A DNA stretch of 64,000 nt from Thermoplasmata archaeon (lineage in GTDB: Archaea > Thermoplasmatota > Thermoplasmata > Lutacidiplasmatales > SKW197). How positions within the stretch are numbered: the stretch's first letter is position 1; every line of letters begins with the position of its first letter. Of the stretch, positions 1-64,000 are shown one piece after another. Location: positions 62,001 through 126,000 of the forward strand of contig JAOAJK010000003.1 of the NCBI GenBank assembly GCA_026414225.1, given 5' to 3'. The translations under genes were made by a program, and so were the position numbers. Under the pieces are notes generated by a model. The model had not been told where the DNA came from. It saw only the letters and a list, made by a program, of their open reading frames with translations, and made no database searches.

Positions 1-321
1 GCCAAGGACCCTCAGAATCTCCCCGTAATCGCCAGGGCGTAACAAAATTGCGTCAGGAGCAAAACTTCTCACGAGACCTGGCTGAGCCGAAGCCATGCAG
101 CCCGTGATAACCAGGATTTTTTCGTATTCCCGCAGTTTCCTGATTCTTGAAATCATGTGCCGCTCCGTGGTGTCTATTACGGTGCAGGTGCCGAGGATCA
201 GGAGGTCCGCAGTTTCTGGTTTTTTCACAATTTTCCAGCCAGCTGCCACGAGCCCTCTAGCTAATGCCTCATTTTCTGCGGTGTTGAGCGTGCAGCCGTA
301 GGCTTCCATGTAAACCTTCAT
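1..321 (-). CDS. Methylthiotransferase (MtaB/CDKAL1-like), N-terminal part only
   Basis: This is the first 107 codons of a gene running off the left edge; the ATG is at 319-321 on the minus strand. The protein begins MKVYMEAYGCTLN and goes on to GTCTV and TGCMA. These supply the three cysteines of the auxiliary [4Fe-4S] cluster in the N-terminal domain of radical-SAM methylthiotransferases. The archaeal members thiomethylate t6A at position 37 of tRNAs reading ANN codons. The radical-SAM CxxxCxxC and TRAM domains lie outside the window. The ORF track lists only the antisense frame here. The family call is strong; the exact subfamily (e-MtaB rather than MiaB or RimO) is inferred from the start of the protein. 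Confidence 0.82.
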   Translation of the reverse strand, partial: MKVYMEAYGCTLNTAENEALARGLVAAGWKIVKKPETADLLILGTCTVIDTTERHMISRIRKLREYEKILVITGCMASAQPGLVRSFAPDAILLRPGDYGEILRVLG

Positions 322-433
322 CCGGAAAAATAAGAGGACTGGTGTTATTTAAGGATTGGGTAGGGGAAAAGTGTGGAGGCCGTTAGAGAAATCATTTTAT
401 CTGTCTACCTATTGGGGTGCTTGAGGTGAAATT

Positions 434-1759
434 ATGGAAGTCCCAAAAATAGTTCAGGTTCCCCCAGGGAAAAAGGCAAAGAAGGTTGTTGAGGAGGATA
501 CAAAATACATTGCCACCAGCACAAAAACATCGCCGGTTGTTGCTGCAAGGGCGAAGAATGCAATCGTTGAGGATGTGGATGGTAATATCTACATTGACTT
601 CAGTGCAGGCATAGGTGTTCTCAACCTCGGGCACTGTCATCCTGCGGTGGTGGAGGCTGTCAAAACCCAGGCAGAAAAGTTGATGCACTTTGCAGGCACA
701 GATTTTTACTATGAATTCCAGGTTGAACTCGCGAAGAAATTGTGTGCAATAACACCTGGCAAATTTGCAAAGAAGGTGTTTTACACCAACAGCGGTGCTG
801 AGAGCAATGAAGCGGCAATAAAGCTGGCAAGATGGAGCACCCAGAGGAAGCAGTTCATCGCATTTATCGGCGCCTTCCATGGAAGAACAATGGGCGCTCT
901 GGCACTCACCGCAAGTAAGCCCGTGCAGCGGAACAGGTATTTCCCAGTGATGCCAGGGGTCAACCACATTCCCTATGCCTACTGCTACAGGTGCAGGTAC
1001 AAGCTGGAATATCCCTCCTGTGACCTCTGGTGCGCAAAAATCCTGGATGAGGTTTACCTTGACACCTTCATTCCCCCAGATGAGGTAGCAGGAATTTTTG
1101 TGGAACCGGTTCAGGGAGAGGGTGGCTACATCGTGCCCCCCAAAGAGTTCTTACCTGAGCTGAAAAAGATTGCCGAAAAACATGACATTCTGTTCATTGA
1201 TGATGAGGTCCAGGCGGGTTTCGGGAGGACAGGAAAAATGTTTGGCATAGAGCATTTTGGCGTTGTCCCCGATATAGTTTCAATAGCGAAGGCGATGGGC
1301 TCAGGGATTCCCATAGGTGCAATTGTGTTCAATGCCAAGTATGACTGGGGGGTCGAAGGGTCACACTCCAACACCTACGGAGGTAACTTGGTGGCCTGTG
1401 CAGCCGCAAGTGCGACAATTGATGTCATCCAGAAAGAGAAACTTACCTCCAGGGCAGAGAAACTTGGAAAGGTGATGAAGAAACGGCTGGATGAGATGAA
1501 GGACAGGTATGAGCTGATTGGCGATGTCAGGGGACTCGGTCTCATGCAGGCAACGGAGTTTGTGAAGAGCAGGAAGACAAAGGAGTATGCAAAGAAGGAA
1601 AGAGACCAGATTGTGGAACTCGCTTACAAGCGCGGGCTCATATTGCTCCCGTGCGGCAGGTCAGGGATTAGGTACATCCCGCCACTGACAATCGAAGAGG
1701 AATACCTTGATAAGGGACTGGATGTGCTGGAATCCTGCATAAAGGATGCTTCAAAATGA
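434..1759 (+). CDS. Class III PLP aminotransferase (GabT/ornithine aminotransferase-like)
   Basis: A 441-residue fold-type I PLP enzyme of the class III (omega) aminotransferase family. Recognisable parts are NSGAESNEAAIKLAR (phosphate-binding loop), GAFHGRTMGAL, IDDEVQAGFGRTGKMF with the cofactor-binding Asp, and SIAKAMGSGIPIG with the Schiff-base Lys. The family moves amino groups between omega-amino acids (4-aminobutyrate, ornithine, acetylornithine) and 2-oxoglutarate; archaeal relatives include amino-acid racemases, so the substrate is not fixed by sequence. An archaeal-type Cys cluster (CYRCRYKLEYPSCDLWC) sits near residues 182-200. No arginine or GABA pathway genes are adjacent. It lies 10 bases upstream of the epimerase start chosen below and is probably co-transcribed with it. 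Confidence 0.9.
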   Translation: MEVPKIVQVPPGKKAKKVVEEDTKYIATSTKTSPVVAARAKNAIVEDVDGNIYIDFSAGIGVLNLGHCHPAVVEAVKTQAEKLMHFAGTDFYYEFQVELAKKLCAITPGKFAKKVFYTNSGAESNEAAIKLARWSTQRKQFIAFIGAFHGRTMGALALTASKPVQRNRYFPVMPGVNHIPYAYCYRCRYKLEYPSCDLWCAKILDEVYLDTFIPPDEVAGIFVEPVQGEGGYIVPPKEFLPELKKIAEKHDILFIDDEVQAGFGRTGKMFGIEHFGVVPDIVSIAKAMGSGIPIGAIVFNAKYDWGVEGSHSNTYGGNLVACAAASATIDVIQKEKLTSRAEKLGKVMKKRLDEMKDRYELIGDVRGLGLMQATEFVKSRKTKEYAKKERDQIVELAYKRGLILLPCGRSGIRYIPPLTIEEEYLDKGLDVLESCIKDASK

Positions 1760-1769
1760 GGTGCTGCAG

Positions 1770-2720
1770 TTGAGGTGTCTGGTAACTGGTGGTGCTGGCT
1801 TCATAGGGAGCCATCTGGTGGATGCCCTGGTCTCCCGGGGTGATGAGGTCACGGTCATAGACAATCTGTCGAGTGGAAGGATAGAATACATCAGGGAACA
1901 CATTGCCAGTGGAAAGGTGAAATTCATCCAAGGTGACCTGCTGAACCGGGAGGATGCTGCGAAGGCGGTGGACGGGATGGAGGCTGTGTTTCATCTCGCC
2001 GCAAACCCGGATATAAGGCATGGCACTGCAAACCCAGATGTGGATTTGAGGCAGGGTGTGGTTGCCACCCACAACCTGCTTGAAGCGATGCGGCAGGGAA
2101 ATGTGAAAAAAATCGTGTTTGCATCCAGTTCTGTGGTCTACGGTGAGGCGAAGAAGATTCCAACCCCCGAGGACTACGGGCCCCTCATGCCCATCTCTCT
2201 CTACGGTGCGGCCAAGCTCGGTGCTGAGGGTTTCATCACCGCCTACTGCGGTTCGTATGGACTCCAGGCATGGATTTACAGGTTTGCAAATGTGGTGGGA
2301 CCGCGGGGAACCCATGGTGTCATAGTGGACTTCATCAACAAGCTGAAGAAAAATTCTGGAGAACTTGAGATCCTTGGGAATGGAAAGCAGACAAAGTCGT
2401 ATCTGAGCGTCGAGGACACGGTAGGCGGGATGCTCCACGGGTTTAACCATGCCAACGAGCAGGTGAACATCTTCAACCTCGGAACCAATGACTGGATAAA
2501 TGTTACAAGAATTGCAGAGATTGTGGTGGAGGAACTTGGGCTCAGGGATGTGAAATTCAGATACACCGGGGGAGACAGGGGCTGGAGCGGGGATGTGCCT
2601 AGAATGCTCCTTTCCACGGAAAAAATCGGGTCGCTCGGATGGAAACCACTGCACAGGTCAGAGGATGCTGTTAGAAGGGCGGTGAAAGCCGTTGCCGGGG
2701 AACTCTGGGGTGGGGGTTGA
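1770..2720 (+). CDS. NAD-dependent sugar-nucleotide epimerase/dehydratase
   Basis: An extended SDR enzyme of the UDP-glucose 4-epimerase/dTDP-glucose dehydratase family. The Rossmann motif VTGGAGFIGSHL is at the N-terminus, followed by FHLAA, the catalytic Ser region (FASSSVVYG) and YGAAK (YxxxK). It interconverts nucleotide sugars for surface glycans or protein glycosylation. The track starts at ATG 1746, overlapping the upstream gene. I prefer TTG 1770 because GAGGTG at 1758-1763 is well spaced from it and the protein then begins directly at the Rossmann strand (MRCLVTGG); GTG 1761 is also possible. The 3' end lies just before the UspA pair. The substrate cannot be decided from sequence. 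Confidence 0.88.
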   Translation: MRCLVTGGAGFIGSHLVDALVSRGDEVTVIDNLSSGRIEYIREHIASGKVKFIQGDLLNREDAAKAVDGMEAVFHLAANPDIRHGTANPDVDLRQGVVATHNLLEAMRQGNVKKIVFASSSVVYGEAKKIPTPEDYGPLMPISLYGAAKLGAEGFITAYCGSYGLQAWIYRFANVVGPRGTHGVIVDFINKLKKNSGELEILGNGKQTKSYLSVEDTVGGMLHGFNHANEQVNIFNLGTNDWINVTRIAEIVVEELGLRDVKFRYTGGDRGWSGDVPRMLLSTEKIGSLGWKPLHRSEDAVRRAVKAVAGELWGGG

Positions 2721-2721
2721 A

Positions 2722-3231
2722 ATGGTGAAAACTGTTTTGGTGCCCACGGACGGGTCCGGGGACATGGAGAGGATACTCGCTATTGCGGTCGACATTGCTA
2801 ATACCATGGGTGCAAAGATTTACGGGGTGTATGTGGTCGATCTCACCCCGTTCATCGGTTTTCCAGAGGACGAGGTTACGCAGGCCATAAAGGCAAAGCT
2901 TTATGAAGAGGGCTGGAATGCCCTCAGGGCCGTTGAAAAATTTTGCAGGGAGCGGGGCAGCGATGTGGAGGTGCTGATTGAAGAAGGAAATCCTGCAGAA
3001 CGGATCATAAAAACCGCAAAGAAGCTGAAGGTAGACCTGATTGTCATGGGCACGAGACAGGTGCCTGAAGAAGAGTTTCTGCCCTCACTCACAACCACCG
3101 ATAGAATTACAGAGGAGGTAGCAACGATCGGCAGGACTCTGACCAGAAAACTGTTTGGAAGCACAGCGGAGAAGGTAATTGCTGGAGCCCACTGTGATGT
3201 GCTGGCTGTCCCGATTTTCAGGGAGGAATGA
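2722..3231 (+). CDS. Universal stress protein UspA, with altered nucleotide loop
   Basis: A 169-residue UspA-fold protein beginning MVKTVLVPTDGSGDMERIL. The ATG at 2722 follows a GGGGGT tract and lies one base beyond the epimerase stop, so the two are probably translated together. UspA proteins bind ATP through G-x2-G-x9-G-S/T. Here the first part reads MGTRQVPEEE and is followed by an insertion of roughly 20 residues before FGSTAEKV, so the loop is broken compared with the next gene. It may be a non-ATP-binding partner of that paralogue. The two proteins share KIYGVYVVDLTPF/KVFALYVVDLSPF and other blocks, so they are a tandem duplication. The client process is unknown. Confidence 0.88.
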   Translation: MVKTVLVPTDGSGDMERILAIAVDIANTMGAKIYGVYVVDLTPFIGFPEDEVTQAIKAKLYEEGWNALRAVEKFCRERGSDVEVLIEEGNPAERIIKTAKKLKVDLIVMGTRQVPEEEFLPSLTTTDRITEEVATIGRTLTRKLFGSTAEKVIAGAHCDVLAVPIFREE

Positions 3232-3233
3232 AG

Positions 3234-3692
3234 ATGGTTGAGAACGCACCAGAAGGTGTCAGGAGCATGCTGATAGCCACCGATGGTTCCGATGGCATGG
3301 AAGAGGTGTACAGGCTAGCATTTGACATGGCTAAAAATCTGAATGCAAAGGTGTTTGCGCTTTATGTGGTTGACCTTTCCCCGTTTGCAGGATTGCCGGA
3401 GGATGATGTGCTTGTGCGGGCAAAGGCGAGGCTATACGAAAATGGCTGGAATGTGCTCAGAAGTTTGAAAGAGGTTGCCACGCAGGCGGGAATTGAAGCG
3501 GAGGCGATGGTGGAGGAGGGAACTCCGTCTGAAAAAATAGTGAAGATTGCGAAAAAGTTGAAGGTTGACATGATTGTGATGGGCACGACAGGTAAATCAG
3601 GGATTGATAAAATCCTGCTCGGGAGCGTCGCCGAGACCGTGATAAAGAATGCTCCCTGTCCTGTGCTTGCGGTCAGAAAAACTACCAGTTAA
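3234..3692 (+). CDS. Universal stress protein UspA
   Basis: The second UspA of the tandem pair. The C-terminal loop reads MGTTGKSGIDKILLGSVAETVIKNAPCPVLAVR, a complete G-x2-G...G-S ATP-binding signature, so this copy should bind nucleotide. The track begins at ATG 3228, which overlaps the previous stop (ATGA). GGAGG at 3222-3226 is only one base from that ATG but seven bases from ATG 3234, so I place the start at 3234. The last 11 bases overlap the end of the convergent V4R-like gene. The paralogue pair suggests a heterodimer of binding and non-binding subunits, which is an inference. Confidence 0.9.
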   Translation: MVENAPEGVRSMLIATDGSDGMEEVYRLAFDMAKNLNAKVFALYVVDLSPFAGLPEDDVLVRAKARLYENGWNVLRSLKEVATQAGIEAEAMVEEGTPSEKIVKIAKKLKVDMIVMGTTGKSGIDKILLGSVAETVIKNAPCPVLAVRKTTS

Positions 3693-4197
3693 GGGCGAAG
3701 CAGCAAAATTTTCCGTTTTTTGTCTGGCACTCTATCTCAGAAACCGTACCATCGTGTCCCGTTTGCTCCGCGATTCCCTTCAGAACACCAATCCAGGATG
3801 CACAGCATTCGCTCCTGAAGTTTATGTTGCCCACATAGAGCTTTACTCCATTTTCTTCGATGTGAACCGAGATATGCGCATGCCTGAAACATTCAGAGAT
3901 TGCGTAGGCCGTTCGCTGGAGGGCTTTTTTTATGTCCTTCTCTTGATTTTTCTGGCCGTAGAAAAGGGCAACCTGCTTTCCTGCATTCAGGACATGGTCC
4001 TCGCCTTTCTCTCGGCTGAGCCATGCAATTATCTCGCAGAAGGCTGAGACAGGATACTCAACTCCATCCTCAATTTTTCCATACTTCTGGAGACCAGCCT
4101 CCTTGAGACACGAATTGTAACCTAGAGGACCCCATCTGGTGCTAATGTAATTCAGATAGAGATTGAGAAACCTCCCTCTGACATACACTCCTTGCAT
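3682..4197 (-). CDS. V4R/heme-NO-binding-like sensor domain protein
   Basis: A 171-residue single-domain protein. The C-terminal half (CCASWIGVLKGIAEQ, then VSEIECQTKNGKFCCFAL) follows the V4R pattern, where a Cys-containing G-x-x-x-G helix is followed by E-x-x-C-x-x-x-G-x-x-C-x-F. The N-terminal half (RFLNLYLNYISTRWG, YPVSAFCEIIAWL) resembles the helical part of HNOB/DUF2378-like folds. V4R domains bind small hydrophobic ligands or metal and occur in archaeal regulators and photopigment enzymes. There is no output domain, so it would act through a partner. Its stop overlaps the end of the convergent UspA gene by 11 bases. A TATA element about 25 bases upstream of the ATG implies a nearly leaderless mRNA. 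The family call is by pattern only. Confidence 0.55.
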   Translation of the reverse strand: MQGVYVRGRFLNLYLNYISTRWGPLGYNSCLKEAGLQKYGKIEDGVEYPVSAFCEIIAWLSREKGEDHVLNAGKQVALFYGQKNQEKDIKKALQRTAYAISECFRHAHISVHIEENGVKLYVGNINFRSECCASWIGVLKGIAEQTGHDGTVSEIECQTKNGKFCCFALNW

Positions 4198-4219
4198 CCG
4201 ATTTCAATATGGCATTGCA

Positions 4220-4229
4220 GTATATAAAA
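4220..4229 (-). promoter_or_regulatory. TATA box for the V4R-like gene
   Basis: On the minus strand the sequence reads gttttatatactgc. It lies 23-32 bases upstream of the ATG at 4197. That is the normal distance from an archaeal TATA box to the transcription start, so the transcript would be leaderless or nearly so. Confidence 0.55.
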
Positions 4230-4315
4230 CTTACAACACTATAATACGGGAAGATAGTGATGGCAATCAGAACATGCGTTTTACATAGTGGAATTTCAAA
4301 TCCTCGTGGGTCCCG

Positions 4316-5176
4316 CTACCCTTCTCCCTTCTCACTCTTGATTTTCTCCCGCAGGGCAAGGAGGGCTTCCCGTTCCTTCTTGATTTTTTCAGCAAGTGCA
4401 TTCAATTTTCCTTCCCTTTCTGCAAGGAATCTTTCCTTTTCTGCGAGAGTTTCCTCCCGCTTTCTTAGCTCTTCCTCTTTTGCAGCCAGTTCTGACGAAG
4501 TTGCCGTACCTCCTGCCTTCTCCTCCATAGTTTCAATCTTGGATTCCCGTTCGAACAATTCCTTTTCCTTTTCTTCAAGGGTTCTGGCGTATTCCTCCTG
4601 CTTCTTCTCAAATTCTTCCAGAATCTTCTCCCTCTCCTCGAGATGGGCAAGTTTTGCCTCGTAATCCCTTTTTGCCTTCTCGCCTTCCAGATACTTTTCT
4701 TCCGCCTTCTTGAGGTTTTCCTCCAGCACTTTTGAACTTTCTATGATACTTTTCTCCCGTGCCTCGATTTCCTCTGCTTTCCGCCTTAACTCTTCCATCT
4801 TCTCCCTGTATGTAGCTTCCATTTCCTCATACTCTTTCTTCATACTTTCAAACTGGGTCCGCATCTTCTTGTATTCATCAATCCTTGCCTGGAGTTTTTC
4901 AATCCGTTCAGTGGTGCTCTTCTCCCGTTCCTCGATAAGGTCCTCCCGTTTCCTGAGGTCCTCCTCCCTCTTCGCAAGGTTTTCCTTCTGGAGTGTGATT
5001 TCCTTCAAAAGCGCATCAGCTTTCGCTTCCTTCTCAGACGCCTCTCTTAGCAGGGCCTCCACCCTTTTTGTTTCCTCTTTCAATCTCACGAGCATCTTTG
5101 CGATTCTCTCCTTCTCGTCCGGTTTTTTCTTCGTCTGCTGCTCAGCACCTGCTTTCTCTTCGGTTGGCTCGGCCAT
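4316..5176 (-). CDS. Long coiled-coil protein, function unknown
   Basis: A highly charged, almost wholly helical protein of about 286 residues, made of Glu/Lys/Leu-rich heptads from about residue 20 to the end (KREEDLRKREDLIEEREKS is typical). No catalytic motif, membrane segment or zinc motif is visible. The track starts at 5263, but the N-terminal 29 residues there are low-quality. The ATG at 5176 (MAEPTEEKAGAEQQ) has GGAGG on the minus strand about seven bases upstream and is preferred. It is last in a minus-strand run behind archease. Similar archaeal coiled-coil proteins include SMC-like arms and scaffolds, but with no head domain the role cannot be assigned. Confidence 0.75.
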   Translation of the reverse strand: MAEPTEEKAGAEQQTKKKPDEKERIAKMLVRLKEETKRVEALLREASEKEAKADALLKEITLQKENLAKREEDLRKREDLIEEREKSTTERIEKLQARIDEYKKMRTQFESMKKEYEEMEATYREKMEELRRKAEEIEAREKSIIESSKVLEENLKKAEEKYLEGEKAKRDYEAKLAHLEEREKILEEFEKKQEEYARTLEEKEKELFERESKIETMEEKAGGTATSSELAAKEEELRKREETLAEKERFLAEREGKLNALAEKIKKEREALLALREKIKSEKGEG

Positions 5177-5263
5177 CAAAATGCCTCCGGAGGGGAATAG
5201 CACAGGTGAGAGATAACCTTTTCGCAGTAATGAGAGGGTAGAGGAGAGGGGCAGGGAGCCCAC

Positions 5264-5671
5264 TCAGACATCGAGAATCACGGTTCCGTACCCCTGCGAT
5301 TCATTGATTTCCAGCATGTGGTAGGTTATGCCTTTTACGAGTAATTTCAGTTCGTGTGCCTTTATTTTTTCTCCCCTGACCCGTGCCCTGAGCACAAAGA
5401 TTCCATCTTCCTTTTCGATGTTTACATCAAACCCGGAGAACACGAGCCTGGCAGTGTCATGAAGGAAAAGAAGTTCCGAGAGATAGGCAAATGCCAGTTC
5501 CTCATAATTCTCTCCCCGCACCTCGATTTTTTCTTCTATTTCCTGCCTCACGGTATTCAGATCTACAATTAATGAAAACATGCCCCTACTCATCTCCTGT
5601 AGAATTTCTGCAGGCGTTTTTCCGTAGCCCTTTATTCCCACATCAGCGGTATGCTCGATTATCTCATACAT
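5264..5671 (-). CDS. Archease
   Basis: A 135-residue archease. The family start MYEIIEHTADVGIKGYG, the middle SLIVDL and the C-terminal GYGTVILDV with its metal-ligand Asp are all present. Archease helps the RNA ligase RtcB turn over and widens its nucleotide use during tRNA splicing and RNA repair. RtcB itself is not in the window. The next gene upstream is CCA transferase, so this run has a tRNA-maturation theme. Length and ends match the family. Confidence 0.92.
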   Translation of the reverse strand: MYEIIEHTADVGIKGYGKTPAEILQEMSRGMFSLIVDLNTVRQEIEEKIEVRGENYEELAFAYLSELLFLHDTARLVFSGFDVNIEKEDGIFVLRARVRGEKIKAHELKLLVKGITYHMLEINESQGYGTVILDV

Positions 5672-5701
5672 TGCCCTACCTTAATCCAAAATGAAATAAA
5701 T

Positions 5702-7045
5702 TTATTTCCATGGAAACTCAGGTTTCAGGAAACTGAGAAGCATGTTTAGCGAGGTGGTTGTGTTCAGTTCAGTGGCTTCCATGACCTGAATTTTCCTGCC
5801 CGCAAGGTCCTTGCCCGTGTTCCATGTTACGACATGGGTCCTCAAAAATTCCAGAGCGTCGTTTTCATCGTTCAGCAGACCCACAACCCATCTCCCGCCA
5901 GATACAAAGGGTTTGAGGAATATACCCTTACTTCCGGAGTATTTTTCGAGGAAATTTTCGGAGTTTCTGAGCCATACATGTGGCCCCGAGTGAAGATAGA
6001 GTTTCGGGATTTGCTGGGCCTCCAGTTCTAAGAAAATCCAGATTTCTTTTTCTGTGAAGAACGAAAATGAACGAAGCACCTTGAACCCGGCCAGCCCAAG
6101 GTTCTGGGCGAGCACCCTCTCCATCTTCTTTACCTGCGGGGCAATAATGTCATCCACCTTTTCAGGTCTTTCTGTGAAAACTGCAAGAATTGCGGTGCCC
6201 GCCTTCTCTATGTAACGCCTGACTTCCATTCTAGCTTTGTTCACAGGCAGGATTCTCTTTTTCGGGAAGAAAAATTTGATATCCGGTTTCTCAAGATACT
6301 CCCTGGCCGCCACTATGAAGAGAGAGAGGGACTCGAGGGAGACCGCGGACGCGACATTTCTACCCGGGTCGACAGGGTCGATGAACACCAGTGGCTCAAG
6401 GAATTTCTTTACCGGCTCCTTCTCAATCCACATGTGCACATTTGCCCGCCAGTTCCTGGCACTCTCGAGCACGCCCCTGAAACTTCCGTATTTTATAATA
6501 AGGAGTTCACACAGATAGCCAGAAAAACCCTGGACTGCGGCCTCTGCCCCGTAGATGCCTATACCTTTCAGGAACCGTTTGAGCAGCCGGACCTCATCCT
6601 TCTGGTCCTCCTTCAGATGTTCGTTCACATACTTGTTATGGAATGGGGTTCTATCCACGGCGCTCAGTTTCTTCGCCGGGTCTTTCACCCTGTAACAGGG
6701 GACGATGTCCACCTCGAAACCCTTGTAAATTCCGTGCACATATGGGTGCTCGGCGTATTTCAACTCCCCTTTGAGCACACCCATTCCAATCTCTATGCCC
6801 CTCTTCTCCAGCTCATCTTTCGGAAGGTTTTCAGGGAACAAGAGAAAGAGGTCAATGTCCTTGCTCTCCTGCAGATAGGTATCCCTGGCACAGGAACCAA
6901 CAACAAGGACCTCTGCATCCGCCTGATGATTTGCGATGCTTGTTTCCAGCATCTCTTTTAATTCCCGTATGGTCTCCTCGACCCGCTTTCGGGTTTTTGA
7001 ATCTGGACGAATTTTTTCAAGGACTTTCTTCTCAATTTCGAGCAT
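5702..7045 (-). CDS. cca: CCA-adding tRNA nucleotidyltransferase, archaeal class I
   Basis: A 447-residue archaeal class I CCA enzyme, which adds or repairs the 3' CCA end of tRNA without a nucleic-acid template. The nucleotidyltransferase motif reads VVGSCARDTYLQESKDIDLFLLFP, with GS and the metal-binding DxD (DID); a third carboxylate strand follows at FEVDIVPCYRV. The central and tail domains (SGYLCELLIIKYGSF, HSGPHVWLRNSENFLEKY) match the family. Its ATG at 7043-7045 directly follows the stop of the upstream secreted-protein gene, so the two are coupled. Length is normal for the archaeal form. Confidence 0.95.
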   Translation of the reverse strand: MLEIEKKVLEKIRPDSKTRKRVEETIRELKEMLETSIANHQADAEVLVVGSCARDTYLQESKDIDLFLLFPENLPKDELEKRGIEIGMGVLKGELKYAEHPYVHGIYKGFEVDIVPCYRVKDPAKKLSAVDRTPFHNKYVNEHLKEDQKDEVRLLKRFLKGIGIYGAEAAVQGFSGYLCELLIIKYGSFRGVLESARNWRANVHMWIEKEPVKKFLEPLVFIDPVDPGRNVASAVSLESLSLFIVAAREYLEKPDIKFFFPKKRILPVNKARMEVRRYIEKAGTAILAVFTERPEKVDDIIAPQVKKMERVLAQNLGLAGFKVLRSFSFFTEKEIWIFLELEAQQIPKLYLHSGPHVWLRNSENFLEKYSGSKGIFLKPFVSGGRWVVGLLNDENDALEFLRTHVVTWNTGKDLAGRKIQVMEATELNTTTSLNMLLSFLKPEFPWK

Positions 7046-7942
7046 TTACTTCCGCACCCTTTCCAGAACAATCGCTATTCCAGCCCCGAACATCGCGAAA
7101 AGAGCAAGCGGAAATTCTGGTACTATGTTAGACGGGTTGTTGGGTCCAACGCCGCTGTTGAGGGCTGTGTAATTCCAGTAGGCGGTGAGTGCCTGAGGAC
7201 TTGGACCCGTGGGATTCTGTGTGGGTGTGGGTCCGAATAGCCAGTTATTGGCACCGTTTGTGAGGAAGAGCACAACTTTCACCGCACTCGGGTTTCCGAT
7301 GTCCGCAAACGGAATCTCAATTTCCGCTGTGCCATTGTCCCAGTGCCATGCAGGATAACCACCATTGCCCGTGTAGGGCATGTCAATCTGCCACCCAGAC
7401 CCATTCCAGTGCCTCAAATTCCAGTAGTAGTTCGTGTCCCCGTAGGGCCTCGGCTTGAAAACGAAGCACCAGTCAGCGGCGAATGGGAGGGTGTGCTGCC
7501 CGTTCCAGTCCACGGAGGTTGTCGCACCTCCAGGGGCAGTATCCAGATAAACCCAGAGCACATCGTAATCATCGGTTGCTCCGTGGAAGGTCTCACCTCT
7601 GAAAAGCCCGACAAAGAGCGAACTTCCATTCCATGTGAAATACCAGTTAGCGTTATCCTTGCCTGTCAGATTCTCGTCGGTGTGCCAGTCACTCAGGTTC
7701 GCATCCACCGTAATGTTGTGGTAGGTTGTGAGTGGCAGAAAATTCTGGGTACTGGAGAATGATATGGCTGGCTTCAGGGCAGGGGCAGAGAACCCGAGGA
7801 GGAGCAGACCTCCGAGAAGGAGCAGGGTAAGCGGCGTCCATTTTTTCCCTGCAGAAATTCCCCTTTCTGTCCGTTTTCCACTCCCACTGCCCGTAGAGCC
7901 GCAAACAAGTCCATTTCTTCGGGTTAAGCTTTTCATCTCCAT
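7046..7942 (-). CDS. Secreted surface protein with PEF-CTERM-like sorting tail
   Basis: A roughly 298-residue exported protein. It has a basic N-terminus, a hydrophobic signal/anchor (PLTLLLLGGLLLLGFSAPAL) and a beta-rich, Trp/Asn/Gly-rich ectodomain (NWYFTWNGSSLFVGLF, YDVLWVYLDTAPGG) resembling CBM9/DOMON-like sandwich folds of archaeal surface proteins. Its C-terminus is NIVPEFPLALFAMFGAGIAIVLERVRK: a PEF motif, a hydrophobic span and a basic end, which is the three-part layout of archaeosortase sorting signals. It sits between tRNA-modification and tRNA-processing genes, an odd place for a surface protein. GTG 7945 and ATG 7936 are alternative starts. The ligand is unknown. Confidence 0.72.
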   Translation of the reverse strand: MEMKSLTRRNGLVCGSTGSGSGKRTERGISAGKKWTPLTLLLLGGLLLLGFSAPALKPAISFSSTQNFLPLTTYHNITVDANLSDWHTDENLTGKDNANWYFTWNGSSLFVGLFRGETFHGATDDYDVLWVYLDTAPGGATTSVDWNGQHTLPFAADWCFVFKPRPYGDTNYYWNLRHWNGSGWQIDMPYTGNGGYPAWHWDNGTAEIEIPFADIGNPSAVKVVLFLTNGANNWLFGPTPTQNPTGPSPQALTAYWNYTALNSGVGPNNPSNIVPEFPLALFAMFGAGIAIVLERVRK

Positions 7943-7981
7943 CACTGGTATGAGAATAGGTTCGGGATATATAACGGTTGC

Positions 7982-8575
7982 TTATCTGCGAACACGACCG
8001 TTTTTCACCCTGAGCAAACCCACATGCAATTCCTCGAAGAAAAATTTTGCGGATTTGAGCGGAGTTATGGAATAAATCCCTTTGAAACGGTTGATTGCAT
8101 CTACATTGTGCGAAGAATAGAGCAGGTAGATGACCCCGTCCGTTTCAACAAATTTCCACGCATCGGCGAGAAATCTCCGTATGACCCCGGAACCATCGGG
8201 ACCGCCGTCAAGTGCCAGATTGAATTCTCCATCAACCCTGTCCTCCTCGTTTGTCGGCAGATACGGTGGATTGAAAATTATCACATCATATTTTTCATTG
8301 ATTTTCTCAAATAAGTCAGACACGACAAACTTTACTCTCACATTGTTTGCCAGTGCATTCTGCCTCGCATTCTCTATCGCTTTTTCCGAAACATCCGAAG
8401 CCGTTACCTCAGCACCCTTCAACGCACAGTGAATTGCAATGTAGCCAGAGCCAGTTCCAATCTCCAGAACCCTCATTCCAGTTCTCACATCCACCGCCTC
8501 AAGGAGCAAAAATGTGTCTTCTGACGGAGGATAAACTTCAGTTTCATAGAAGATTTTGAGTTTTTCCTGTTGCAT
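7982..8575 (-). CDS. HemK2/PrmC-type N5-glutamine methyltransferase
   Basis: A 197-residue SAM-dependent class I methyltransferase. VLEIGTGSGYIAIHCALKGA is the SAM-binding loop and FNPPYLPTNEED is the NPPY signature of enzymes that methylate glutamine amides. The short form without a separate N-terminal domain, starting MQQEKLKIFYETEVYPPSEDTFLLLEA, is the archaeal/eukaryotic HemK2 (N6AMT1/Mtq2) type. That type modifies the GGQ motif of release factor aRF1, usually with a Trm112 partner; Trm112 is not seen here. The stop of the upstream HD gene abuts its ATG (8575/8576), so both are in one operon. Confidence 0.9.
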   Translation of the reverse strand: MQQEKLKIFYETEVYPPSEDTFLLLEAVDVRTGMRVLEIGTGSGYIAIHCALKGAEVTASDVSEKAIENARQNALANNVRVKFVVSDLFEKINEKYDVIIFNPPYLPTNEEDRVDGEFNLALDGGPDGSGVIRRFLADAWKFVETDGVIYLLYSSHNVDAINRFKGIYSITPLKSAKFFFEELHVGLLRVKNGRVRR

Positions 8576-9079
8576 CTATGTCCTCTTTCGCTCCAGTACT
8601 GCAATTTCGTTCTCGATTTCCGCGCAGTGCTTGAGGATGATTGCCTCCTCTATCTTGTGCCCCTCCTCCTCCTCATGCATCGAAACAATGTGGATTACTT
8701 CCTTCGGTAACCCGTGCTTCGAGCAGAGCAGCACACTACTTACATCATGTTCCAGCAAACTCTCGTTTTTCCTGAGTTCTCCGCCTTCCAGCCGATGGTC
8801 AGCGGCAATTCCCACATCATGCAGAATTGCCCCCGCAATCAACCAGTCCATGTTCACATCCCTGCGGACTATCGCAACTGCCATCGCCATCTGGGTAATT
8901 CTTCTGGTGTGGTCAACAAGCGAAATTTTTCTTTTTGCCTCGGGCATTATTATTTTCTTCACAATCTCTATGTTTCCACCCGTGGCCTCCCTCCATACGG
9001 CAGCAACTTTCTCTTTCAAGCTCTCATCCTTTATTTTCTGAATCTCAGGAAAAACCCGGATTACATCATCCTTGTCCAT
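8576..9079 (-). CDS. HD-domain phosphohydrolase (TIGR00295-type)
   Basis: A 167-residue HD-superfamily protein. H in SLVDHTRRITQMAMAVA, the HD pair in AGAILHDVGIA and the later H residues (LLEHDVSSVLL, IVSMHEEEEGH) form the metal site of nucleotide or phosphate hydrolases. The length and the HDVGIA motif match a small archaeal HD family often placed next to HemK-type or tRNA genes; its substrate is not established. It is the first gene of the minus-strand run to 4316, with a TATA-like tttaaata about 35 bases upstream (near 9113-9120). Confidence 0.83.
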   Translation of the reverse strand: MDKDDVIRVFPEIQKIKDESLKEKVAAVWREATGGNIEIVKKIIMPEAKRKISLVDHTRRITQMAMAVAIVRRDVNMDWLIAGAILHDVGIAADHRLEGGELRKNESLLEHDVSSVLLCSKHGLPKEVIHIVSMHEEEEGHKIEEAIILKHCAEIENEIAVLERKRT

Positions 9080-9261
9080 GCCTTTTTCCCAACGCTCAAT
9101 AAAGCAAAATAGTATTTAAAATTTCATACATGGTCCCCAGGTGTTTTGCTTACCGGGAAATCAAATAATCGTCCGGCTCGAATAATGGATGTAGATTTGG
9201 AAATCCTTATAGATGCGAACGGATATGGGGTTCCGAGGATAACAAGCCAGGTGAAAATAAA

Positions 9262-11178
9262 ATGGATGCCTCCTCAGAAACCCCCGACATGCGGATTTCC
9301 GCAATAAGGGCAAAGTATCCGGACAAATTCATGCCTGAAGAGCAGATTTTCAGCAAAATAAATCGAGGGGATAGAATCTTCATCGGCACCGGCTGCGGGG
9401 AACCGGAGTATCTTGTTTCCCAGCTTGCCCGATACATAGAGAACCACCCGAAAGCATTTTTTGATGCGGAGGTCTTTCATCTCTGGACTCTCGGGGTTGC
9501 ACCCTACGCAGAGGAAAAATTCAAATCCAACTTCCGCCATAACTCTTTCTTCATCGGAAACCACACAAGAGAGGCAGTCAACGCGGGCAACGCAGATTAC
9601 ACGCCAATATTTATCTCTCAAATTCCAGAGCTGCTCAGAAAAAGATTCATCCCGATAGATGTAGCAATCGTCCAGGTCTCGCCGCCTGACAAACATGGTT
9701 ATGTGAGCCTGGGAATCAGCGTGGATATCACAAAGGCGGCGGTTGAAAGTGCGGACCTTGTTATTGCCCAGATGAACAGCCACATGCCGAGAACCCATGG
9801 TGACACATTCATTCATGTTGAAGATATCGATTGCATTGTTTCCCACGATGAACCATTGCTGGAGTATGAGGTAAAAGTGCCTGACGAAATAAGCATGCAG
9901 ATTGGAAAATATGTTTCTAAAATAGTCCAGGATGGGGATACAATCCAGGTTGGCTATGGAAGCATTCCCAACGCTATCATCGCCCATTTAAAAAATAAGA
10001 AGCATCTCGGCGTCCACACAGAGCTACTTACAGATGGAATTGTGGAACTGATGAAGGAAGGGGTTGTTGATAACACCAGAAAGACAGTTGATAGAAACAA
10101 AACGGTTGCCAGCTTCTGCATGGGAACAAAGGAAACCTACCATTATATCCATGATAATCCGGCAGTTGAATTAAAGCCAGTGGATTATACAAATAACCTG
10201 CTTGTAATTTCCCAGCAGAGAAACATGGTCGCAATCAACAGTGCACTCCAGATTGACCTCACGGGACAGGTAACTGCAGAGAGCATCGGAAAAATGTTTT
10301 ACAGTGGCATCGGCGGCAGTGCAGATTTCATGAGGGGTTCGATTCTTGCCCCGGGCGGGAGGTCCATACTGGTAATGCAGTCCACGGCAAAACAGGGGGA
10401 AGTATCGAGAATTGTGCCGGTGCTGGAAGAAGGGACTGGGATTACACTTACCCGCGGCGACATCCACTATGTTGTGACTGAATATGGAATCGCTTACCTG
10501 CATGGAAGAAATATCCGGGAGAGGGCGATGGCACTCATTTCCATTGCCCATCCAAAGTTCCGTCCATGGCTCCTCGAGGAAGCAAAAAAGCTCAGTTTCA
10601 TTTATAAAGATCAGGCATTTATTCCGGGCGAGAAGGGGCAATATCCCGAACATTTGGAGGCCTACAGAACTACCAGGTCAGGCCTGAAAATAATGCTCCG
10701 CCCAGTTAAACTCACCGATGAACCGCTTCTCAAGGACTTCTTCTACTCACTTTCGGATGCGTCGCTTTACAAGAGGTTTATGAGCGTGAGAAAGGATATG
10801 CCCCATGAACGGCTCCAGGAGTTTGTGGTGATCGACTACAAGAAGGAGATGGTCATTCTGGCAACTGTCAATTATGGCGAGAGAGAGGAAATAGTGGGTG
10901 TGGGACAGTATGGGATTGAAGAAGACACAAACACCGCGGAGGTTGCACTGGTTGTGAGGGATGATTACCAGAACAAGGGTGTGGGATGGGAATTACTTTC
11001 CTACCTGACATACCTTGCAAAAACCCATGGTCTCACGGGATTTACCGCTGAAGTATTTGCAGACAATCGACCGATGCTCCACCTGTTTGAGAAGGCAGGT
11101 TTCAACATTGAAAAGAGAATGTCTGAAGGTGTCTATCACCTGAAGATGCTCTTCAAGGAGGATCGTCATGCCAGATAA
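9262..11178 (+). CDS. Acyl-CoA hydrolase/CoA-transferase fused to GNAT acetyltransferase
   Basis: A 638-residue fusion. Residues 1 to about 470 are a 4-hydroxybutyrate/butyryl-CoA:acetate CoA-transferase-like domain, with a probable catalytic Glu in HTELLTDGIVELM (about residue 254), YSGIGGSADFMRGS and VVTEYGIAYLHGRN. From about residue 475 (LKIMLRPVKLTDEPLLKDF) a GNAT domain follows, with the acetyl-CoA loop VVRDDYQNKGVGWELL. The first domain moves CoA between acids. The second may acetylate a protein lysine, possibly on acyl-CoA synthetases, which is an inference from context. The gene overlaps the ADP-forming acyl-CoA synthetase by 11 bases. The ATG follows AGGTGA; a TATA-like ccttatag lies near 9205. 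Confidence 0.9.
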   Translation: MDASSETPDMRISAIRAKYPDKFMPEEQIFSKINRGDRIFIGTGCGEPEYLVSQLARYIENHPKAFFDAEVFHLWTLGVAPYAEEKFKSNFRHNSFFIGNHTREAVNAGNADYTPIFISQIPELLRKRFIPIDVAIVQVSPPDKHGYVSLGISVDITKAAVESADLVIAQMNSHMPRTHGDTFIHVEDIDCIVSHDEPLLEYEVKVPDEISMQIGKYVSKIVQDGDTIQVGYGSIPNAIIAHLKNKKHLGVHTELLTDGIVELMKEGVVDNTRKTVDRNKTVASFCMGTKETYHYIHDNPAVELKPVDYTNNLLVISQQRNMVAINSALQIDLTGQVTAESIGKMFYSGIGGSADFMRGSILAPGGRSILVMQSTAKQGEVSRIVPVLEEGTGITLTRGDIHYVVTEYGIAYLHGRNIRERAMALISIAHPKFRPWLLEEAKKLSFIYKDQAFIPGEKGQYPEHLEAYRTTRSGLKIMLRPVKLTDEPLLKDFFYSLSDASLYKRFMSVRKDMPHERLQEFVVIDYKKEMVILATVNYGEREEIVGVGQYGIEEDTNTAEVALVVRDDYQNKGVGWELLSYLTYLAKTHGLTGFTAEVFADNRPMLHLFEKAGFNIEKRMSEGVYHLKMLFKEDRHAR

Positions 11179-13294
11179 CAAACCAGATATAACCTCCCTG
11201 TTCGAGCCAAAGAGTGTTGCCATCGTGGGGGCCTCTCACGAACCGAGTAAAATTGGATATAAAATCCTGGAGAATGTGATAAGGGGTGGATACTCCGGCA
11301 AAGTTTATCCGGTTAACCCAAAGGGTGGCGAGATTCTCGGATACAGGGTTTATAAAAGCATACTGGAAATAGAAGATGCTATAGACCTCGCATGTATCTC
11401 GATCCCGGCCCCTTTTGTTTTTGAGGCGGTGCAGCAGTGTGCATCCCGAGGGGTTAAATATCTGGCGATAATCACATCCGGGTTTTCCGAAGTGGGGAAT
11501 ATTTCCGAAGAAAGAAGGATTGTGGAGTTTGCGAGGGCACATGGAATGCGAGTTCTCGGACCCAACATTTTCGGAATATATTCTGCCAACGCATCCCTCA
11601 ACGCTACCTTTGGTCCTGCCCAGATAAGAAAGGGAAATGTGGGAATAATCACCCAGAGTGGCGCCCTTGGAATCGCGATGATGGGTAAAACCCAGTCCGA
11701 AAACATCGGACTTTCTGCAATAATCTCCATCGGGAATAAGTCAGACATCGACGAAACCGACCTTCTGGAATATCTCGGTTCAGAACAGAATACAAGGGTA
11801 ATTCTGATGTATATTGAAGGGGTCAAAAATGGTGAGAAACTTGTAGATGCACTTAAAAAAATTACAAAAACTAAGACGGTAATTGTAATAAAGTCAGGCA
11901 GGTCAAGGAGGGGTGCGATTGCGGCCGCATCCCACACGGGCTCGCTCGCAGGGGAGGACAATGTCTTCTCTGATATAATGCGGCAGTGCGGGGTAATCAG
12001 ATGTGAGACAATTTCCGAGGCATTGAACCTCAGCAAGACGGTACCCGAGCTAGCTCTTCCTTCCGGAGAGAACACGGTTATCATCACGAACGGTGGAGGC
12101 GTAGGAGTCCTGGCAGCGGATGCTTCTGAAAAATACGGAGTAAACCTCTATAGCGATTACCCGAAGCTGAAATCTCTTTTCCAGGATTGCGTCCCCCAAT
12201 TCGGTTCTACGAAAAACCCTGTTGATCTGACAGGGCAGGCGACGATTCAGAACTACAGAGATGCTTTGAAAAAAGCACTAGAGGCAGACGAGATTTCCTC
12301 GGTAATCTGCGTGGCATGCGAAACTGCATTGTTTGATGTGGAGGGTTATGCGGATTTGATAAAGAACTCCTTTGACCAGTACAGGCATAAAAAACCGATA
12401 GTATTTTCCCTGTTTGGCGGAAAAAAAGCTGATGAGTGCATAGCGATTCTGAGAAAGGATGGAATTCCAGTGTTCCATGATGTCTATGATGCGGTGTTCT
12501 GCCTTGGCGGGCTTTACAGGCAACTCGGGAACCTGAAAAAACCCCAGTCCGCTGAGAGAGAAGTGATGGTTGATAAAGCCAGAATTCAGGAAATAATTGA
12601 AATTGCCAGGAGGGACGGTCGCAGGTTCCTGTTATCCGCGGAAGCCCATGCAATCCTCGAGGCCGCCGGGATTCCTGCACCGGAAAGCAGAATTGCACGG
12701 AATCTCGAGGAGGCGGTTGCCTTTGCGGAGGAGATAGGGTATCCAGTTGTGCTGAAAGTGGTTTCAAAACAAATAATACATAAAAGCGATGTGGGTGGTG
12801 TGGCTCTAGACATCCTCAACAAAGAGGAGGTGATTGATGCCTACCAGTCAATCATAAACAGCTGCAGGCAGCACATGCCTGATGCGCACATAGAGGGTGT
12901 GGAAATCTGTGAAATGGTGGAACCTGGCATTGAGGTAATTGTAGGTGCGAGAATCGACCCGAGTTTTGGTCCTGTGGTGATGTTCGGGCTTGGCGGAATT
13001 TATGTTGAGGTAATGAAAGATGTGGCCTTCCGTGCAGCACCCGTTACACCAGGCGAGGCAGTTGAAATGATAAGCGAGGTGAAAGGGTACCCACTGCTTC
13101 TCGGTGTCAGGGGTGAAAAGAAAAAGGATATAAACAGCATTGTTGATTGCATCCTCAAAATGGGTATGATTATAAACGAATGCAGGGAAATTTCCGATAT
13201 CGAGATAAATCCTCTCGTGGTTTATGATGATGGAGAAGGGGCGAGGGCGGTGGATGCTAGAATAATTCTCAGCAATAAGGAGGTAAAAAAATGA
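11168..13294 (+). CDS. acdAB: ADP-forming acetyl/acyl-CoA synthetase, alpha-beta fusion
   Basis: A 708-residue single-chain enzyme. The N-terminal CoA-binding domain (FEPKSVAIVGASHEPSKIGY) and succinyl-CoA ligase-like domains carry the phospho-His segment AASHTGSLAGED (about residue 256). From about residue 475 an ATP-grasp beta region follows (EEIGYPVVLKVVSKQIIHKSDVGGV). The reaction is acyl-CoA + ADP + Pi to acid + CoA + ATP, the main substrate-level phosphorylation of peptide-fermenting archaea. AAGGAGG precedes the ATG, inside the end of the upstream gene. In Pyrococcus alpha and beta are separate proteins; the fused form is common elsewhere. It pairs well with AOR and the CoA-transferase in this window. 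Confidence 0.94.
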   Translation: MPDNKPDITSLFEPKSVAIVGASHEPSKIGYKILENVIRGGYSGKVYPVNPKGGEILGYRVYKSILEIEDAIDLACISIPAPFVFEAVQQCASRGVKYLAIITSGFSEVGNISEERRIVEFARAHGMRVLGPNIFGIYSANASLNATFGPAQIRKGNVGIITQSGALGIAMMGKTQSENIGLSAIISIGNKSDIDETDLLEYLGSEQNTRVILMYIEGVKNGEKLVDALKKITKTKTVIVIKSGRSRRGAIAAASHTGSLAGEDNVFSDIMRQCGVIRCETISEALNLSKTVPELALPSGENTVIITNGGGVGVLAADASEKYGVNLYSDYPKLKSLFQDCVPQFGSTKNPVDLTGQATIQNYRDALKKALEADEISSVICVACETALFDVEGYADLIKNSFDQYRHKKPIVFSLFGGKKADECIAILRKDGIPVFHDVYDAVFCLGGLYRQLGNLKKPQSAEREVMVDKARIQEIIEIARRDGRRFLLSAEAHAILEAAGIPAPESRIARNLEEAVAFAEEIGYPVVLKVVSKQIIHKSDVGGVALDILNKEEVIDAYQSIINSCRQHMPDAHIEGVEICEMVEPGIEVIVGARIDPSFGPVVMFGLGGIYVEVMKDVAFRAAPVTPGEAVEMISEVKGYPLLLGVRGEKKKDINSIVDCILKMGMIINECREISDIEINPLVVYDDGEGARAVDARIILSNKEVKK

Positions 13295-14328
13295 GCAGAA
13301 TCGTTTTCTCTTCGACCGAAAAAAGTGCAGGAAAGACGACTGTAATAATCGGGATATGGGCCAGCGCAGAAAAAAAATTCGGATACATGAAACCCCTTGG
13401 AGACCGGCTGGTTTACCAGCGGAAAAGATTGTGGGACTATGATGCCCACCTGCTCTGCAAGATTTTCAACATTCCCGATGAACCGGATACGATGAGTATC
13501 GGGTTTGAGCATGTGAAGTTAAGGTACATGTACAATGCAGAAACAACAGCCAGGCGGGTTCAAGAGATTGCCTTGAAAATTGAGAGGGAAAGAGGCGATG
13601 TATTTGTGGAAACAGGCAAGGACCTGGCTTTTGGGAGTTCTGTTCACATGGATGCAGTTTCCGTGGCTAAATACATAAATGGAAAGATGGTAGTTGTAGT
13701 CAGGGGAGACACTGACACAGTACTGGATTCCCTGGTTTTTATAAAAAAATATCTGCGCCTTGAGGGTGTGAAACTTGCAGGTGTTGTTGTGAATGGTGTG
13801 AAGAATACGGGAGAGTTCGTCGACACTAGCCAGAAGGTGCTAGAAGAAACGGGAATTCCGGTGCTCGGCGTGCTTCCCCATGTGGAGAGTTTGAGCGAGA
13901 CCTCCGTGAGGTATCTTGCGGACAGGCTGTTTGCAAAGGTGCTTTGTGGTGAAAATGCTCTGGATAAGCCAGTAAAGCGATACCTGATCGGAGCAATGTC
14001 CGCGAGCTCAGTTTACCAGCATCCGCTCATCAAGGAAAAATACAACATGCTGATTACGAGCGGTGATAGAACAGATATGATTATTGCTGGAATAGAAAAC
14101 AATGCCTCCTGCATTCTCCTCACGAATAACATTCTCCCGCCCTCCAACATAATCTCGCAAGCGAGTGTGGCGGATATACCCCTTCTGCTTGTTCCGTGGG
14201 ACACTTACACGGTGGCGGTGAAGATAGATAACATGGAACCCCTGCTCACAATAAATGAAAAATCCAAAATTGACCTTATAAAAGAAATCTGTTCAAAGCA
14301 CCTGAAAATCAGTGAAATTCTCTCTTAA
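13291..14328 (+). CDS. BioD-like P-loop protein with DRTGG domain (Pta N-terminal-like)
   Basis: A 345-residue protein. The N-terminal P-loop SSTEKSAGKTTVIIG belongs to the dethiobiotin-synthetase-like family and is followed by FGYMKPLGDR. The C-terminal DRTGG domain contains TSGDRTDMIIAGIENNASCILLTNN. This pair of domains is the regulatory N-terminal half of large phosphotransacetylases; no catalytic PTA_PTB domain follows. The start overlaps the synthetase stop (ATGA), so it is the third gene of the acyl-CoA operon and probably senses or tunes that pathway. It shares a 4-base stop overlap with the convergent DnaA-like gene. Enzymatic activity is uncertain. Confidence 0.85.
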   Translation: MSRIVFSSTEKSAGKTTVIIGIWASAEKKFGYMKPLGDRLVYQRKRLWDYDAHLLCKIFNIPDEPDTMSIGFEHVKLRYMYNAETTARRVQEIALKIERERGDVFVETGKDLAFGSSVHMDAVSVAKYINGKMVVVVRGDTDTVLDSLVFIKKYLRLEGVKLAGVVVNGVKNTGEFVDTSQKVLEETGIPVLGVLPHVESLSETSVRYLADRLFAKVLCGENALDKPVKRYLIGAMSASSVYQHPLIKEKYNMLITSGDRTDMIIAGIENNASCILLTNNILPPSNIISQASVADIPLLLVPWDTYTVAVKIDNMEPLLTINEKSKIDLIKEICSKHLKISEILS

Positions 14329-16409
14329 TCGGTTTTAAGGACTTCCAACTCCCTCTCCAGGATTTTGGTTTCCTGCTCCTTCAGGGTGCTTTCTCCGAGC
14401 GAGATTAAGAACATTCCCTCGGTTTCAGCCACCATGTCAACTATCTTCCTTATGAACTTTACCACCGCATCAAACCCGTTCGCACTTACCAGAAATTCTA
14501 TGCCATCGAGGGCAATTACGGTGTTCGGGTGAGCGTTCAGTTTCTCTTCAACCGCATAAACAATCTTTTCCAGCGAGTGGCCTATCGTCTCCGCGGTGCT
14601 CTCCTTCTCTGTGAGCCAGTATATTGATGCCTTCTGCAATTTCTCATGCTTTTCGGTAATTCTCTTCGGACTTATCCTGCTGAAAATCATGGACTCATAA
14701 CCCATCTCATGCATTGTCATGACAATCTGGAATACGATGTTTGGTCTTGTTTCCTCAACCAGGTAACTGTGGCCTTTCTGGACATTGTATTTCAATTTTC
14801 CTTTTGTTCCGTATTTATCTGTGTGCTCCTTCAGTGCTTCCTTTACGAGTGCCAGGTCAATTCCCATGTTGCTTATTGACGCGAGGGCAAAGATCCGGTT
14901 GAGGATTATTGAGAGTTCATTCACCGAAAGATTTATCCCAGCTATGTAGTTAATCACCGCCGGCTCAAGCGTGATTCCGTGCTCCTGGGCGTACCTCTTA
15001 AGAATTTCCTTCTTTGTTTCAAAGTCCGGCTCCGAGATGTTAACCAGGAGCCCGCTCGTGAAGCATACAAGAAGTTCGGTTTCAAGTTTTGGAATTTCCG
15101 TCGGTGAGATCTTGGAACCTATCACAACCTGCTTCTCCTCCTTCACGAATCTGATAAGCACCCCTGCTAGCAATTTCTGGAGTTCATCCTTTCCCGCAAT
15201 TTCCTCAAAATTGTCTATGAAAATGGATTCTGCGGTCACTAATCTGGCAACCAAGTTGCTTTGTTTGTCCCTGTATTTCTCAAATACAGTCAAAAGGATG
15301 GGGATATTTGTAAACACGATTCTTTTCCCAGAAAGGGCTCCCTTCTGCAGATTTCCAGCAATTGCATTCAGAAGATGGGTTTTACCGCTCCCCTCGGGCC
15401 CAAATATGAACACAGGATTGTAAAGTTTACCTGGGTACTTGGAAATTCCATGGGCAACAGCATAAGCGAATCTATTGGAGGCACCCACTATAAAATTCCT
15501 CATGCTGAGATTCTCCACAACCTTTCCAAAGGTTTCGTCCTCTGCACTGCATTTCACGCACTGCCGGTCCTTGTCAAGCGGGCTCCCACATCTGGGACAG
15601 AATGGTTCTGGATTTTCTTCCGCCTTTGCCTTGTGCTGGATAATGAGATTATAAACCGCAGCTTCCTTCTTTTTCCTCTCCTCTTCCTCCCTTTGCCTGG
15701 TTATTATTTCCTCAAGTTCCCTGAGATGCTTTACTTCCAGTTCAATTGCCTCTGGCGTTTTTTCCTGTTCCACTCTCTGCCTTAAAGAAGAATACAGCTT
15801 CCGGCTCTCCTCTACCCCTTTCTTTTTTTCCAGTGCATCTTTAAGTTTTGATACCAAATCAGGGAATCTTTCATTTGCCTCAGGATGTTCTTTGATAAAC
15901 TTGTTGAACTCCTCGCTAAGACGGATGAATTCCTCGAACTCGGACAGTATCTTCTCCGCAGATTGTTTATCTTTGAGGGCAATTTTTTCTATCTCGGAGG
16001 TGTCAATTCCCTTGCTGGTCAGCACACGGATTCTGACATCTATCTCACTTTCCTTTTTAATCTCGGTTTTCCCTTCTAGTAAGTTCCGGATTGCCTGCTC
16101 TACCTCTTCAATCCTCACCTGCCCGTGAAGTGTCATCAATGCCTTCGGGTTTTTCGAGAGTTGCCAGATTTTCTTGGATGCTTTCTCGCCCGCGTCCCTT
16201 GCACTTGCGGAAAAATAGAAGGTATCGGTAATCTGCCCTGAATCCAGGAGCACAAAACCTGTTTCAGTTTCATTTTTGTCCAGAAGCGTGACTTCAATGT
16301 AACCCGTGAACTTATGCCTTTTCAACCCGAGGAGAAGATTTTTGAGGGCCTCTTCACTGCCAGCCATCTTTCGAAGCACAAGTCCTTGTGGAACTGTTGT
16401 CTCGTACAT
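14325..16409 (-). CDS. DnaA-like AAA+ ATPase with zinc motif, coiled coil and C-terminal DUF835
   Basis: A 694-residue multidomain protein. Residues about 20-115 resemble a DUF4388/PATAN-like domain (KFTGYIEVTLLD, GFVLLDSGQITD). Residues 120-260 are charged helices with a coiled coil. Residues 271-287 form a zinc knuckle (CPRCGSPLDKDRQCVKC). Residues 300-530 match the AAA+ domain of bacterial DnaA closely: NFIVGASNRFAYAVAH, YNPVFIFGPEGSGKTHLLNAI (Walker A), SIFIDNFEEIAGKDELQ (Walker B, second Asp changed to Asn), SVNELSIILNRIFALAS (sensor 2 region). The DnaA arginine finger (RLxSRF) reads LLVCF, and the sensor-2 Arg reads Asn. The DNA-binding domain IV is absent; a DUF835 domain (545-690, LDGIEFLVSANGF) replaces it. 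Archaea normally use Orc1/Cdc6 for initiation, so a signalling or scaffold ATPase is more likely. Confidence 0.85.
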   Translation of the reverse strand: MYETTVPQGLVLRKMAGSEEALKNLLLGLKRHKFTGYIEVTLLDKNETETGFVLLDSGQITDTFYFSASARDAGEKASKKIWQLSKNPKALMTLHGQVRIEEVEQAIRNLLEGKTEIKKESEIDVRIRVLTSKGIDTSEIEKIALKDKQSAEKILSEFEEFIRLSEEFNKFIKEHPEANERFPDLVSKLKDALEKKKGVEESRKLYSSLRQRVEQEKTPEAIELEVKHLRELEEIITRQREEEERKKKEAAVYNLIIQHKAKAEENPEPFCPRCGSPLDKDRQCVKCSAEDETFGKVVENLSMRNFIVGASNRFAYAVAHGISKYPGKLYNPVFIFGPEGSGKTHLLNAIAGNLQKGALSGKRIVFTNIPILLTVFEKYRDKQSNLVARLVTAESIFIDNFEEIAGKDELQKLLAGVLIRFVKEEKQVVIGSKISPTEIPKLETELLVCFTSGLLVNISEPDFETKKEILKRYAQEHGITLEPAVINYIAGINLSVNELSIILNRIFALASISNMGIDLALVKEALKEHTDKYGTKGKLKYNVQKGHSYLVEETRPNIVFQIVMTMHEMGYESMIFSRISPKRITEKHEKLQKASIYWLTEKESTAETIGHSLEKIVYAVEEKLNAHPNTVIALDGIEFLVSANGFDAVVKFIRKIVDMVAETEGMFLISLGESTLKEQETKILERELEVLKTD

Positions 16410-16438
16410 TCTATGCGATGGCTGTATATGGATGAGGT

Positions 16439-16448
16439 TATTTATACC
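16439..16448 (-). promoter_or_regulatory. TATA box for the DnaA-like/DUF835 gene
   Basis: The minus strand reads gggtataaataacc, 30-39 bases upstream of the ATG at 16409. Position and sequence suit an archaeal TATA box with a very short leader. The gap to the divergent STAND gene holds both promoters. Confidence 0.5.
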
Positions 16449-16496
16449 CTTTTATTCCGTCAGGAGGGGAGCGGAATTGTCAGGGACAAAAAACCC

Positions 16497-16504
16497 TTAA
16501 ATAT
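16497..16504 (+). promoter_or_regulatory. TATA box for the STAND/TPR ATPase gene
   Basis: The sequence cccttaaatatgc ends about 26 bases before the ATG at 16531. No Shine-Dalgarno tract is visible between them, so the mRNA is probably leaderless. Confidence 0.5.
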
Positions 16505-16530
16505 GCTGAGAAGTTCCACTTTCTGAAACC

Positions 16531-19182
16531 ATGGATGCACGGCAATTCCCACCAGTCATGGTGGATAGGGAAAAAGAACTTGGGATTTTAAAGCAGGTGA
16601 TGAAGGACGCAGAAGAGGGTAGGGGAAACACTGTTCTGATAAGTGGCGATGTGGGAGTTGGAAAAACCCGGCTTGCCAGCGAATTCGCAGAGATGTGTCA
16701 AAAGGAGGGTTTTACCGTGCTTTCTTCAATATGCATTGGCAACAATGAACCCGCCTATCTGCCGGTGCTCTCAGCCCTTCAAACCTATGCAAAGAAAGTT
16801 CGTGAGCGGTCTGAGATGTATGTTCCCCTCGGGCTCGCCAGTTTTCAGAGCTTGGAAATTGAGGAACTGAATCCGGATACGATGGCAAGGGAAAGGACAA
16901 GGATGCTTGAACATCTCCTGCGTCAGTTCACTGGAATTTCAAGAAAACAGCCGGTGCTTTTTATGGTCGACGACCTGCATCTTGCGGACTCAGCTACCCT
17001 CTCATTTTTCCATTATCTTGGTAGAAACATCAAAACTGAGAAAATTATTGCTATCGCAACCTATGTGGAGGAGTATGCCCGCACTGAAACCATCTTTGCA
17101 AGCACAATGAGGAACATGAGCATCGAACGGTTGTGCACCGTGCTGAAACTTGAGGCCTTCAGCAGAAAAGAGATACAGCAGATCGTTGAACAACTCGGAC
17201 TTGCGCAGGTGGATGAGATTGCAAGATATGTTCATGACAGAACCTCGGGCAATCCCTTTTTCGTGATTGAGTTTTTAACAGCCATCCAGAGTTCAGGATT
17301 GAGTGACATCGAATCCATCAAAAGGATGGAGATGCCAGACACCGTAAAAGACCTTGTGAAGTACCGTTTTTCGGGATTGAGCGAAAAAGCGAGGAAGGTG
17401 CTCACCGCATGTGCCGTGCTGGGAAGGGTGTTTGAGTATGAAGTGCTGGATGAGCTTGCAGGGCTAAAGGAGGAGGAGTTGCTGGATGCCATTGAGGAAC
17501 TTATCTCCCAGAATTTTCTGGTAGAAACAGAGGAATTTGAGGAAGGTTACAAGTTTGTGAGCAACACTGCCCACGAAGTCATATATGAGGATATAACAGG
17601 CGCACGCAGAAGAATCATGCATCAGAAGGCTGCGGAGGTCCTTGAGAAGCTTCACGGAAGGGATGAGCAATTCTGGAGCGAAATAGCACGCCACTACAGG
17701 GCCTGCCACAACAAAACCAAATTTTTAGAGTATGCTGTGAAGGCGGGAAGGTGTGCAGCCCGAAGATTTGCGAACGCAGAGGCCGCAGAACTCTTTGAAA
17801 GTGCAATAGAAGTTCTGGGGGAAACGGAGGAAGAGGTGCAGCAGAAGGTTGAAATTCTGTGGGATCTGGCAGAAGTTCTGGAGCTGGATGGAAAATACGA
17901 TTTCGCACTGGAAGTGCTGAGAAAAAGGTTTGATTACACACTCCAGAGGAACCCTGTGGAGGCAGGGAAAACCTGCAGGAAACTATCTGAAATTTTCATA
18001 AGCAAGGGAGAATATGAGAGTGCTCTGAGAGAGGTGGAAAGGGCGGAGGAGCTGCTTACCGGAATCCCGGAAGCAAGGTTTGAGCTTGCAGGCGTGTGGA
18101 GTGCAAAGGGTTATGTGTACGAACGGAAGGGAGAATACAAGAGCGGAATAGAGTGGCAGATGAGAGCTCTGGCGGTCTTCGAAGAACTAAACGCACAGAA
18201 GGAGGTTGCAAATGCAAATCACAGAATCGGGGCAGGGCACTGGTACATTGGCGAATACGATAGTGCCCTGGAATTTTATCAGAGGGCACTCGAAATTCGT
18301 GAAAAGATCGGGGATGTAAGGGGGGTTGCCAATACCTACAACAACATTGGGGTGGTGTATTATAGCAAGGGGAATTACGAGAGAGCGATAGACTTCTACC
18401 ATAAGGGTGCCGAAATCCAGAATAAACTTGGAGATGTATTCGGTGTGGCAATGACTTATACCAACCTCGGACTGGTATATTCCAACAAAGGGGACTATGA
18501 TAAAGCGGTTGAGTATTACCTCAAAAGTTTAGAGATAGAGGAAAAAATCGGGGATTTGTGGGGTGTGGAATGGTCCTATCAAAATCTAGGTGTCATTTAC
18601 CGTGATAGAGGGGACCATCGGAAAGCCCTTGAATTTTATTCTAGAAGTTTAGCAATCGGCGAAGAAATAGGAGACATGAGGGGAATGGCATGGTCGTATG
18701 GAAACATCGGGAGCGAGTATCTTACCCTCGGACAATTTGACGATGCTCTCAAACTGTTGAAAAAAAGCTTGGAAATCGGAGAAAAAATAGACCAGAAGGA
18801 TATTGTCTGCATTGGCATGCTCACGATTGCTCTGGCTTACTGCAGAAAGGGTGAATTTGAGATATGCGAAGAGTATCTCGAGGAAGGAAAGGAGATTGCG
18901 GATGAACTGGATGCGAAAGATAAGATAGGGTATTATTACATCGTGAGGGGTGAGTGTCTTCTTAAGAAAGGTGCGGTAGCCGAGGGGATTGCCTCGCTCA
19001 GGACGGCAATTGCAATTTTAGAGGAGATGGGTGCCTACGACATCAGCTATTATGAGACCCTGTTTGAAATTGGAAAATGGACAAAGGATAAGCAGATAAT
19101 GGAGAAAGCCCTGGCTTTCTTTGAAAGGATAGGAAATGTTACCCTGATTGAGAAGGCAAGGAAAGAACTGGGAGGAGCATAA
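16531..19182 (+). CDS. STAND-type AAA ATPase with C-terminal TPR array
   Basis: An 883-residue signalling ATPase. The start FVDREKEL-type (MVDREKELGIL) leads to Walker A ISGDVGVGKTRLAS (about 38-50) and Walker B VLFMVDDLHLADSATL (about 140-155), the AAA_16/MalT-like NTPase pattern. A helical winged region follows (LTACAVLGRVFEYEVLDELAG). From about residue 455 to 860 come at least seven TPRs (YNNIGVVYYSKGNYERAIDFYHKGAEI and similar). No DNA-binding, kinase or nuclease domain is attached, so the output partner is unknown. Such proteins act as ligand-gated oligomerising switches. It is a clear paralogue of the protein at 55012-58050. It stands alone between the DnaA-like gene and sepF. Confidence 0.87.
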   Translation: MDARQFPPVMVDREKELGILKQVMKDAEEGRGNTVLISGDVGVGKTRLASEFAEMCQKEGFTVLSSICIGNNEPAYLPVLSALQTYAKKVRERSEMYVPLGLASFQSLEIEELNPDTMARERTRMLEHLLRQFTGISRKQPVLFMVDDLHLADSATLSFFHYLGRNIKTEKIIAIATYVEEYARTETIFASTMRNMSIERLCTVLKLEAFSRKEIQQIVEQLGLAQVDEIARYVHDRTSGNPFFVIEFLTAIQSSGLSDIESIKRMEMPDTVKDLVKYRFSGLSEKARKVLTACAVLGRVFEYEVLDELAGLKEEELLDAIEELISQNFLVETEEFEEGYKFVSNTAHEVIYEDITGARRRIMHQKAAEVLEKLHGRDEQFWSEIARHYRACHNKTKFLEYAVKAGRCAARRFANAEAAELFESAIEVLGETEEEVQQKVEILWDLAEVLELDGKYDFALEVLRKRFDYTLQRNPVEAGKTCRKLSEIFISKGEYESALREVERAEELLTGIPEARFELAGVWSAKGYVYERKGEYKSGIEWQMRALAVFEELNAQKEVANANHRIGAGHWYIGEYDSALEFYQRALEIREKIGDVRGVANTYNNIGVVYYSKGNYERAIDFYHKGAEIQNKLGDVFGVAMTYTNLGLVYSNKGDYDKAVEYYLKSLEIEEKIGDLWGVEWSYQNLGVIYRDRGDHRKALEFYSRSLAIGEEIGDMRGMAWSYGNIGSEYLTLGQFDDALKLLKKSLEIGEKIDQKDIVCIGMLTIALAYCRKGEFEICEEYLEEGKEIADELDAKDKIGYYYIVRGECLLKKGAVAEGIASLRTAIAILEEMGAYDISYYETLFEIGKWTKDKQIMEKALAFFERIGNVTLIEKARKELGGA

Positions 19183-19240
19183 CCTTTTGCGGGCCCTCCC
19201 AACAACCCAATTTTTTACGCTTTGCATCTCGTTGGAAAAG

Positions 19241-19248
19241 TATATATC
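19241..19248 (+). promoter_or_regulatory. TATA box for sepF
   Basis: The sequence gaaaagtatatatcac has the purine-rich BRE-like lead and TATA core, 34-41 bases upstream of the ATG at 19282. GAGGTG lies between it and the start, so this gene has a short leader with a ribosome site. Confidence 0.6.
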
Positions 19249-19281
19249 ACACTATTTTAATAACCTCCTGAGGTGCATGAT

Positions 19282-19671
19282 ATGACGGGACTGTTGAAGA
19301 AGAACCCTCTCAAAGCATTGAAAGGTGAAAGTGCAGTGGCAGAGCCAGGAACCTACATAGACCTTGGCCAGATGGTCTTTGAGGACGAGGCGAGTGCCCT
19401 CCAGCCAGCAAAGGCAGTGGTGCGGCTCGCAGACATAATCAGATATGAGGATGTGAATGCAATCCTGGGGGAGATATACAAGGGCAACATAGTCATCCTG
19501 GATGTCACTTCAGTTGCAAATGACCAGCTTACGATGAAGCGGATTACGGTGGAGATAAAGAACGCAGTGAAGGAAACTGGCGGAGACATCGCAGGGGTTT
19601 CAAAGAATCTGATTATGATAACTCCTGGTGGAATAAAGATAGACCGCCAGAAGATGAAACTAGGGTTCTAA
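19282..19671 (+). CDS. sepF: SepF, FtsZ membrane anchor for cell division
   Basis: A 129-residue archaeal SepF. The N-terminus MTGLLKKNPLKALKG is a short amphipathic membrane-targeting segment. The core has YIDLGQMVFEDE, then GNIVILDVTSVANDQLTMKRITVEIKNAV, GGDIAGVSKNLIMITPGGIKIDRQ, matching the SepF fold that dimerises and binds the FtsZ C-terminal tail. The track begins at GTG 19273; ATG 19282, six bases after GAGGTG, gives the expected N-terminus. ftsZ is not in the window. The downstream neighbour is the convergent DRG GTPase gene. Confidence 0.88.
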   Translation: MTGLLKKNPLKALKGESAVAEPGTYIDLGQMVFEDEASALQPAKAVVRLADIIRYEDVNAILGEIYKGNIVILDVTSVANDQLTMKRITVEIKNAVKETGGDIAGVSKNLIMITPGGIKIDRQKMKLGF

Positions 19672-19676
19672 AAAGG

Positions 19677-20789
19677 TTATTCGCTCCGGAGGATCAGGGT
19701 AAGTATATCCTCATCCTCCAGTTTGTGGTTCAGACCTACCCGCTGTCCTGGGTGCCTGGCACTCTTTCCCCACACGCATGCATACCTGAATCTATTTTTG
19801 AAGTCGCGGTGGATGGCATTGCAGACATCCTCCACATCCGCACCCTTTCTCAGGATGAGCGGTTCCCTGTAATCCACATCCCCGCCCTGGGGTTTCATGT
19901 AGATGCGGATGAACTCTAGGGCCGAGTAAATTTTTTCCTTCAGGATTTCAAGGTTAATTTCCCTTTCTGAAGAAATGGGTATTACATCGAAACCCCCTGC
20001 CTGGATCGCCTTCACAGTATTTTCGAGGGTATGCTCGTCAATCAAATCAATTTTGTTGAGAATGCAGATGGCTGGGATGTAAACCCTGTTTTGAGAGAGG
20101 GCATCAATCAACCTCTCCTCTGTGAGGTCCTCTCTGAGAACCACATCCGCATTTATGTAGCCCATCTCCCTGACAATGTCCTTCACGAGCAGCTCGTTCA
20201 AAACTGTGAGTTCAACGGTTGAATGGACCTCTATGCCGCCCCGCTCCTTCTTGGTCACGCTCACATTCGGCGGACGCTGGTTAAGACGGATTCCTCCCTT
20301 ATAAAGTTCACTCACAAGCGCATCCACATTGTGCTCAAACACATCACAGACGAGTGCGATCAGGTCCGCGGACCTTGCCACCGAGAGCACCTCCCTGCCC
20401 CTTCCCCTTCCCGCTGCCGCCCCTGAAACAATGCCGGGCATATCCAGAATCTGGATTTTGGCCCCTTTGTGCACGAGCATCCCCGGGATAATGTTTAATG
20501 TTGTAAAATCATAGGCACCGACCCTGCTCTCTGCATCCGTGATCTTGTTAAGCAGCGTGCTCTTACCCACGCTGGGAAAACCCACGAGGGCAACGGTTGC
20601 ATTTCCTGACTTTCGCACTGCATAACTCTGCCTGCTCCTCCCTACACCCGCACTTCTCCGCATCTCCAGCTCGTTCTGAAGCCGCGCAAGCTTCGCCTTC
20701 AATCTACCGATGTGATGCTGGGTTTTCTTGTTATACTTGGTGTTCTTGATTTCTTCCTCTATCTGTCTGATTTCGTCTTCGATTGTCAT
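19677..20789 (-). CDS. drg: DRG-family GTPase with TGS domain
   Basis: A 370-residue developmentally-regulated GTP-binding (Rbg/DRG) protein of the Obg superfamily. It has an N-terminal helical region (EIRQIEEEIKNTKYNKKTQHHIGRLKAKLARL), G1 GFPSVGKST, the G2 Thr region FTTLNIIPG, G3 DMPG in LDMPGIVSGAAAGRGRG, G4 NKID (CILNKIDLI) and G5 ISS. A C-terminal TGS domain follows (GADVEDVCNAIHRDFKNRFRYACVWG). DRGs associate with translating ribosomes and are conserved from archaea to humans. Length is typical. A TATA-like ttaataaatt lies about 20-30 bases upstream on the minus strand. Confidence 0.93.
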   Translation of the reverse strand: MTIEDEIRQIEEEIKNTKYNKKTQHHIGRLKAKLARLQNELEMRRSAGVGRSRQSYAVRKSGNATVALVGFPSVGKSTLLNKITDAESRVGAYDFTTLNIIPGMLVHKGAKIQILDMPGIVSGAAAGRGRGREVLSVARSADLIALVCDVFEHNVDALVSELYKGGIRLNQRPPNVSVTKKERGGIEVHSTVELTVLNELLVKDIVREMGYINADVVLREDLTEERLIDALSQNRVYIPAICILNKIDLIDEHTLENTVKAIQAGGFDVIPISSEREINLEILKEKIYSALEFIRIYMKPQGGDVDYREPLILRKGADVEDVCNAIHRDFKNRFRYACVWGKSARHPGQRVGLNHKLEDEDILTLILRSE

Positions 20790-21086
20790 CTTACCAGAGA
20801 GAAAATAGGGAATTTATTAAGGTTATTGGTGGGGTTTCAAATCCATTTCTTATATTATGTCTTCTTAAGTTTTGTCCTTTTCCCTCTGTAGTACCGACGG
20901 ACATCGTGAATCCATGGTTTGCTTCTCACATTCACGAGGTGGGCTGATAATACAAACACAGCACACAGAGCGAAATTATAATATATGGTGATTTGATATC
21001 CTTTTACCCCCATCTTTAGAAAGCGGACTTCAGGGATGTTATCATCTCTGGATGTTACTGAACAATACCCAAAAACAGGTGCGCCC

Positions 21087-23189
21087 ATGCGGAAAAATAC
21101 AGCAGGAGTAAAAGCATGGTTCCAGCTTCCAGGTCTAATTTTCCTCATCGGGGTGCTGATTTTTTCGGCGTCTCATACCTCTGCATCATCAGAAGAATAT
21201 AGAAACGAAGCCATACTTTCTACCTCTCAACCCACCCTTATAGTTAAGGTTTCTGTGAACAAAATAAGGGAAGGGGAGCCAACAGATATTACTGTGATTG
21301 TAACGGATACATATTATCGACAACCTGTGCCAAACGCAACGGTCGGCCTTTACATAAATGAAGATTCAAAGTTAAAACCTACAGGCATTCCGAATGCTAC
21401 AACAAACCAGGAGGGTATCGCAGAATTTAAAGGAGTAGTGATTAAGGATCTGCCAGAAGGCACTTATCTGTATGTATTTGCAACGCTATACTTTGAGTAT
21501 GGTTACATTCAAGTGCCCATTGAGAAAGTAACATTAGAGACACGACTATGGGAAAATGGTTTATGTGTCCTTGGTCTGGCAATCGTAATCTTTATTGGAT
21601 TAATTGTTGTCGGTCTCAGGATTAGAGAAATAAAAAATAAAGAGAGAGAGGATGTTCTTAAAGCAGGTTGGGGAACGCTCTTTTTTTGGAGCTCTCTTCT
21701 TGGTATTGGAGTTTACCTATTAGCCTTGTTCTTCTGCGGGAGTGATTTAAATTCCTTTCTAGAGCCCATGAGATATATTCCTGCGATTGTTTTGGTGATT
21801 GCTGGCGCTGTTGTGATTTCTGCGACTTTTATGGGCTGGTATAACGCCACCTTTGGGTTAATATATAAAGTGGGTGATGCGCTGAACGAAGTGGGTAAAA
21901 GTGTAGTTGCAACCTTCGGCGACCAAAATGTCCCTTCACAACCTCTCCAACATATAGATGGGAAACTTGCATTTGAAAAGTGGATGGAAGAATTTGAAAA
22001 AAAGAAAAAAATTCTTAGATCCATAAGAGGTTCATCTCTCTTGACGCCCAAAATTCTTGCCCAACCGATGAAATACATAGAGGAAAAGAAGTATGTTGGC
22101 GGTGCATATATAGGGCGGAAGGAGGTAGAACGCTTTTACGATGACACGCTGTTGTATAATCTGTACGATTCATATATTCTTCATACGGATCCCAAGAAGC
22201 CCGAATCTCCAACTGGTTATGTATCTAAGAAAGTGGTTTTTCCTTACGCAGATGCGGGAGAAGTTAGCTGCGAAGAATGTAATGGGGTGGGTGAATATAA
22301 GTGCCCTGCCTGTAATGGGATAGGATTCCGGAAGTGTGTGGCGTGCAACGGAACTGGAGAGATTGAAACGACAAGAATAACCTATAAATCTACAGGACCT
22401 GATTTACTACGATCTTCTGCATCGGACTACTATAGCCTTTCGCGTAGTACGGGTGCATTTACGGTCGACTCGGGATCTGCTAGAGGTAAGCCCGCAGATG
22501 TGATCTCAGTGAAGCATCCTTCTGGTGTAGAGACACGAGTAACGGTATCCCAACCTTCGGTCGCATCTGGCTATAGTTCTAGCGACCCATATCGAACAGA
22601 GTTTGTCCGAGAGCGACAGAGGTGTCATTTGTGCAATGGAACTGGGTATTCCTCACGCGCCTGTTCGCTGTGTCGCGGGACAGGTGGGAGGGTGTGCACA
22701 AAATGTAGGGGTATAGGTAAACTAAGAAAACTGCGAGCGAAGATATGGGAGTGCAGTGATATTAAACGCTTTGATACGGAATATCCCGGTTTGGGAATTA
22801 TGAGTGAAGAGCAGTTCAGGCAGATATCCGCAATGAAAGTTTCGAACGAAAATGAGAGCGGAAACAATCCACGAATTCAAGAAGTCCTCACGAGGATGCG
22901 CGCCAAATATGATAGATGGTTGGGTGAAAGCAACGGCAAGGTTCTGCTCACGGATTATACTCCATATGTGTTCCCAGTAACAGAATCAATTTTTGAGTGG
23001 TATGACAAAAAAAGATTTTCTATATTTGCGATCGGCACCCCAAAGGGCTGGCTTCTCGAGGGGCCAAATATTCCTCTTTCTGTAGAACCTCGTAAAGAAT
23101 TTTTCAGGCGGCACAGAATCTTCTCATCCATTCTTGTCATAGAAGTCGTCGTGTTCGTGGTCCTTTATAAGCTATTTATATTGCCATAG
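21087..23189 (+). CDS. Membrane protein with Ig-like ectodomain and DnaJ-type zinc fingers
   Basis: A 700-residue protein unlike its neighbours in base use (more A/T). It has a signal peptide (LPGLIFLIGVLIFSASHTSA), then an Ig/Big-like ectodomain (TLIVKVSVNKIREGEPTDITVIVTD). Three membrane segments follow at about 160-250 (LCVLGLAIVIFIGLIVVGL, WSSLLGIGVYLLALFF, IPAIVLVIAGAVVISATF). A long inner region carries two DnaJ-like clusters: CEECNGVGEYKCPACNGIGFRKCVACNGTG (about 395) and CHLCNGTG...CSLCRGTGGRVCTKCRGIG (about 512). A tail anchor ends it (SSILVIEVVVFVVLYKLFI). There is no J-domain. ATG 21087 follows AGGTG and starts the signal peptide; the track start 21036 is too early. The function is unknown; a role in folding or binding of unfolded protein at the membrane is an inference. 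Confidence 0.8.
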   Translation: MRKNTAGVKAWFQLPGLIFLIGVLIFSASHTSASSEEYRNEAILSTSQPTLIVKVSVNKIREGEPTDITVIVTDTYYRQPVPNATVGLYINEDSKLKPTGIPNATTNQEGIAEFKGVVIKDLPEGTYLYVFATLYFEYGYIQVPIEKVTLETRLWENGLCVLGLAIVIFIGLIVVGLRIREIKNKEREDVLKAGWGTLFFWSSLLGIGVYLLALFFCGSDLNSFLEPMRYIPAIVLVIAGAVVISATFMGWYNATFGLIYKVGDALNEVGKSVVATFGDQNVPSQPLQHIDGKLAFEKWMEEFEKKKKILRSIRGSSLLTPKILAQPMKYIEEKKYVGGAYIGRKEVERFYDDTLLYNLYDSYILHTDPKKPESPTGYVSKKVVFPYADAGEVSCEECNGVGEYKCPACNGIGFRKCVACNGTGEIETTRITYKSTGPDLLRSSASDYYSLSRSTGAFTVDSGSARGKPADVISVKHPSGVETRVTVSQPSVASGYSSSDPYRTEFVRERQRCHLCNGTGYSSRACSLCRGTGGRVCTKCRGIGKLRKLRAKIWECSDIKRFDTEYPGLGIMSEEQFRQISAMKVSNENESGNNPRIQEVLTRMRAKYDRWLGESNGKVLLTDYTPYVFPVTESIFEWYDKKRFSIFAIGTPKGWLLEGPNIPLSVEPRKEFFRRHRIFSSILVIEVVVFVVLYKLFILP

Positions 23190-23302
23190 AGCCGCAAAAA
23201 ACGAATGGGTTTTGCCCAGTTGAGAGATGTGCATATTTGGATAATATTGGTACCTTGCACTATTTCTTTCTTATAGGCAACACATCGACTCTCTCCAAAA
23301 AC

Positions 23303-23310
23303 CTTTATAT
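23303..23310 (+). promoter_or_regulatory. TATA box for the family 5 substrate-binding protein
   Basis: The sequence aaacctttatatcgc is centred about 25 bases before the ATG at 23331. Transcription would begin at or next to the start codon, giving a leaderless mRNA. Confidence 0.55.
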
Positions 23311-23330
23311 CGCAAGGTGCGTTTTAGGCC

Positions 23331-26300
23331 ATGCACGGGATAGGTCGAATTTTACTGGTCTGGGTGATGGTGAGTTGGCTGATAGTCCAGGTTCCTTGCG
23401 GAACAGAGGGGACCACTCTGAACAAGCAGCAGGTGATGGAAACTCCGGAATTCGGGCAAATTATAGCGGGCAGCGTGCTGGATATTCAGACACTGAATCC
23501 CTGCACTGCTGAGGATGATTACACGCTCAGGGTTCTCTCCCTTGTTTACGATTCCCTTGCCTACACAAACCGGACTACGGGAAGTGCAGAGCCAGGACTC
23601 GCAGCTTCATGGGAAACCGCAGATGGCCTCACATGGACTGTAAAGTTACGGGACAACCTTAAATGGCACGATGGCACGCTCCTCACAGCGGATGATGTGG
23701 TGTTTACCTACAACTTTATCCTGAACCCCGAGGCACCGTTAAAAACCTCCGAATACTTTAAGTTCTTGAAGTGGACCAGAATTCCCGGCGCAACGGACAA
23801 GAACGAAAACTACTGGGAGGCAGTGCAGAAGGTTGATGCCACCACGGTGAAATTTGTGCTGAACAAAACTGTCTGGGACTTCGGAATCACAATCCTTTCC
23901 CTGCCCATCCTGAAGAAAGACATCTGGAAAAATCACTGGGATGATGCGACTTCGTGGAATCTGGACCATAATTCCACTACCGGGGCATCAAAGAGCACGG
24001 GCAGTGGGCCCTTCAGAATGGTTTTATGGAAGCCAGGCATAGAAATTGTTCTGGCACCGAACACAGAATACTACAAGAGCATCAGCAACGGGATAAAAAT
24101 CGTGAAGTATCCCTCATATCTTTCCCTCCTTGAAGCGGTGAAGAACAGGGAGGTCTCTCTTGTTTTCCATCCTGTCTCATCTGAGTTCCTGCCTGACTTT
24201 AGCCAGGTCTCGTCTTTTTCGGCATTCCCGCACAAAGAAAGAGAGGTTACCTTCCTTGGTTTTAATCTTGAAAAATACTTCGAGGGTTATGATGAGGGTT
24301 CTGGCTATGAACAGCGAAGTTCCGTAGATGACCCCGTAACCTACCCTATAAAGGTTGCTGGCACAGATGCAGGGCTCCAGTTTAGAAATGCGGCGGGATA
24401 CCTGCTTCCTAACAGCCAGGTAGAAGCGAGATACTCTAATTTCCTTATCTGGGAGAATTCCCTCGTTCAGAAGGGCGATCAGTACTACAATACCAGCGTG
24501 AAAACCTATACGCAAAACATTTCCCAGGCAATAACTTTGCTGAACACCGCGAGTTACAAGGACATGGATGGCGATGGCTGGCGTGAGGACTACAACGGGA
24601 GAAAGATGGGACATGATGGCGTGGTAAAAATTTACATTGAAGAAAAAACCACTATAAACCAGCAGGTTGCAATGTGGTTCTGTGCAAATCTGAGAACTGC
24701 GGGTGTGTATGCAGACACTGAGCCGCTTCAGGTGCTGAACATAAGGGACTACGACCTGTTCCTCTGCAGCGTGAAAGTGGATGAAACTTTTGAGTACATA
24801 TACAAATTAATCAGCAGCAAATATGATTACACTGATGGAATCACGAACGGTGAGAATCTGTGGAGATACAGAAACCCGGATACAGATAATCTTACTGGCA
24901 GCATGCTTTCCACCACCCAGGGCTTTGCAAATGCGATAAAATATGTGCAGGGCATCGTGTCCTCCCACCTACCCCTCATTCCAGTTTACTCTGAAATTCT
25001 TTACGATGTGGTCGATATAAGCAGGGTAATGATAAAACCAGTGCCAGATGAAAGTGTGCTTGAGAAGCACAATCTCGTCTCAATGTCTCTTGCCAGCAGT
25101 GTCTCGATAGAAGCATATGCGGTCCCCTATCGTCTGAATGCAGTGAGCGGAAGCCAGTCAGAAATTGTTGTCCGTGCCTCCGACCCGGCTGGGAACCCGG
25201 TAGTAAACGCAGAAGTTCAGGTCAAAATTTCACCCTCTAGTGCGATTACCCCTGATGCTACCTCCAAAACCACGGATAGCAATGGATGTGCATTCTTCAC
25301 CCTCGGGCTGACAAAGACACTGGATGTCGTTCAGCTTGTGAGTGTCGAATGCCTTCTCCCAAGCAATGGTGTAATGAAGAGATTTTATGTCCTTCTTGAG
25401 CCCTTTGAACTTGAAATCAACATAGTTTCAGAACTTTTTGTGAAAGGGCTGGCAAACAACACCTACACCTTCTCTTTTGAAATCCTGAACTCGGGCGTCG
25501 CTGTGAAGGAAGCGTTCAGCAGGGTGGTCTATGTCTCAGATGCAAGGATAAAGCCATTGATTGCAGAGAATGTCAGCGATGCTTCTGGCACTGCAGCACT
25601 TGAGTTCCTGATTACCGAGGATTTCATTGAGAATTCCTACCTCCAGATTTCCTTCGCAGTTTCAGTAGCTGGCGGTGAAGAAAGGGCATACTCTGCAGCG
25701 CTTGTGGTCACGACCGCGGGCTCCCTGGAGGTGACAATAACCGCCACATGTCAGGGCGTCAGCTGGAAAACAGGTAATGGTGAGATAAACGGCAGTGTAA
25801 CCTACGAGGGCAATCCCGTGGGTGCGATGACTGTAAAGTGCGGAATAATGGAACTGGATGGGATTTTTGAAATTGAGAACCCTGAACTGGTTACAGACAG
25901 CCAGGGAGCAGTAAAGTTCTCTGTCACAATGAACGAGATGCCAGTTACCTCGAGGGTATTTGATTATTACCTTGTCGTGTGCACCTCGGGTTACCACGGG
26001 GCAGTTTATGCCAGAAGCTTACTGCAGATTCCCGATGCTGTGACCGTGACTGCCCAGCCGTCCGTAATCGAAATCAAAGGAGAAAGTGGCAACACCGCAA
26101 ATCTGGTGGTGAAGGTGGAAGCTGAAGGGACTGGAATAACAAATGCCCTGGTCTTCGGCTGGAAGGACCGTGCGGACGGGAAAGTTTCAGTGCTTGGCAT
26201 TCCCGCCTTCACAAATGGAAGTGGAAATACGGAAATCCGTATCAGGATTACTGGAGATTATACGGATAATGCGGTACTCCAGCTGACGCTCAGGGGATTA

Positions 26301-27113
26301 TTCTGGGGAAGGGAAAATGGGTGCACGGTGAGCGTGAACATTGCAAAGGCAACTATCCCTGTGGTCGCCCTTTCCCTGTCGGAGACCGAGATGGAAGGTG
26401 TCCAGGGAAACTCAGTAATTGCAAGCGTGCATGTTTCCAAGGGAGGTCTTCCCCTGTCTGGCGTGAATGTTTCCCTCACCTTAAGCAGCAAGGCAAACCT
26501 GGAGATTGCCCCTGCCTCTGTACCCACAGATGCCAGTGGGAATGCGGAATTTGAAATTTCGGTGATTGCCAACTTCACAAAGGAGGCAAACATAACCGTA
26601 AGCGCAAAGGCAATCGTCGGGGGAAACCAGTATTCCAGCAATCCAGCATATCTTCAGATATATCCTGCAGGAACGGCCTTGGAGTACACTGTAACCCTGG
26701 GTATTTCAGATAATGAAGTTACAGGTAAGCAGGGAACATCCGTGATGCTTACAGGCAATCTGAAGAGGAGCGGTTTGCCTGTTTCCGGGGTGAATTTTAC
26801 AGTGGATATAGCAGGTTCAGGTGACATTCTCATCGAACCCCAGACCTACACCACAGACGCCAACGGAAATGCATACTTTACCCTCACGGTGACAAGGAAT
26901 CTGGATAAGGATGCAGATGTGGTACTAAGAGGCAAGGTGAGCATTAGTGGAAAAGATTACTATTCACAGCCAGTTACATTGAAAATTAAAGCATATGTTC
27001 AGCAGAAAACTCCAGGTTTTGATCTTCCGATTGTCCTCCTGGTTCTGGCAGTGCTTGTGGGAAGTTCCATCATGAGAAAAAAAGATTATATAGGTAAACG
27101 ATTTAAGGCATAA
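23331..27113 (+). CDS. Anchored ABC-type family 5 substrate-binding protein with Ig-like repeats and PGF tail
   Basis: A 1260-residue surface protein. After a signal peptide (LLVWVMVSWLIVQVPC) comes a family 5 (oligopeptide/dipeptide/nickel) solute-binding domain to about residue 590: VYDSLAYTNRTTG, PGLAASWETADGLTWTVKLRDNLKWHDGTLLTADDVVFTY. At least four Ig/Big_1-like repeats follow, marked by recurring DASGNAEFEISV/DANGNAYFTLTV-type lines. The C-terminus TPGFDLPIVLLVLAVLVGSSIMRKK is a PGF motif, hydrophobic span and basic tail, the sorting signal used by archaeosortase A; an archaeosortase gene lies 2 kb downstream. Ordinary family members are about 550-650 residues and sit with permease genes; none is here. 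It may capture peptides for a permease encoded elsewhere. Confidence 0.87.
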   Translation: MHGIGRILLVWVMVSWLIVQVPCGTEGTTLNKQQVMETPEFGQIIAGSVLDIQTLNPCTAEDDYTLRVLSLVYDSLAYTNRTTGSAEPGLAASWETADGLTWTVKLRDNLKWHDGTLLTADDVVFTYNFILNPEAPLKTSEYFKFLKWTRIPGATDKNENYWEAVQKVDATTVKFVLNKTVWDFGITILSLPILKKDIWKNHWDDATSWNLDHNSTTGASKSTGSGPFRMVLWKPGIEIVLAPNTEYYKSISNGIKIVKYPSYLSLLEAVKNREVSLVFHPVSSEFLPDFSQVSSFSAFPHKEREVTFLGFNLEKYFEGYDEGSGYEQRSSVDDPVTYPIKVAGTDAGLQFRNAAGYLLPNSQVEARYSNFLIWENSLVQKGDQYYNTSVKTYTQNISQAITLLNTASYKDMDGDGWREDYNGRKMGHDGVVKIYIEEKTTINQQVAMWFCANLRTAGVYADTEPLQVLNIRDYDLFLCSVKVDETFEYIYKLISSKYDYTDGITNGENLWRYRNPDTDNLTGSMLSTTQGFANAIKYVQGIVSSHLPLIPVYSEILYDVVDISRVMIKPVPDESVLEKHNLVSMSLASSVSIEAYAVPYRLNAVSGSQSEIVVRASDPAGNPVVNAEVQVKISPSSAITPDATSKTTDSNGCAFFTLGLTKTLDVVQLVSVECLLPSNGVMKRFYVLLEPFELEINIVSELFVKGLANNTYTFSFEILNSGVAVKEAFSRVVYVSDARIKPLIAENVSDASGTAALEFLITEDFIENSYLQISFAVSVAGGEERAYSAALVVTTAGSLEVTITATCQGVSWKTGNGEINGSVTYEGNPVGAMTVKCGIMELDGIFEIENPELVTDSQGAVKFSVTMNEMPVTSRVFDYYLVVCTSGYHGAVYARSLLQIPDAVTVTAQPSVIEIKGESGNTANLVVKVEAEGTGITNALVFGWKDRADGKVSVLGIPAFTNGSGNTEIRIRITGDYTDNAVLQLTLRGLFWGRENGCTVSVNIAKATIPVVALSLSETEMEGVQGNSVIASVHVSKGGLPLSGVNVSLTLSSKANLEIAPASVPTDASGNAEFEISVIANFTKEANITVSAKAIVGGNQYSSNPAYLQIYPAGTALEYTVTLGISDNEVTGKQGTSVMLTGNLKRSGLPVSGVNFTVDIAGSGDILIEPQTYTTDANGNAYFTLTVTRNLDKDADVVLRGKVSISGKDYYSQPVTLKIKAYVQQKTPGFDLPIVLLVLAVLVGSSIMRKKDYIGKRFKA

Positions 27114-27131
27114 CAATCGGAGGCAATGAAT

Positions 27132-28427
27132 ATGGCTGAAAAACCACATCTGAACCTCGTATTCATTGGTCATGTAGACCATGGGAAGTCGACAACAGTG
27201 GGCAGGCTGCTGCTGAACACGGGATACATCAGGCAAGAGGAAATCGAGAAGTACAGAGAAGAGGCAGAGAAGAAAGGCAAAGCAACATTTGAATTCGCCT
27301 GGGTAATGGACAGATTAAAGGAAGAGAGAGAAAGAGGAGTTACCATCGACATTGCTCACAGGAGATTTGATACTGATAAGTACTACTTCACGATCATCGA
27401 TGCACCTGGGCACAGGGACTTCGTGAAGAACATGATTACGGGCACAAGCCAGGCGGATGCAGCCGTGCTTGTGGTGAGCGCTGCTGAAGGCGTGCAGGAG
27501 CAGACAAAGGAGCACATCTATCTTGCAAGAACCCTCGGCGTGCCCCAGATGATCGTTGCAGTGAACAAGATGGACAGGCAGGAAGTCAACTACAGCGAAG
27601 CGAGGTACAACGAAATCAAAGATGAGGTGACAAAGTATCTGAAGAGCGTGGGTTTCAAGATGGAAAAAGTCCAGTTCGTGCCCATAAGTGCGTTCAAAGA
27701 TGATAACATCACAAAGGCATCTCCAAACATGCCATGGTACAAGGGTCCAACCTTTATCCAGACCCTGAATAATCTGGAGGTCCCGCCCAAACTCAAGGAC
27801 AAGCCCCTGAGGTTACCAGTCCAGGATGTTTACACAATCACTGGCATCGGGACCGTGCCCGTAGGAAGGGTGGAGACCGGCGTCATGAAACCGGGAGACA
27901 AGGTCATTTTCATGCCTGCAAAGGTCTCTGGAGAAGTCAAATCAATTGAAATGCACCATGAGTCCATTCCACAGGCAGAACCAGGTGATAATGTTGGCTT
28001 CAATGTGAGGGGCATAAACAAGAACGATGTGAAGCGCGGTGATGTAGTAGGGCATGAAAAGGACCCGCCAACGGTGGTAAAGAGCTTTACAGCCCAGATA
28101 ATGGTCCTGAACCACCCGACCGTTATTACAGCGGGTTACACACCGGTATTCCACTGTCACACCGCCCAGGTCGCATGCACAATCACGGAAATCCAGAAAT
28201 TGCTTGACCCGAGAACGGGCCAGCCAATCATGGACAAGGAAGGCCAGGTGGAGGGTGGAAAGGTGAACTTCATAAAGACGGGCGATGGGGCCATCGTCAA
28301 GGTGAAACCCACGAAACCGATGGTGATTGAGAGAGCAAAGGACTTCCCACCACTCGGCAGATTTGCGGTCAGAGATATGGGACAGACGGTGGCCGCGGGC
28401 GTAGTGATTGACCTTGAAAAGGCCTAA
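27132..28427 (+). CDS. tuf: Translation elongation factor 1-alpha
   Basis: An archaeal EF-1A of about 431 residues, the GTPase that brings aminoacyl-tRNA to the ribosome. G1 [10 protein letters not shown]3 DAPGHRDF, G4 NKMD and the archaeal domain II/III sequence ([31 protein letters not shown]) are present. The track starts at ATG 27126. GGAGG at 27119-27123 lies two bases from that ATG and eight from ATG 27132, so I choose the latter ([19 protein letters not shown]). It heads the usual archaeal pair with uS10, and a T-rich stretch separates the two. Confidence 0.96.
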
Positions 28428-28432
28428 AACAC

Positions 28433-28448
28433 TTTTTTTCCTTTATTT
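28433..28448 (+). terminator. T-rich stretch after EF-1A
   Basis: Seven T residues followed by more T-rich sequence lie between the EF-1A stop and the uS10 start. Archaeal RNA polymerase stops at oligo-T without needing a hairpin, so partial termination here could lower downstream expression. The uS10 gene is close enough that read-through is likely. Confidence 0.3.
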
Positions 28449-28460
28449 TGGAGTGATCAG

Positions 28461-28778
28461 ATGACACAGAAGGCCAGGATTGCGTTGAGTGGCGCCGATG
28501 CTACAAAAGTAGACAGTGTGTGTCAGAAAATCAAAGAAATTGCCCAGAGGACCGGTGTAGCAATGAAGGGTCCAATACCGCTGCCCACGAAGCGGCTGGT
28601 GGTGCCCGTGAGAAAAGGTCCAGATGGGCGGGGTTCGAGCACAATTGACAGATGGGAGATGCGGGTGCACAAGCGACTCATAGACCTAGATGCAGATGAA
28701 CGAGCCCTTCGCCTCCTGATGCGCCTCCCAGTGCCTGATGGCGTTCATATAGAGATTGTGCTGAAGTCAGAGGCATGA
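28461..28778 (+). CDS. rpsJ: 30S ribosomal protein uS10
   Basis: A 105-residue archaeal uS10, part of the 30S head. [66 protein letters not shown] and the end HIEIVLK match the archaeal/eukaryotic S20 type. It follows EF-1A as in many archaea. The stop overlaps an ATG (ATGA) just before the small ferredoxin gene, so it is translationally linked to that gene. Confidence 0.96.
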
Positions 28779-28780
28779 AA

Positions 28781-28951
28781 ATGCCTGCAAAGGTGGACCT
28801 GGACCTCTGTGTTGGCTGCGGGAGCTGTGAGGAAAGCTGTCCGGAGAGTGCAATTACCCTGAATTCCCATGCAAATATAGATGCCGGGAGATGTGTAGAA
28901 TGTGGCACATGCGTTGAGGTCTGCCCCCAAGGTGCAATCTCAATAGTTTGA
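28781..28951 (+). CDS. Small 2[4Fe-4S] ferredoxin
   Basis: A 56-residue protein missed by the ORF track. MPAKVDLDLCVGCGSCEESCPESAITL and RCVECGTCVEVCPQGAISIV each hold a CxxCxxCxxxCP motif, so both clusters are complete and the chain is a minimal clostridial-type ferredoxin. ATG 28781 is seven bases after AGAGG; ATG 28775, overlapping the uS10 stop, is an alternative. It could serve as electron carrier for AOR or other ferredoxin enzymes. Its place behind uS10 ties its expression to translation genes. Confidence 0.92.
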   Translation: MPAKVDLDLCVGCGSCEESCPESAITLNSHANIDAGRCVECGTCVEVCPQGAISIV

Positions 28952-28960
28952 GGTGGAGAA

Positions 28961-29194
28961 ATGGAAAGTGTTTATGTATTGATTGAAACGGATTCTGGCG
29001 AGCTTGAAAAGGTAGTTGCTGAATTACGGAAAAAGCAAGGGGTGAGGGAGGTAAGTGCAATCACAGGGCCTTTTGATGTGATCGTAAAGATCGAGACAGA
29101 GCACATAACTGAAGCCCTTCAAACGATAGTTCACGACATCCGAAAAATAAAAGGGGTAAAGAGCACTGAGACCCTTGTCTGCATAAAATTATAA
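28961..29194 (+). CDS. Stand-alone Lrp/AsnC effector-binding (RAM) domain protein
   Basis: A 77-residue protein made only of the RAM/AsnC C-terminal alpha-beta domain: MESVYVLIETDSGELEKVVAELRKKQGVREVSAITGPFDVIVKIET, ending ETLVCIKL. There is no helix-turn-helix. Stand-alone RAM proteins form ring-shaped oligomers that bind amino acids and can join Lrp-type regulators. GGTGGAG precedes the ATG. The last base overlaps the first base of the archaeosortase gene (shared A of TAATG), so they are coupled. Confidence 0.9.
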   Translation: MESVYVLIETDSGELEKVVAELRKKQGVREVSAITGPFDVIVKIETEHITEALQTIVHDIRKIKGVKSTETLVCIKL

Positions 29195-30087
29195 TGTATC
29201 TGTTCATCCTCTATCTCCTGCTGTTTGTTTCTCTTGGCTGCTTCGGTGTGGGCTGCTTTTCAAAAAAGGAATTGCGGTATAAGGCGAGAATCGTTGGCTA
29301 TATCCTCTTTGGTTTCTACTGGCTCCTTTACACTCCCCATTATTTTTACATTCACGATTATTTCCCTATGTTCCTGTCAGGAACCGCAATTATCGGGTTT
29401 GCATTTCTTGCCTACAACGAATACATTTCGCTCTCCCTGAATGAAAAAAACGAGAGCATGGAATTTCTCGCGAAGCTGATATTCGGTGCAGGTGTGGTTT
29501 ATTATGTGGTTGATTGCATCCCGGTGCTCAGCGCCTTCCTCATTCAGTTGGTAACTGAGCAAAGTGTCTGGTTTGCCAACCTTTTCTTCATGGATGGTGT
29601 CACCACCGGAAGTTTAAATTATCTAGGCAATGCCCAGTTTGTTCGCACCAACTTCGAAGAGATTTACATGGAAGTGATGTGGGGAGGAAAGAATGTGGTA
29701 AATATTGTGCTCGCATGCACGGGTATTCAGGCAACTGTTGTGGATGTATTTGCGGTGGTTGCCACCTCTTCCAGTATCAAAAGAAAATTTGCCTGCATCG
29801 GTCTTACGATTCCCGTAATCTACATCGTGAACGCAATGAGAAATGCGATTGTAATCTACTGCACTGCAACCAATTATTCCTGGTTTTCTGGTGTAACTGG
29901 CTTCGAGTTCGCTCATAATTTTGTCGGCAAAGTTATAAGTTTTTCTACACTTTTCATTCTTACCCTTCTCATGTTTAAAATTCTGCCCGATTTCTACAGT
30001 AAAATCATCGGAATTGCGGAGCTTTTCAAGCGGGTGAAAAACTACAGAAACGGAAAATCTGGCTCAAGAAAAACCATTACCTTTTAA
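29194..30087 (+). CDS. artA: Archaeosortase (ArtA-like membrane transpeptidase)
   Basis: A 297-residue polytopic membrane protein of the exosortase/archaeosortase superfamily. The triad residues are Cys175 (IVLACTGIQA), Arg216 (VNAMRNAIVI) and a probable third residue His241 (EFAHNFVGKV). The first two fall close to the Cys173 and Arg214 reported for Haloferax ArtA. These enzymes cut three-part C-terminal signals on surface proteins and join the protein to a lipid. The protein at 23331-27113 ends with a PGF-type signal and is a likely client; the protein ending at 7046 has a PEF-type signal that other archaeosortase classes usually recognise. The ArtA subtype is inferred from sequence position, not from a search. 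Confidence 0.85.
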   Translation: MYLFILYLLLFVSLGCFGVGCFSKKELRYKARIVGYILFGFYWLLYTPHYFYIHDYFPMFLSGTAIIGFAFLAYNEYISLSLNEKNESMEFLAKLIFGAGVVYYVVDCIPVLSAFLIQLVTEQSVWFANLFFMDGVTTGSLNYLGNAQFVRTNFEEIYMEVMWGGKNVVNIVLACTGIQATVVDVFAVVATSSSIKRKFACIGLTIPVIYIVNAMRNAIVIYCTATNYSWFSGVTGFEFAHNFVGKVISFSTLFILTLLMFKILPDFYSKIIGIAELFKRVKNYRNGKSGSRKTITF

Positions 30088-30113
30088 TACTTCTTCCTTA
30101 TCCCTTCTCTCGC

Positions 30114-30332
30114 ATGGTTGAGCAAGTATTGAAGGCAGATACCAGATGCTTTTCAGACGAGCGGGAAGGGGAGATAGAATGCAGGAGTTGCAGAGCCAGA
30201 ATAAAGATCCTTCCCTATGATGTGCGAGAAGGTTTCTGTTATGACTGCCTCGATCACTGGAAGCCAGATACAGAAATCTTTTTTTTAGATCCAAAGCCGA
30301 AGCACAATTCCAAACTTGATGATTTTTGTTAG
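30114..30332 (+). CDS. Small zinc-motif protein, function unknown
   Basis: A 72-residue protein with two CxxC pairs: ECRSCRARIKILPYDVREGFCYDCLDHW. The spacing (CxxC-x15-CxxC) suits one zinc ribbon. The ends are charged. It lies 26 bases after the archaeosortase gene. A TATA-like cttttaatac near 30080 is close enough to give a leaderless start. It shares a 4-base stop overlap with the convergent GNAT gene. No family is recognised; that it is a real gene is supported by the zinc motif and the fit between its neighbours. Confidence 0.6.
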   Translation: MVEQVLKADTRCFSDEREGEIECRSCRARIKILPYDVREGFCYDCLDHWKPDTEIFFLDPKPKHNSKLDDFC

Positions 30333-31021
30333 TCCCTTTCATGCCAGAACCACGAGTGAGTGCATCTCCTTTCAAATCCAAGCTTTCTGGCTAAATTTTT
30401 TGAGGGCTCATTGTCAATCCAGATATGAATCCCTGCGATTCTGCCACTCCCGAATATCTGTTCTGCAAGGCAGGTACTCACGCTTTCAGCCAACCCCTTT
30501 CCCCTGTAGTCGTCGAGCACATGGAGAAAACCCATTATTCCAATTCTGGGTGTGAGATTGTGGAGTCCAACCCAGGCCACGAGCTTATTTCCATCGTAAA
30601 TTCCGCTGGAAGGATAACGCTCGATCCTGCTCCGGATGTACCTCTCCTCGCCACCCCAGAATCTTGCAACAGTTTTTGCGTCTTCTCTCCGGAGATTCTC
30701 GCACTCATGTTTCTTTTTTCCCCTAAACTGCTCCTTTGTAACAGTATAGAAAAAGGAATCCTTGCGTTTCAGAAATGGAAAATTTTTCTCGATGATTTGC
30801 ACAAACTCCTCGCCCACTGCAGCAAAGAACAAATTTTTTCTGCGCTTAATCACTTCGAGCGTCCTCTCGAAAGCGGCAGGGGATCCAAACGGATAAACTT
30901 CGTTCCCATCGATGAGGAAACCCCCGTCCATTGCATTATCCGTCACAACTGTACAGTCCTCCAGGAGCATGTACTCCCCGTAGAAATTTTCAATTTTCTG
31001 AAAGTGCGATTTCAGGTCCAT
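30329..31021 (-). CDS. GNAT-family N-acetyltransferase
   Basis: A 230-residue protein. The C-terminal half is a GNAT fold: LVAWVGLHNLTPRIGIMGFLHVLDDYRGKGLAESV holds the acetyl-CoA loop (RGKGLA), and NEPSKNLARKLGFERR is the usual final helix and strand. The N-terminal half (FYGEYMLLEDCTVVTD, EDAKTVARFWGGEERYIRSRIER) resembles the longer FR47-like or glycine-N-acyltransferase-like architecture. The substrate is unknown. Its stop shares TTAG with that of the small zinc protein. Confidence 0.82.
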   Translation of the reverse strand: MDLKSHFQKIENFYGEYMLLEDCTVVTDNAMDGGFLIDGNEVYPFGSPAAFERTLEVIKRRKNLFFAAVGEEFVQIIEKNFPFLKRKDSFFYTVTKEQFRGKKKHECENLRREDAKTVARFWGGEERYIRSRIERYPSSGIYDGNKLVAWVGLHNLTPRIGIMGFLHVLDDYRGKGLAESVSTCLAEQIFGSGRIAGIHIWIDNEPSKNLARKLGFERRCTHSWFWHERD

Positions 31022-31151
31022 GAAAGGGAGAATGGAAGAGGATATTTAACTGTAGTTCCGTCCATCACCCAATTTTGCCCCTGCCCCACATCCTGCGGTG
31101 GTTTAAGAAAGAGTTAAATAGTGTGCAAAATATACCGCATTCGGTGTGACG

Positions 31152-31301
31152 ATGGCATTCCCAGAGGCGGTTAACCGTTTGCTGAATAAAAAAATCTGCA
31201 TGCGATGCAGTGCAAGGAATCCCTTGAGAGCCACGAGATGCAGGAAGTGTGGCTATCCTGGATTGAGACCCAAGTCAAAGGAAAGGGGTGCAAAACAGTA
31301 A
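31152..31301 (+). CDS. rpl40e: 50S ribosomal protein eL40
   Basis: A 49-residue ribosomal protein missed by the ORF track. [46 protein letters not shown] is nearly the family consensus, with four Cys (CxxC and CxxC) forming the zinc site. In eukaryotes it is made as a ubiquitin fusion; archaea make it alone. A TATA-like gttaaata lies at 31113-31120. The IleRS-like gene starts 47 bases downstream and may share the transcript. Confidence 0.95.
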
Positions 31302-31348
31302 ATAAAATCTGGCGAGATAGCATCCCAGCCGGATAAAGGTAGAGAGAA

Positions 31349-34300
31349 ATGCTTAGGGATATTCAGAAGGAGTTTAATCTTCAGGCACTGGAGGCGAAAA
31401 TATTCAAATACTGGGAGGAGCAAAAAATTTACACTAAAATAAAGAAGGCGAGGGAAAAATCTGAAAAGTTATATATTCTTGATGGGCCACCCTTTGCGAC
31501 CGGGATAGTCCACATTGGCCATGCGAGAAACAAGGTACTGAAGGATGTGTTGATAAGATACCACATGATGAACGGGAAGAATGTGGTTGCAATACCTGGC
31601 TTCGACATGCACGGGGTCCCGATCGAGCTAATGCTCGAACAGAGTTTGATGCTGAAGGGAAAGAAGGAAATTGAGAGATTCGGGCTCGAGAAATTTATTG
31701 AAAAATGCAGGGATTTCACGCTTGAGAACAAGAACAAGATGATTGAGGAGTACAAGATGCTCGGCATCTGGTTCGACTGGGACAGGACATACCTTACACT
31801 CTCGGATGCCTACATCGCCTCCGTGTGGTGGAGCATTGCGAGGGCGTACGAGCGGGGTTTCCTGGTAGAAATGGAAAGGGTTGTGCCCGTATGCCCCAGA
31901 TGTGAAACTGCAATTTCAGATAATGAGGTGGATTACAGGGAGATAAAGGTGCGCGGAGTTTATGTGATGGTCCCATTGAAAGGAAGGACTGACGAATTTA
32001 TCCTTGCATGGACTCCCTATCCCTGGATAGTCACAGGTGCCCTTGCAATTGCAGTAAACCCTGAGACAGAATATATAAAGGTAAAGGTGAAAACAGGTGG
32101 GGAGGAACATATTCTCATCACCTGCAAGCAGAATTTTGAAAAGGTCATTGGCTACAGACATTATGATAGCACTGAAATTCTGGACACAATCAAGGGAGAG
32201 AGTTTGAAAGGTATTGAGTACATTCCCCCGCTGCTCATAGAGGTACCCTATCACCAGGAGGTGAAAGGGGAGTGGGTCCATAAAATTGTTACCAGCAAGA
32301 GGGTGCAGCCAGTGCATACAGGTGCCTTTTTCGTCTCGCCGGGAATGGGAACAGTGGAATTTGAGATAGGGCAGGAGTACAATCTACCTGTATTCAATCC
32401 GTTTGAAATTGATGGAACCTTTACTTCCAAAATAATCAACAAATATGCCAGGTTCAGGTATGACGATGCCAATTCCCTGATTACGAGGGACCTGAAGGAT
32501 GGCGAGGTCCTGTACGCAGAGGTAGAGGAGATAGTAAGGGCAGGGCATTGCTGGCGTTGCGGTTCCCAGCTCTTGCACATCCCAACCAGGCAGTGGTTTA
32601 TCAGGACCAAGGGAATGAGGGATAGATTGCTGGAGACATCGGAGGGAATTAAATGGATGCCACCATGGGTGGGCACGGGCAGAATGTATGATTTTCTCTC
32701 GCATCTCAAGGACTGGTGTATCTCAAGGCAGAGGTACTGGGGCATTCCTATGCCCATCTGGAAATGTTCATGTGGCAACACGAAGGTTGTCTCCTCAATC
32801 GAAGAACTGAAGACAGGCAGGGGATTTGTTGAAGGGCAATCCCTCCATATTCCTTCGATCAACAATGTAGTGTTTACCTGTGATAAATGCGGAAAGGAGA
32901 TGCGCCGTGTTGAGGATACGGTGGATGTCTATATTGACTCGGGTGTGGCTTCATGGGCGTCCCTCGGTTATCCAGGTAAAAAAGAAGAGTTCAATGCCCT
33001 TTGGCCTGCAGACATCATAGTTGAATCCATCGGACAAACTAAAAACTGGTTTTTCTCCCAGATGGTTCTAAGCATGATTGCATTTGATAAACCTCCGTAT
33101 CAGACCGTGTTCGCCCATGGGCATGTTGTTGATGAGAAACGCAAAACGGTCACAAATGTGTCACCGAATGTGGATACCCCCCGGAACCTTGCAGGACGGT
33201 ATGGTTACGACGCTCTCAGATTATATCTTCTGTCAAAAGAGCCATGGCAGGACCTGGTTTACAGCGAGGAACGAATAAAGGGGTTCTACCGTTCCCTTTC
33301 GATACTCTGGAACTGTGCGGTTTTTGCAAATCTATACATGCGAAATGATAAGGTGGAGCTGAGAGATCTCACCTATGAAAATGTGAGAGACCATCTTTCT
33401 ACAGAGGACAGGTGGATGCTCTCAAGATTGGAGAATCTGAAGCTGCAGGCAACAAGTGAGATGGAAAACTTTGCTTATCACAAACTTTGGAAAATCGCCG
33501 AACGGTTTATCAAAGGAGAGTTTTCAAGAATCTACATAAAGGCAGTGCGGGAACGGATAAGAGCGAAGGGGCTTTCCCATGAAAAGATGGCTGCCTATTA
33601 TACTCTGGCCGAGGTTCTCAGCGGACTTGCAAAAATCCTCGCCCCACTTGCACCCCATGTTGCAGAGGAAATTTACCTCACATACGATGCAAGGCATGAA
33701 AGCGTGTTTTTCGAGCACTACCCAGCAGCGAACAAGGTCCTGATAGATGAACGGATTGAGAAGAAAATGAAAATTGCGATGGAAATTGTAAAGGAGATTA
33801 ACAGGGCGAGGGCGAATGCTGGAATTCCTTCTAGAATCCCTCTCAGAAGGGTGATTGTGAAGTCAGATAAGGAGGAAACATTTGAAAGTGCAAAGGATTT
33901 TGAGAAACTGATCACCCAGTTTGTGAATGCAAGAAAGGTTGAAATTTTACCACTTGGCAAGGACTGGGATGAGCTCATTCTGGAGGTCGTGCCCAATCCT
34001 TCGGCAATAGGGCTCGTTTACAGGCAGTGGGCAAGCAAGATAGGGCACCTCCTGAAGCTTCAGTCCGCAAAGAAAATCAAGGAAGGTATAGAGCGGGGAG
34101 AGTACATGCTGGGAATTGAAGGGCAGCTGGTCAGAATTCTCCCGAACATGGTCTCATTCAAGTCAAAGCTTCCAGAAAAGGTTGTCTCTGCACCAATCAC
34201 CAACGGCACAATCTACGTGGATTTGAATTTCACAGAGGAAGACATAGTCGACTCAAACATAAGAAGCTTGGTCCGTATTATCATGGAGATGAGGAAGGAG

Positions 34301-35641
34301 ATGCGGCTGAATGTGGATGATATAGTTGACCTTTACATTGCGACCGATGAACAGCTCCAGAACATTCTCCTCTCATATGTGGACAACATCAAAAATAAGG
34401 TCAATGCCAGGAACATTGAATTTGTATCAGGAGAAGTTCCAGGTGAATATGTGGTCGAGTGGAATCTAAGGGAGACCTCGCTAGTTCTCGGCATCACACC
34501 CCTGTACTTCAAATCGACCCTTGAGAAATTCATGGGGATACCCGGAATGACCCCCGAGCGCGGAAAAGCCCTGTTTAACGCCGGTTATGTCTCCCTTGAG
34601 AAATTAAAGACCGCTACAGTAGACGACCTCCAGAAGATACCCGGAATCGGGAAGACCTTTGCGAAAAAGATTGTTAGTTATTTTGCGGCTCCGCCTGCGG
34701 CTCAAAAACCAGAAACCCTGCCTGAAAAGAAGGTGGAAGCTGTAGAGGAGGAGCGGTTGCCAGCTGTTGAAAAGACAATTCCTGGAGGTATAGCTCCGTC
34801 TCCTGCACAGGAGAAACAAGCCCAGGCACAGACAGCAATTCCTGAGCCGAGCGAAAAGGAGAGGGAGAATTTTGTTCGCCTTATGATGACGAAATACACA
34901 ATCCCGGGGCTCGGACCTTCAAAGGCAAGAGCCCTCTATGATGCGGGCTACAGAACTGTCGAGATGCTGGCAAGTGCAAAAATTGAGGATCTAGCAAGGA
35001 TGCCTGCAATTGGAGAGAATCTCGCAAGGCGGATTCTGAGCTATCTATCTGAGTTCGGTGTCACGCCAGTGCAAGCCCCAGCAGAACCTGCTGCCAGCGT
35101 GCCTAAGACTGAACAGGTTGTGGAAAGCGGGGTGGAGAAAGTCGCGGAAAAGAGCGGTGGTGGAGAAATGGAGGAAAAGCCAGTCGAGTTCAGGCAGGGC
35201 TATTCTTACATAATCAAATGTGAACGGGCAGATAGAGCATACAAATATCTGAAAGATTATATGTCAAAGGCAAAACCGAAGGTAATCTGCGTCACCAGGG
35301 ACTACCCGGAAAAAATAAAGCAGAAATACGAACTTGAGGATGTTCCAATAATCTGGCTTTCGAATGTGGGCAAGGAAAATGCTGTGCGACCCAAGGACCT
35401 CGAAAAGCTCAGTTTAATTCTAGAACAATTCCTCTCGAAGAACAGGGATTCTGTTATATTCCTTGACGGAATTGAATATCTGATTACCAACAATAACTTC
35501 ATTACAGTGCTCCGCCTCATTCAATCGCTCAAGGACCAGATTGCAATTAACAATGCGATGCTTCTTATTCCGATAAATCCTGCAACGATGGAGGCATCCC
35601 AGTTCAACTTGATTGAGCGTGAAGTGGACGATGTAATCTAA
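31349..35641 (+). CDS. ileS: Isoleucyl-tRNA synthetase-like protein fused to two HhH domains and DUF835
   Basis: A continuous 1430-residue ORF. Residues 1 to about 1045 are a full-length class I synthetase of IleRS type: DGPPFATGIVHIGHARNKVLKD (HIGH at 55-58), GFDMHGVPIE, CPRCETAISDNEVDY, DWCISRQRYWGIPMPIW, VYIDSGVASWASLGYP. The KMSKS loop is degenerate: HGHVVDEKRKTVTNVSPN stands where DEKGRKMSKSLGN is expected. The editing domain is altered too (TPYPW for TTTPW; SPGMGTVEF for APGHGEED). Two helix-hairpin-helix units follow at about 1060 (IPGMTPERGKALFNAGY) and 1185 (IPGLGPSKARALYDAGY), joined by Pro/Ala/Glu-rich linkers. DUF835 ends the chain (1280-1430, FLDGIEYLITNNNF). Whether this is the only IleRS of the cell or a repurposed paralogue cannot be seen here. 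Confidence 0.88.
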   Translation: MLRDIQKEFNLQALEAKIFKYWEEQKIYTKIKKAREKSEKLYILDGPPFATGIVHIGHARNKVLKDVLIRYHMMNGKNVVAIPGFDMHGVPIELMLEQSLMLKGKKEIERFGLEKFIEKCRDFTLENKNKMIEEYKMLGIWFDWDRTYLTLSDAYIASVWWSIARAYERGFLVEMERVVPVCPRCETAISDNEVDYREIKVRGVYVMVPLKGRTDEFILAWTPYPWIVTGALAIAVNPETEYIKVKVKTGGEEHILITCKQNFEKVIGYRHYDSTEILDTIKGESLKGIEYIPPLLIEVPYHQEVKGEWVHKIVTSKRVQPVHTGAFFVSPGMGTVEFEIGQEYNLPVFNPFEIDGTFTSKIINKYARFRYDDANSLITRDLKDGEVLYAEVEEIVRAGHCWRCGSQLLHIPTRQWFIRTKGMRDRLLETSEGIKWMPPWVGTGRMYDFLSHLKDWCISRQRYWGIPMPIWKCSCGNTKVVSSIEELKTGRGFVEGQSLHIPSINNVVFTCDKCGKEMRRVEDTVDVYIDSGVASWASLGYPGKKEEFNALWPADIIVESIGQTKNWFFSQMVLSMIAFDKPPYQTVFAHGHVVDEKRKTVTNVSPNVDTPRNLAGRYGYDALRLYLLSKEPWQDLVYSEERIKGFYRSLSILWNCAVFANLYMRNDKVELRDLTYENVRDHLSTEDRWMLSRLENLKLQATSEMENFAYHKLWKIAERFIKGEFSRIYIKAVRERIRAKGLSHEKMAAYYTLAEVLSGLAKILAPLAPHVAEEIYLTYDARHESVFFEHYPAANKVLIDERIEKKMKIAMEIVKEINRARANAGIPSRIPLRRVIVKSDKEETFESAKDFEKLITQFVNARKVEILPLGKDWDELILEVVPNPSAIGLVYRQWASKIGHLLKLQSAKKIKEGIERGEYMLGIEGQLVRILPNMVSFKSKLPEKVVSAPITNGTIYVDLNFTEEDIVDSNIRSLVRIIMEMRKEMRLNVDDIVDLYIATDEQLQNILLSYVDNIKNKVNARNIEFVSGEVPGEYVVEWNLRETSLVLGITPLYFKSTLEKFMGIPGMTPERGKALFNAGYVSLEKLKTATVDDLQKIPGIGKTFAKKIVSYFAAPPAAQKPETLPEKKVEAVEEERLPAVEKTIPGGIAPSPAQEKQAQAQTAIPEPSEKERENFVRLMMTKYTIPGLGPSKARALYDAGYRTVEMLASAKIEDLARMPAIGENLARRILSYLSEFGVTPVQAPAEPAASVPKTEQVVESGVEKVAEKSGGGEMEEKPVEFRQGYSYIIKCERADRAYKYLKDYMSKAKPKVICVTRDYPEKIKQKYELEDVPIIWLSNVGKENAVRPKDLEKLSLILEQFLSKNRDSVIFLDGIEYLITNNNFITVLRLIQSLKDQIAINNAMLLIPINPATMEASQFNLIEREVDDVI

Positions 35642-35653
35642 TGGTGAATGAAT

Positions 35654-36532
35654 ATGGCAGAAGGAAAGAAAAGCACAATAAGAACCGAAGTGGTGCGGGC
35701 AATTACTGACCTCGTCAACGATAAGGAGGCGAGGGAACGAATCGACAAGGGAATCCTTGCCCATACGAAGGGGAGAGAGCACTGGATTTTGCATCTTCTT
35801 CTGAAGGCGCTTGAGGCCCAGCAGGAATACACAGAAACTGGAATGACCTATCTTCTTACCACTACAAACACGGTTTACAAGGACTTGGGTGCAAAAATTG
35901 AAGGTGTGAACAAGGAGATTGAGAATTCTATACCGAAAATTAAGGCAGAAGTAGGGGAAATCGAGGCAAAGAACTATGAGAGGCTCGTGGCGATGATTGA
36001 GGAGAGTTTCAAGAAGGTAAATGAGGGGCTCGGGAAAACCATCAACGAGAGCATTGGCAAAACTGCGGAGGCAATAAACACCCAGGCCCTTGAGACAAAA
36101 AATTTAACCCAGGCACTTTCAAGAGATGTGGCGGATACATTTAAGGTCGCTACCCAGGTGAGGTTGCTGATAAGCGAAAATATGCGAAAACTGAATGAGA
36201 TTGCCGAAGCACTGGAAAGAGGGGGTACCGGGGGCACTCCAGGTTCATCGGGGGAAATCTATCACGGGGCAGGAGACATAAAACCGTTGATTGAAAAAAT
36301 TGAGGGCAGAATTAATGAACTGAAGGGATTCGAGGAAAAGATGGACACAATGCTGAAGAGCGTGAACAAGCACATCGATGTAACTTCAATTGAGACCCAG
36401 CACAGAATTGAGAATTTGAGCAAGGGCCAGGTTGAAATCGTGCGGAGAGTTGAGGCCATTGAGAAAACCATGGCTGAACTGAAGGTAACGATGGAGTCGC
36501 TGAGAACGCTCTTACTCGAAATCAAAAAGTGA
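35654..36532 (+). CDS. Helical/coiled-coil protein, function unknown
   Basis: A 292-residue, mostly helical soluble protein. An N-terminal region (TIRTEVVRAITDLVNDKEARERIDKG, HWILHLLLKALEAQQEY) precedes two coiled-coil stretches, split by a short Gly-rich linker (RGGTGGTPGSSGE, about residue 195). The pattern of repeating IEKIEGRINELKGFEEKMD-type helices recalls methyl-accepting or bacterial scaffold proteins, but no signature is present. The start at ATG 35654 follows GGTGA by about eight bases; ATG 35648 is the alternative. It begins only 12 bases after the IleRS-DUF835 stop and is almost certainly co-transcribed, so it could be a partner of that fusion protein (inference). Confidence 0.72.
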   Translation: MAEGKKSTIRTEVVRAITDLVNDKEARERIDKGILAHTKGREHWILHLLLKALEAQQEYTETGMTYLLTTTNTVYKDLGAKIEGVNKEIENSIPKIKAEVGEIEAKNYERLVAMIEESFKKVNEGLGKTINESIGKTAEAINTQALETKNLTQALSRDVADTFKVATQVRLLISENMRKLNEIAEALERGGTGGTPGSSGEIYHGAGDIKPLIEKIEGRINELKGFEEKMDTMLKSVNKHIDVTSIETQHRIENLSKGQVEIVRRVEAIEKTMAELKVTMESLRTLLLEIKK

Positions 36533-36536
36533 AAGT

Positions 36537-38414
36537 ATGATCTATGAGGAAATTCTCCAGCATCTCTATGCTTTAACCAGGTTTGGGACCAAACTCAACC
36601 TTGATAACATTGCATGTTTGCTTGAGAAGCTTGGAAACCCTGAAAAAAAATTCAGGACGGTGCATGTCACTGGGAGCAAGGGGAAGGGTTCGGTTTGTGC
36701 CTTCCTTCATTCAGTTTTAAAAGCTGCAGGGTTTAAAACGGGACTTTACACCTCCCCACATCTCATAGAGTTTAATGAGAGAATTGTAGTAAACGGGGAA
36801 AAAATTCCAAAGGAGAAGGTTGTGGAATACTATAACATGATAAGGGACATTGTCGGGGGGATGGTGGCCCAAGATAGAACAAAGCAAGTTACATTTTTTG
36901 AATTCACCACAGCCATGGCATTCAAATATTTTGCGGATTTGAAGGTGGATTATGCGGTTGTGGAGGTTGGGCTTGGGGGACGGCTCGACGCCACGAATGT
37001 GATTTTCCCTGATTGTTGTATCATCACGAATGTTGAACTCGAGCATACCAATGTGCTCGGCAAAACAATTGAAAAGATTGCGAGGGAGAAGGCAGGAATA
37101 ATAAAGCCAGGTGTGCCAGTGGTAACTGCTGCAACTGGTAGAGCTCTGAAGGTGATTGAGGAAGTTGCGAGGTTGAATAATTCGGAAGTGCTTTTGCTGA
37201 AGAAGGAGATGATTGAGATAAAGGAGAACAGGAAATTTTCGGTGCGATATGGGGACTGGTCTCTCGAAGATCTCGAGATCTCACTGTCAGGGAATTTTCA
37301 GTTTGAAAATGCAGCCCTCGCTGTGCTTTGCGCAAAGGTGCTAGGGATAGACGAGAGAAGCATAAGGGAGGGGCTAGAAACTGCTGTATGGCGTGGACGA
37401 TTTGAGAAGGTGCATCAGAACCCTGATGTGATTGTTGACTGTGCCCACACACCCAGAAGTGCAGAGGCGCTTGTGGAATCACTTGCGGCAAACTATGACA
37501 GGGTTAATTTTGTTTTCGGGGTATTTAAGGATAAGCGGAAAGGGAAGATTTTGAGAACGCTCTCGAGAATAGGGAGTGAGATAATAATCACTGAGCCGGA
37601 TTCTCCCAGGGCCGAGAAAGCTGAGAGAGTGAAAAGGATCGCTGAGAAATACTTTAGAAAGGTTGAGGTCATGCAGAGGGAGCAGGCGTTTGCCGCAATC
37701 CTCTCGAGGCAAGGTGTCTGGTGCATTTGCGGTTCCGTGTATCTTGCTGGTGACGCTCTTGCGTTCTTTGAAAAACAGAAATCCGAACGGGTCCCGGAAA
37801 ATACTGGAATCGACTGGTATAAGCTTGTGGAGACCCTTGAGAAAACCTACGGAGATGCTGGGCATTACGATGACCCCTTCAGGGTACTGGTTGCAACGAT
37901 TCTGTCCCAGCGCACAAAGGACGAGGTCACCTATCCGAGGGCTGAGGCATTATTTGCAAGGTATCCAGATGCCCTATCAATTGCAAGGGCAAAGCCGGAA
38001 GAAATTGCGGAAATAATCAGGCCAGTTGGGTTTTATAATATCAAGGCACGGAAGATTATAGAGGTGGCCAGGATTGTTGTGAACACCTACAATGGGAAGG
38101 TGCCAGATAGTATGGATGCGCTTTTGAAATTGCCAGGAGTGGGAAGAAAAACCGCAAACTGCGTGCTCGTGTTCGGGTTCGGAAAGGATGCCCTGCCCGT
38201 GGACACCCATGTCCATCGTATTTCGAACAGGATGGGTGTGATAAATACTGAGAACCCCGAAGAAACCGAAAATGCGTTGAAGCGGGTGGTCCCGAAACCA
38301 TTGTGGAAAAAAATTAACTACTTGTTTGTGGAGCACGGGAAGAATGTTTGCAAGCCAGTAAAACCAGGATGCGAAAGATGCCAGATTGCGGGATTCTGTG
38401 GGAGGAGAGTGTAG
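36537..38414 (+). CDS. FolC-type Mur ligase fused to endonuclease III
   Basis: A 625-residue bifunctional protein. Residues 1 to about 415 are a folylpolyglutamate/dihydrofolate synthase-like Mur ligase: VHVTGSKGKGSVCAFLHSVL (P-loop), GLYTSPHLIEFNERI, VEVGLGGRLDATNV, then VIVDCAHTPRSAEALV. From about 422 an endonuclease III follows: ILSQRTKD, LPGVGRKTANCVL (helix-hairpin-helix with catalytic Lys), PVDTHVHRISNRMG (catalytic Asp), and CKPVKPGCERCQIAGFC, the C-x6-C-x2-C-x5-C iron-sulfur site. Both active sites look complete. Endonuclease III removes oxidised pyrimidines. In archaea the ligase could extend folate, coenzyme F420 or a methanopterin-type cofactor. The two activities have no obvious link. 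Confidence 0.9.
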   Translation: MIYEEILQHLYALTRFGTKLNLDNIACLLEKLGNPEKKFRTVHVTGSKGKGSVCAFLHSVLKAAGFKTGLYTSPHLIEFNERIVVNGEKIPKEKVVEYYNMIRDIVGGMVAQDRTKQVTFFEFTTAMAFKYFADLKVDYAVVEVGLGGRLDATNVIFPDCCIITNVELEHTNVLGKTIEKIAREKAGIIKPGVPVVTAATGRALKVIEEVARLNNSEVLLLKKEMIEIKENRKFSVRYGDWSLEDLEISLSGNFQFENAALAVLCAKVLGIDERSIREGLETAVWRGRFEKVHQNPDVIVDCAHTPRSAEALVESLAANYDRVNFVFGVFKDKRKGKILRTLSRIGSEIIITEPDSPRAEKAERVKRIAEKYFRKVEVMQREQAFAAILSRQGVWCICGSVYLAGDALAFFEKQKSERVPENTGIDWYKLVETLEKTYGDAGHYDDPFRVLVATILSQRTKDEVTYPRAEALFARYPDALSIARAKPEEIAEIIRPVGFYNIKARKIIEVARIVVNTYNGKVPDSMDALLKLPGVGRKTANCVLVFGFGKDALPVDTHVHRISNRMGVINTENPEETENALKRVVPKPLWKKINYLFVEHGKNVCKPVKPGCERCQIAGFCGRRV

Positions 38415-38577
38415 GGAAAACACAGGATGCTGTGTTGTGTAATTATATGTCCATCTCTTATTCTAAAAAAGCATCCTCAAACTATAAAAAGATAGAAAGA
38501 AGAGCATGAGATAGATAGTGAAAGATCACATACTCCACTTACTTCTTTATGCAACACAGCAACGCAGGCGGAAATCC

Positions 38578-38585
38578 TTTATATC
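38578..38585 (+). promoter_or_regulatory. TATA box for pgk
   Basis: The sequence gaaatcctttatatctctc lies 35-42 bases before the ATG at 38620. AAGGAGG at 38606-38612 is between them, so the mRNA has a short leader with a strong ribosome site. Confidence 0.6.
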
Positions 38586-38619
38586 TCTCTCTTTTTCTTG
38601 AAGATAAGGAGGCAAAACC

Positions 38620-39810
38620 ATGATGCACAAAAAGACAATACGGGATGTTGATGTGAAAGGAAAGCGGGTGCTGGTGCGCGTAGATTTCAACGTGCCGCTC
38701 GATAAGACCACCTTCGCAGTGAAGGACGACACGAGAATCAAGGAGGCGCTACCCACAATAAAGTACCTGATGGAGCACGGGGCCAAGACAATCCTCGTTT
38801 CCCACTTGGGCAGACCTAAGGGAAAGGACCAGAACCTGAAAATGGACAATGTGGCGAAGAAGCTGGAAGAATTGCTCGGAAAACCTGTGATGAAGCTCGA
38901 TGACACCGTGGGAGATGCAGTGAAAGGCGCGGTTGCAAAGATGAAGGAGGGCGATGTGTGCCTTCTCGAGAATGTGAGGTTTTACCCGGAGGAAGAAAAG
39001 AATGACCCGGAGTTCTCCAAAAAACTGGCTGAGCTGGCAGACCTCTATGTGAACGATGCGTTTGGCACTGCCCACAGGGCCCACTCCTCGACTGCCGGCG
39101 TTGCCCAGTTTCTCCCTGCAGTTGCTGGCTTCCTGATTGAGAAGGAGGTGACAGTGATGGGTAAGGCCCTCTCAAACCCGGAAAAACCGTTTATAGCGGT
39201 GCTCGGCGGGGCTAAGGTTTCCGATAAAATCGGAGTAATAGAGAATCTGCTTCCAAAAGTGAATGCAATTCTGATAGGCGGTGCAATGGCCTTCACATTC
39301 TTGAAGGCAAAGGGATACACAGTTGGCAAATCCCTGGTTGAGGATGACAAGCTCGGCGTCGCCACGGAAATAATGAAGAAGGCGGAGGAGAAAGGCGTGA
39401 AGCTCCATCTACCCGTTGATGTAGTGGTTGCAGACAAACCTGATGACACTGCAACTGTCGTGAAGACTGTAAAGGTCGGGGAGATACCTGCAGACCTCGT
39501 GGGTGTCGACATTGGCCCGGAAACTGCAAAGATTTTCAGCGGGGTAATAGTGAATGCGAAAACAGTAATCTGGAATGGACCGATGGGCGTTTTCGAGGCA
39601 AAGAAATTCAGGGAGGGCACAAGAGCCATCGCCGAAGCCCTTTCAAAGGTGAAGGGCACAACCATTGTCGGTGGTGGCGACAGTGCTTCGGCAATCCAGA
39701 AGCTTGGATTTGGAGATAAGGTCTCCCACATTTCCACTGGTGGTGGGGCCAGCCTTGAATTCCTGGAGGGCCGAGAACTTCCCGGAATTGCGGTCCTCCA
39801 GAACAAATAA
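38620..39810 (+). CDS. pgk: Phosphoglycerate kinase
   Basis: A 396-residue PGK that interconverts 1,3-bisphosphoglycerate + ADP and 3-phosphoglycerate + ATP. Family marks are [30 protein letters not shown], the ATP-binding [18 protein letters not shown] and the C-terminal [10 protein letters not shown] and [13 protein letters not shown]. The start has AAGGAGG seven bases upstream (MMHKKT). With type II GAPDH at 53 kb and PEPCK at 50.7 kb it covers the lower gluconeogenic route. It stands alone in its transcript, with an oligo-T stretch directly after the stop. Confidence 0.97.
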
Positions 39811-39813
39811 TCT

Positions 39814-39828
39814 CTTTTTTTCCTTTTT
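39814..39828 (+). terminator. Oligo-T terminator after pgk
   Basis: Right after the pgk stop the sequence is tctctttttttcctttttatg: T8 then T5, ending at the truA ATG. This fits archaeal oligo-T termination, but the short gap means truA may depend on read-through. Confidence 0.4.
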
Positions 39829-40638
39829 ATGAGAATTGCGGTTAAATTTGGATACGATGGGACTTTGTTTCATGGTTATCAGCGGCAGAAGAATGCTGAA
39901 ACAGTCGAGGGCAAAATCCTCAATTTTCTTCTGGAGAAACAGATTCTAATCGAAAAACCCGGATTTGCAAGTGCTTCTAGAACAGATGCAGGCGTGTCCG
40001 CCCTCGGCAATGTAATTGCGTTCAATACAATGGAAAAGCCAGAAAAAATTCTCGGAATGCTCAACACGGTCTCTGACGCAATCTGGTTCCTTGGCTATGC
40101 AATCGTGCCTGAAAAATTCAATCCAAGACATGCAAAGGAACGCTGGTATCGGTATTTTCTTTCAAAGAGGAACTGGAGGGACAGGGGGAAACTTGAGCAG
40201 GCACTTTCCGTTTTTACCGGTGTTCATGATTTCCGGAATTTTGCAAGACCATCCGAGCGAAAAACATTGAGGGAGATATTCAAGATAGATGTTTCTGATG
40301 CCGATTCCTTCTGGGTCATAGACCTCCACGGCACAAGTTTTCTCTGGGGGATGGCGCGGAAAATCATCGGAGCAGTTGAAGAGCTAGCTACTGGCAGGAT
40401 TACCGAACACCAGATTTTGGAGGCCCTGAATGCTAGAACGAGCATTGATTTTCCACTTGCTCCACCAGAGTTCCTTATTCTTATGGATGTGCGGTATGAC
40501 TTTGAGTTTGTTGCATCCGAGACTGTGAAAAGGAGATTGCAGAAAAAGATTGAAAAAAAATTCAGAACTCTGGTAGTAGAAAATGAGATATATAGAAATT
40601 TGAGGAAAATGGTTTCAGGATCTTTTTCTCCAGAGTAG
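39829..40638 (+). CDS. truA: tRNA pseudouridine synthase TruA
   Basis: A 269-residue TruA/Pus3-type enzyme that makes pseudouridine at positions 38-40 of the tRNA anticodon arm. MRIAVKFGYDGTLFHGYQRQ, the catalytic Asp in SASRTDAGVSALGNV, HDFRNFARPS and FLWGMARKIIGAVEELATG are family marks. No clear ribosome site precedes the ATG; oligo-T lies there. The last 24 bases overlap the end of the convergent protease gene, the longest tail overlap in the window. Confidence 0.94.
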   Translation: MRIAVKFGYDGTLFHGYQRQKNAETVEGKILNFLLEKQILIEKPGFASASRTDAGVSALGNVIAFNTMEKPEKILGMLNTVSDAIWFLGYAIVPEKFNPRHAKERWYRYFLSKRNWRDRGKLEQALSVFTGVHDFRNFARPSERKTLREIFKIDVSDADSFWVIDLHGTSFLWGMARKIIGAVEELATGRITEHQILEALNARTSIDFPLAPPEFLILMDVRYDFEFVASETVKRRLQKKIEKKFRTLVVENEIYRNLRKMVSGSFSPE

Positions 40639-43600
40639 CACTAGACCGAGCATGAGCAGAATGATGTAGGGCAATGGAGAATACTGGATTTCGGTCACAG
40701 GTGCATCGGACAGGGAGAGCATCACGATGTCGTTGTCGTTGTTGGCAGTGTATTCACCAATCCCAGTCCATGTGCCCCCTTTATAGTAAATCTGGGAATA
40801 GAAGATGTCTGGCATGTATCCATTTTCCCTTGCACTCAGGGCTCTGGGGACGCTTCTGGGTATCGAGTCGGCAGTCAGGTATGTATCTGTAGAAACCGTT
40901 GTGAAGTTTGTGAGGGTTGAAATCACCCGCAGGTTCAGTGCCGAGTAGGGATTGTCCAGGTCACCGAAAACCAGCCAGAGTTTGCCATTTCCTTCTGCCA
41001 GCGAGGGTTCTGGAGAGTAAGAGGTGGAGTTTCCGAAAGGTCCGAGTGTGTTTGACCAGGTTCCACCAGCATAATCGTAATACTTCAGGTAGATTCTGAA
41101 GATACCTGATTGCTGTCTATCGCTTGCCCAGGCAAACCATACCTTGCCGTAGGAATCCTCAAAAAGGCCAGGATAGTAATTGTTTCCAGAAGAGTTTGTT
41201 TCGAGCGACCCGTGTGTCCAGGTGCTTCCATCATACTTTGCATACTTTATCGTTCTGTTGAGAGCAGAGCCCGTGCCCTGCGGGTTTCTTGAATAATAAG
41301 CCACCCAGGAATTACCATGGGAGTCGGTAAGTGAGTCAACCAGATAGTTTGCATAGTTTGTGTCAAGGTTGGGAAGCACCGCGGCACTGGTGAAACTCGC
41401 AGGGTTGTTTGGATTGCTAGAACGAACATACTTTATGTCCCAGTATCCATACTGGCTGTTGACAACCCTCAGGTCCTTGTAGAGCACCCAGATATAGCCA
41501 TTTTTGTCAACAAAAACACTCGGTTCATCCACCGTTGGCTGGGTGGAGTCCGAGGCACTGGCAACCAATCTATCCGTGGTCCAGGCCCCTCCTATAGTCT
41601 TGTAATTTACCCGTATATCCTTCCCGTTAAGCCAGGCAACAATAAGGTGATTCCCGCCGTCCGCCGCAATTGCTGGCTTGCTCACAATTCCCGCGGTAGT
41701 GCTCACCTTCTCCTTCTGCCAGATGATGCAGTCAGAGGAATACTTCAGCCAGATTTCAGGAGTCCCGTTTTCCTCGGACACATACACGATGTAAGTTACT
41801 CCGTTGTGTCTCAGCACATCTAAATCTGACTGGGATTTGTTCTCGGTTGCAACACACATCGGTGCCAGAGGAACTCTGTCACTCACTACCAGCTTGTAAA
41901 TTATGCAGCTCTTGATGCTCGTATTTGTCTGGGAGGTCACAGTAAACTTGATTTCATAGGTGCCTAGGGCTACGGTACTGCCAACGTTTACATTTGCAGA
42001 AAGCAGGTGCGAGTTCATCGATGCAACGGTGACAGAGTTCTGGGAGGGTGTTACTGTAACACCAGGCGGCGCCCATGTGGATATCTGAAGGGTATCTTGA
42101 GCTGTACCCATGTTCCAGACATTGAAATTTACGGTGGTGGAATCCCCGTTTCTCAAAATCAGGTACCATTTCTCGCTTGAAGTTATGCCCACCGATACGG
42201 CCTCACTGGGTCCAAGGGCGGCCGTGGCGACCATTGCAAATTTCTGGGGGCCCTGGGAAATTGTTTGAGCCCTGACTTCAAAGGTCCATGTGCCGGTTGC
42301 GGGTTCCTTCACATACACATTCTCAACGGTGTTCACATTATCCGTAGTTGAGGGATTGGGAGTAGACCAGGAGTTCGTGAACTTGTTACCGTAGTACTTG
42401 GTGCCGTTGGGGGCGGTAACGACCAGGTTGAGGTCATTGTCCAGCTTGCTTCCGAGAGGGAAGAAGCCACCAGCGGGGGGATCTGTCCATACAAGGGTTA
42501 CCCTCAGCGGGACAGAGGAATTATAAATCTGAACGGTTGTTGTGGAGCTTGCTCCCTGGCTTAAACCAGTTGTGTTGTCCCAGTATCTCATTGTGGCTGG
42601 TGGTTGCGGGAACAGCACATTCCTCAAATTTATTCTCCCCCAGCCCTGGTCGTTGCTTGGATACCCGTAGCCAAGGTCAACTGCACTGTTTATTGCAGAC
42701 GCTTTAAGCAGAGCCCCAGAAGGCGTGACACCTTTGTTAACATAATATTCCCTGATGAGTGCCAGGGCACCCGCAGTCAGGGGGGTCGCCATCGAAGTTC
42801 CACCCATGAAGCAGTAGTCCTCAACCCCGTCGTGGTCCGCGTCCCAGGGCAAGTGGCCCCATGAAATATCGCTGGACATCTGGGTTGACCTTGCGGAGAG
42901 AATCCAGGTGCCTGGTGCAACCACATCTGGCTTTATTCTGTTATCCGAAGTTGGGCCCCGTGAGGAAAACGAGGCAATCTGTGAGGGATTATCTGAATCC
43001 CCGCCATACTCGGGTCTCAGATTTTCCGAGGCACCGACAGTGAGAGGATTGGTGGCGAGCCCTGGGCTGGCTACTGTGCTGCTTCCGGGACCAGAGTTTC
43101 CTGCAGCAAACACAAAAATGGTGTCATTATGGGTCCACATAAATTCATCAATCGGCGGAGAAGTGGTGTCAAGCCCAAACAGAGGCGTTCCACCCCAGCT
43201 GTTCGAGGAAATTCTTGCGCCTGCGTTATAAAAATCGTTAAGTCCTGAGCTTAACCAGCTACTTATTCCACCGAGCGACCCATCTGTGTTGGCAACATTC
43301 TGCACATAAATTTTGGCCCTCGGTGCACTTCCAGCAAAGGAGTTGTCAAAGTTATCATCCAATGTAGAAAAACCCTGGTAAACCTCTGAAAGATAACCGT
43401 TGCCTAGAATTGAGCCAGCGCAATGAGTTCCGTGTCCCACGGTATCCGTGGAGGCACTCCCATAGTTTTTGAAGGCCACAACCCTACCCTGAAAGTCCTC
43501 ATGGAGTGTGGCATTGTTCTGGGTATCTAGGCCCGTGTCCGCAATTGCCACAATCTGGTTGGTTCCGAGGAGATTTCTCCCAAGTGCGTTTCTCTCGCCT

Positions 43601-44430
43601 GACCACGCATTGAATGTCTCGATGAACCTTGATGCAATGTCATTTTGGATTCTGTACACTGGGGACCGTCCGACAGCAGAGACCTCCGGGAGTTTTGCAA
43701 TTCTTATCAAATCTGCACCATCTCCGTAAAATGTAGCGGTGGTCCCGAGCACAGGAGACGAATATTCTATTTCAGGGTAAATTCCATAGCCATTCAATGT
43801 TTGAATCACATGGACCACATTTTCTCCGGGGAGGACTGCAAATGCAAATTTTCCATACGGAGCGTCAATGTCATCGAGGTTGTTGAATTTATAGGAGGGA
43901 TGGTAGTTTCCGCAGAATATTAATTTCTCGGTCTGAACAAGGAGGGATATCTCTGTAACAGGGTATTTTATCAGCAGTCCATTGTTGTGGAGCGTCGTGT
44001 AAACGGTGCCTTTCTCCAGAATTTTCTTTACGGATGTTTCGGGAATTGGACCATGGAACTGGATCACATAATATCCGTAAAACCCGTCAAATGCAGGAAT
44101 TTTAAGGGCCGCAGGAATTTCCGGCTCGCCTTTGGATGTATCAAATGTGTATCTGCCAACGGAGAGCATCGTTGGCTCCTCAACCACGGTAATCTCAAAC
44201 CCTGCCGCTCTCAGATAATTGAATTCTAGGGTGGAGAGTTTTGCTGTCACAAATCCGCCGTAGTCCCTCAAGATTTCAAATCCTGATGGCAATGTCCCCC
44301 CATTCTTCCAGATTATGTAAAGGTCTCCAGATTTCTCACCGGTTGCCAGTCCGTTTCCGGCAGCGGCCTGCACCGCACACTGGGCAATCAAGGCAAACAG
44401 AATCGCACATACAACTGCAGTTCTCCTCAT
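40615..44430 (-). CDS. Secreted subtilisin-like serine protease with large C-terminal beta region
   Basis: A 1271-residue S8 peptidase. A signal peptide (AVVCAILFALIAQCAVQAAAG) leads to a long pro-region, then the catalytic domain: Asp in VAIADTGLDTQ (about 297), His in GHGTHCAGSI (about 336), the oxyanion Asn in FVFAAGNSGPGSS, and Ser in GGTSMATPLTAGAL (about 545). A P-domain/CUB-like sandwich, a CARDB-like segment (TVNFNVWNMGTAQDTL) and a sialidase-like or beta-propeller region follow. A membrane anchor with basic end closes the chain (PLPYIILLMLGLVLLWRKRS), without a clear PGF/PEF motif. It would digest external protein, feeding the peptide-binding protein and amino-acid fermentation genes. 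Confidence 0.92.
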   Translation of the reverse strand: MRRTAVVCAILFALIAQCAVQAAAGNGLATGEKSGDLYIIWKNGGTLPSGFEILRDYGGFVTAKLSTLEFNYLRAAGFEITVVEEPTMLSVGRYTFDTSKGEPEIPAALKIPAFDGFYGYYVIQFHGPIPETSVKKILEKGTVYTTLHNNGLLIKYPVTEISLLVQTEKLIFCGNYHPSYKFNNLDDIDAPYGKFAFAVLPGENVVHVIQTLNGYGIYPEIEYSSPVLGTTATFYGDGADLIRIAKLPEVSAVGRSPVYRIQNDIASRFIETFNAWSGERNALGRNLLGTNQIVAIADTGLDTQNNATLHEDFQGRVVAFKNYGSASTDTVGHGTHCAGSILGNGYLSEVYQGFSTLDDNFDNSFAGSAPRAKIYVQNVANTDGSLGGISSWLSSGLNDFYNAGARISSNSWGGTPLFGLDTTSPPIDEFMWTHNDTIFVFAAGNSGPGSSTVASPGLATNPLTVGASENLRPEYGGDSDNPSQIASFSSRGPTSDNRIKPDVVAPGTWILSARSTQMSSDISWGHLPWDADHDGVEDYCFMGGTSMATPLTAGALALIREYYVNKGVTPSGALLKASAINSAVDLGYGYPSNDQGWGRINLRNVLFPQPPATMRYWDNTTGLSQGASSTTTVQIYNSSVPLRVTLVWTDPPAGGFFPLGSKLDNDLNLVVTAPNGTKYYGNKFTNSWSTPNPSTTDNVNTVENVYVKEPATGTWTFEVRAQTISQGPQKFAMVATAALGPSEAVSVGITSSEKWYLILRNGDSTTVNFNVWNMGTAQDTLQISTWAPPGVTVTPSQNSVTVASMNSHLLSANVNVGSTVALGTYEIKFTVTSQTNTSIKSCIIYKLVVSDRVPLAPMCVATENKSQSDLDVLRHNGVTYIVYVSEENGTPEIWLKYSSDCIIWQKEKVSTTAGIVSKPAIAADGGNHLIVAWLNGKDIRVNYKTIGGAWTTDRLVASASDSTQPTVDEPSVFVDKNGYIWVLYKDLRVVNSQYGYWDIKYVRSSNPNNPASFTSAAVLPNLDTNYANYLVDSLTDSHGNSWVAYYSRNPQGTGSALNRTIKYAKYDGSTWTHGSLETNSSGNNYYPGLFEDSYGKVWFAWASDRQQSGIFRIYLKYYDYAGGTWSNTLGPFGNSTSYSPEPSLAEGNGKLWLVFGDLDNPYSALNLRVISTLTNFTTVSTDTYLTADSIPRSVPRALSARENGYMPDIFYSQIYYKGGTWTGIGEYTANNDNDIVMLSLSDAPVTEIQYSPLPYIILLMLGLVLLWRKRS

Positions 44431-44479
44431 TTTGCAACACCCCGTTTTGTGTGGACCTACCTTCCCTATTGGTGAAGAA

Positions 44480-44490
44480 GTATATAATTA
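44480..44490 (-). promoter_or_regulatory. TATA box for the subtilisin gene
   Basis: The minus strand reads ccaaaaataattatatacttc, with the core 50-60 bases upstream of the ATG at 44430. A GGGGTG tract sits just before the ATG, so the mRNA has a leader of roughly 25 bases with a ribosome site. Confidence 0.5.
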
Positions 44491-44615
44491 TTTTTGGAAA
44501 GATGGAAGGTTTGTTAACTGGCTGATTGCATCAGTAACTTCCATTCGCTCCCAGGTTTACTAAATGGTTGATACCCTGGAAGGAAAGTATCAGCAATAAA
44601 AAGAAAAAGTTTTTT

Positions 44616-45680
44616 TCACAGTTCTGGCAGACCGAGGAATTCAGTTGCCATTTCAAGGAAGGTGTAGTCCCTCACCCTGGCAAGGTGCTTGACCGAATAC
44701 AGCACCGAGGTCGTAGTGTCCACCATTTTCGGGTTTGCCTTCGCAATTACTCCAAGTCTCTTTCTGTGCGACTCAACATACTCTGCGTAAGACCGGTGGG
44801 CAGACAGGTAAACGCCATCGGTGTTACTTGCCACCGCGAAGAATGCCGGAACCTCGGAGAGTGCATCAGCTAGCACATCTACTTTCTTCTCAATCTCAAT
44901 GCCGATGTTGAAACGGTCATGGGTAAACGCAATCAACTCCAGTCCGAGTTTTTCGATGGATAAATCCCTTGCTGGCTGGATAACCTTACCCGCGAATCGC
45001 CTCCTCATGGATGCCACTGCCTGCCGGGATAACTTTGTTTTGTCTGAAACAACAACATCCGTTCCTTCTGGGGCCGCAAGGAAGCCGGCGACACCCAATC
45101 TCTCCTTTTTCGTGAGGGAAATTACTTCCTTCACGCCGAAGAGGGGATGCGGTTCCACTTTTCTTTCGCTGGCAGACACTTCCAGATTAAACATTGTCCG
45201 GACCACCGGGGCGTATTCGAAGAAGTTGAACACATAGGTGCCTTCCGCAGGGAAAAATACCGTATTCCAGTTTTCCAGCGGGAGCCCTTTTGCCTGCATG
45301 GCTGCTTTGAAGCTCTCGCTTGTTTTCAGGGCGCCAGTGTAGTTCTTCTCGTAACCGATCGCTATGTCTGCCATTCCATCGGTAAGCATATAGAAGGTGT
45401 TCTTGCCAATTTCCTTGTAGAAGTTCTCACCAACCCCCTTCACGAGCCGGTTTAGGGACCCGTAGCTTACCGTGAGAAGTTCTGCACCCATGTTGGGCAT
45501 GAGGGCGATGTTGACTCCCCTATAAATCCCCATGTTCCGCAATCTCCGTCTTATTGCAGTCACTGTGGAAAGCTTCAGCCTGGTCATTTTCGCCAGTTCC
45601 TTGTCCGTCGAAGTCGGGTATTTCATTATGTAATACAGAGCATATTTTTCTTTTGGTGTTAGAATGTCCTTTCTCCTCAT
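44616..45680 (-). CDS. Lrp-like transcription regulator with two winged-HTH domains
   Basis: A 354-residue probable regulator built as a repeat. The first HTH is at residues 8-53 (LTPKEKYALYYIMKYPTSTDKELAKMTRLKLSTVTAIRRRL). A second lies at about 185-235 (LTKKERLGVAGFLAAPEGTDVVVSDKTKLSRQAVASMRRRF). Each is followed by an alpha-beta segment of RAM-like size (GAELLTVSYGSL; GLELIAFTHDRFN). One chain would thus equal an Lrp dimer. It is divergent from deoC, with about 160 bases of shared upstream DNA, and just upstream of the subtilisin on the same strand; either could be its target. The ligand is unknown. Confidence 0.7.
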   Translation of the reverse strand: MRRKDILTPKEKYALYYIMKYPTSTDKELAKMTRLKLSTVTAIRRRLRNMGIYRGVNIALMPNMGAELLTVSYGSLNRLVKGVGENFYKEIGKNTFYMLTDGMADIAIGYEKNYTGALKTSESFKAAMQAKGLPLENWNTVFFPAEGTYVFNFFEYAPVVRTMFNLEVSASERKVEPHPLFGVKEVISLTKKERLGVAGFLAAPEGTDVVVSDKTKLSRQAVASMRRRFAGKVIQPARDLSIEKLGLELIAFTHDRFNIGIEIEKKVDVLADALSEVPAFFAVASNTDGVYLSAHRSYAEYVESHRKRLGVIAKANPKMVDTTTSVLYSVKHLARVRDYTFLEMATEFLGLPEL

Positions 45681-45813
45681 GATTGGAAGTATATCACGGT
45701 AAGATATTAATTTTTTGGTTTAGACATTGTCCCTTCCGTTCTAAATTTAGATTTAATTGGCTATACATTTATTTTTGGGTGCATTAAGTTTTCTTGTTTT
45801 CCGACCAATAACC

Positions 45814-45824
45814 TTTATTTATAT
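45814..45824 (+). promoter_or_regulatory. TATA box for deoC-aor operon
   Basis: The sequence aataacctttatttatattc is centred about 27 bases upstream of the deoC ATG at 45845. Transcription should begin at or very near the ATG. On the opposite strand a second TATA (attaatatctt, near 45703-45712) serves the regulator gene. Confidence 0.6.
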
Positions 45825-45844
45825 TCTCATTTATCAGGGTAACT

Positions 45845-46789
45845 ATGTATCTGAGAATCTCAAAATCCGACCTGGCCGGGATTCCCCCAAAGCTCACAAA
45901 GGAAAAAGTTGCCGGGCTGATTGACCACACGGAACTGAAGCCGCATGTTCTGACAAAAAAAATTCACTCGCTGTGCGATGAAGCAGAACGATACGGGTTT
46001 GCCTCTATCTGCGTGAATTCTGGAAGGGTAAAGGAAGCAACGGAATACATCCGTGCAAAGGACTTGGACGTGCTCGTGTGCTCTGTCGTGGGGTTTCCCC
46101 TCGGACAGATGAAGATTGAGGCAAAGGCATATGAGACCAAGCTGGCAGTGGAGGATGGAGCCGAAGAGATAGACACGGTTATAAATGTGGGCAAGCTGCG
46201 GGAGTTAAGCACCGCTAAGGGTCAAGAGAAGGAAACAATTCGCAGGTTCCTTTTAAACGATGTGGGAGAAGTTGTGAAGGCAGCGGATGGCAAAATTGTG
46301 AAGGTGATTCTGGAAACCGGTTTTCTTACTGACGAGGAGATTGCTGAGGGCTGCAGAATCAGTGTTGAGGCCGGTGCCCATTTTGTCAAGACATCCACCG
46401 GGTTTGGACCGATGGGTGCGCTTCCCGCTCATCTGAAGCTGATGCGAGAAACAGCTGGGAGAAAAAAGGGAGTTAAGGCCTCCGGAGGGGTTACAAATTT
46501 CCTTGACATGGTGCGGTGTATCTATGCATGTGCAAATGATGAAGAACTCCTGAACCCCGTTTACTTCAGAATAGGGACTAGTTCCGGGATCAACATCGTA
46601 AACACAGTTTCGTGGCTCAAATACACCGATAACTGGTTCATTGACGAAATTCCCTGCAGATACTGTCCGAGTAACTTTGTTTCCAAACTGCCTGAAGAAA
46701 TAAAAGATTACTATGTAGCGAAGTGCAGGAACTGTCAGATACTGACACCTGCGGAAATTGAGGAAAGGAGGAAACACCACAAGTTGTAG
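45845..46789 (+). CDS. deoC: Deoxyribose-phosphate aldolase with C-terminal zinc-type extension
   Basis: A 314-residue class I aldolase cleaving 2-deoxyribose-5-phosphate to glyceraldehyde-3-phosphate and acetaldehyde. VAGLIDHTELKPHVL, VCSVVGFPLGQM, the Schiff-base Lys in AHFVKTSTGFGP and the proton-relay Lys in GVKASGGVTNF are all present. Typical DeoC is about 220-260 residues. Here a tail of about 60 residues carries PCRYCPSNF...VAKCRNCQIL, two CxxC pairs suiting one zinc site. AOR starts 11 bases after the stop, and AOR could oxidise the acetaldehyde product to acetate, so the pair makes metabolic sense in DNA-sugar breakdown (inference). Confidence 0.93.
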   Translation: MYLRISKSDLAGIPPKLTKEKVAGLIDHTELKPHVLTKKIHSLCDEAERYGFASICVNSGRVKEATEYIRAKDLDVLVCSVVGFPLGQMKIEAKAYETKLAVEDGAEEIDTVINVGKLRELSTAKGQEKETIRRFLLNDVGEVVKAADGKIVKVILETGFLTDEEIAEGCRISVEAGAHFVKTSTGFGPMGALPAHLKLMRETAGRKKGVKASGGVTNFLDMVRCIYACANDEELLNPVYFRIGTSSGINIVNTVSWLKYTDNWFIDEIPCRYCPSNFVSKLPEEIKDYYVAKCRNCQILTPAEIEERRKHHKL

Positions 46790-46800
46790 GAGGCGAAAGA

Positions 46801-48567
46801 ATGAATGGATGGTGTGGAAAATTGTTAAGAATCAATCTCACGGAAAAAACTGGTAAAGTTGAGAACCTGGATGAGAACATTCTGCGGAATTTTATCGGGG
46901 GCAGGGGCCTGGGTGCAAAGCTCCTGTATGATGAGGTAAAGCCGGAGACGGAACCACTCTCGGCTGAGAATAAACTGATCTTCACGGTCGGGCCACTTAC
47001 TGCAACCGGCGCACCGACCGCCGGAAGATACTCGATAACAAGCAAGTCACCCCTCACAGGCACGATTTTTGACTCGAACTCTGGTGGACATTTTGGGCTG
47101 GAGATTAAGAAGGCGGGCTACGATGCGGTTGTGATTGAAGGAACCGCGGAAAAACTTACATACCTGTTTGTGAATGATGAAAATGTAAGATTTGAAGATG
47201 CGTCCGAGCTTGCAGGGCTCGATACCCATACAACCACCGACAAAGTTTTGGCAGGGACGGATGAAAGGGCGAGGGTTGCCTGCATCGGTCCAGCAGGTGA
47301 GAAACTTGGATTGATCGGCTGCATAATCAACGACCGTCACAGGGCTGCAGGTAGGGGAGGTCTGGGTGCGGTTATGGGCTCAAAGAATCTGAAGGCGATT
47401 GCAGTCCTGGGCACAGGGAGTCCAGCGATTGCACAGCCAGAGAGGTTTGAGGCAGCAAAAAAGCTTGCCCAGGAGGCAATTGCGAAGAACCCTGTGACAA
47501 AGGATGCCCTGCCGAATTATGGGACTGCGGTGCTTGTGAATGTAATCAACGAAATCGGGGCTTTGCCAACGAAGAACTACCAGGAGGGCATATTCAAGGA
47601 TGCGGATGCAATTTCTGGCGAGACAATTCGGGAGCGAATATTTGTCCGGAGGAGTGCCTGCGGGCACTGCCCGATTGCTTGCGGGAGGGTTACAAGGGCC
47701 GGGGGCGAGGAGGGCGAGGGCCCGGAGTATGAAACGGTCTGGGCTTTCGGCGCTGACTGCGGGGTGAATGATATCGAGAAGATTGCGATTGCCAACTACA
47801 AGTGCAACCGTTACGGGCTGGACACAATCTCGACGGGTGCAACAATTGCGTGTGCAATGGAACTGAGTGAGAGGGGCGTGATTACCGAGTACATCAGGTT
47901 TGGAAATGCGGATGCAGTGCTCCAGCTAATTGACAAAATTGGAAGCATGGAGGGGATTGGAGAAAAGCTGGCCATGGGGTCTTACAGGTTTGCAAAGGAA
48001 TACGGTGCGGAGGAATATTCAATGAGCGTGAAGGGGCTTGAGCTGCCCGCTTACGACCCCCGGGGCGTCCAGGGGATGGGCCTTGCTTATGCGACATCAA
48101 ACAGGGGTGGCTGTCATCTGAGGGGCTACATGACCGCACCGGAGGTCCTTGGAAATCCTTACATGGTGGACAGGTTGAAAACCGAGGGAAAGGCAGGACT
48201 GACCGTTCTTCTGCAGAACATTTCTGCGGCTGTGGACTCGCTCGTGCTCTGCAGGTTTTCACAGTTCGGGCTGAACCCAGAACATTATGCGGAGATGCTC
48301 TCCGCTGCTACGGGTATTGACTACAGCGACACGGATTTGCTGCTTGCGGGAGAACGGATTTACAACCTGGAACGGGTATACAATGTAAGGGCTCGTGTTC
48401 CCGGCGATACTCTCCCGAAGCGGTTGCTTACGGAGAAGTTGAAGGAAGGGCATTCAAAGGGGTATGTTGTGGAGCTGGACACAATGCTGCGGCAGTACTA
48501 CGAGATACGGGGCTGGGATGAAAACGGAGTGCCACTGAAAGAGACATTAAAGCGGCTCGGGTTGTGA
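46801..48567 (+). CDS. aor: Tungsten-type aldehyde:ferredoxin oxidoreductase
   Basis: A 588-residue AOR-family enzyme. MNGWCGKLLRINLTEKT, FIGGRGLGAKLLYDE, the tungstopterin-binding GRYSITSKSPLTGTIFDSNSGG, and the [4Fe-4S] ligands SACGHCPIACGRV (CxxCxxxC) with the distal Cys in DSLVLCRFSQFG are seen. AORs oxidise aldehydes to acids with ferredoxin as acceptor. AGGAGG lies directly before the start, in the same operon as deoC. Length is slightly below Pyrococcus AOR (about 605), and the subclass (AOR, FOR or WOR) is not certain. Confidence 0.93.
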   Translation: MNGWCGKLLRINLTEKTGKVENLDENILRNFIGGRGLGAKLLYDEVKPETEPLSAENKLIFTVGPLTATGAPTAGRYSITSKSPLTGTIFDSNSGGHFGLEIKKAGYDAVVIEGTAEKLTYLFVNDENVRFEDASELAGLDTHTTTDKVLAGTDERARVACIGPAGEKLGLIGCIINDRHRAAGRGGLGAVMGSKNLKAIAVLGTGSPAIAQPERFEAAKKLAQEAIAKNPVTKDALPNYGTAVLVNVINEIGALPTKNYQEGIFKDADAISGETIRERIFVRRSACGHCPIACGRVTRAGGEEGEGPEYETVWAFGADCGVNDIEKIAIANYKCNRYGLDTISTGATIACAMELSERGVITEYIRFGNADAVLQLIDKIGSMEGIGEKLAMGSYRFAKEYGAEEYSMSVKGLELPAYDPRGVQGMGLAYATSNRGGCHLRGYMTAPEVLGNPYMVDRLKTEGKAGLTVLLQNISAAVDSLVLCRFSQFGLNPEHYAEMLSAATGIDYSDTDLLLAGERIYNLERVYNVRARVPGDTLPKRLLTEKLKEGHSKGYVVELDTMLRQYYEIRGWDENGVPLKETLKRLGL

Positions 48568-48631
48568 GATGCGGAAATGCGAACTGGATGCACTGAATTA
48601 TCCGCCATCCCCGTGAACCTTGGGACTATGC

Positions 48632-50179
48632 ATGAATGTTCATTATGTCCGTTGGCAGAAACCTCAAAATCTATGGACGGATTACCTGCCACCACATGCG
48701 TTCACGATGTTGCTTGACAAATACACATACAAAGAAATGGCAAATGTTAAATATGCGAATAATATTATGAAAAATACATCTAACATATGGAGGAGAACTA
48801 TGCAATCTAATCTGCCAGCAAATCTTCAAAACCTCGTCAAGCTCTTCAGAGTTTGTGAGTGGTTTGATAATGCTAGATGGAATCAGCAGGTGCCGTGTTC
48901 CAGCCCTTCATCCTCTCTCGTCCACTACTCATACAACACGATGCCTGACGATGTGTTTAGCCAACAGCAGCTTAACAAGCTTAAACTAAAGCCATCTGAG
49001 AAAATCCTAATCCACTGGCTAACCTATATCACAGATTACCAGATGCGTTATACGCTTGTTTGGGCAGGAGGCTTTAAGGTGTTTACATGTTTGGTAAAAT
49101 GCTATACCTCCCAGAGATCCACACCCGCTGCAGAAATTTTAGCCGCGCATTTCGACCAATCCAAGAAGCATTTTACTACCTGCCAGAATTTCGGAGGGAT
49201 AATCGGGCACACAACTTTCACATCTAGACAACCACAAATAAATAGGAGAAAAATCGAACAAACACTTAATGTGCTCGACCACTATGATAGAGATATCGTT
49301 AAATTCATAGTTGATACTTTCCTCGCGTTTCATCAACCCCACGCTACCAATCCTCAGAATTGCGATTGTCTCAGAAAAGTTGCGTGTGCCCTCTGGTTGT
49401 TAACCTACACCGCAAACAATACCACCCAAAATTGGCCTCGAATACTGGCAAGTTTCACCAATAATCCTGCGGGATTTATAAACTCACCACAATTTGATTA
49501 TGTATATTCTAAGATGTTTGACCCCCTCCATGACAAGAAAAGATTGTGGTGCTGTGTGAGGGACTACAAAAAAGGTGATGATTGTGAATATCATCAAATC
49601 TTTAAGGACGCTATTTTGAATTTATATCCAGGTCAATTGCAACAGATAATAAATTGGTGGGACCAGTTGCCTTTAGACCAGCTAGAGCTTCCAGGGGATG
49701 TATGGAATGAGAAGTTTAGAGGGATGTTCACCGGATTCCTACAGCAGAAACATCGATGCTCGCGTGCCCCGTGCGTTGTTAGATTTTCTTATTCTGTGAT
49801 ATCTTCTCAAATGGGTTCGCAGTCATTCTATCCCGAGCAGGTTGATGTGAGTTTTGATTTTGCGCAAAGGATGTGTGGGGAGAAAAAGAATAAAGATAAA
49901 AAATGCGATGTTTGCCCGTTCCGTGTGGGTGGGTTAAAGCTCTGCAAAAGGGTTGCTTTACCCCTGCCTTCAGACCCTTCCAAATGCACACCCTCCATGT
50001 ACTGTAACATCGCATGGGAGTGTTGTGGGTATTATTATGTCTGTACCAATGGAGGAGGAAACTGTTTTATGCGGAGTTTTGATGGTGGGCTCTGTGATGG
50101 GACACAAAATGTTTCTGAAGGGCTCGACAGGGAAAACATGAAGGTACTGAGTGATAAATCCCACTGTGGAGGTGAATGA
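48632..50179 (+). CDS. Cys-rich protein of unknown function, first gene of a two-gene cassette
   Basis: A soluble protein of about 515 residues that I do not recognise. It is richer in A/T and in Asn, Gln and Cys (about 25 Cys) than its neighbours. Recurrent strings include CEWFDNARWNQQV, KILIHWLTYITDYQMRYTLVWAGGFKVF and RLWCCVRDYKKGD. A C-terminal block MCGEKKNKDKKCDVCPFRVGGLKLC (C-x9-C-x2-C-x9-C) could hold zinc or an iron-sulfur cluster; a second Cys-rich stretch follows (CNIAWECCGYYYVCTNGGGNC). There is no signal peptide or membrane span. The track begins at TTG 48620; ATG 48632 is preferred, although no clear ribosome site is seen. The stop overlaps the second gene's first ATG. Confidence 0.6.
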   Translation: MNVHYVRWQKPQNLWTDYLPPHAFTMLLDKYTYKEMANVKYANNIMKNTSNIWRRTMQSNLPANLQNLVKLFRVCEWFDNARWNQQVPCSSPSSSLVHYSYNTMPDDVFSQQQLNKLKLKPSEKILIHWLTYITDYQMRYTLVWAGGFKVFTCLVKCYTSQRSTPAAEILAAHFDQSKKHFTTCQNFGGIIGHTTFTSRQPQINRRKIEQTLNVLDHYDRDIVKFIVDTFLAFHQPHATNPQNCDCLRKVACALWLLTYTANNTTQNWPRILASFTNNPAGFINSPQFDYVYSKMFDPLHDKKRLWCCVRDYKKGDDCEYHQIFKDAILNLYPGQLQQIINWWDQLPLDQLELPGDVWNEKFRGMFTGFLQQKHRCSRAPCVVRFSYSVISSQMGSQSFYPEQVDVSFDFAQRMCGEKKNKDKKCDVCPFRVGGLKLCKRVALPLPSDPSKCTPSMYCNIAWECCGYYYVCTNGGGNCFMRSFDGGLCDGTQNVSEGLDRENMKVLSDKSHCGGE

Positions 50180-50181
50180 TA

Positions 50182-50607
50182 ATGTGCAATTGGGAAGATA
50201 TATGTATTGGAAAGAACGCAGTGATACCAGCAGACGTGCTCAGAACTACATGCGAAATACTTCAAGAGGTTGCGAAGCAAAGGAGAACAATCGCATATGG
50301 AGAGCTTATTGATCTATTAAAGGAAAAATATGTGGCGAATATTTATATTAGCAGGTATATTAACAGGTTCACAATTGGACGGATTTTGGATGAAGTTAAC
50401 AAGCAGGTTGCAAATACGACAAACCCTTCAATCTATCCTTCTTCAATTGTGGTGACAAAAGATACAGGAAAACCTGGAGACGGTTTTTGGGAAGTACAAT
50501 ATGGAACGCAACCCCCTGCGCGTGTGCAACAACAAAATCGCGTCGATGCATTGACCAAGTATCAGCAAGCTGTGTTTGATGTAAGTAAGTGGAGCTGCAA
50601 TTGTTAA
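50182..50607 (+). CDS. Unknown small protein, second gene of the two-gene cassette
   Basis: A 141-residue protein beginning MCNWEDICIGKNAVIP. The middle reads RRTIAYGELIDLLKEK, then TIGRILDEVNKQ and SSIVVTKDTGKPGDGFWEV. This YGEL...IG-x-x-L...VV-x-x-x-tG-PG-GF layout looks like a small wHTH-like module that I have the impression accompanies restriction or repair-type genes, but I cannot name the family. The end is SCNC. GGAGGTGA at 50168-50175 is six bases before ATG 50182; ATG 50176 overlaps the upstream TGA. The two genes are translationally linked and share the same atypical composition, so they were probably acquired together. Confidence 0.6.
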   Translation: MCNWEDICIGKNAVIPADVLRTTCEILQEVAKQRRTIAYGELIDLLKEKYVANIYISRYINRFTIGRILDEVNKQVANTTNPSIYPSSIVVTKDTGKPGDGFWEVQYGTQPPARVQQQNRVDALTKYQQAVFDVSKWSCNC

Positions 50608-50709
50608 TCTAAAAATTGGGAGTATTTCTGGGGTTTATCGGCACATCTCCCTCCCCTTGAGAAATCTTTATCAGGTTGAACTACTTCTGGCAAACTGAAG
50701 GCTGATACC

Positions 50710-52479
50710 ATGCTCATCGAAATAGAAAAACTTACCATAGAAAGTTTTCTCGAGATTTTTGAGAGAATCCAGGAGATAAAGCGAAGAGCGGGGATTGAAG
50801 GCATTCTGAACAACCCGCCAGACCTTCTGGAGCGTGCGAAGAGTTATGGCATCCAGTATAAGAATGGCTCGTGGGGCTGGGCCTCGAACATCTGGAGCAG
50901 AAGTGCGGAGGGAAGCGTGGTGGTTGAGAAAAACGACGAACTGAAACCGGAACACAAGGAGCTGATGAGGTCCGTGCTCGAACAAATTCTATGCAGAAAG
51001 CTTATCCAGGTAGATGCGACGATCGGAATGCCCGGCACACCAGTAGCAATGCATGCACGGCTTTATGAGGATGCCCAGTTCCCTGACATTGCCTACCGCT
51101 GGAAGGAACTGAATTTCCCTGCCTCACTTGGAGAGAAACCGGATGCACTTATCTTCCACATTCCCCACTACCTCGAAAATCCAAATGTGCCTGGGAAAAA
51201 AGACATGCTCAAGGTTCTCCGTTTTCCCAACCACAATTACACAATTGTAACTGCCACATCTTATCAGGGAGAGGTAAAAAAAGGGTTTCTGACCCACTGG
51301 ATAAACTATGTTTACCAGAAGGGCGGCACCGGAGAGCATGCCTCGCTCAAGGAATTTACCGTGAAACGGGTGGATGGAACCGAGAAGCGGATTGCAATGT
51401 GTGTCTGGGGCTTGAGTGGAAGCGGCAAATCCACCCACGGGCTCTACATTTTGAACGAACGCACCAACAAAATTTTCATTGAAAAATTCGGCATTGACAT
51501 GGCAAGGTATGTGTATGACCAGGTGATAAAGAACGACGACATCGTCGCAATCTTCCCTGACAGGGTTTATGGCTCCGAAAAGGGCTCCTGGACGAAGACC
51601 GAGGATGTGGATGAGAGCCAGGTTGCAATGTACACTGCGGGGATGTCTCCCAGGGCGCTCCACGAAAACACGGAATTTGATGAAAATGGAAATGTGAGCT
51701 TCGCTGGTAAACTGTTCCAGTACCACGGCAAGCTCAATCAGAATGCGAGGAGCGTATTCTATCTTGAAGACACCGGCTACTATGATGGAAATGTGAACTC
51801 GAGCGTGCCCCTCAACATGGCTGTCTTCATCAGTCCCGGCTACACATCCGACTATGCCTGGGTGAAAATAAACAGTCCAGAATTTGCGGCAAAGGTTCTG
51901 GCAGATGGGAGAACAATCGGGCATCCGGCCCAGAGCCGCATAGGTGTGGGGCAGGAGAAGTATGAGAGCCGCTATTGCTTGCCATTCACGATGGGTGCAA
52001 CCAATGCCCAGCATGTGACAAGGTTCTATGAGTTTATGGTTGCGAGAAAGGATGACCCTGTAGAAGTTTATCTTATCAACACCACGGGGCGTGTGGGCGC
52101 AGAGTACGAATGGGTAGAAAAAGACCTCGGTGGCAGAAAACTTCTCGTGCCCACTGCTAAGTTTGTGGAAAAGGATGGAAAAAAGAAGCCCGTGGGTGGC
52201 ACAGGACCCACCATAGAGGAAACGGAACTCTTTTTGTTCCAGACAGCAAGGGGTGCCGTGGAGTATGCTGCCCATCCAGTGTTTGGAGACCGTGTCCAGG
52301 TGCCAGTTCATGTTGAGGGTCTCCGGGAGGACCGGTTGAAGCAGCTTGACCCATTCACCTACCGCACCAGGGAGGAAATGGAGAAACTGTTGAAAGCCCA
52401 GATAGAACTGAGCAAATACTATCTCGCAGTCCAGTGCCCAGGACTTCCAGTTAAAATTCTGAATGCAATGGACTTCTGA
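50710..52479 (+). CDS. pckA: Phosphoenolpyruvate carboxykinase, divergent ATP-type
   Basis: A 589-residue PEPCK that converts oxaloacetate + NTP to PEP + CO2, the entry step of gluconeogenesis. The P-loop WGLSGSGKSTHGLYI resembles the ATP-type kinase-1a motif (GLSGTGKTTLS), not the GTP-type (PSACGKTN). TSYQGEVKKGFLTHWINYV corresponds to the Y-GE-KKG metal/PEP site of ATP enzymes. The N-terminal 200 residues are unlike E. coli PckA, so this is a distant archaeal branch. GTP or PPi use is not excluded. A TATA-like ctttatca lies near 50668. It fits with PGK and GAPDH in the window. Confidence 0.82.
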   Translation: MLIEIEKLTIESFLEIFERIQEIKRRAGIEGILNNPPDLLERAKSYGIQYKNGSWGWASNIWSRSAEGSVVVEKNDELKPEHKELMRSVLEQILCRKLIQVDATIGMPGTPVAMHARLYEDAQFPDIAYRWKELNFPASLGEKPDALIFHIPHYLENPNVPGKKDMLKVLRFPNHNYTIVTATSYQGEVKKGFLTHWINYVYQKGGTGEHASLKEFTVKRVDGTEKRIAMCVWGLSGSGKSTHGLYILNERTNKIFIEKFGIDMARYVYDQVIKNDDIVAIFPDRVYGSEKGSWTKTEDVDESQVAMYTAGMSPRALHENTEFDENGNVSFAGKLFQYHGKLNQNARSVFYLEDTGYYDGNVNSSVPLNMAVFISPGYTSDYAWVKINSPEFAAKVLADGRTIGHPAQSRIGVGQEKYESRYCLPFTMGATNAQHVTRFYEFMVARKDDPVEVYLINTTGRVGAEYEWVEKDLGGRKLLVPTAKFVEKDGKKKPVGGTGPTIEETELFLFQTARGAVEYAAHPVFGDRVQVPVHVEGLREDRLKQLDPFTYRTREEMEKLLKAQIELSKYYLAVQCPGLPVKILNAMDF

Positions 52480-52529
52480 TACTACCACTACCTTTAATAT
52501 TTCCTCCTCTTTCTCTTGGGCGTGAAATC

Positions 52530-53015
52530 ATGAACTGTGAGATGTGCGGGATGGAAACCAAGGTTCTGAAAAAGGTGCTGGTTGAAGGCACGGTACTGTC
52601 GCTCTGTCCCAGGTGTGCCAGATATGGTAAGGAAATTTCCGAGACACCTAAATCCGAAATTCCTGCACCCTTCAGAAAGCCACAGCAGAGGCAGGAGGTG
52701 GACATCTATTCCAAGATGCCCGAGGAGGAACTCGTCGAGGACTACAACGAACGCATCAGGAGGGCGAGGGAGGCAAGGGGCTGGAGCCAGGAAGAACTCG
52801 GAAAACGGATAAACGAGAAAAAATCAATAATTGCGAAGATTGAGACAAAGGAGTTCAGACCACCGGATGCTCTCGCAAAAAAACTCGAGGTAACGCTCAA
52901 CATCAAACTCCTGGAAAAGGTCAATGAAAATGTTGCGTTAAAATCATCTAGCCGTGATAAAACCCTCACCCTCGGGGATATGATTGTGATAAAAGAGGAG
53001 AAAAAGAAAAGATAG
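52530..53015 (+). CDS. mbf1: Archaeal multiprotein bridging factor 1
   Basis: A 161-residue aMBF1. An N-terminal zinc ribbon (MNCEMCGMET...SLCPRCARYG) and a linker lead to a Cro/C1-type HTH (YNERIRRAREARGWSQEELGKRINEKKSIIAKIETKEFRPPDALAKKLE). The C-terminal tail is basic (VIKEEKKKR). In eukaryotes MBF1 bridges activators and TBP; archaeal versions lack the TBP contact and bind the small ribosomal subunit. A TATA-like ctttaatatt is near 52491 and the start is nearly leaderless. Its stop is two bases from that of the convergent gap gene. Confidence 0.94.
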   Translation: MNCEMCGMETKVLKKVLVEGTVLSLCPRCARYGKEISETPKSEIPAPFRKPQQRQEVDIYSKMPEEELVEDYNERIRRAREARGWSQEELGKRINEKKSIIAKIETKEFRPPDALAKKLEVTLNIKLLEKVNENVALKSSSRDKTLTLGDMIVIKEEKKKR

Positions 53016-53017
53016 TT

Positions 53018-54052
53018 TTATTTTATTATTTTCAATGTTCTGTTTGTCTTCTCGATGCTCTTCAATTTGTCGGATTCCAGGTTCATCATTGCCCTGATGG
53101 CATCGATGTTTTCAGGCACCACATCGCTTTCCTGGTGGACTGCCTGTGTGTAGTAGAGTTCCCTGCCCACAACACTTACTCCATCTTTCCAGACCGGAAT
53201 CTCGTAGAGATCTCCCCTGGGTCTTCCGAGGTCCTTTGCATATTCCATCAGCTGGGCAGTTGATTCAAATCCGTGCTTTGAGTTCACGAGAATAACTCTT
53301 GTGGTATTCTTCCAGATGTTGATTACATCCTCTGTTTTGACTTCCTTCTTCAGGGTTACCATCACATTGTGGAGGTGCATGATAGTTGTGGGCACCACTA
53401 CAGCCATGCTGCTGATGTTGATGTCTGGAACCACGCTCTGCACATCCGGTCCATGGTGGGAGGGCACCTTGATCTCCGGCTGAATTGCGTTGAGCGGTCC
53501 CTTCTTTGAGTCGTTCGGGTCAGTTGCCCTGCGAACAAGCACCACCTTCACATTCTCAATCCCGATTTCCCTGTGGACAGGCACGAGGGTTCTCAGCAAG
53601 CCCGTCGTGTTGCAGGAAACCACCCTCACATACTTTGCTCCAATACATTTCTCGTAGTTGGCAAACGCATTGAACGAGAGCCCTGTGAGTTTGTGCTTTT
53701 CTCCGCCTTGAAAGATTGCTGGTTTTCCCAGTTCCTCGTAAACCTTTTTGTAGTCCTCACCAGTAGTTCCGCCTTCCTTCTTCTTGCCCGGTGTGCAGTC
53801 CACGATGATGTCCGCCTCCTCGAAGAGTTCCTTTGCAGTTCCAGCGACATCGAACCCTGCATCCTTGAACGCCTGGACTTTGTCATCGCTCGCCGCATAA
53901 ATCTTGAAGCCCTTCTGCATCGCTGTTATGCACTCGTAGGTGGGCCTTGTTTTCACGACCCCGATGATTTTCATGTCGTCCTGCCAGCTCACAGCATCTG
54001 CCACTCTCTTTCCGATGGTTCCATACCCGTTTATTGCTACCTTCACGACCAT
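53018..54052 (-). CDS. gap: Type II glyceraldehyde-3-phosphate dehydrogenase
   Basis: A 344-residue archaeal GAPDH. KVAINGYGTIGKRVADAV is the NAD(P)-binding loop, VVSCNTTGLLRTL holds the catalytic Cys (about residue 140), and VPTTIMHLHNVMV with the active-site His matches the archaeal type II group. It reversibly oxidises glyceraldehyde-3-phosphate to 1,3-bisphosphoglycerate and works with PGK. DeoC also delivers glyceraldehyde-3-phosphate. Divergent from the GTPase gene, it shares with it a 100-base gap containing both promoters. Confidence 0.96.
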   Translation of the reverse strand: MVVKVAINGYGTIGKRVADAVSWQDDMKIIGVVKTRPTYECITAMQKGFKIYAASDDKVQAFKDAGFDVAGTAKELFEEADIIVDCTPGKKKEGGTTGEDYKKVYEELGKPAIFQGGEKHKLTGLSFNAFANYEKCIGAKYVRVVSCNTTGLLRTLVPVHREIGIENVKVVLVRRATDPNDSKKGPLNAIQPEIKVPSHHGPDVQSVVPDINISSMAVVVPTTIMHLHNVMVTLKKEVKTEDVINIWKNTTRVILVNSKHGFESTAQLMEYAKDLGRPRGDLYEIPVWKDGVSVVGRELYYTQAVHQESDVVPENIDAIRAMMNLESDKLKSIEKTNRTLKIIK

Positions 54053-54118
54053 GGTTATCCCCTTGAAACTGCAATAGAAACAGGATAATTAAACTTTCTC
54101 CCGTGCGCCAAGATTAGT

Positions 54119-54128
54119 TTTATATATC
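54119..54128 (+). promoter_or_regulatory. TATA box for the GTPase-STAND operon
   Basis: The sequence gattagttttatatatcac is a strong TATA match, 28-37 bases upstream of the ATG at 54156. No promoter-like gap exists before the next two genes, so it should drive all three. Confidence 0.6.
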
Positions 54129-54155
54129 ACAACTCAATGGTGGTTCAGTGAGAAT

Positions 54156-54713
54156 ATGCAGACCAAGAATGTGATAAAATCCGTGATAATGCTGGGCGAT
54201 GCGGCAGTGGGAAAGACAAGCCTGGTGAGAAGGTTTGTCGTTGACCAGTTTGACGACACCTACATAACAACCCTGGGTGCGAAGCCAATGGAGAAGGACA
54301 TCCGGATTGTTGGTAAGGATGCAATAATTGAGTTGCGAATGATTATCTGGGATATCATGGGACAGAAGGACTACGAGAGGGTTCACAGGGACATGTTTGA
54401 AGGTGTCAACGGGGGCATCATTGTGTGCGATGTAACGAAGCCAGAGACACTTAAAAATCTGGGAGAATACTGGATTCCCACATTTTTTGAATATGCGGGC
54501 AAGGTGCCGCTCGTGTTGATGGCAAATAAGATTGACCTTAAAGAACAGTTGAAGATTGAGATAAAGGATATTCAGGCGCTGCTTGCCAGCTTCCAGATGA
54601 AGGATGGTTGCTCTCCGCCATTCTACCTCACATCGGCCAAGACAGGCGAGAATGTCCAGGTTGGATTTGAGAAACTTGGGGAACTCCTGGCAAGGGATAT
54701 GGGACTTCTTTAG
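54156..54713 (+). CDS. Ras/Rab-like small GTPase
   Basis: A 185-residue small GTPase of the Ras superfamily. G1 is MLGDAAVGKTSLVRRFV, the G2 Thr lies in TYITTLGAK, G3 is the Rab/Ras-like WDIMGQKDYERVH (WDxxGQ), G4 is MANKIDL and G5 is TSAKTGENV. The catalytic Gln after DxxG is present. There is no C-terminal Cys for lipidation; the chain ends ARDMGLL. Eukaryotic-style Ras-like GTPases in archaea are known, often next to roadblock/longin proteins that act as regulators. Here it leads an operon with a 94-residue protein and a STAND ATPase that has a longin/roadblock-like insert. Confidence 0.9.
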   Translation: MQTKNVIKSVIMLGDAAVGKTSLVRRFVVDQFDDTYITTLGAKPMEKDIRIVGKDAIIELRMIIWDIMGQKDYERVHRDMFEGVNGGIIVCDVTKPETLKNLGEYWIPTFFEYAGKVPLVLMANKIDLKEQLKIEIKDIQALLASFQMKDGCSPPFYLTSAKTGENVQVGFEKLGELLARDMGLL

Positions 54714-54719
54714 AGAGCA

Positions 54720-55004
54720 ATGGCAAAAAAGATGAAAAGACAACCAGAAACCCTCGTCGAATTGATGGACATTATTTTAAGCAGGGTCTGCAGGGGACTG
54801 AAATCTTCAAGGCACCTGCTTGCTGACGCCTGCACGGAAATGGAGGGTTTTGGGATAGACCCTGATGCACCTGAGCCAGAAAAACTCGAAATTCTGATAA
54901 ATTATGTGGAGAACCTCAGAGATGAGGACGGGAATATGGTCTTCAGTGCCGTGGAAATTCAGGAGTACAGAACCCAGCTGAGAAAACTGACCAGAAGGAA
55001 GTGA
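54720..55004 (+). CDS. Small helical protein between GTPase and STAND ATPase
   Basis: A 94-residue, charged, mainly helical protein (PETLVELMDIILSRVCRGLKSSRHLLADACTEMEGFGIDP; ending EYRTQLRKLTRRK). No family is recognised. It starts six bases after the GTPase stop and ends seven bases before the ATPase start, so it is part of the same transcript and may be an adaptor between them. No membrane, zinc or catalytic motif is visible. Confidence 0.7.
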   Translation: MAKKMKRQPETLVELMDIILSRVCRGLKSSRHLLADACTEMEGFGIDPDAPEPEKLEILINYVENLRDEDGNMVFSAVEIQEYRTQLRKLTRRK

Positions 55005-55011
55005 GAGACCG

Positions 55012-58000
55012 ATGAATGCAGAGCCAGTTATTCCATTTGTGGACAGGGACCAGGAACTCAAGATAATCCGGGAACTTATCGAGGAGGCAATTTCTGGAAG
55101 AACCTCTGCCCTTCTGGTAAAGGGAGATGTGGGCATAGGAAAGACAAGGTTGATGGAGAAGACACTGGAGATCGCTAAAGGGAAAAATTTCCAGATTGGT
55201 GTGGGCCACGGGGTTAAGGGTGTGCGAATTCCGTTCGTGACCCTAACAGAATGCTTCTCCGAACTGGGTATAGAGCATCTGCTTTCGCCCCAGAAACCCC
55301 CGAGGGTAGATTGCATCTATCTTTCCACGAACAAAGGAATCCTGATTGCAAAGGTCGAACGCGAAAATTTTCAGATTAAGCCAGAAATATTTACAGCAAT
55401 GCTTGCACTCGTGAACCGTTTTGTTCAGGATTCAATGAAACTTATTGACCCTGGCTCCGCCGGCGGTCTGGGGAGGCTGGAGTATGAGGGCTGGTGGATT
55501 GTGGTGGAGCGGCTTGGAGAGTTGAATCTGGTAGCCATTCTCTCCGGCAGAGAAACCGAATTCCTGATCGAGGACATGCGAAATGCCCTGTTTAATATCC
55601 AGAAAAAGTATGGAAAGGTCCTGAAAAACTGGAATGGCGATGCAGACCAGGTGGCTGGAATAGAGGAGGAATTCCGTCACATAATTACCTCTGGTAAATA
55701 CGATGGCATTGACTACGGAAAAGGGGATTTTGCTGCCCAGAGAACCAGCTTGTTCGAAAATGTGACCAGGGGTGTGTGCAGGTTGGCTGCAGAGAAACCG
55801 ATGCTGCTGGTCATAGAGAATATTCACTGGGCTGATGAATCCACCATATCTATGGTATCCTATCTTATCCAGAACCTCAGAAACTCGAATCTTTTCGTGC
55901 TGCTCACTGCAAGAACCGATGAACTTGCAGAGAGTTTTGCAAATGATGTGCTCGGTGAACTTGTGAACTCCGGAAAAATGCAGGAAATTGAACTCCTCGA
56001 GATTCCGAGGGAAGGGGCGGTGGAAATTCTGGAGGCGATTGCAAAGGGTATCGGAAAACACGAAGAGGTGGTAAATGAGATTTTATCGGAAACTGGTGGG
56101 AATCCGTTGTTTCTGATTGAAATCACGAGATACATGATTGCGGTCCATGAGATGGTGCAGGAAGGAGATGTCTGGAAAATAGTGAAAAAGAGGGAACATC
56201 GGATTCCAAAAAAGGTGGAGGAGATTTTTAGAAGGAAGCTTGCCGGGCTCGGGGAGATGCGGGAAATTGTGGAATGCGGTTCCGTGATTGGAGAATCCTT
56301 TAATCCTGACATAGTGGCTGCGGTCTTCGGAATTGACAGGTTCCAGATGCTTAGAAAGTTGAGGAACATTGAGAATTATGGATTGATTACCTTTGCAGGT
56401 AACGACTGTGCGTTTGTGCATACCCTTGCAAGGGAAGTGACATACCAGTCAATACCACAGCCCGTCAGGTTGATGTATCATGAGAAGGTGGCGGAAAGCA
56501 TGGAAAGAATTTACAAGGGCAAAATAGAAGAAAATTTAAGCAGGATTGGTTACCACTATTACAGAGCAGGTAACCCTGGCAAGGCACTGCCCTACCTTCT
56601 GAAAGGTATCAGGAATGCGGAAATTAAGTTTGCGAACGAAGAGGCACTCCAGTTGATTGGCTATGCTAAGGAACTCTGCGAAAACGACGAGAGTTTGAAA
56701 GAGGTTCACATAGCCCTTCTGGAAAAGGAAGGGGACCTTTACCAGATTACCGGAAAATACAGAAATGCGCTGGCGGTTTACTCGTCTCTGCTCCAGCTCA
56801 CTTCAGCTCCCGAAAGAATCTATAGAAAGATGGGGGAATGTGCCCATGCCACTGGGGATTACGATGAAGGGCTGGAGTATGTGAAAAGGGGACTGGAAAA
56901 TGCGGACAAGGCAAACAGGGAGTATGGGAGATTGCGGCTCCTGGAGGGCACAATTCACTACAGAAAAGGTGAGATTGAAGAGGCACAGCAAATCTACCTG
57001 GAAATCCTTTCCGTGTTTGAGGAGTTCGGGGCAGAGGAGAAGGACAGGGCGTTGCTCCTCAACAACCTCGGAAATGTTTATTTTGAGAAGAGGGAGTTAA
57101 AAAAAGCCCTGGATTACTACAGGATGAGCCTGGCAATAAGGGAGAAAATCAACGAGCATCTCGCGATTGCAGGATCCTACAATAACATAGGGATTGTTTA
57201 CAGATACATGCATGAATACAGCACGGCCCTTGCCTATTTCCAGAAAAGCTTGCGGCAGGCAGAAAAATGCGGGCATCTCTGGGGCATGATTTTTCCGCTG
57301 GATAACATGGCAGACCTCTACTTTGCGGTGGGGGATGTGGTAAAATGCGTCCAGACATACAGAACTGAAATCCTGTACCTGAAGAAAATTGAGAACTTGC
57401 ATGCCCTTATAAACACTTACGGAAAGCTGGCAAAAGTTTATGCCAAGCATGAGAAATTTGATGAGGCAATGGAATGTCTTGTAGAATCTGGGGGTTATGT
57501 GCTGAAAACCGATAACCCGTTGCTTCTTGCGGGCCATTTCCTGGCACATGTCGCGGTTTACAGGGAACAGGGGAAGCTTGAGCGGGCACTTGAGTTTGTA
57601 GATAGAGCTCTGGTAGAGCTAAAAAAGGTGAGGAATGACGAGCGGGGTAAAATTTTGCTTTTGAATGCACTTTCAGACAAAGGTGACCTGCTCTATTTGC
57701 TGGGAAGAAAATCAGAGGCAGAAAAAATCTGCACTGCAATTTTCAACACCTTCTCTACAATGGATGTGGCAAAGGCCGCTGGTTATGCCTACATCACGAG
57801 TGGGAAAATTCTGGCTGAACAGGGAAAAATTGGGGAGGCAAGAAGCAAGTTCATCCAGGGTGTGGAGGCCCTGAAACTGTATGGTGGTGAGTACAGAACT
57901 GCCTGTGCCTACCTTGCGTGGGGGATGGTAGAAAAGGAGGCAGGAAATAAAGAGGAGGCAGCGAAGCTGGTTGATAGGGCAATTAAAATGTTTACCATGA

Positions 58001-58050
58001 TGAAAATGAAGCGAAAAATAGAGGAAGCGAAGAAAATTTTTGAGAGTTAG
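55012..58050 (+). CDS. STAND-type AAA ATPase with longin/roadblock-like insert and TPRs
   Basis: A 1012-residue paralogue of the protein at 16531. PFVDRDQELKIIREL leads to Walker A LVKGDVGIGKTRLMEK (36-51). An extra segment of about 150 residues follows before Walker B MLLVIENIHWADEST (about 263). The insert (IYLSTNKGILIAK, MLALVNRFVQDSMK, EYEGWWIVVERLGELNLVAILSGRETEFLIEDMRNALFNIQKKYGKVLKNWNGD) has the strand-helix order and phrases of longin/roadblock-like modules found in archaeal and bacterial signalling proteins. TPRs occupy about 520-1010 (LLNNLGNVYFEKRELKKALDYY). Since such domains regulate Ras-like GTPases, the insert may read the state of the GTPase encoded two genes upstream. No effector domain is attached. 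Confidence 0.85.
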   Translation: MNAEPVIPFVDRDQELKIIRELIEEAISGRTSALLVKGDVGIGKTRLMEKTLEIAKGKNFQIGVGHGVKGVRIPFVTLTECFSELGIEHLLSPQKPPRVDCIYLSTNKGILIAKVERENFQIKPEIFTAMLALVNRFVQDSMKLIDPGSAGGLGRLEYEGWWIVVERLGELNLVAILSGRETEFLIEDMRNALFNIQKKYGKVLKNWNGDADQVAGIEEEFRHIITSGKYDGIDYGKGDFAAQRTSLFENVTRGVCRLAAEKPMLLVIENIHWADESTISMVSYLIQNLRNSNLFVLLTARTDELAESFANDVLGELVNSGKMQEIELLEIPREGAVEILEAIAKGIGKHEEVVNEILSETGGNPLFLIEITRYMIAVHEMVQEGDVWKIVKKREHRIPKKVEEIFRRKLAGLGEMREIVECGSVIGESFNPDIVAAVFGIDRFQMLRKLRNIENYGLITFAGNDCAFVHTLAREVTYQSIPQPVRLMYHEKVAESMERIYKGKIEENLSRIGYHYYRAGNPGKALPYLLKGIRNAEIKFANEEALQLIGYAKELCENDESLKEVHIALLEKEGDLYQITGKYRNALAVYSSLLQLTSAPERIYRKMGECAHATGDYDEGLEYVKRGLENADKANREYGRLRLLEGTIHYRKGEIEEAQQIYLEILSVFEEFGAEEKDRALLLNNLGNVYFEKRELKKALDYYRMSLAIREKINEHLAIAGSYNNIGIVYRYMHEYSTALAYFQKSLRQAEKCGHLWGMIFPLDNMADLYFAVGDVVKCVQTYRTEILYLKKIENLHALINTYGKLAKVYAKHEKFDEAMECLVESGGYVLKTDNPLLLAGHFLAHVAVYREQGKLERALEFVDRALVELKKVRNDERGKILLLNALSDKGDLLYLLGRKSEAEKICTAIFNTFSTMDVAKAAGYAYITSGKILAEQGKIGEARSKFIQGVEALKLYGGEYRTACAYLAWGMVEKEAGNKEEAAKLVDRAIKMFTMMKMKRKIEEAKKIFES

Positions 58051-60446
58051 TTTTCTTTCAACCTGCGGATACTCGCAAGTGCGGAGATGCACCCCAGCAT
58101 CACCATGAAAACAGGTATGCCGGATACCTCGGTCACTGGATTTGCCAGCGGATACCAGTCGCTTGCACCCGCACCGCCGTCCAGCGGGTAAGCACTTGCC
58201 GTGCCGTTGTCCAGCCCATCCCAGTTACTCCAGTAGTTGCCTTCCCGGGCACCGTTGTCATACCAGGAATTGCCACCAGTATCGTCGTAGGCCTGGCAGT
58301 TGCCGTTGACGCCCCTGCCTGCCCCGTTGTTGCCGGTGAAGTTGTTGTGGTGGATGGAATTACCAGCCGAAGTGGATGTAATATAGATGCCGTATTTCGT
58401 GTTGTTGCAGAGCCAGTTATACACAACGTTGTTGTTGTTAGAGTCCCCTAGATATATACCATACCATCCGTTGCCCATGAGTATATTGTCATTTATATTG
58501 ACACTATCCGATGAAGCCAGTCGAATCCCTTCGTAGTTGTTACCCGATGCATTGTTACCTGTCAGGTTGTTGATGTCAGAGAAATACAGAACGATGCCGT
58601 AATTGTTGTTTATGACATTGTTGTTTGTTATGTTGTTGTATGTTGAGGAATCTAAGTAGATTCCATTTCCGTTATTGCCAGCCACACTGTTTCCTATAAT
58701 TTCATTGTTGTTTGCGGACTCAAGAGAGATGCCTTCAAGCGAATTGTTCAGGGCACTGTTACCGATTATCTTATTGTTGTCACTTGAATACTCCACAAAG
58801 ATGCCATCCTTGCTGTTGCCAGATGCATTATTTTCCGTTATGATGTTGCCACTTGATGAATACAAATAGAGGCCATGGTGACCGTTTCTGGAGGCACTGT
58901 TATTTGTCATTCTGTTGTTGTGAGAGTATGATAAAGAAATTCCGAAGTAGGGATTTTCTGAAATATTATTGCTGGTTATCTCATTATTGCTTGAGGTGTC
59001 AGATAGAATCCCTGTATGACCGTTCTTCGAGGCGTTGTTTTCCGTTATGTTGTTATTGTTTGAGCGATACAAATATATCCCGTACCAGCTGTTGCCTGCC
59101 GCCTTGTTACGAGTTATGTTGGCGTTCGAATAATACAAAAGAATGCCAGTGTTAAGGTTGTTCGATGCATTATTATCTGCTATTTTGTTATTGCTTGAGA
59201 AATGTAAACTGATGCCATTTTTGTTGTTAGACGGTGTGTTGTTTGCGATTATTCCGTTTTGTACATTCATCAGGGCAATGCCGCCACCATATGGTGGAGT
59301 ATCGGAAGACATTGCATTGGATACATTGCATCCTCTTACAACAAAGTGGACATCTGTGTTCTCAATCCAGATACAGTAGGTGCCACCGCCGCCATCAATG
59401 TCATACCCCTCGATTATGTAGGGATTGCCCGGACTTCCATCGCCAGGCCAGCCCTCACTCGCCGCCTGATTTGCAAAGTCCACATTCCCGTTGATGTGGA
59501 TCGGTGAATGCGGTGTGCCCTTCGGTTGCATGTCCGCAACCCCGCTCTGGACTTCCGTTTTTGCACTCAGGTAAAGCCCGAACAGGGTGTGCCTTGCGTT
59601 CTCGCACCGCAGCGCATTCTCGACCCTGCACTCCTTGTTCTGCCAGTCGATCATGTAGAAGTAAACCGCATACCTCTCGCCAGCGCCTAGCAAACTCTTA
59701 CCTGCCATCGTTTCCAGCTGCTTCCCGTTGGTGGCAGCGGCGACGCTCTCGCCAATCGTCCACGCCCACTCCTGCTGGACAACACCGGCAAACGCAAGCA
59801 CCCTGCTCGCCTCTATCTTTCCGTTCTTACCGATAATCTCAATCGCCCTATCGGCACCGACTGCAAAGTTTTGAGAGGGTTTGAAACCCGTTGCAGGGTT
59901 GTTATCCGTGTCCACAAACACATACGCTACATCCCTGCCGTTTGCATTCGGGATTGCGGTTTCCCGCTGGTTCGCCACATAGACGGGATTTTCTGATGGT
60001 GCCTCTACGATGTATCTGCCCTCGCCATCAAGCAAATTGCCATACACCTTCGCATAAAACGCCACATTCCTGCCGGTTTCTGCAGTCGCATACTCGGCAA
60101 TGTCAATGTTTTCTGGCACGGTTGCATCCCTTGCCCTTGAGGTTTTCTCAACCCCCTGCCAGTCGTCAAACCGCCCATCAATCTTTATTGTATCGGTACT
60201 GCTGCTCTGCCAGGTTAGAACTGCAACCACGCTCAGCACGAGTACCGCAAGCACGAACACGGCCAGAAGTTTGCCATGGTTCGCCTTTTCCTTAATCTTT
60301 CGTCCTAGCTTGGGTTGCTTTCCGTTTGTCAGCCCATTTGTTAATCCATTTGTAAAACCATTCGTTAACCCATTTGTAAAGCCATGGGACTTATCTCGCT
60401 TATTTCTCAGCCCCAAACTTCTTGTAGTTTTGCTTTCCAACTTCAT
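58047..60446 (-). CDS. NosD-like right-handed beta-helix surface protein with TNG repeats
   Basis: An anchored surface protein of about 799 residues. The cytoplasmic N-terminus bears five tandem (F/L)TNG units, then a basic stretch and a membrane span (LLAVFVLAVLVLSVVAVL). A sandwich domain of about 250 residues follows (IKIDGRFDDWQGVEKTSRARDATVPENIDIAEYA). Next is a long parallel beta-helix with over a dozen turns of the NNNITENNASKNGHTGILL type (NosD/PbH1, carbohydrate-binding or sugar-hydrolase-like). The C-terminus SGIPVFMVMLGCISALASIRRLKEN is a possible sorting or anchor tail. GTG 60455 is in frame nine bases upstream; the TATA position suggests a leaderless start at either codon. Enzyme activity is unproven. 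Confidence 0.85.
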   Translation of the reverse strand: MKLESKTTRSLGLRNKRDKSHGFTNGLTNGFTNGLTNGLTNGKQPKLGRKIKEKANHGKLLAVFVLAVLVLSVVAVLTWQSSSTDTIKIDGRFDDWQGVEKTSRARDATVPENIDIAEYATAETGRNVAFYAKVYGNLLDGEGRYIVEAPSENPVYVANQRETAIPNANGRDVAYVFVDTDNNPATGFKPSQNFAVGADRAIEIIGKNGKIEASRVLAFAGVVQQEWAWTIGESVAAATNGKQLETMAGKSLLGAGERYAVYFYMIDWQNKECRVENALRCENARHTLFGLYLSAKTEVQSGVADMQPKGTPHSPIHINGNVDFANQAASEGWPGDGSPGNPYIIEGYDIDGGGGTYCIWIENTDVHFVVRGCNVSNAMSSDTPPYGGGIALMNVQNGIIANNTPSNNKNGISLHFSSNNKIADNNASNNLNTGILLYYSNANITRNKAAGNSWYGIYLYRSNNNNITENNASKNGHTGILSDTSSNNEITSNNISENPYFGISLSYSHNNRMTNNSASRNGHHGLYLYSSSGNIITENNASGNSKDGIFVEYSSDNNKIIGNSALNNSLEGISLESANNNEIIGNSVAGNNGNGIYLDSSTYNNITNNNVINNNYGIVLYFSDINNLTGNNASGNNYEGIRLASSDSVNINDNILMGNGWYGIYLGDSNNNNVVYNWLCNNTKYGIYITSTSAGNSIHHNNFTGNNGAGRGVNGNCQAYDDTGGNSWYDNGAREGNYWSNWDGLDNGTASAYPLDGGAGASDWYPLANPVTEVSGIPVFMVMLGCISALASIRRLKEN
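60321..60380 (-). repeat. Five tandem 12-base repeats encoding (F/L)TNG
   Basis: The minus strand encodes FTNGLTNGFTNGLTNGLTNG. The units differ at several third positions (aatggg, aacgaatgg, aaatgg, aacgg), so the amino-acid pattern is being kept while the DNA drifts. It precedes the membrane anchor on the cytoplasmic side. Confidence 0.85.
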
Positions 60447-60455
60447 GGAAATCAC

Positions 60456-60739
60456 GGAGAGATAATCATGGTAAGGGTATATATAATTTTGCGAACAAAT
60501 TTACAATATTCCAACAAAAATCCTGAAATATTAATTTATTACAAAATCGTGTAAACCAACTTTAAACTAGAATAATGAAAAAGAAAAAAATTATTTATAC
60601 ATCCTTTCAACCATCGGATGAAACCCAAATGAGGAAAACCGACCAAATTCCGCCTACTCTCATTCATAAGGTCTGTTTTCATCCTGTTAATTATGTTGTC
60701 CTTCAATCGCAAACTATTTTTGGGTTTAGGGTATTACTG
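60456..60739. other. A/T-rich intergenic region with divergent promoters
   Basis: This 284-base gap separates the divergent beta-helix and LarE-like genes. It contains the minus-strand TATA box listed separately and a plus-strand candidate (aaaaaaattatttatacatcc, near 60588-60600). The track extends the LarE ORF back to 60575, but the added 55 residues are not conserved-looking. No RNA gene or repeat is evident. Confidence 0.5.
60478..60488 (-). promoter_or_regulatory. TATA box for the beta-helix protein gene
   Basis: The minus strand reads caaaattatatatacccttacc, centred about 28 bases from GTG 60455 and 37 from ATG 60446. No Shine-Dalgarno lies between, which points to a leaderless mRNA. 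Confidence 0.55.
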
Positions 60740-61588
60740 ATGAGGATGGATGCGCAATCCGCAGGGGAAAAATTCGCAGCTCTGGAGAAAAAAATAACAG
60801 GGCAGGGCAGAATTCTGATTGCATTCTCTGGCGGTGTGGACAGTGCGGTGCTTGCCCATCTGGCCAGGGCAGAAAACCCCCTGTGTGTTTTCGTATTGGA
60901 CGAAACCGTAAGCAAGGAAGAGTATGAGCAGGCAAAAACCACAGCAGCAGGCCTTGGGGTGCAACTCCAGGTTCTGGAACATAGCATAATGGATGAAGAG
61001 TTCTGCAAAAACACTGTGGAGCGATGCTATCACTGCAAGAAAGCAATGATCGGAGCATTGAAAGAATTTGCTCGTAAAAACGGAATAAACTGCATTGCGA
61101 TGGGAATCACAACCTCGGATTTTAAAGAGTACAGACCAGGCATCAAAGCCGGATACGAGGAGGGAATCTGGTATCCATTCGTGGATTTTGGAATTTCGAA
61201 GGAGGAAGTGCGAGAATATGCAAGAAAGCAAGGTCTTGGAGTTGCGGAAAAGCCCGCGAATGCCTGTCTTGCGTCCAGAATTGCCTACAACCAGAAAATC
61301 ACAACCGAGTTGCTTATGCGAGTGGATGCCGCAGAGAAGTTTTTGCATGGTCTCGGCTTTAAGGTTGTGCGTGTCCGCGTGCATGGAAATGATGCCAGGA
61401 TTGAACTGGGCAAAAATGAGTTTGCGAAGGCATTCTCCACCGACCTCCTTCAGAGGATTGCAAAAAAATTGCACGAACTTGGTTTTGTCCATGTCTCCCT
61501 AGATATGGATGGCTACAGGCCGGGAAGCATGAACGAGGGCATCACCCAGCCACAGATCGGACAAGCGCGGGGGGAGAAGCGGCACTAA
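60740..61588 (+). CDS. larE: LarE-like ATP-dependent sulfur transferase (PP-loop)
   Basis: A protein of about 282 residues. RILIAFSGGVDSAVLAHLA is the PP-loop that adenylates a carboxylate. EKPANACLASRIAYNQKIT includes the Cys whose sulfur is sacrificed in LarE of Lactobacillus plantarum, and ERCYHCKKAM adds a CxxC typical of archaeal members. LarE adds sulfur to a nicotinic-acid derivative to make the nickel-pincer cofactor of lactate racemase; LarA, LarB and LarC are not in the window, so another thiolation target is possible. Start chosen at ATG 60740, after AGGG; ATG 60746 is close. It shares a 4-base stop overlap with the DUF835 gene. Confidence 0.83.
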   Translation: MRMDAQSAGEKFAALEKKITGQGRILIAFSGGVDSAVLAHLARAENPLCVFVLDETVSKEEYEQAKTTAAGLGVQLQVLEHSIMDEEFCKNTVERCYHCKKAMIGALKEFARKNGINCIAMGITTSDFKEYRPGIKAGYEEGIWYPFVDFGISKEEVREYARKQGLGVAEKPANACLASRIAYNQKITTELLMRVDAAEKFLHGLGFKVVRVRVHGNDARIELGKNEFAKAFSTDLLQRIAKKLHELGFVHVSLDMDGYRPGSMNEGITQPQIGQARGEKRH

Positions 61589-63183
61589 ACTGTCCTTGTT
61601 TTATCAAATTCCTTTCTCAGCGTGTACATGTCCTTCTCATCAAACGCCTTGGGGCTTATTGGCACGAGCACAGTCGCATGGTGCATCGCAGCCACATCAT
61701 TAACCTTCTTCATGAATTTGAGTGCATCCAGAAAATTGTTTCCGAGCACAAGATTCTCAAACCCATCAAGCAGAATTACTGCATTCTTGTTGCTTTTGAT
61801 GAAGGATGTGATTGCCCTCATTATTTCGAATTCCATGCGGCTTGGCTTCACCACGGGCACCGCAGGGGTCTCCGTGTCCGAAAGCCAGTAGATTGTGGCA
61901 CTCCCGATTCCATACTTCTCTCGGACTTTGTCCGGGTAGGTGGTGGTGATGCACAGCCCTGGCGAGTCCTTTATCATATCTCCAAAGATTTCAAACGCCT
62001 TCTCGGTTTTGGATTCAAATATGAGGTAGCTGTATCCCTTTTCGAGCGGCACCTCAATCTGCTGCTGTGCAGGGAGTTGGGGACTCTCCGCTACCTCCTT
62101 CTCTTCCTTCACATCTTTCGGTGGCAACGGTGCTGGCTCTTCCTTTCTCTCCCTCAAGATTTTGCCCGTGATTTCAGAGGTAATCGCAGCGTAGAAGGGG
62201 AGCAGCAATTCTTCTTTTGGACAGTAAAATCTCAGGATCAACCTTGCTTCCCCACCCTCCTCAATCGTTTCCACATAGGCCGCGTAAAGATTATCCCAGT
62301 GGTCATGGGCGAAGAATTTGGTGACTGCACGGAAAAATCGGGCGTCCTTGACTGACTGGAAGGGGACCTGATACATGTTTCTCTCTCTGATTACATCGCA
62401 TATGATCCGATGAAGGGTTTCACCGCTGAACCTTATGTTCTTTATTTCCTTCTCGATTTTCCTCATCGTGTGGGTTGCCACGCGCCAGTGCTCCTCTATC
62501 ACCTCTCTCGGATAAAGGGCTGTGAATTCTATGCTCAGATATTTTGGCTCCGTTTCAATGGCAACTTTTTCGTTTCCATCAGAATACCGGATTTTTGCCC
62601 GAACTGGCTCATTTCTGAATTCTTTTAGCGGTTCAAGCTCAAACATGATTCTTGCATGTTCATCTGGCTCAATGTATTTTATCTGCTTGGCGTCTGTTTC
62701 TGGCTTAAGTTTCTCCTTGTTTGCAACCAGCTCTATGTTCACATTCTCAATTCTCTTCCCAGTCCGGTTACCTATATTCAGGGCATAATGGACCGCGGTG
62801 TCTTTTATGTAAAGGGCAGGAATTACCTCAAGTGTCTGGGCTGGCTTCGCCTCCTGTTTTTCCTCTTCTTTTTTTACCCGCATCCAGTAGACCTCATGCC
62901 CGCAGGTTCTGCATACTCCGAGGCCATTCGATGCAAAGGTCACATCGCGGCTCTGGCATCTCGGGCATATGAGGAAGATCTGCCTTGCACCGCAGATTCT
63001 GCATACAATTTCTCCCGTATCTAGATGTTCGACGCTGTTGCTGCCGCAGTGGGTGCATCTTTTCCAGATAAATTCATAGCCGCAGGCAGCACATTTCCCA
63101 TTTCCCTCATCGTAGAATACGAGGCGTGTTCCACCGCATCTGCTGCACTTCCCATGGGTCGGCTTGTAGATATATTCCTCCAT
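61585..63183 (-). CDS. Triple zinc-ribbon protein with C-terminal DUF835
   Basis: A 532-residue protein. Residues 1-105 hold three zinc ribbons in a row: CSRCGGT...CAACG, CTHCGSN...CRICG and CPRCQSR...CRTCG. A beta-rich region (VHYALNIGNRTGKRIENVNIELV) resembles CARDB-like folds, then a helical segment (EEHWRVATHTMRKIEKEIKNI) and a further alpha-beta part (RLILRFYCPKEELLLPFY). DUF835 occupies about 385-525 (GYSYLIFESKTEKAFEIFGDM; VILLDGFENLVLGNNFLDALKFMKKV). It is the third DUF835 protein of the window. DUF835 is KaiC/RecA-like in outline but lacks a P-loop. Likely a signalling or scaffold protein; the function is not known. Confidence 0.82.
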   Translation of the reverse strand: MEEYIYKPTHGKCSRCGGTRLVFYDEGNGKCAACGYEFIWKRCTHCGSNSVEHLDTGEIVCRICGARQIFLICPRCQSRDVTFASNGLGVCRTCGHEVYWMRVKKEEEKQEAKPAQTLEVIPALYIKDTAVHYALNIGNRTGKRIENVNIELVANKEKLKPETDAKQIKYIEPDEHARIMFELEPLKEFRNEPVRAKIRYSDGNEKVAIETEPKYLSIEFTALYPREVIEEHWRVATHTMRKIEKEIKNIRFSGETLHRIICDVIRERNMYQVPFQSVKDARFFRAVTKFFAHDHWDNLYAAYVETIEEGGEARLILRFYCPKEELLLPFYAAITSEITGKILRERKEEPAPLPPKDVKEEKEVAESPQLPAQQQIEVPLEKGYSYLIFESKTEKAFEIFGDMIKDSPGLCITTTYPDKVREKYGIGSATIYWLSDTETPAVPVVKPSRMEFEIMRAITSFIKSNKNAVILLDGFENLVLGNNFLDALKFMKKVNDVAAMHHATVLVPISPKAFDEKDMYTLRKEFDKTRTV

Positions 63184-63275
63184 GAACCTTAAATGGTGGA
63201 GGTGTAAATAAAGGTATGGTAGACCTATCTCCCGCGGGCATAAATCCCATATACTCCCTCCACCTGCTCCCGACC

Positions 63276-63986
63276 ATGACCGAGATGCTTTACATGACAG
63301 AGGGCTGCTACCTCAAGGAATTCGATGCAAAGGTTGTTGCTATTCACGAAAAATCGGTGGTGTTTGACAGAACTGCCTGCTATCCGGATGGAGGGGGCCA
63401 GCCATCAGATACCGGGGTGCTGCAGAGCAAGGCGGGCACCGCAAAAATTACCCATGTGAAAAAAGCAGAAGGTGAGGTTTACCATGAAATTGATGGCCCG
63501 TTGCCAGAAGTTGGAGAAACTGTGCATGTGAGTATTGACTGGGAGCGGAGGTATGCACACATGCGGATGCACACGGCCCAGCACCTCCTCTCCGGTATTG
63601 TTTACAAATTTTTTCAGGCGAGAACTGTGGGGAACCAGATATATGCAGACCGCTCGCGGGTGGATTTCATGCCCGTAAATTTTACAGATGCGGATGTTCA
63701 AAGGGTTGTTGCTGAATTCGATGGAGCAATCAAAGCACAGCTTCCAGTAAGAATTTACATGATGGAGAAGGACAAATTTTTGAATCATGAGGAGGGTGAA
63801 AGAGCCAACATCCATCTCCTTCCCCCCGAAATCAAGGTCTTGAGAATTGTGGAAATTCCTGGTTACGATATGTGTCCGTGTGCCGGAACCCATGTTGCCT
63901 CCCTCGCAGAGCTCGGAAAAATAAAGATTCTGAAGGTTGAGCGGAAAGGAAAGGACCGGTACAGAATTGCATACACGCTGGGGTGA
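63276..63986 (+). CDS. alaX: Alanyl-tRNA editing protein AlaX
   Basis: A 236-residue stand-alone editing domain homologous to that of alanyl-tRNA synthetase; it removes Ser or Gly wrongly attached to tRNA-Ala. DRTACYPDGGGQPSDTG, RMHTAQHLLSG (HxxxH zinc ligands) and MCPCAGTHVASLAELG (C-x-x-x-H) form the zinc site. The track starts at 63216, but MTEMLYMTEGCYLKEFDAKVV from ATG 63276 is the family N-terminus, and a TATA-like cataaatcc about 30-37 bases upstream suggests a leaderless start. It is divergent from the DUF835 gene and ends 14 bases before the window edge. Confidence 0.9.
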   Translation: MTEMLYMTEGCYLKEFDAKVVAIHEKSVVFDRTACYPDGGGQPSDTGVLQSKAGTAKITHVKKAEGEVYHEIDGPLPEVGETVHVSIDWERRYAHMRMHTAQHLLSGIVYKFFQARTVGNQIYADRSRVDFMPVNFTDADVQRVVAEFDGAIKAQLPVRIYMMEKDKFLNHEEGERANIHLLPPEIKVLRIVEIPGYDMCPCAGTHVASLAELGKIKILKVERKGKDRYRIAYTLG

Positions 63987-64000
63987 GAGGGTGGGGGCAA

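Follow-up and report, generated by a model that had tools for sequence, protein, structure and literature searches.

C-terminal DUF835 domains on IleRS-like, DnaA-type and zinc-ribbon proteins of a Thermoplasmata archaeon, with loss of catalytic residues in two of the three heads

What does one and the same domain do at the end of proteins that differ in their heads? The window, i.e. the whole stretch of 64,000 nucleotides analysed here, raises this question three times. A preliminary description of the locus had reported three proteins with a C-terminal DUF835 domain (PF05763), and a Pfam scan bears this out, with all three domains above the gathering cut-off of 33.1 bits (99 bits for the zinc-ribbon protein, 90 for the DnaA-type protein and 124 for the IleRS-like protein). 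The start G-[HY]-S-Y-[LI] and the marker LDGFENL/LDGIEFL/LDGIEYL, both taken from that description, are visible in the alignment. The proteins and their domains are as follows.

14325..16409, minus strand: 694-aa AAA+ ATPase of the DnaA type, ending in DUF835; Walker A intact; missing are the second Asp of Walker B, the arginine finger and the sensor II Arg
14328..14780, minus strand: DUF835 of the DnaA-type protein (Pfam 558-688 of 694, E 2e-25)
31349..35641, plus strand: degenerate type A IleRS - HHH - HHH - DUF835, 1430 aa; HIGH intact, TVTNV in place of KMSKS, editing motif altered
35189..35638, plus strand: DUF835 of the IleRS-like protein (Pfam 1299-1425 of 1430, E 5e-36; 98% identity to congener G001)
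61585..63183, minus strand: 532-aa zinc-ribbon/DUF835 protein; three CxxC zinc ribbons within residues 1-110 (about 12-105), middle region at residues 111-345, DUF835 at residues 381-532
61588..62046, minus strand: DUF835 of the zinc-ribbon protein (Pfam 391-526 of 532, E 2e-28; AF2 mean pLDDT 88)

DUF835 is a domain with the fold of RecA and the clock ATPase KaiC, without a P-loop, an assignment that is already known from the literature and agrees with the predicted model and the sequence profiles obtained here. Galperin et al. (2018, PMC5847659) list it as an inactivated KaiC-like domain (iKaiC) and an output domain of archaeal response regulators; the Pfam family and the assignment are the same as here, and Thermoplasmata are included. 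In that study the domain is fused to REC and PAS, whereas the partners found here are IleRS, a DnaA-type ATPase, zinc ribbons, 7TM regions and an HTH-NTPase-TPR protein. Structure prediction, which the preliminary description had proposed as a check, gave a RecA/KaiC fold (AF2 with the three window copies and one relative as input; mean pLDDT 88, pTM 0.86), with FlaH (4yds, E 9e-6) and KaiC CI as the best PDB matches in Foldseek, so an unrelated fold was not seen. A profile of 24 DUF835 copies likewise retrieved FlaH from the PDB (E 1e-7), aligned across the Walker-B half, and the DUF835 of the zinc-ribbon protein was matched by the NCBIfam models for FlaH and ArlH. The DUF835 model gave weak matches to two KaiC-family proteins encoded in the genome. 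FlaH/ArlH, the KaiC-like archaellum protein, is the best match of DUF835 in both structure and sequence, with the Walker-B region aligning; it was, however, solved with bound ATP and Mg, while DUF835 lacks the P-loop and, compared with the FlaH chain, is shorter by ~80 residues. At the position of the P-loop, many DUF835 copies carry a short Y-[LI]-[VI]-x-E-x-[RK] segment.

The source genome (1.9 Mb, 93.6% complete) contains 31 DUF835 copies in 23 proteins, a count, also proposed in the preliminary description, that includes some copies scoring under the curated cut-off. The absence of a P-loop noted there holds for all of them (0/31); the P-loop of the DnaA-type protein sits in its AAA+ domain. 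The C-terminal position is a tendency, with D03, D06, D13 and D21 as exceptions, and eight proteins carry two tandem copies. Three DUF835 proteins in 64 kb, against 0.78 expected from 23 per 1.9 Mb (Poisson P>=3 = 0.044), is marginally above chance and close to the genome density, so the genes are not considered clustered in the window. In the same genome (G000), 33 matches to KaiC-family ATPases were obtained, 24 scoring over 99 bits; for 1.9 Mb this seems a large set.

Other DUF835 architectures were observed in passing. Membrane proteins at L037, L038, L010, L012 and L017 have two tandem DUF835 copies where a kinase would be expected, some with a detected HisKA_7TM region, and at L038 two near-identical proteins of this kind adjoin. 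L035:2287-5484 (minus strand) encodes a 1065-aa protein with the order HTH, DUF835, STAND-like NTPase and TPR, the DUF835 thus lying near the N-terminus, and L040:2811-3881 (plus strand) encodes zinc ribbons and DUF835, followed at the C-terminus by what may be a ubiquitin-like domain (weak Pfam match to YukD).

The preliminary description had called the protein at 31349..35641 an IleRS fusion. The fusion stands, but a working IleRS does not: KMSKS reads TVTNV, it is also gone in the congener, where the loop is similar, and the same genome encodes another IleRS, 977 aa long, that has both HIGH and KMSKS. A role as the housekeeping enzyme was ruled out on these grounds. Since HIGH is intact in the window protein, residual activity is possible; in orthologues of the same order HIGH is gone too. 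The anticodon-binding domain is still detected (Pfam, 2e-30). The protein passes the NCBIfam TIGR00392 (ileS) equivalog cut-off (703 vs 621 bits) and would therefore be annotated automatically as IleRS. That standard models label at least some decayed copies IleRS is a warning for annotation. Downstream, 36537..38414 (plus strand) appears, by eye from the translation, to be an odd fusion of a folylpolyglutamate/dihydrofolate synthase and an endonuclease III-like domain.

Across the class, two IleRS types were found: type A (DGPPYTTG..H.GT), usually with HHH and DUF835, and the standalone type B (EGPPTANG..HIGH). IleRS-HHH-DUF835 fusions occur throughout this class of archaea. Most families have an intact fusion as the sole IleRS found, e.g. 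f4, f14, f16, f17, f21, f22, f25, f28, f29 and f30 (search threshold E 1e-130, single-contig genomes among them); in those families the DUF835 fusion is thus a working enzyme. Some intact fused enzymes have MHKS in place of MSKS. Both types could be read in 15 genomes (two each of f1 and f2, three each of f9 and f5, and one each of f3, f6, f13, f18 and f20), and exactly one was intact in 15/15. The intact copy is type B, except in f5 and f20, where it is type A. The decayed gene, whichever its type, is still a long open frame. A type B copy that has no DUF835 and has lost KMSKS, and partly HIGH, was seen beside an intact fused type A at L128, L133 and L134 (G102, G125 and G155; f5) and at L132 (G123). 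As a decayed IleRS without DUF835 is kept in f5 and f20, the retention of a pseudo-IleRS does not need DUF835. This reciprocal decay, in which one IleRS of two stays intact and the other persists as a long gene, sets the non-enzymatic job of the synthetase apart from its enzymatic one, and the former is directly testable in species with a dead fused copy. Outside the class, no long-frame candidate with an IleRS-type DUF835 was shown to be an IleRS when the longest frame per stretch was compared.

In a synthetase tree, the intact copies form one clade and the decayed copies lie outside it on long branches. Because this tree alone cannot count losses, an organism tree was built from EF-2 and RpoA1 with a quick search. 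On this tree, decayed fused copies appear at three places (f1-f3; f6 and f9; f13, f18 and f24), the last group lying, with strong support, inside a set of intact families. A single old clade of decayed fused copies was accordingly rejected. Three changes are needed, at least two of which are forced by the starred branches, so that the fused IleRS has lost its motifs in at least two lineages and probably in three.

The DnaA-type protein shows a comparable pattern. Its AAA+ domain matches Bac_DnaA (PF00308, residues 303-456, E 7e-29), as in bacterial DnaA, and the protein stays under the TIGR00362 full DnaA equivalog cut-off (165 vs 344 bits). No Pfam match to the DNA-binding domain IV was found, the C-terminus being taken by DUF835. 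Residues 1-110 resemble, by eye, a DUF4388/PATAN-type signalling domain, with no Pfam match. DnaA-type ATPases are present in 27/42 family representatives of the class; of 12 loci examined, ten have a full terminal DUF835, one has a partial match beside masked bases and in one the frame ends early. The orthologues read in other families keep Walker A, the DD of Walker B, the arginine finger and the sensor-II Arg, resembling bacterial DnaA in these ATPase features, whereas the genus of the window retains Walker A only, with DN (Walker B), VCF (arginine finger) and SVNEL (sensor II) in the window protein. Catalytic residues are thus gone in two of the three DUF835 heads, which the preliminary description had missed.

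Next, conservation was compared between the window genome and one congener (G001). Synonymous sites are saturated between them, and therefore pN alone was compared, in place of dN/dS. DUF835 is the most conserved module in all three window proteins between these two congeners. In the pseudo-IleRS, it is 98% identical, against 86% for the catalytic/editing core and 71% for the anticodon domain, and its pN of 0.012 compares with 0.072 for the catalytic core and 0.056 for the core of the intact IleRS, which is 91% identical. In the zinc-ribbon protein, DUF835 is 97% identical and the head 82-87%; in the DnaA-type protein, the values are 92% for DUF835, 90% for the AAA lid and 77-84% for the N-terminal region, coil and AAA core. 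With the IleRS-like and DnaA-type proteins, the combination of a decayed head and a preserved DUF835 is seen twice within the window. Across families, the DUF835 domains of decayed IleRS are 35% alike vs 20-21% for the catalytic parts, while in intact IleRS the two are about equal (63 and 61%). In f2, however, drift has also reached the DUF835 attached to the decayed IleRS (20-33% to the window), so the constraint is uneven among lineages and the claim is limited accordingly.

A tree of 54 DUF835 domains places those of the DnaA type in a single clade (100/99) and groups those of the IleRS type together (93/83), but for one long-branch intruder. Such head-specific clades across families indicate that the fusions are old and vertically inherited, and consequently the partners of DUF835 may be head-specific. 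The earlier proposal of a docking or sensing module plugged onto different heads, which might share one interaction network, is therefore upheld only in part: a single fold, the missing P-loop, the differing heads and the strongest constraint (98, 97 and 92%) agree with it, but free plugging of the domain onto new heads does not fit the tree.

Taken from the sequences, decayed heads joined to a nearly unchanged DUF835 suggest that these proteins are now sensors and not enzymes. In the reading we favour, to which we give an even chance, DUF835 is a docking or relay module, and the decayed IleRS and DnaA heads of this genus are receptors that report through it. DUF835, having lost its P-loop, would serve for protein docking or relay; tRNA(Ile) or isoleucine status would be the input of the IleRS-like head, and ATP or a DNA or protein partner that of the DnaA-like head. 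DUF835 would then hand on the state of the head to a partner, for which the KaiC-family ATPases of this genome, more than 20 in number, are the most plausible source. We infer this partner family because DUF835 is a dead copy of its fold and the genome holds 33 matches to it, which makes these ATPases the natural candidates. KaiC-like proteins have been tied to archaeal regulation (PMC13286277).

A competing explanation, which we regard as rather unlikely, is that the decayed IleRS is kept to serve the working enzyme as a non-catalytic partner, such as a tRNA-binding or editing subunit or a chaperone, with DUF835 incidental or an assembly aid. SLIMP/SerRS heterodimers are a precedent (PMC9437257), the anticodon-binding domain is still detected, and in the reciprocal case of f5 and f20 it is the DUF835-free copy that has decayed and the fused copy that is intact. 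A tRNA-binding subunit, however, predicts the reverse of what is seen in the genus of the window: of the folded regions, the anticodon domain varies most (71%) and DUF835 least (98%). The editing motif, too, has changed. DUF835 might instead sense a small molecule or nucleotide, with a ligand site replacing the P-loop, and regulate its heads in cis with no docking to KaiC. The Y-[LI]-[VI]-x-E-x-[RK] segment at the P-loop position would suit this, as would the description of MEDS, another listed iKaiC domain, as a sensor domain (PMC5847659). Regulating dead IleRS or DnaA heads in cis would make little sense, though, and several tandem DUF835 proteins have membrane domains alone or nothing else that is recognised; we hold this reading improbable as well.

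It is very unlikely that the unusual signature loop still allows the IleRS-like protein of the window to work as a synthetase or to activate a different substrate. The protein's ileS score, its HIGH motif and the MHKS variant of some intact fused enzymes speak for such activity, against which stand the loss of KMSKS in both congeners, the intact IleRS of the genome and the same-order orthologues without HIGH. That the IleRS-like and DnaA-type genes are decaying, functionless pseudogenes would account for the lost catalytic residues, but is hardly credible given long open frames in many species and several lineages and a low pN against saturated pS in all main domains.

Within the favoured reading of DUF835 as a relay, a more specific proposal can be made tentatively, and we consider it doubtful: IleRS-HHH-DUF835 would be a receptor for amino-acid starvation in archaea. 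It would monitor the charging of tRNA(Ile) and pass the signal by way of its inactivated KaiC domain to KaiC-family ATPases; the logic would be like that of GCN2, but assembled from unrelated components and retained after independent losses of activity. In GCN2, a non-charging HisRS-like domain (class II) is joined to a protein kinase. The IleRS-like protein resembles it as a synthetase domain without the full catalytic motifs combined with a signalling-type domain; it differs in consisting of a class I IleRS and an iKaiC domain, with no kinase domain in the Pfam scan. Non-charging synthetase paralogues have precedents in LeuRS-I, SLIMP and HisZ (PMC9437257). LeuRS-I of Sulfolobaceae and LeuRS2 of Halobacteria are likewise duplicated archaeal class I synthetases, with charging reduced or none and a possibly regulatory role (PMC9437257). 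Unlike these, the present case concerns IleRS, the motifs are lost in the sequence, HHH and iKaiC domains are fused and the fusion is class-wide. In the literature searched, the full text of a single paper mentioned DUF835, and class-wide fusions of the domain to IleRS or to DnaA-type ATPases were not found; as far as that search reaches, such fusions, with catalysis by the head repeatedly lost and the gene kept, are unreported.

The zinc-ribbon protein might be a third adaptor of this kind, with an input head of its own. One full-length relative was found, in G001 (82% across 371 head residues), and outside the genus the head has no clear equivalent, just weak partial matches. Its middle region has a single-sequence AF2 pLDDT of 47 and no PDB relative (best E 0.03). 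By eye, its divergent neighbour at 63216..63986 (plus strand) resembles an AlaX-type alanyl-tRNA editing protein and its other neighbour at 60575..61588 (plus strand) a LarE-like ATP-utilising protein.
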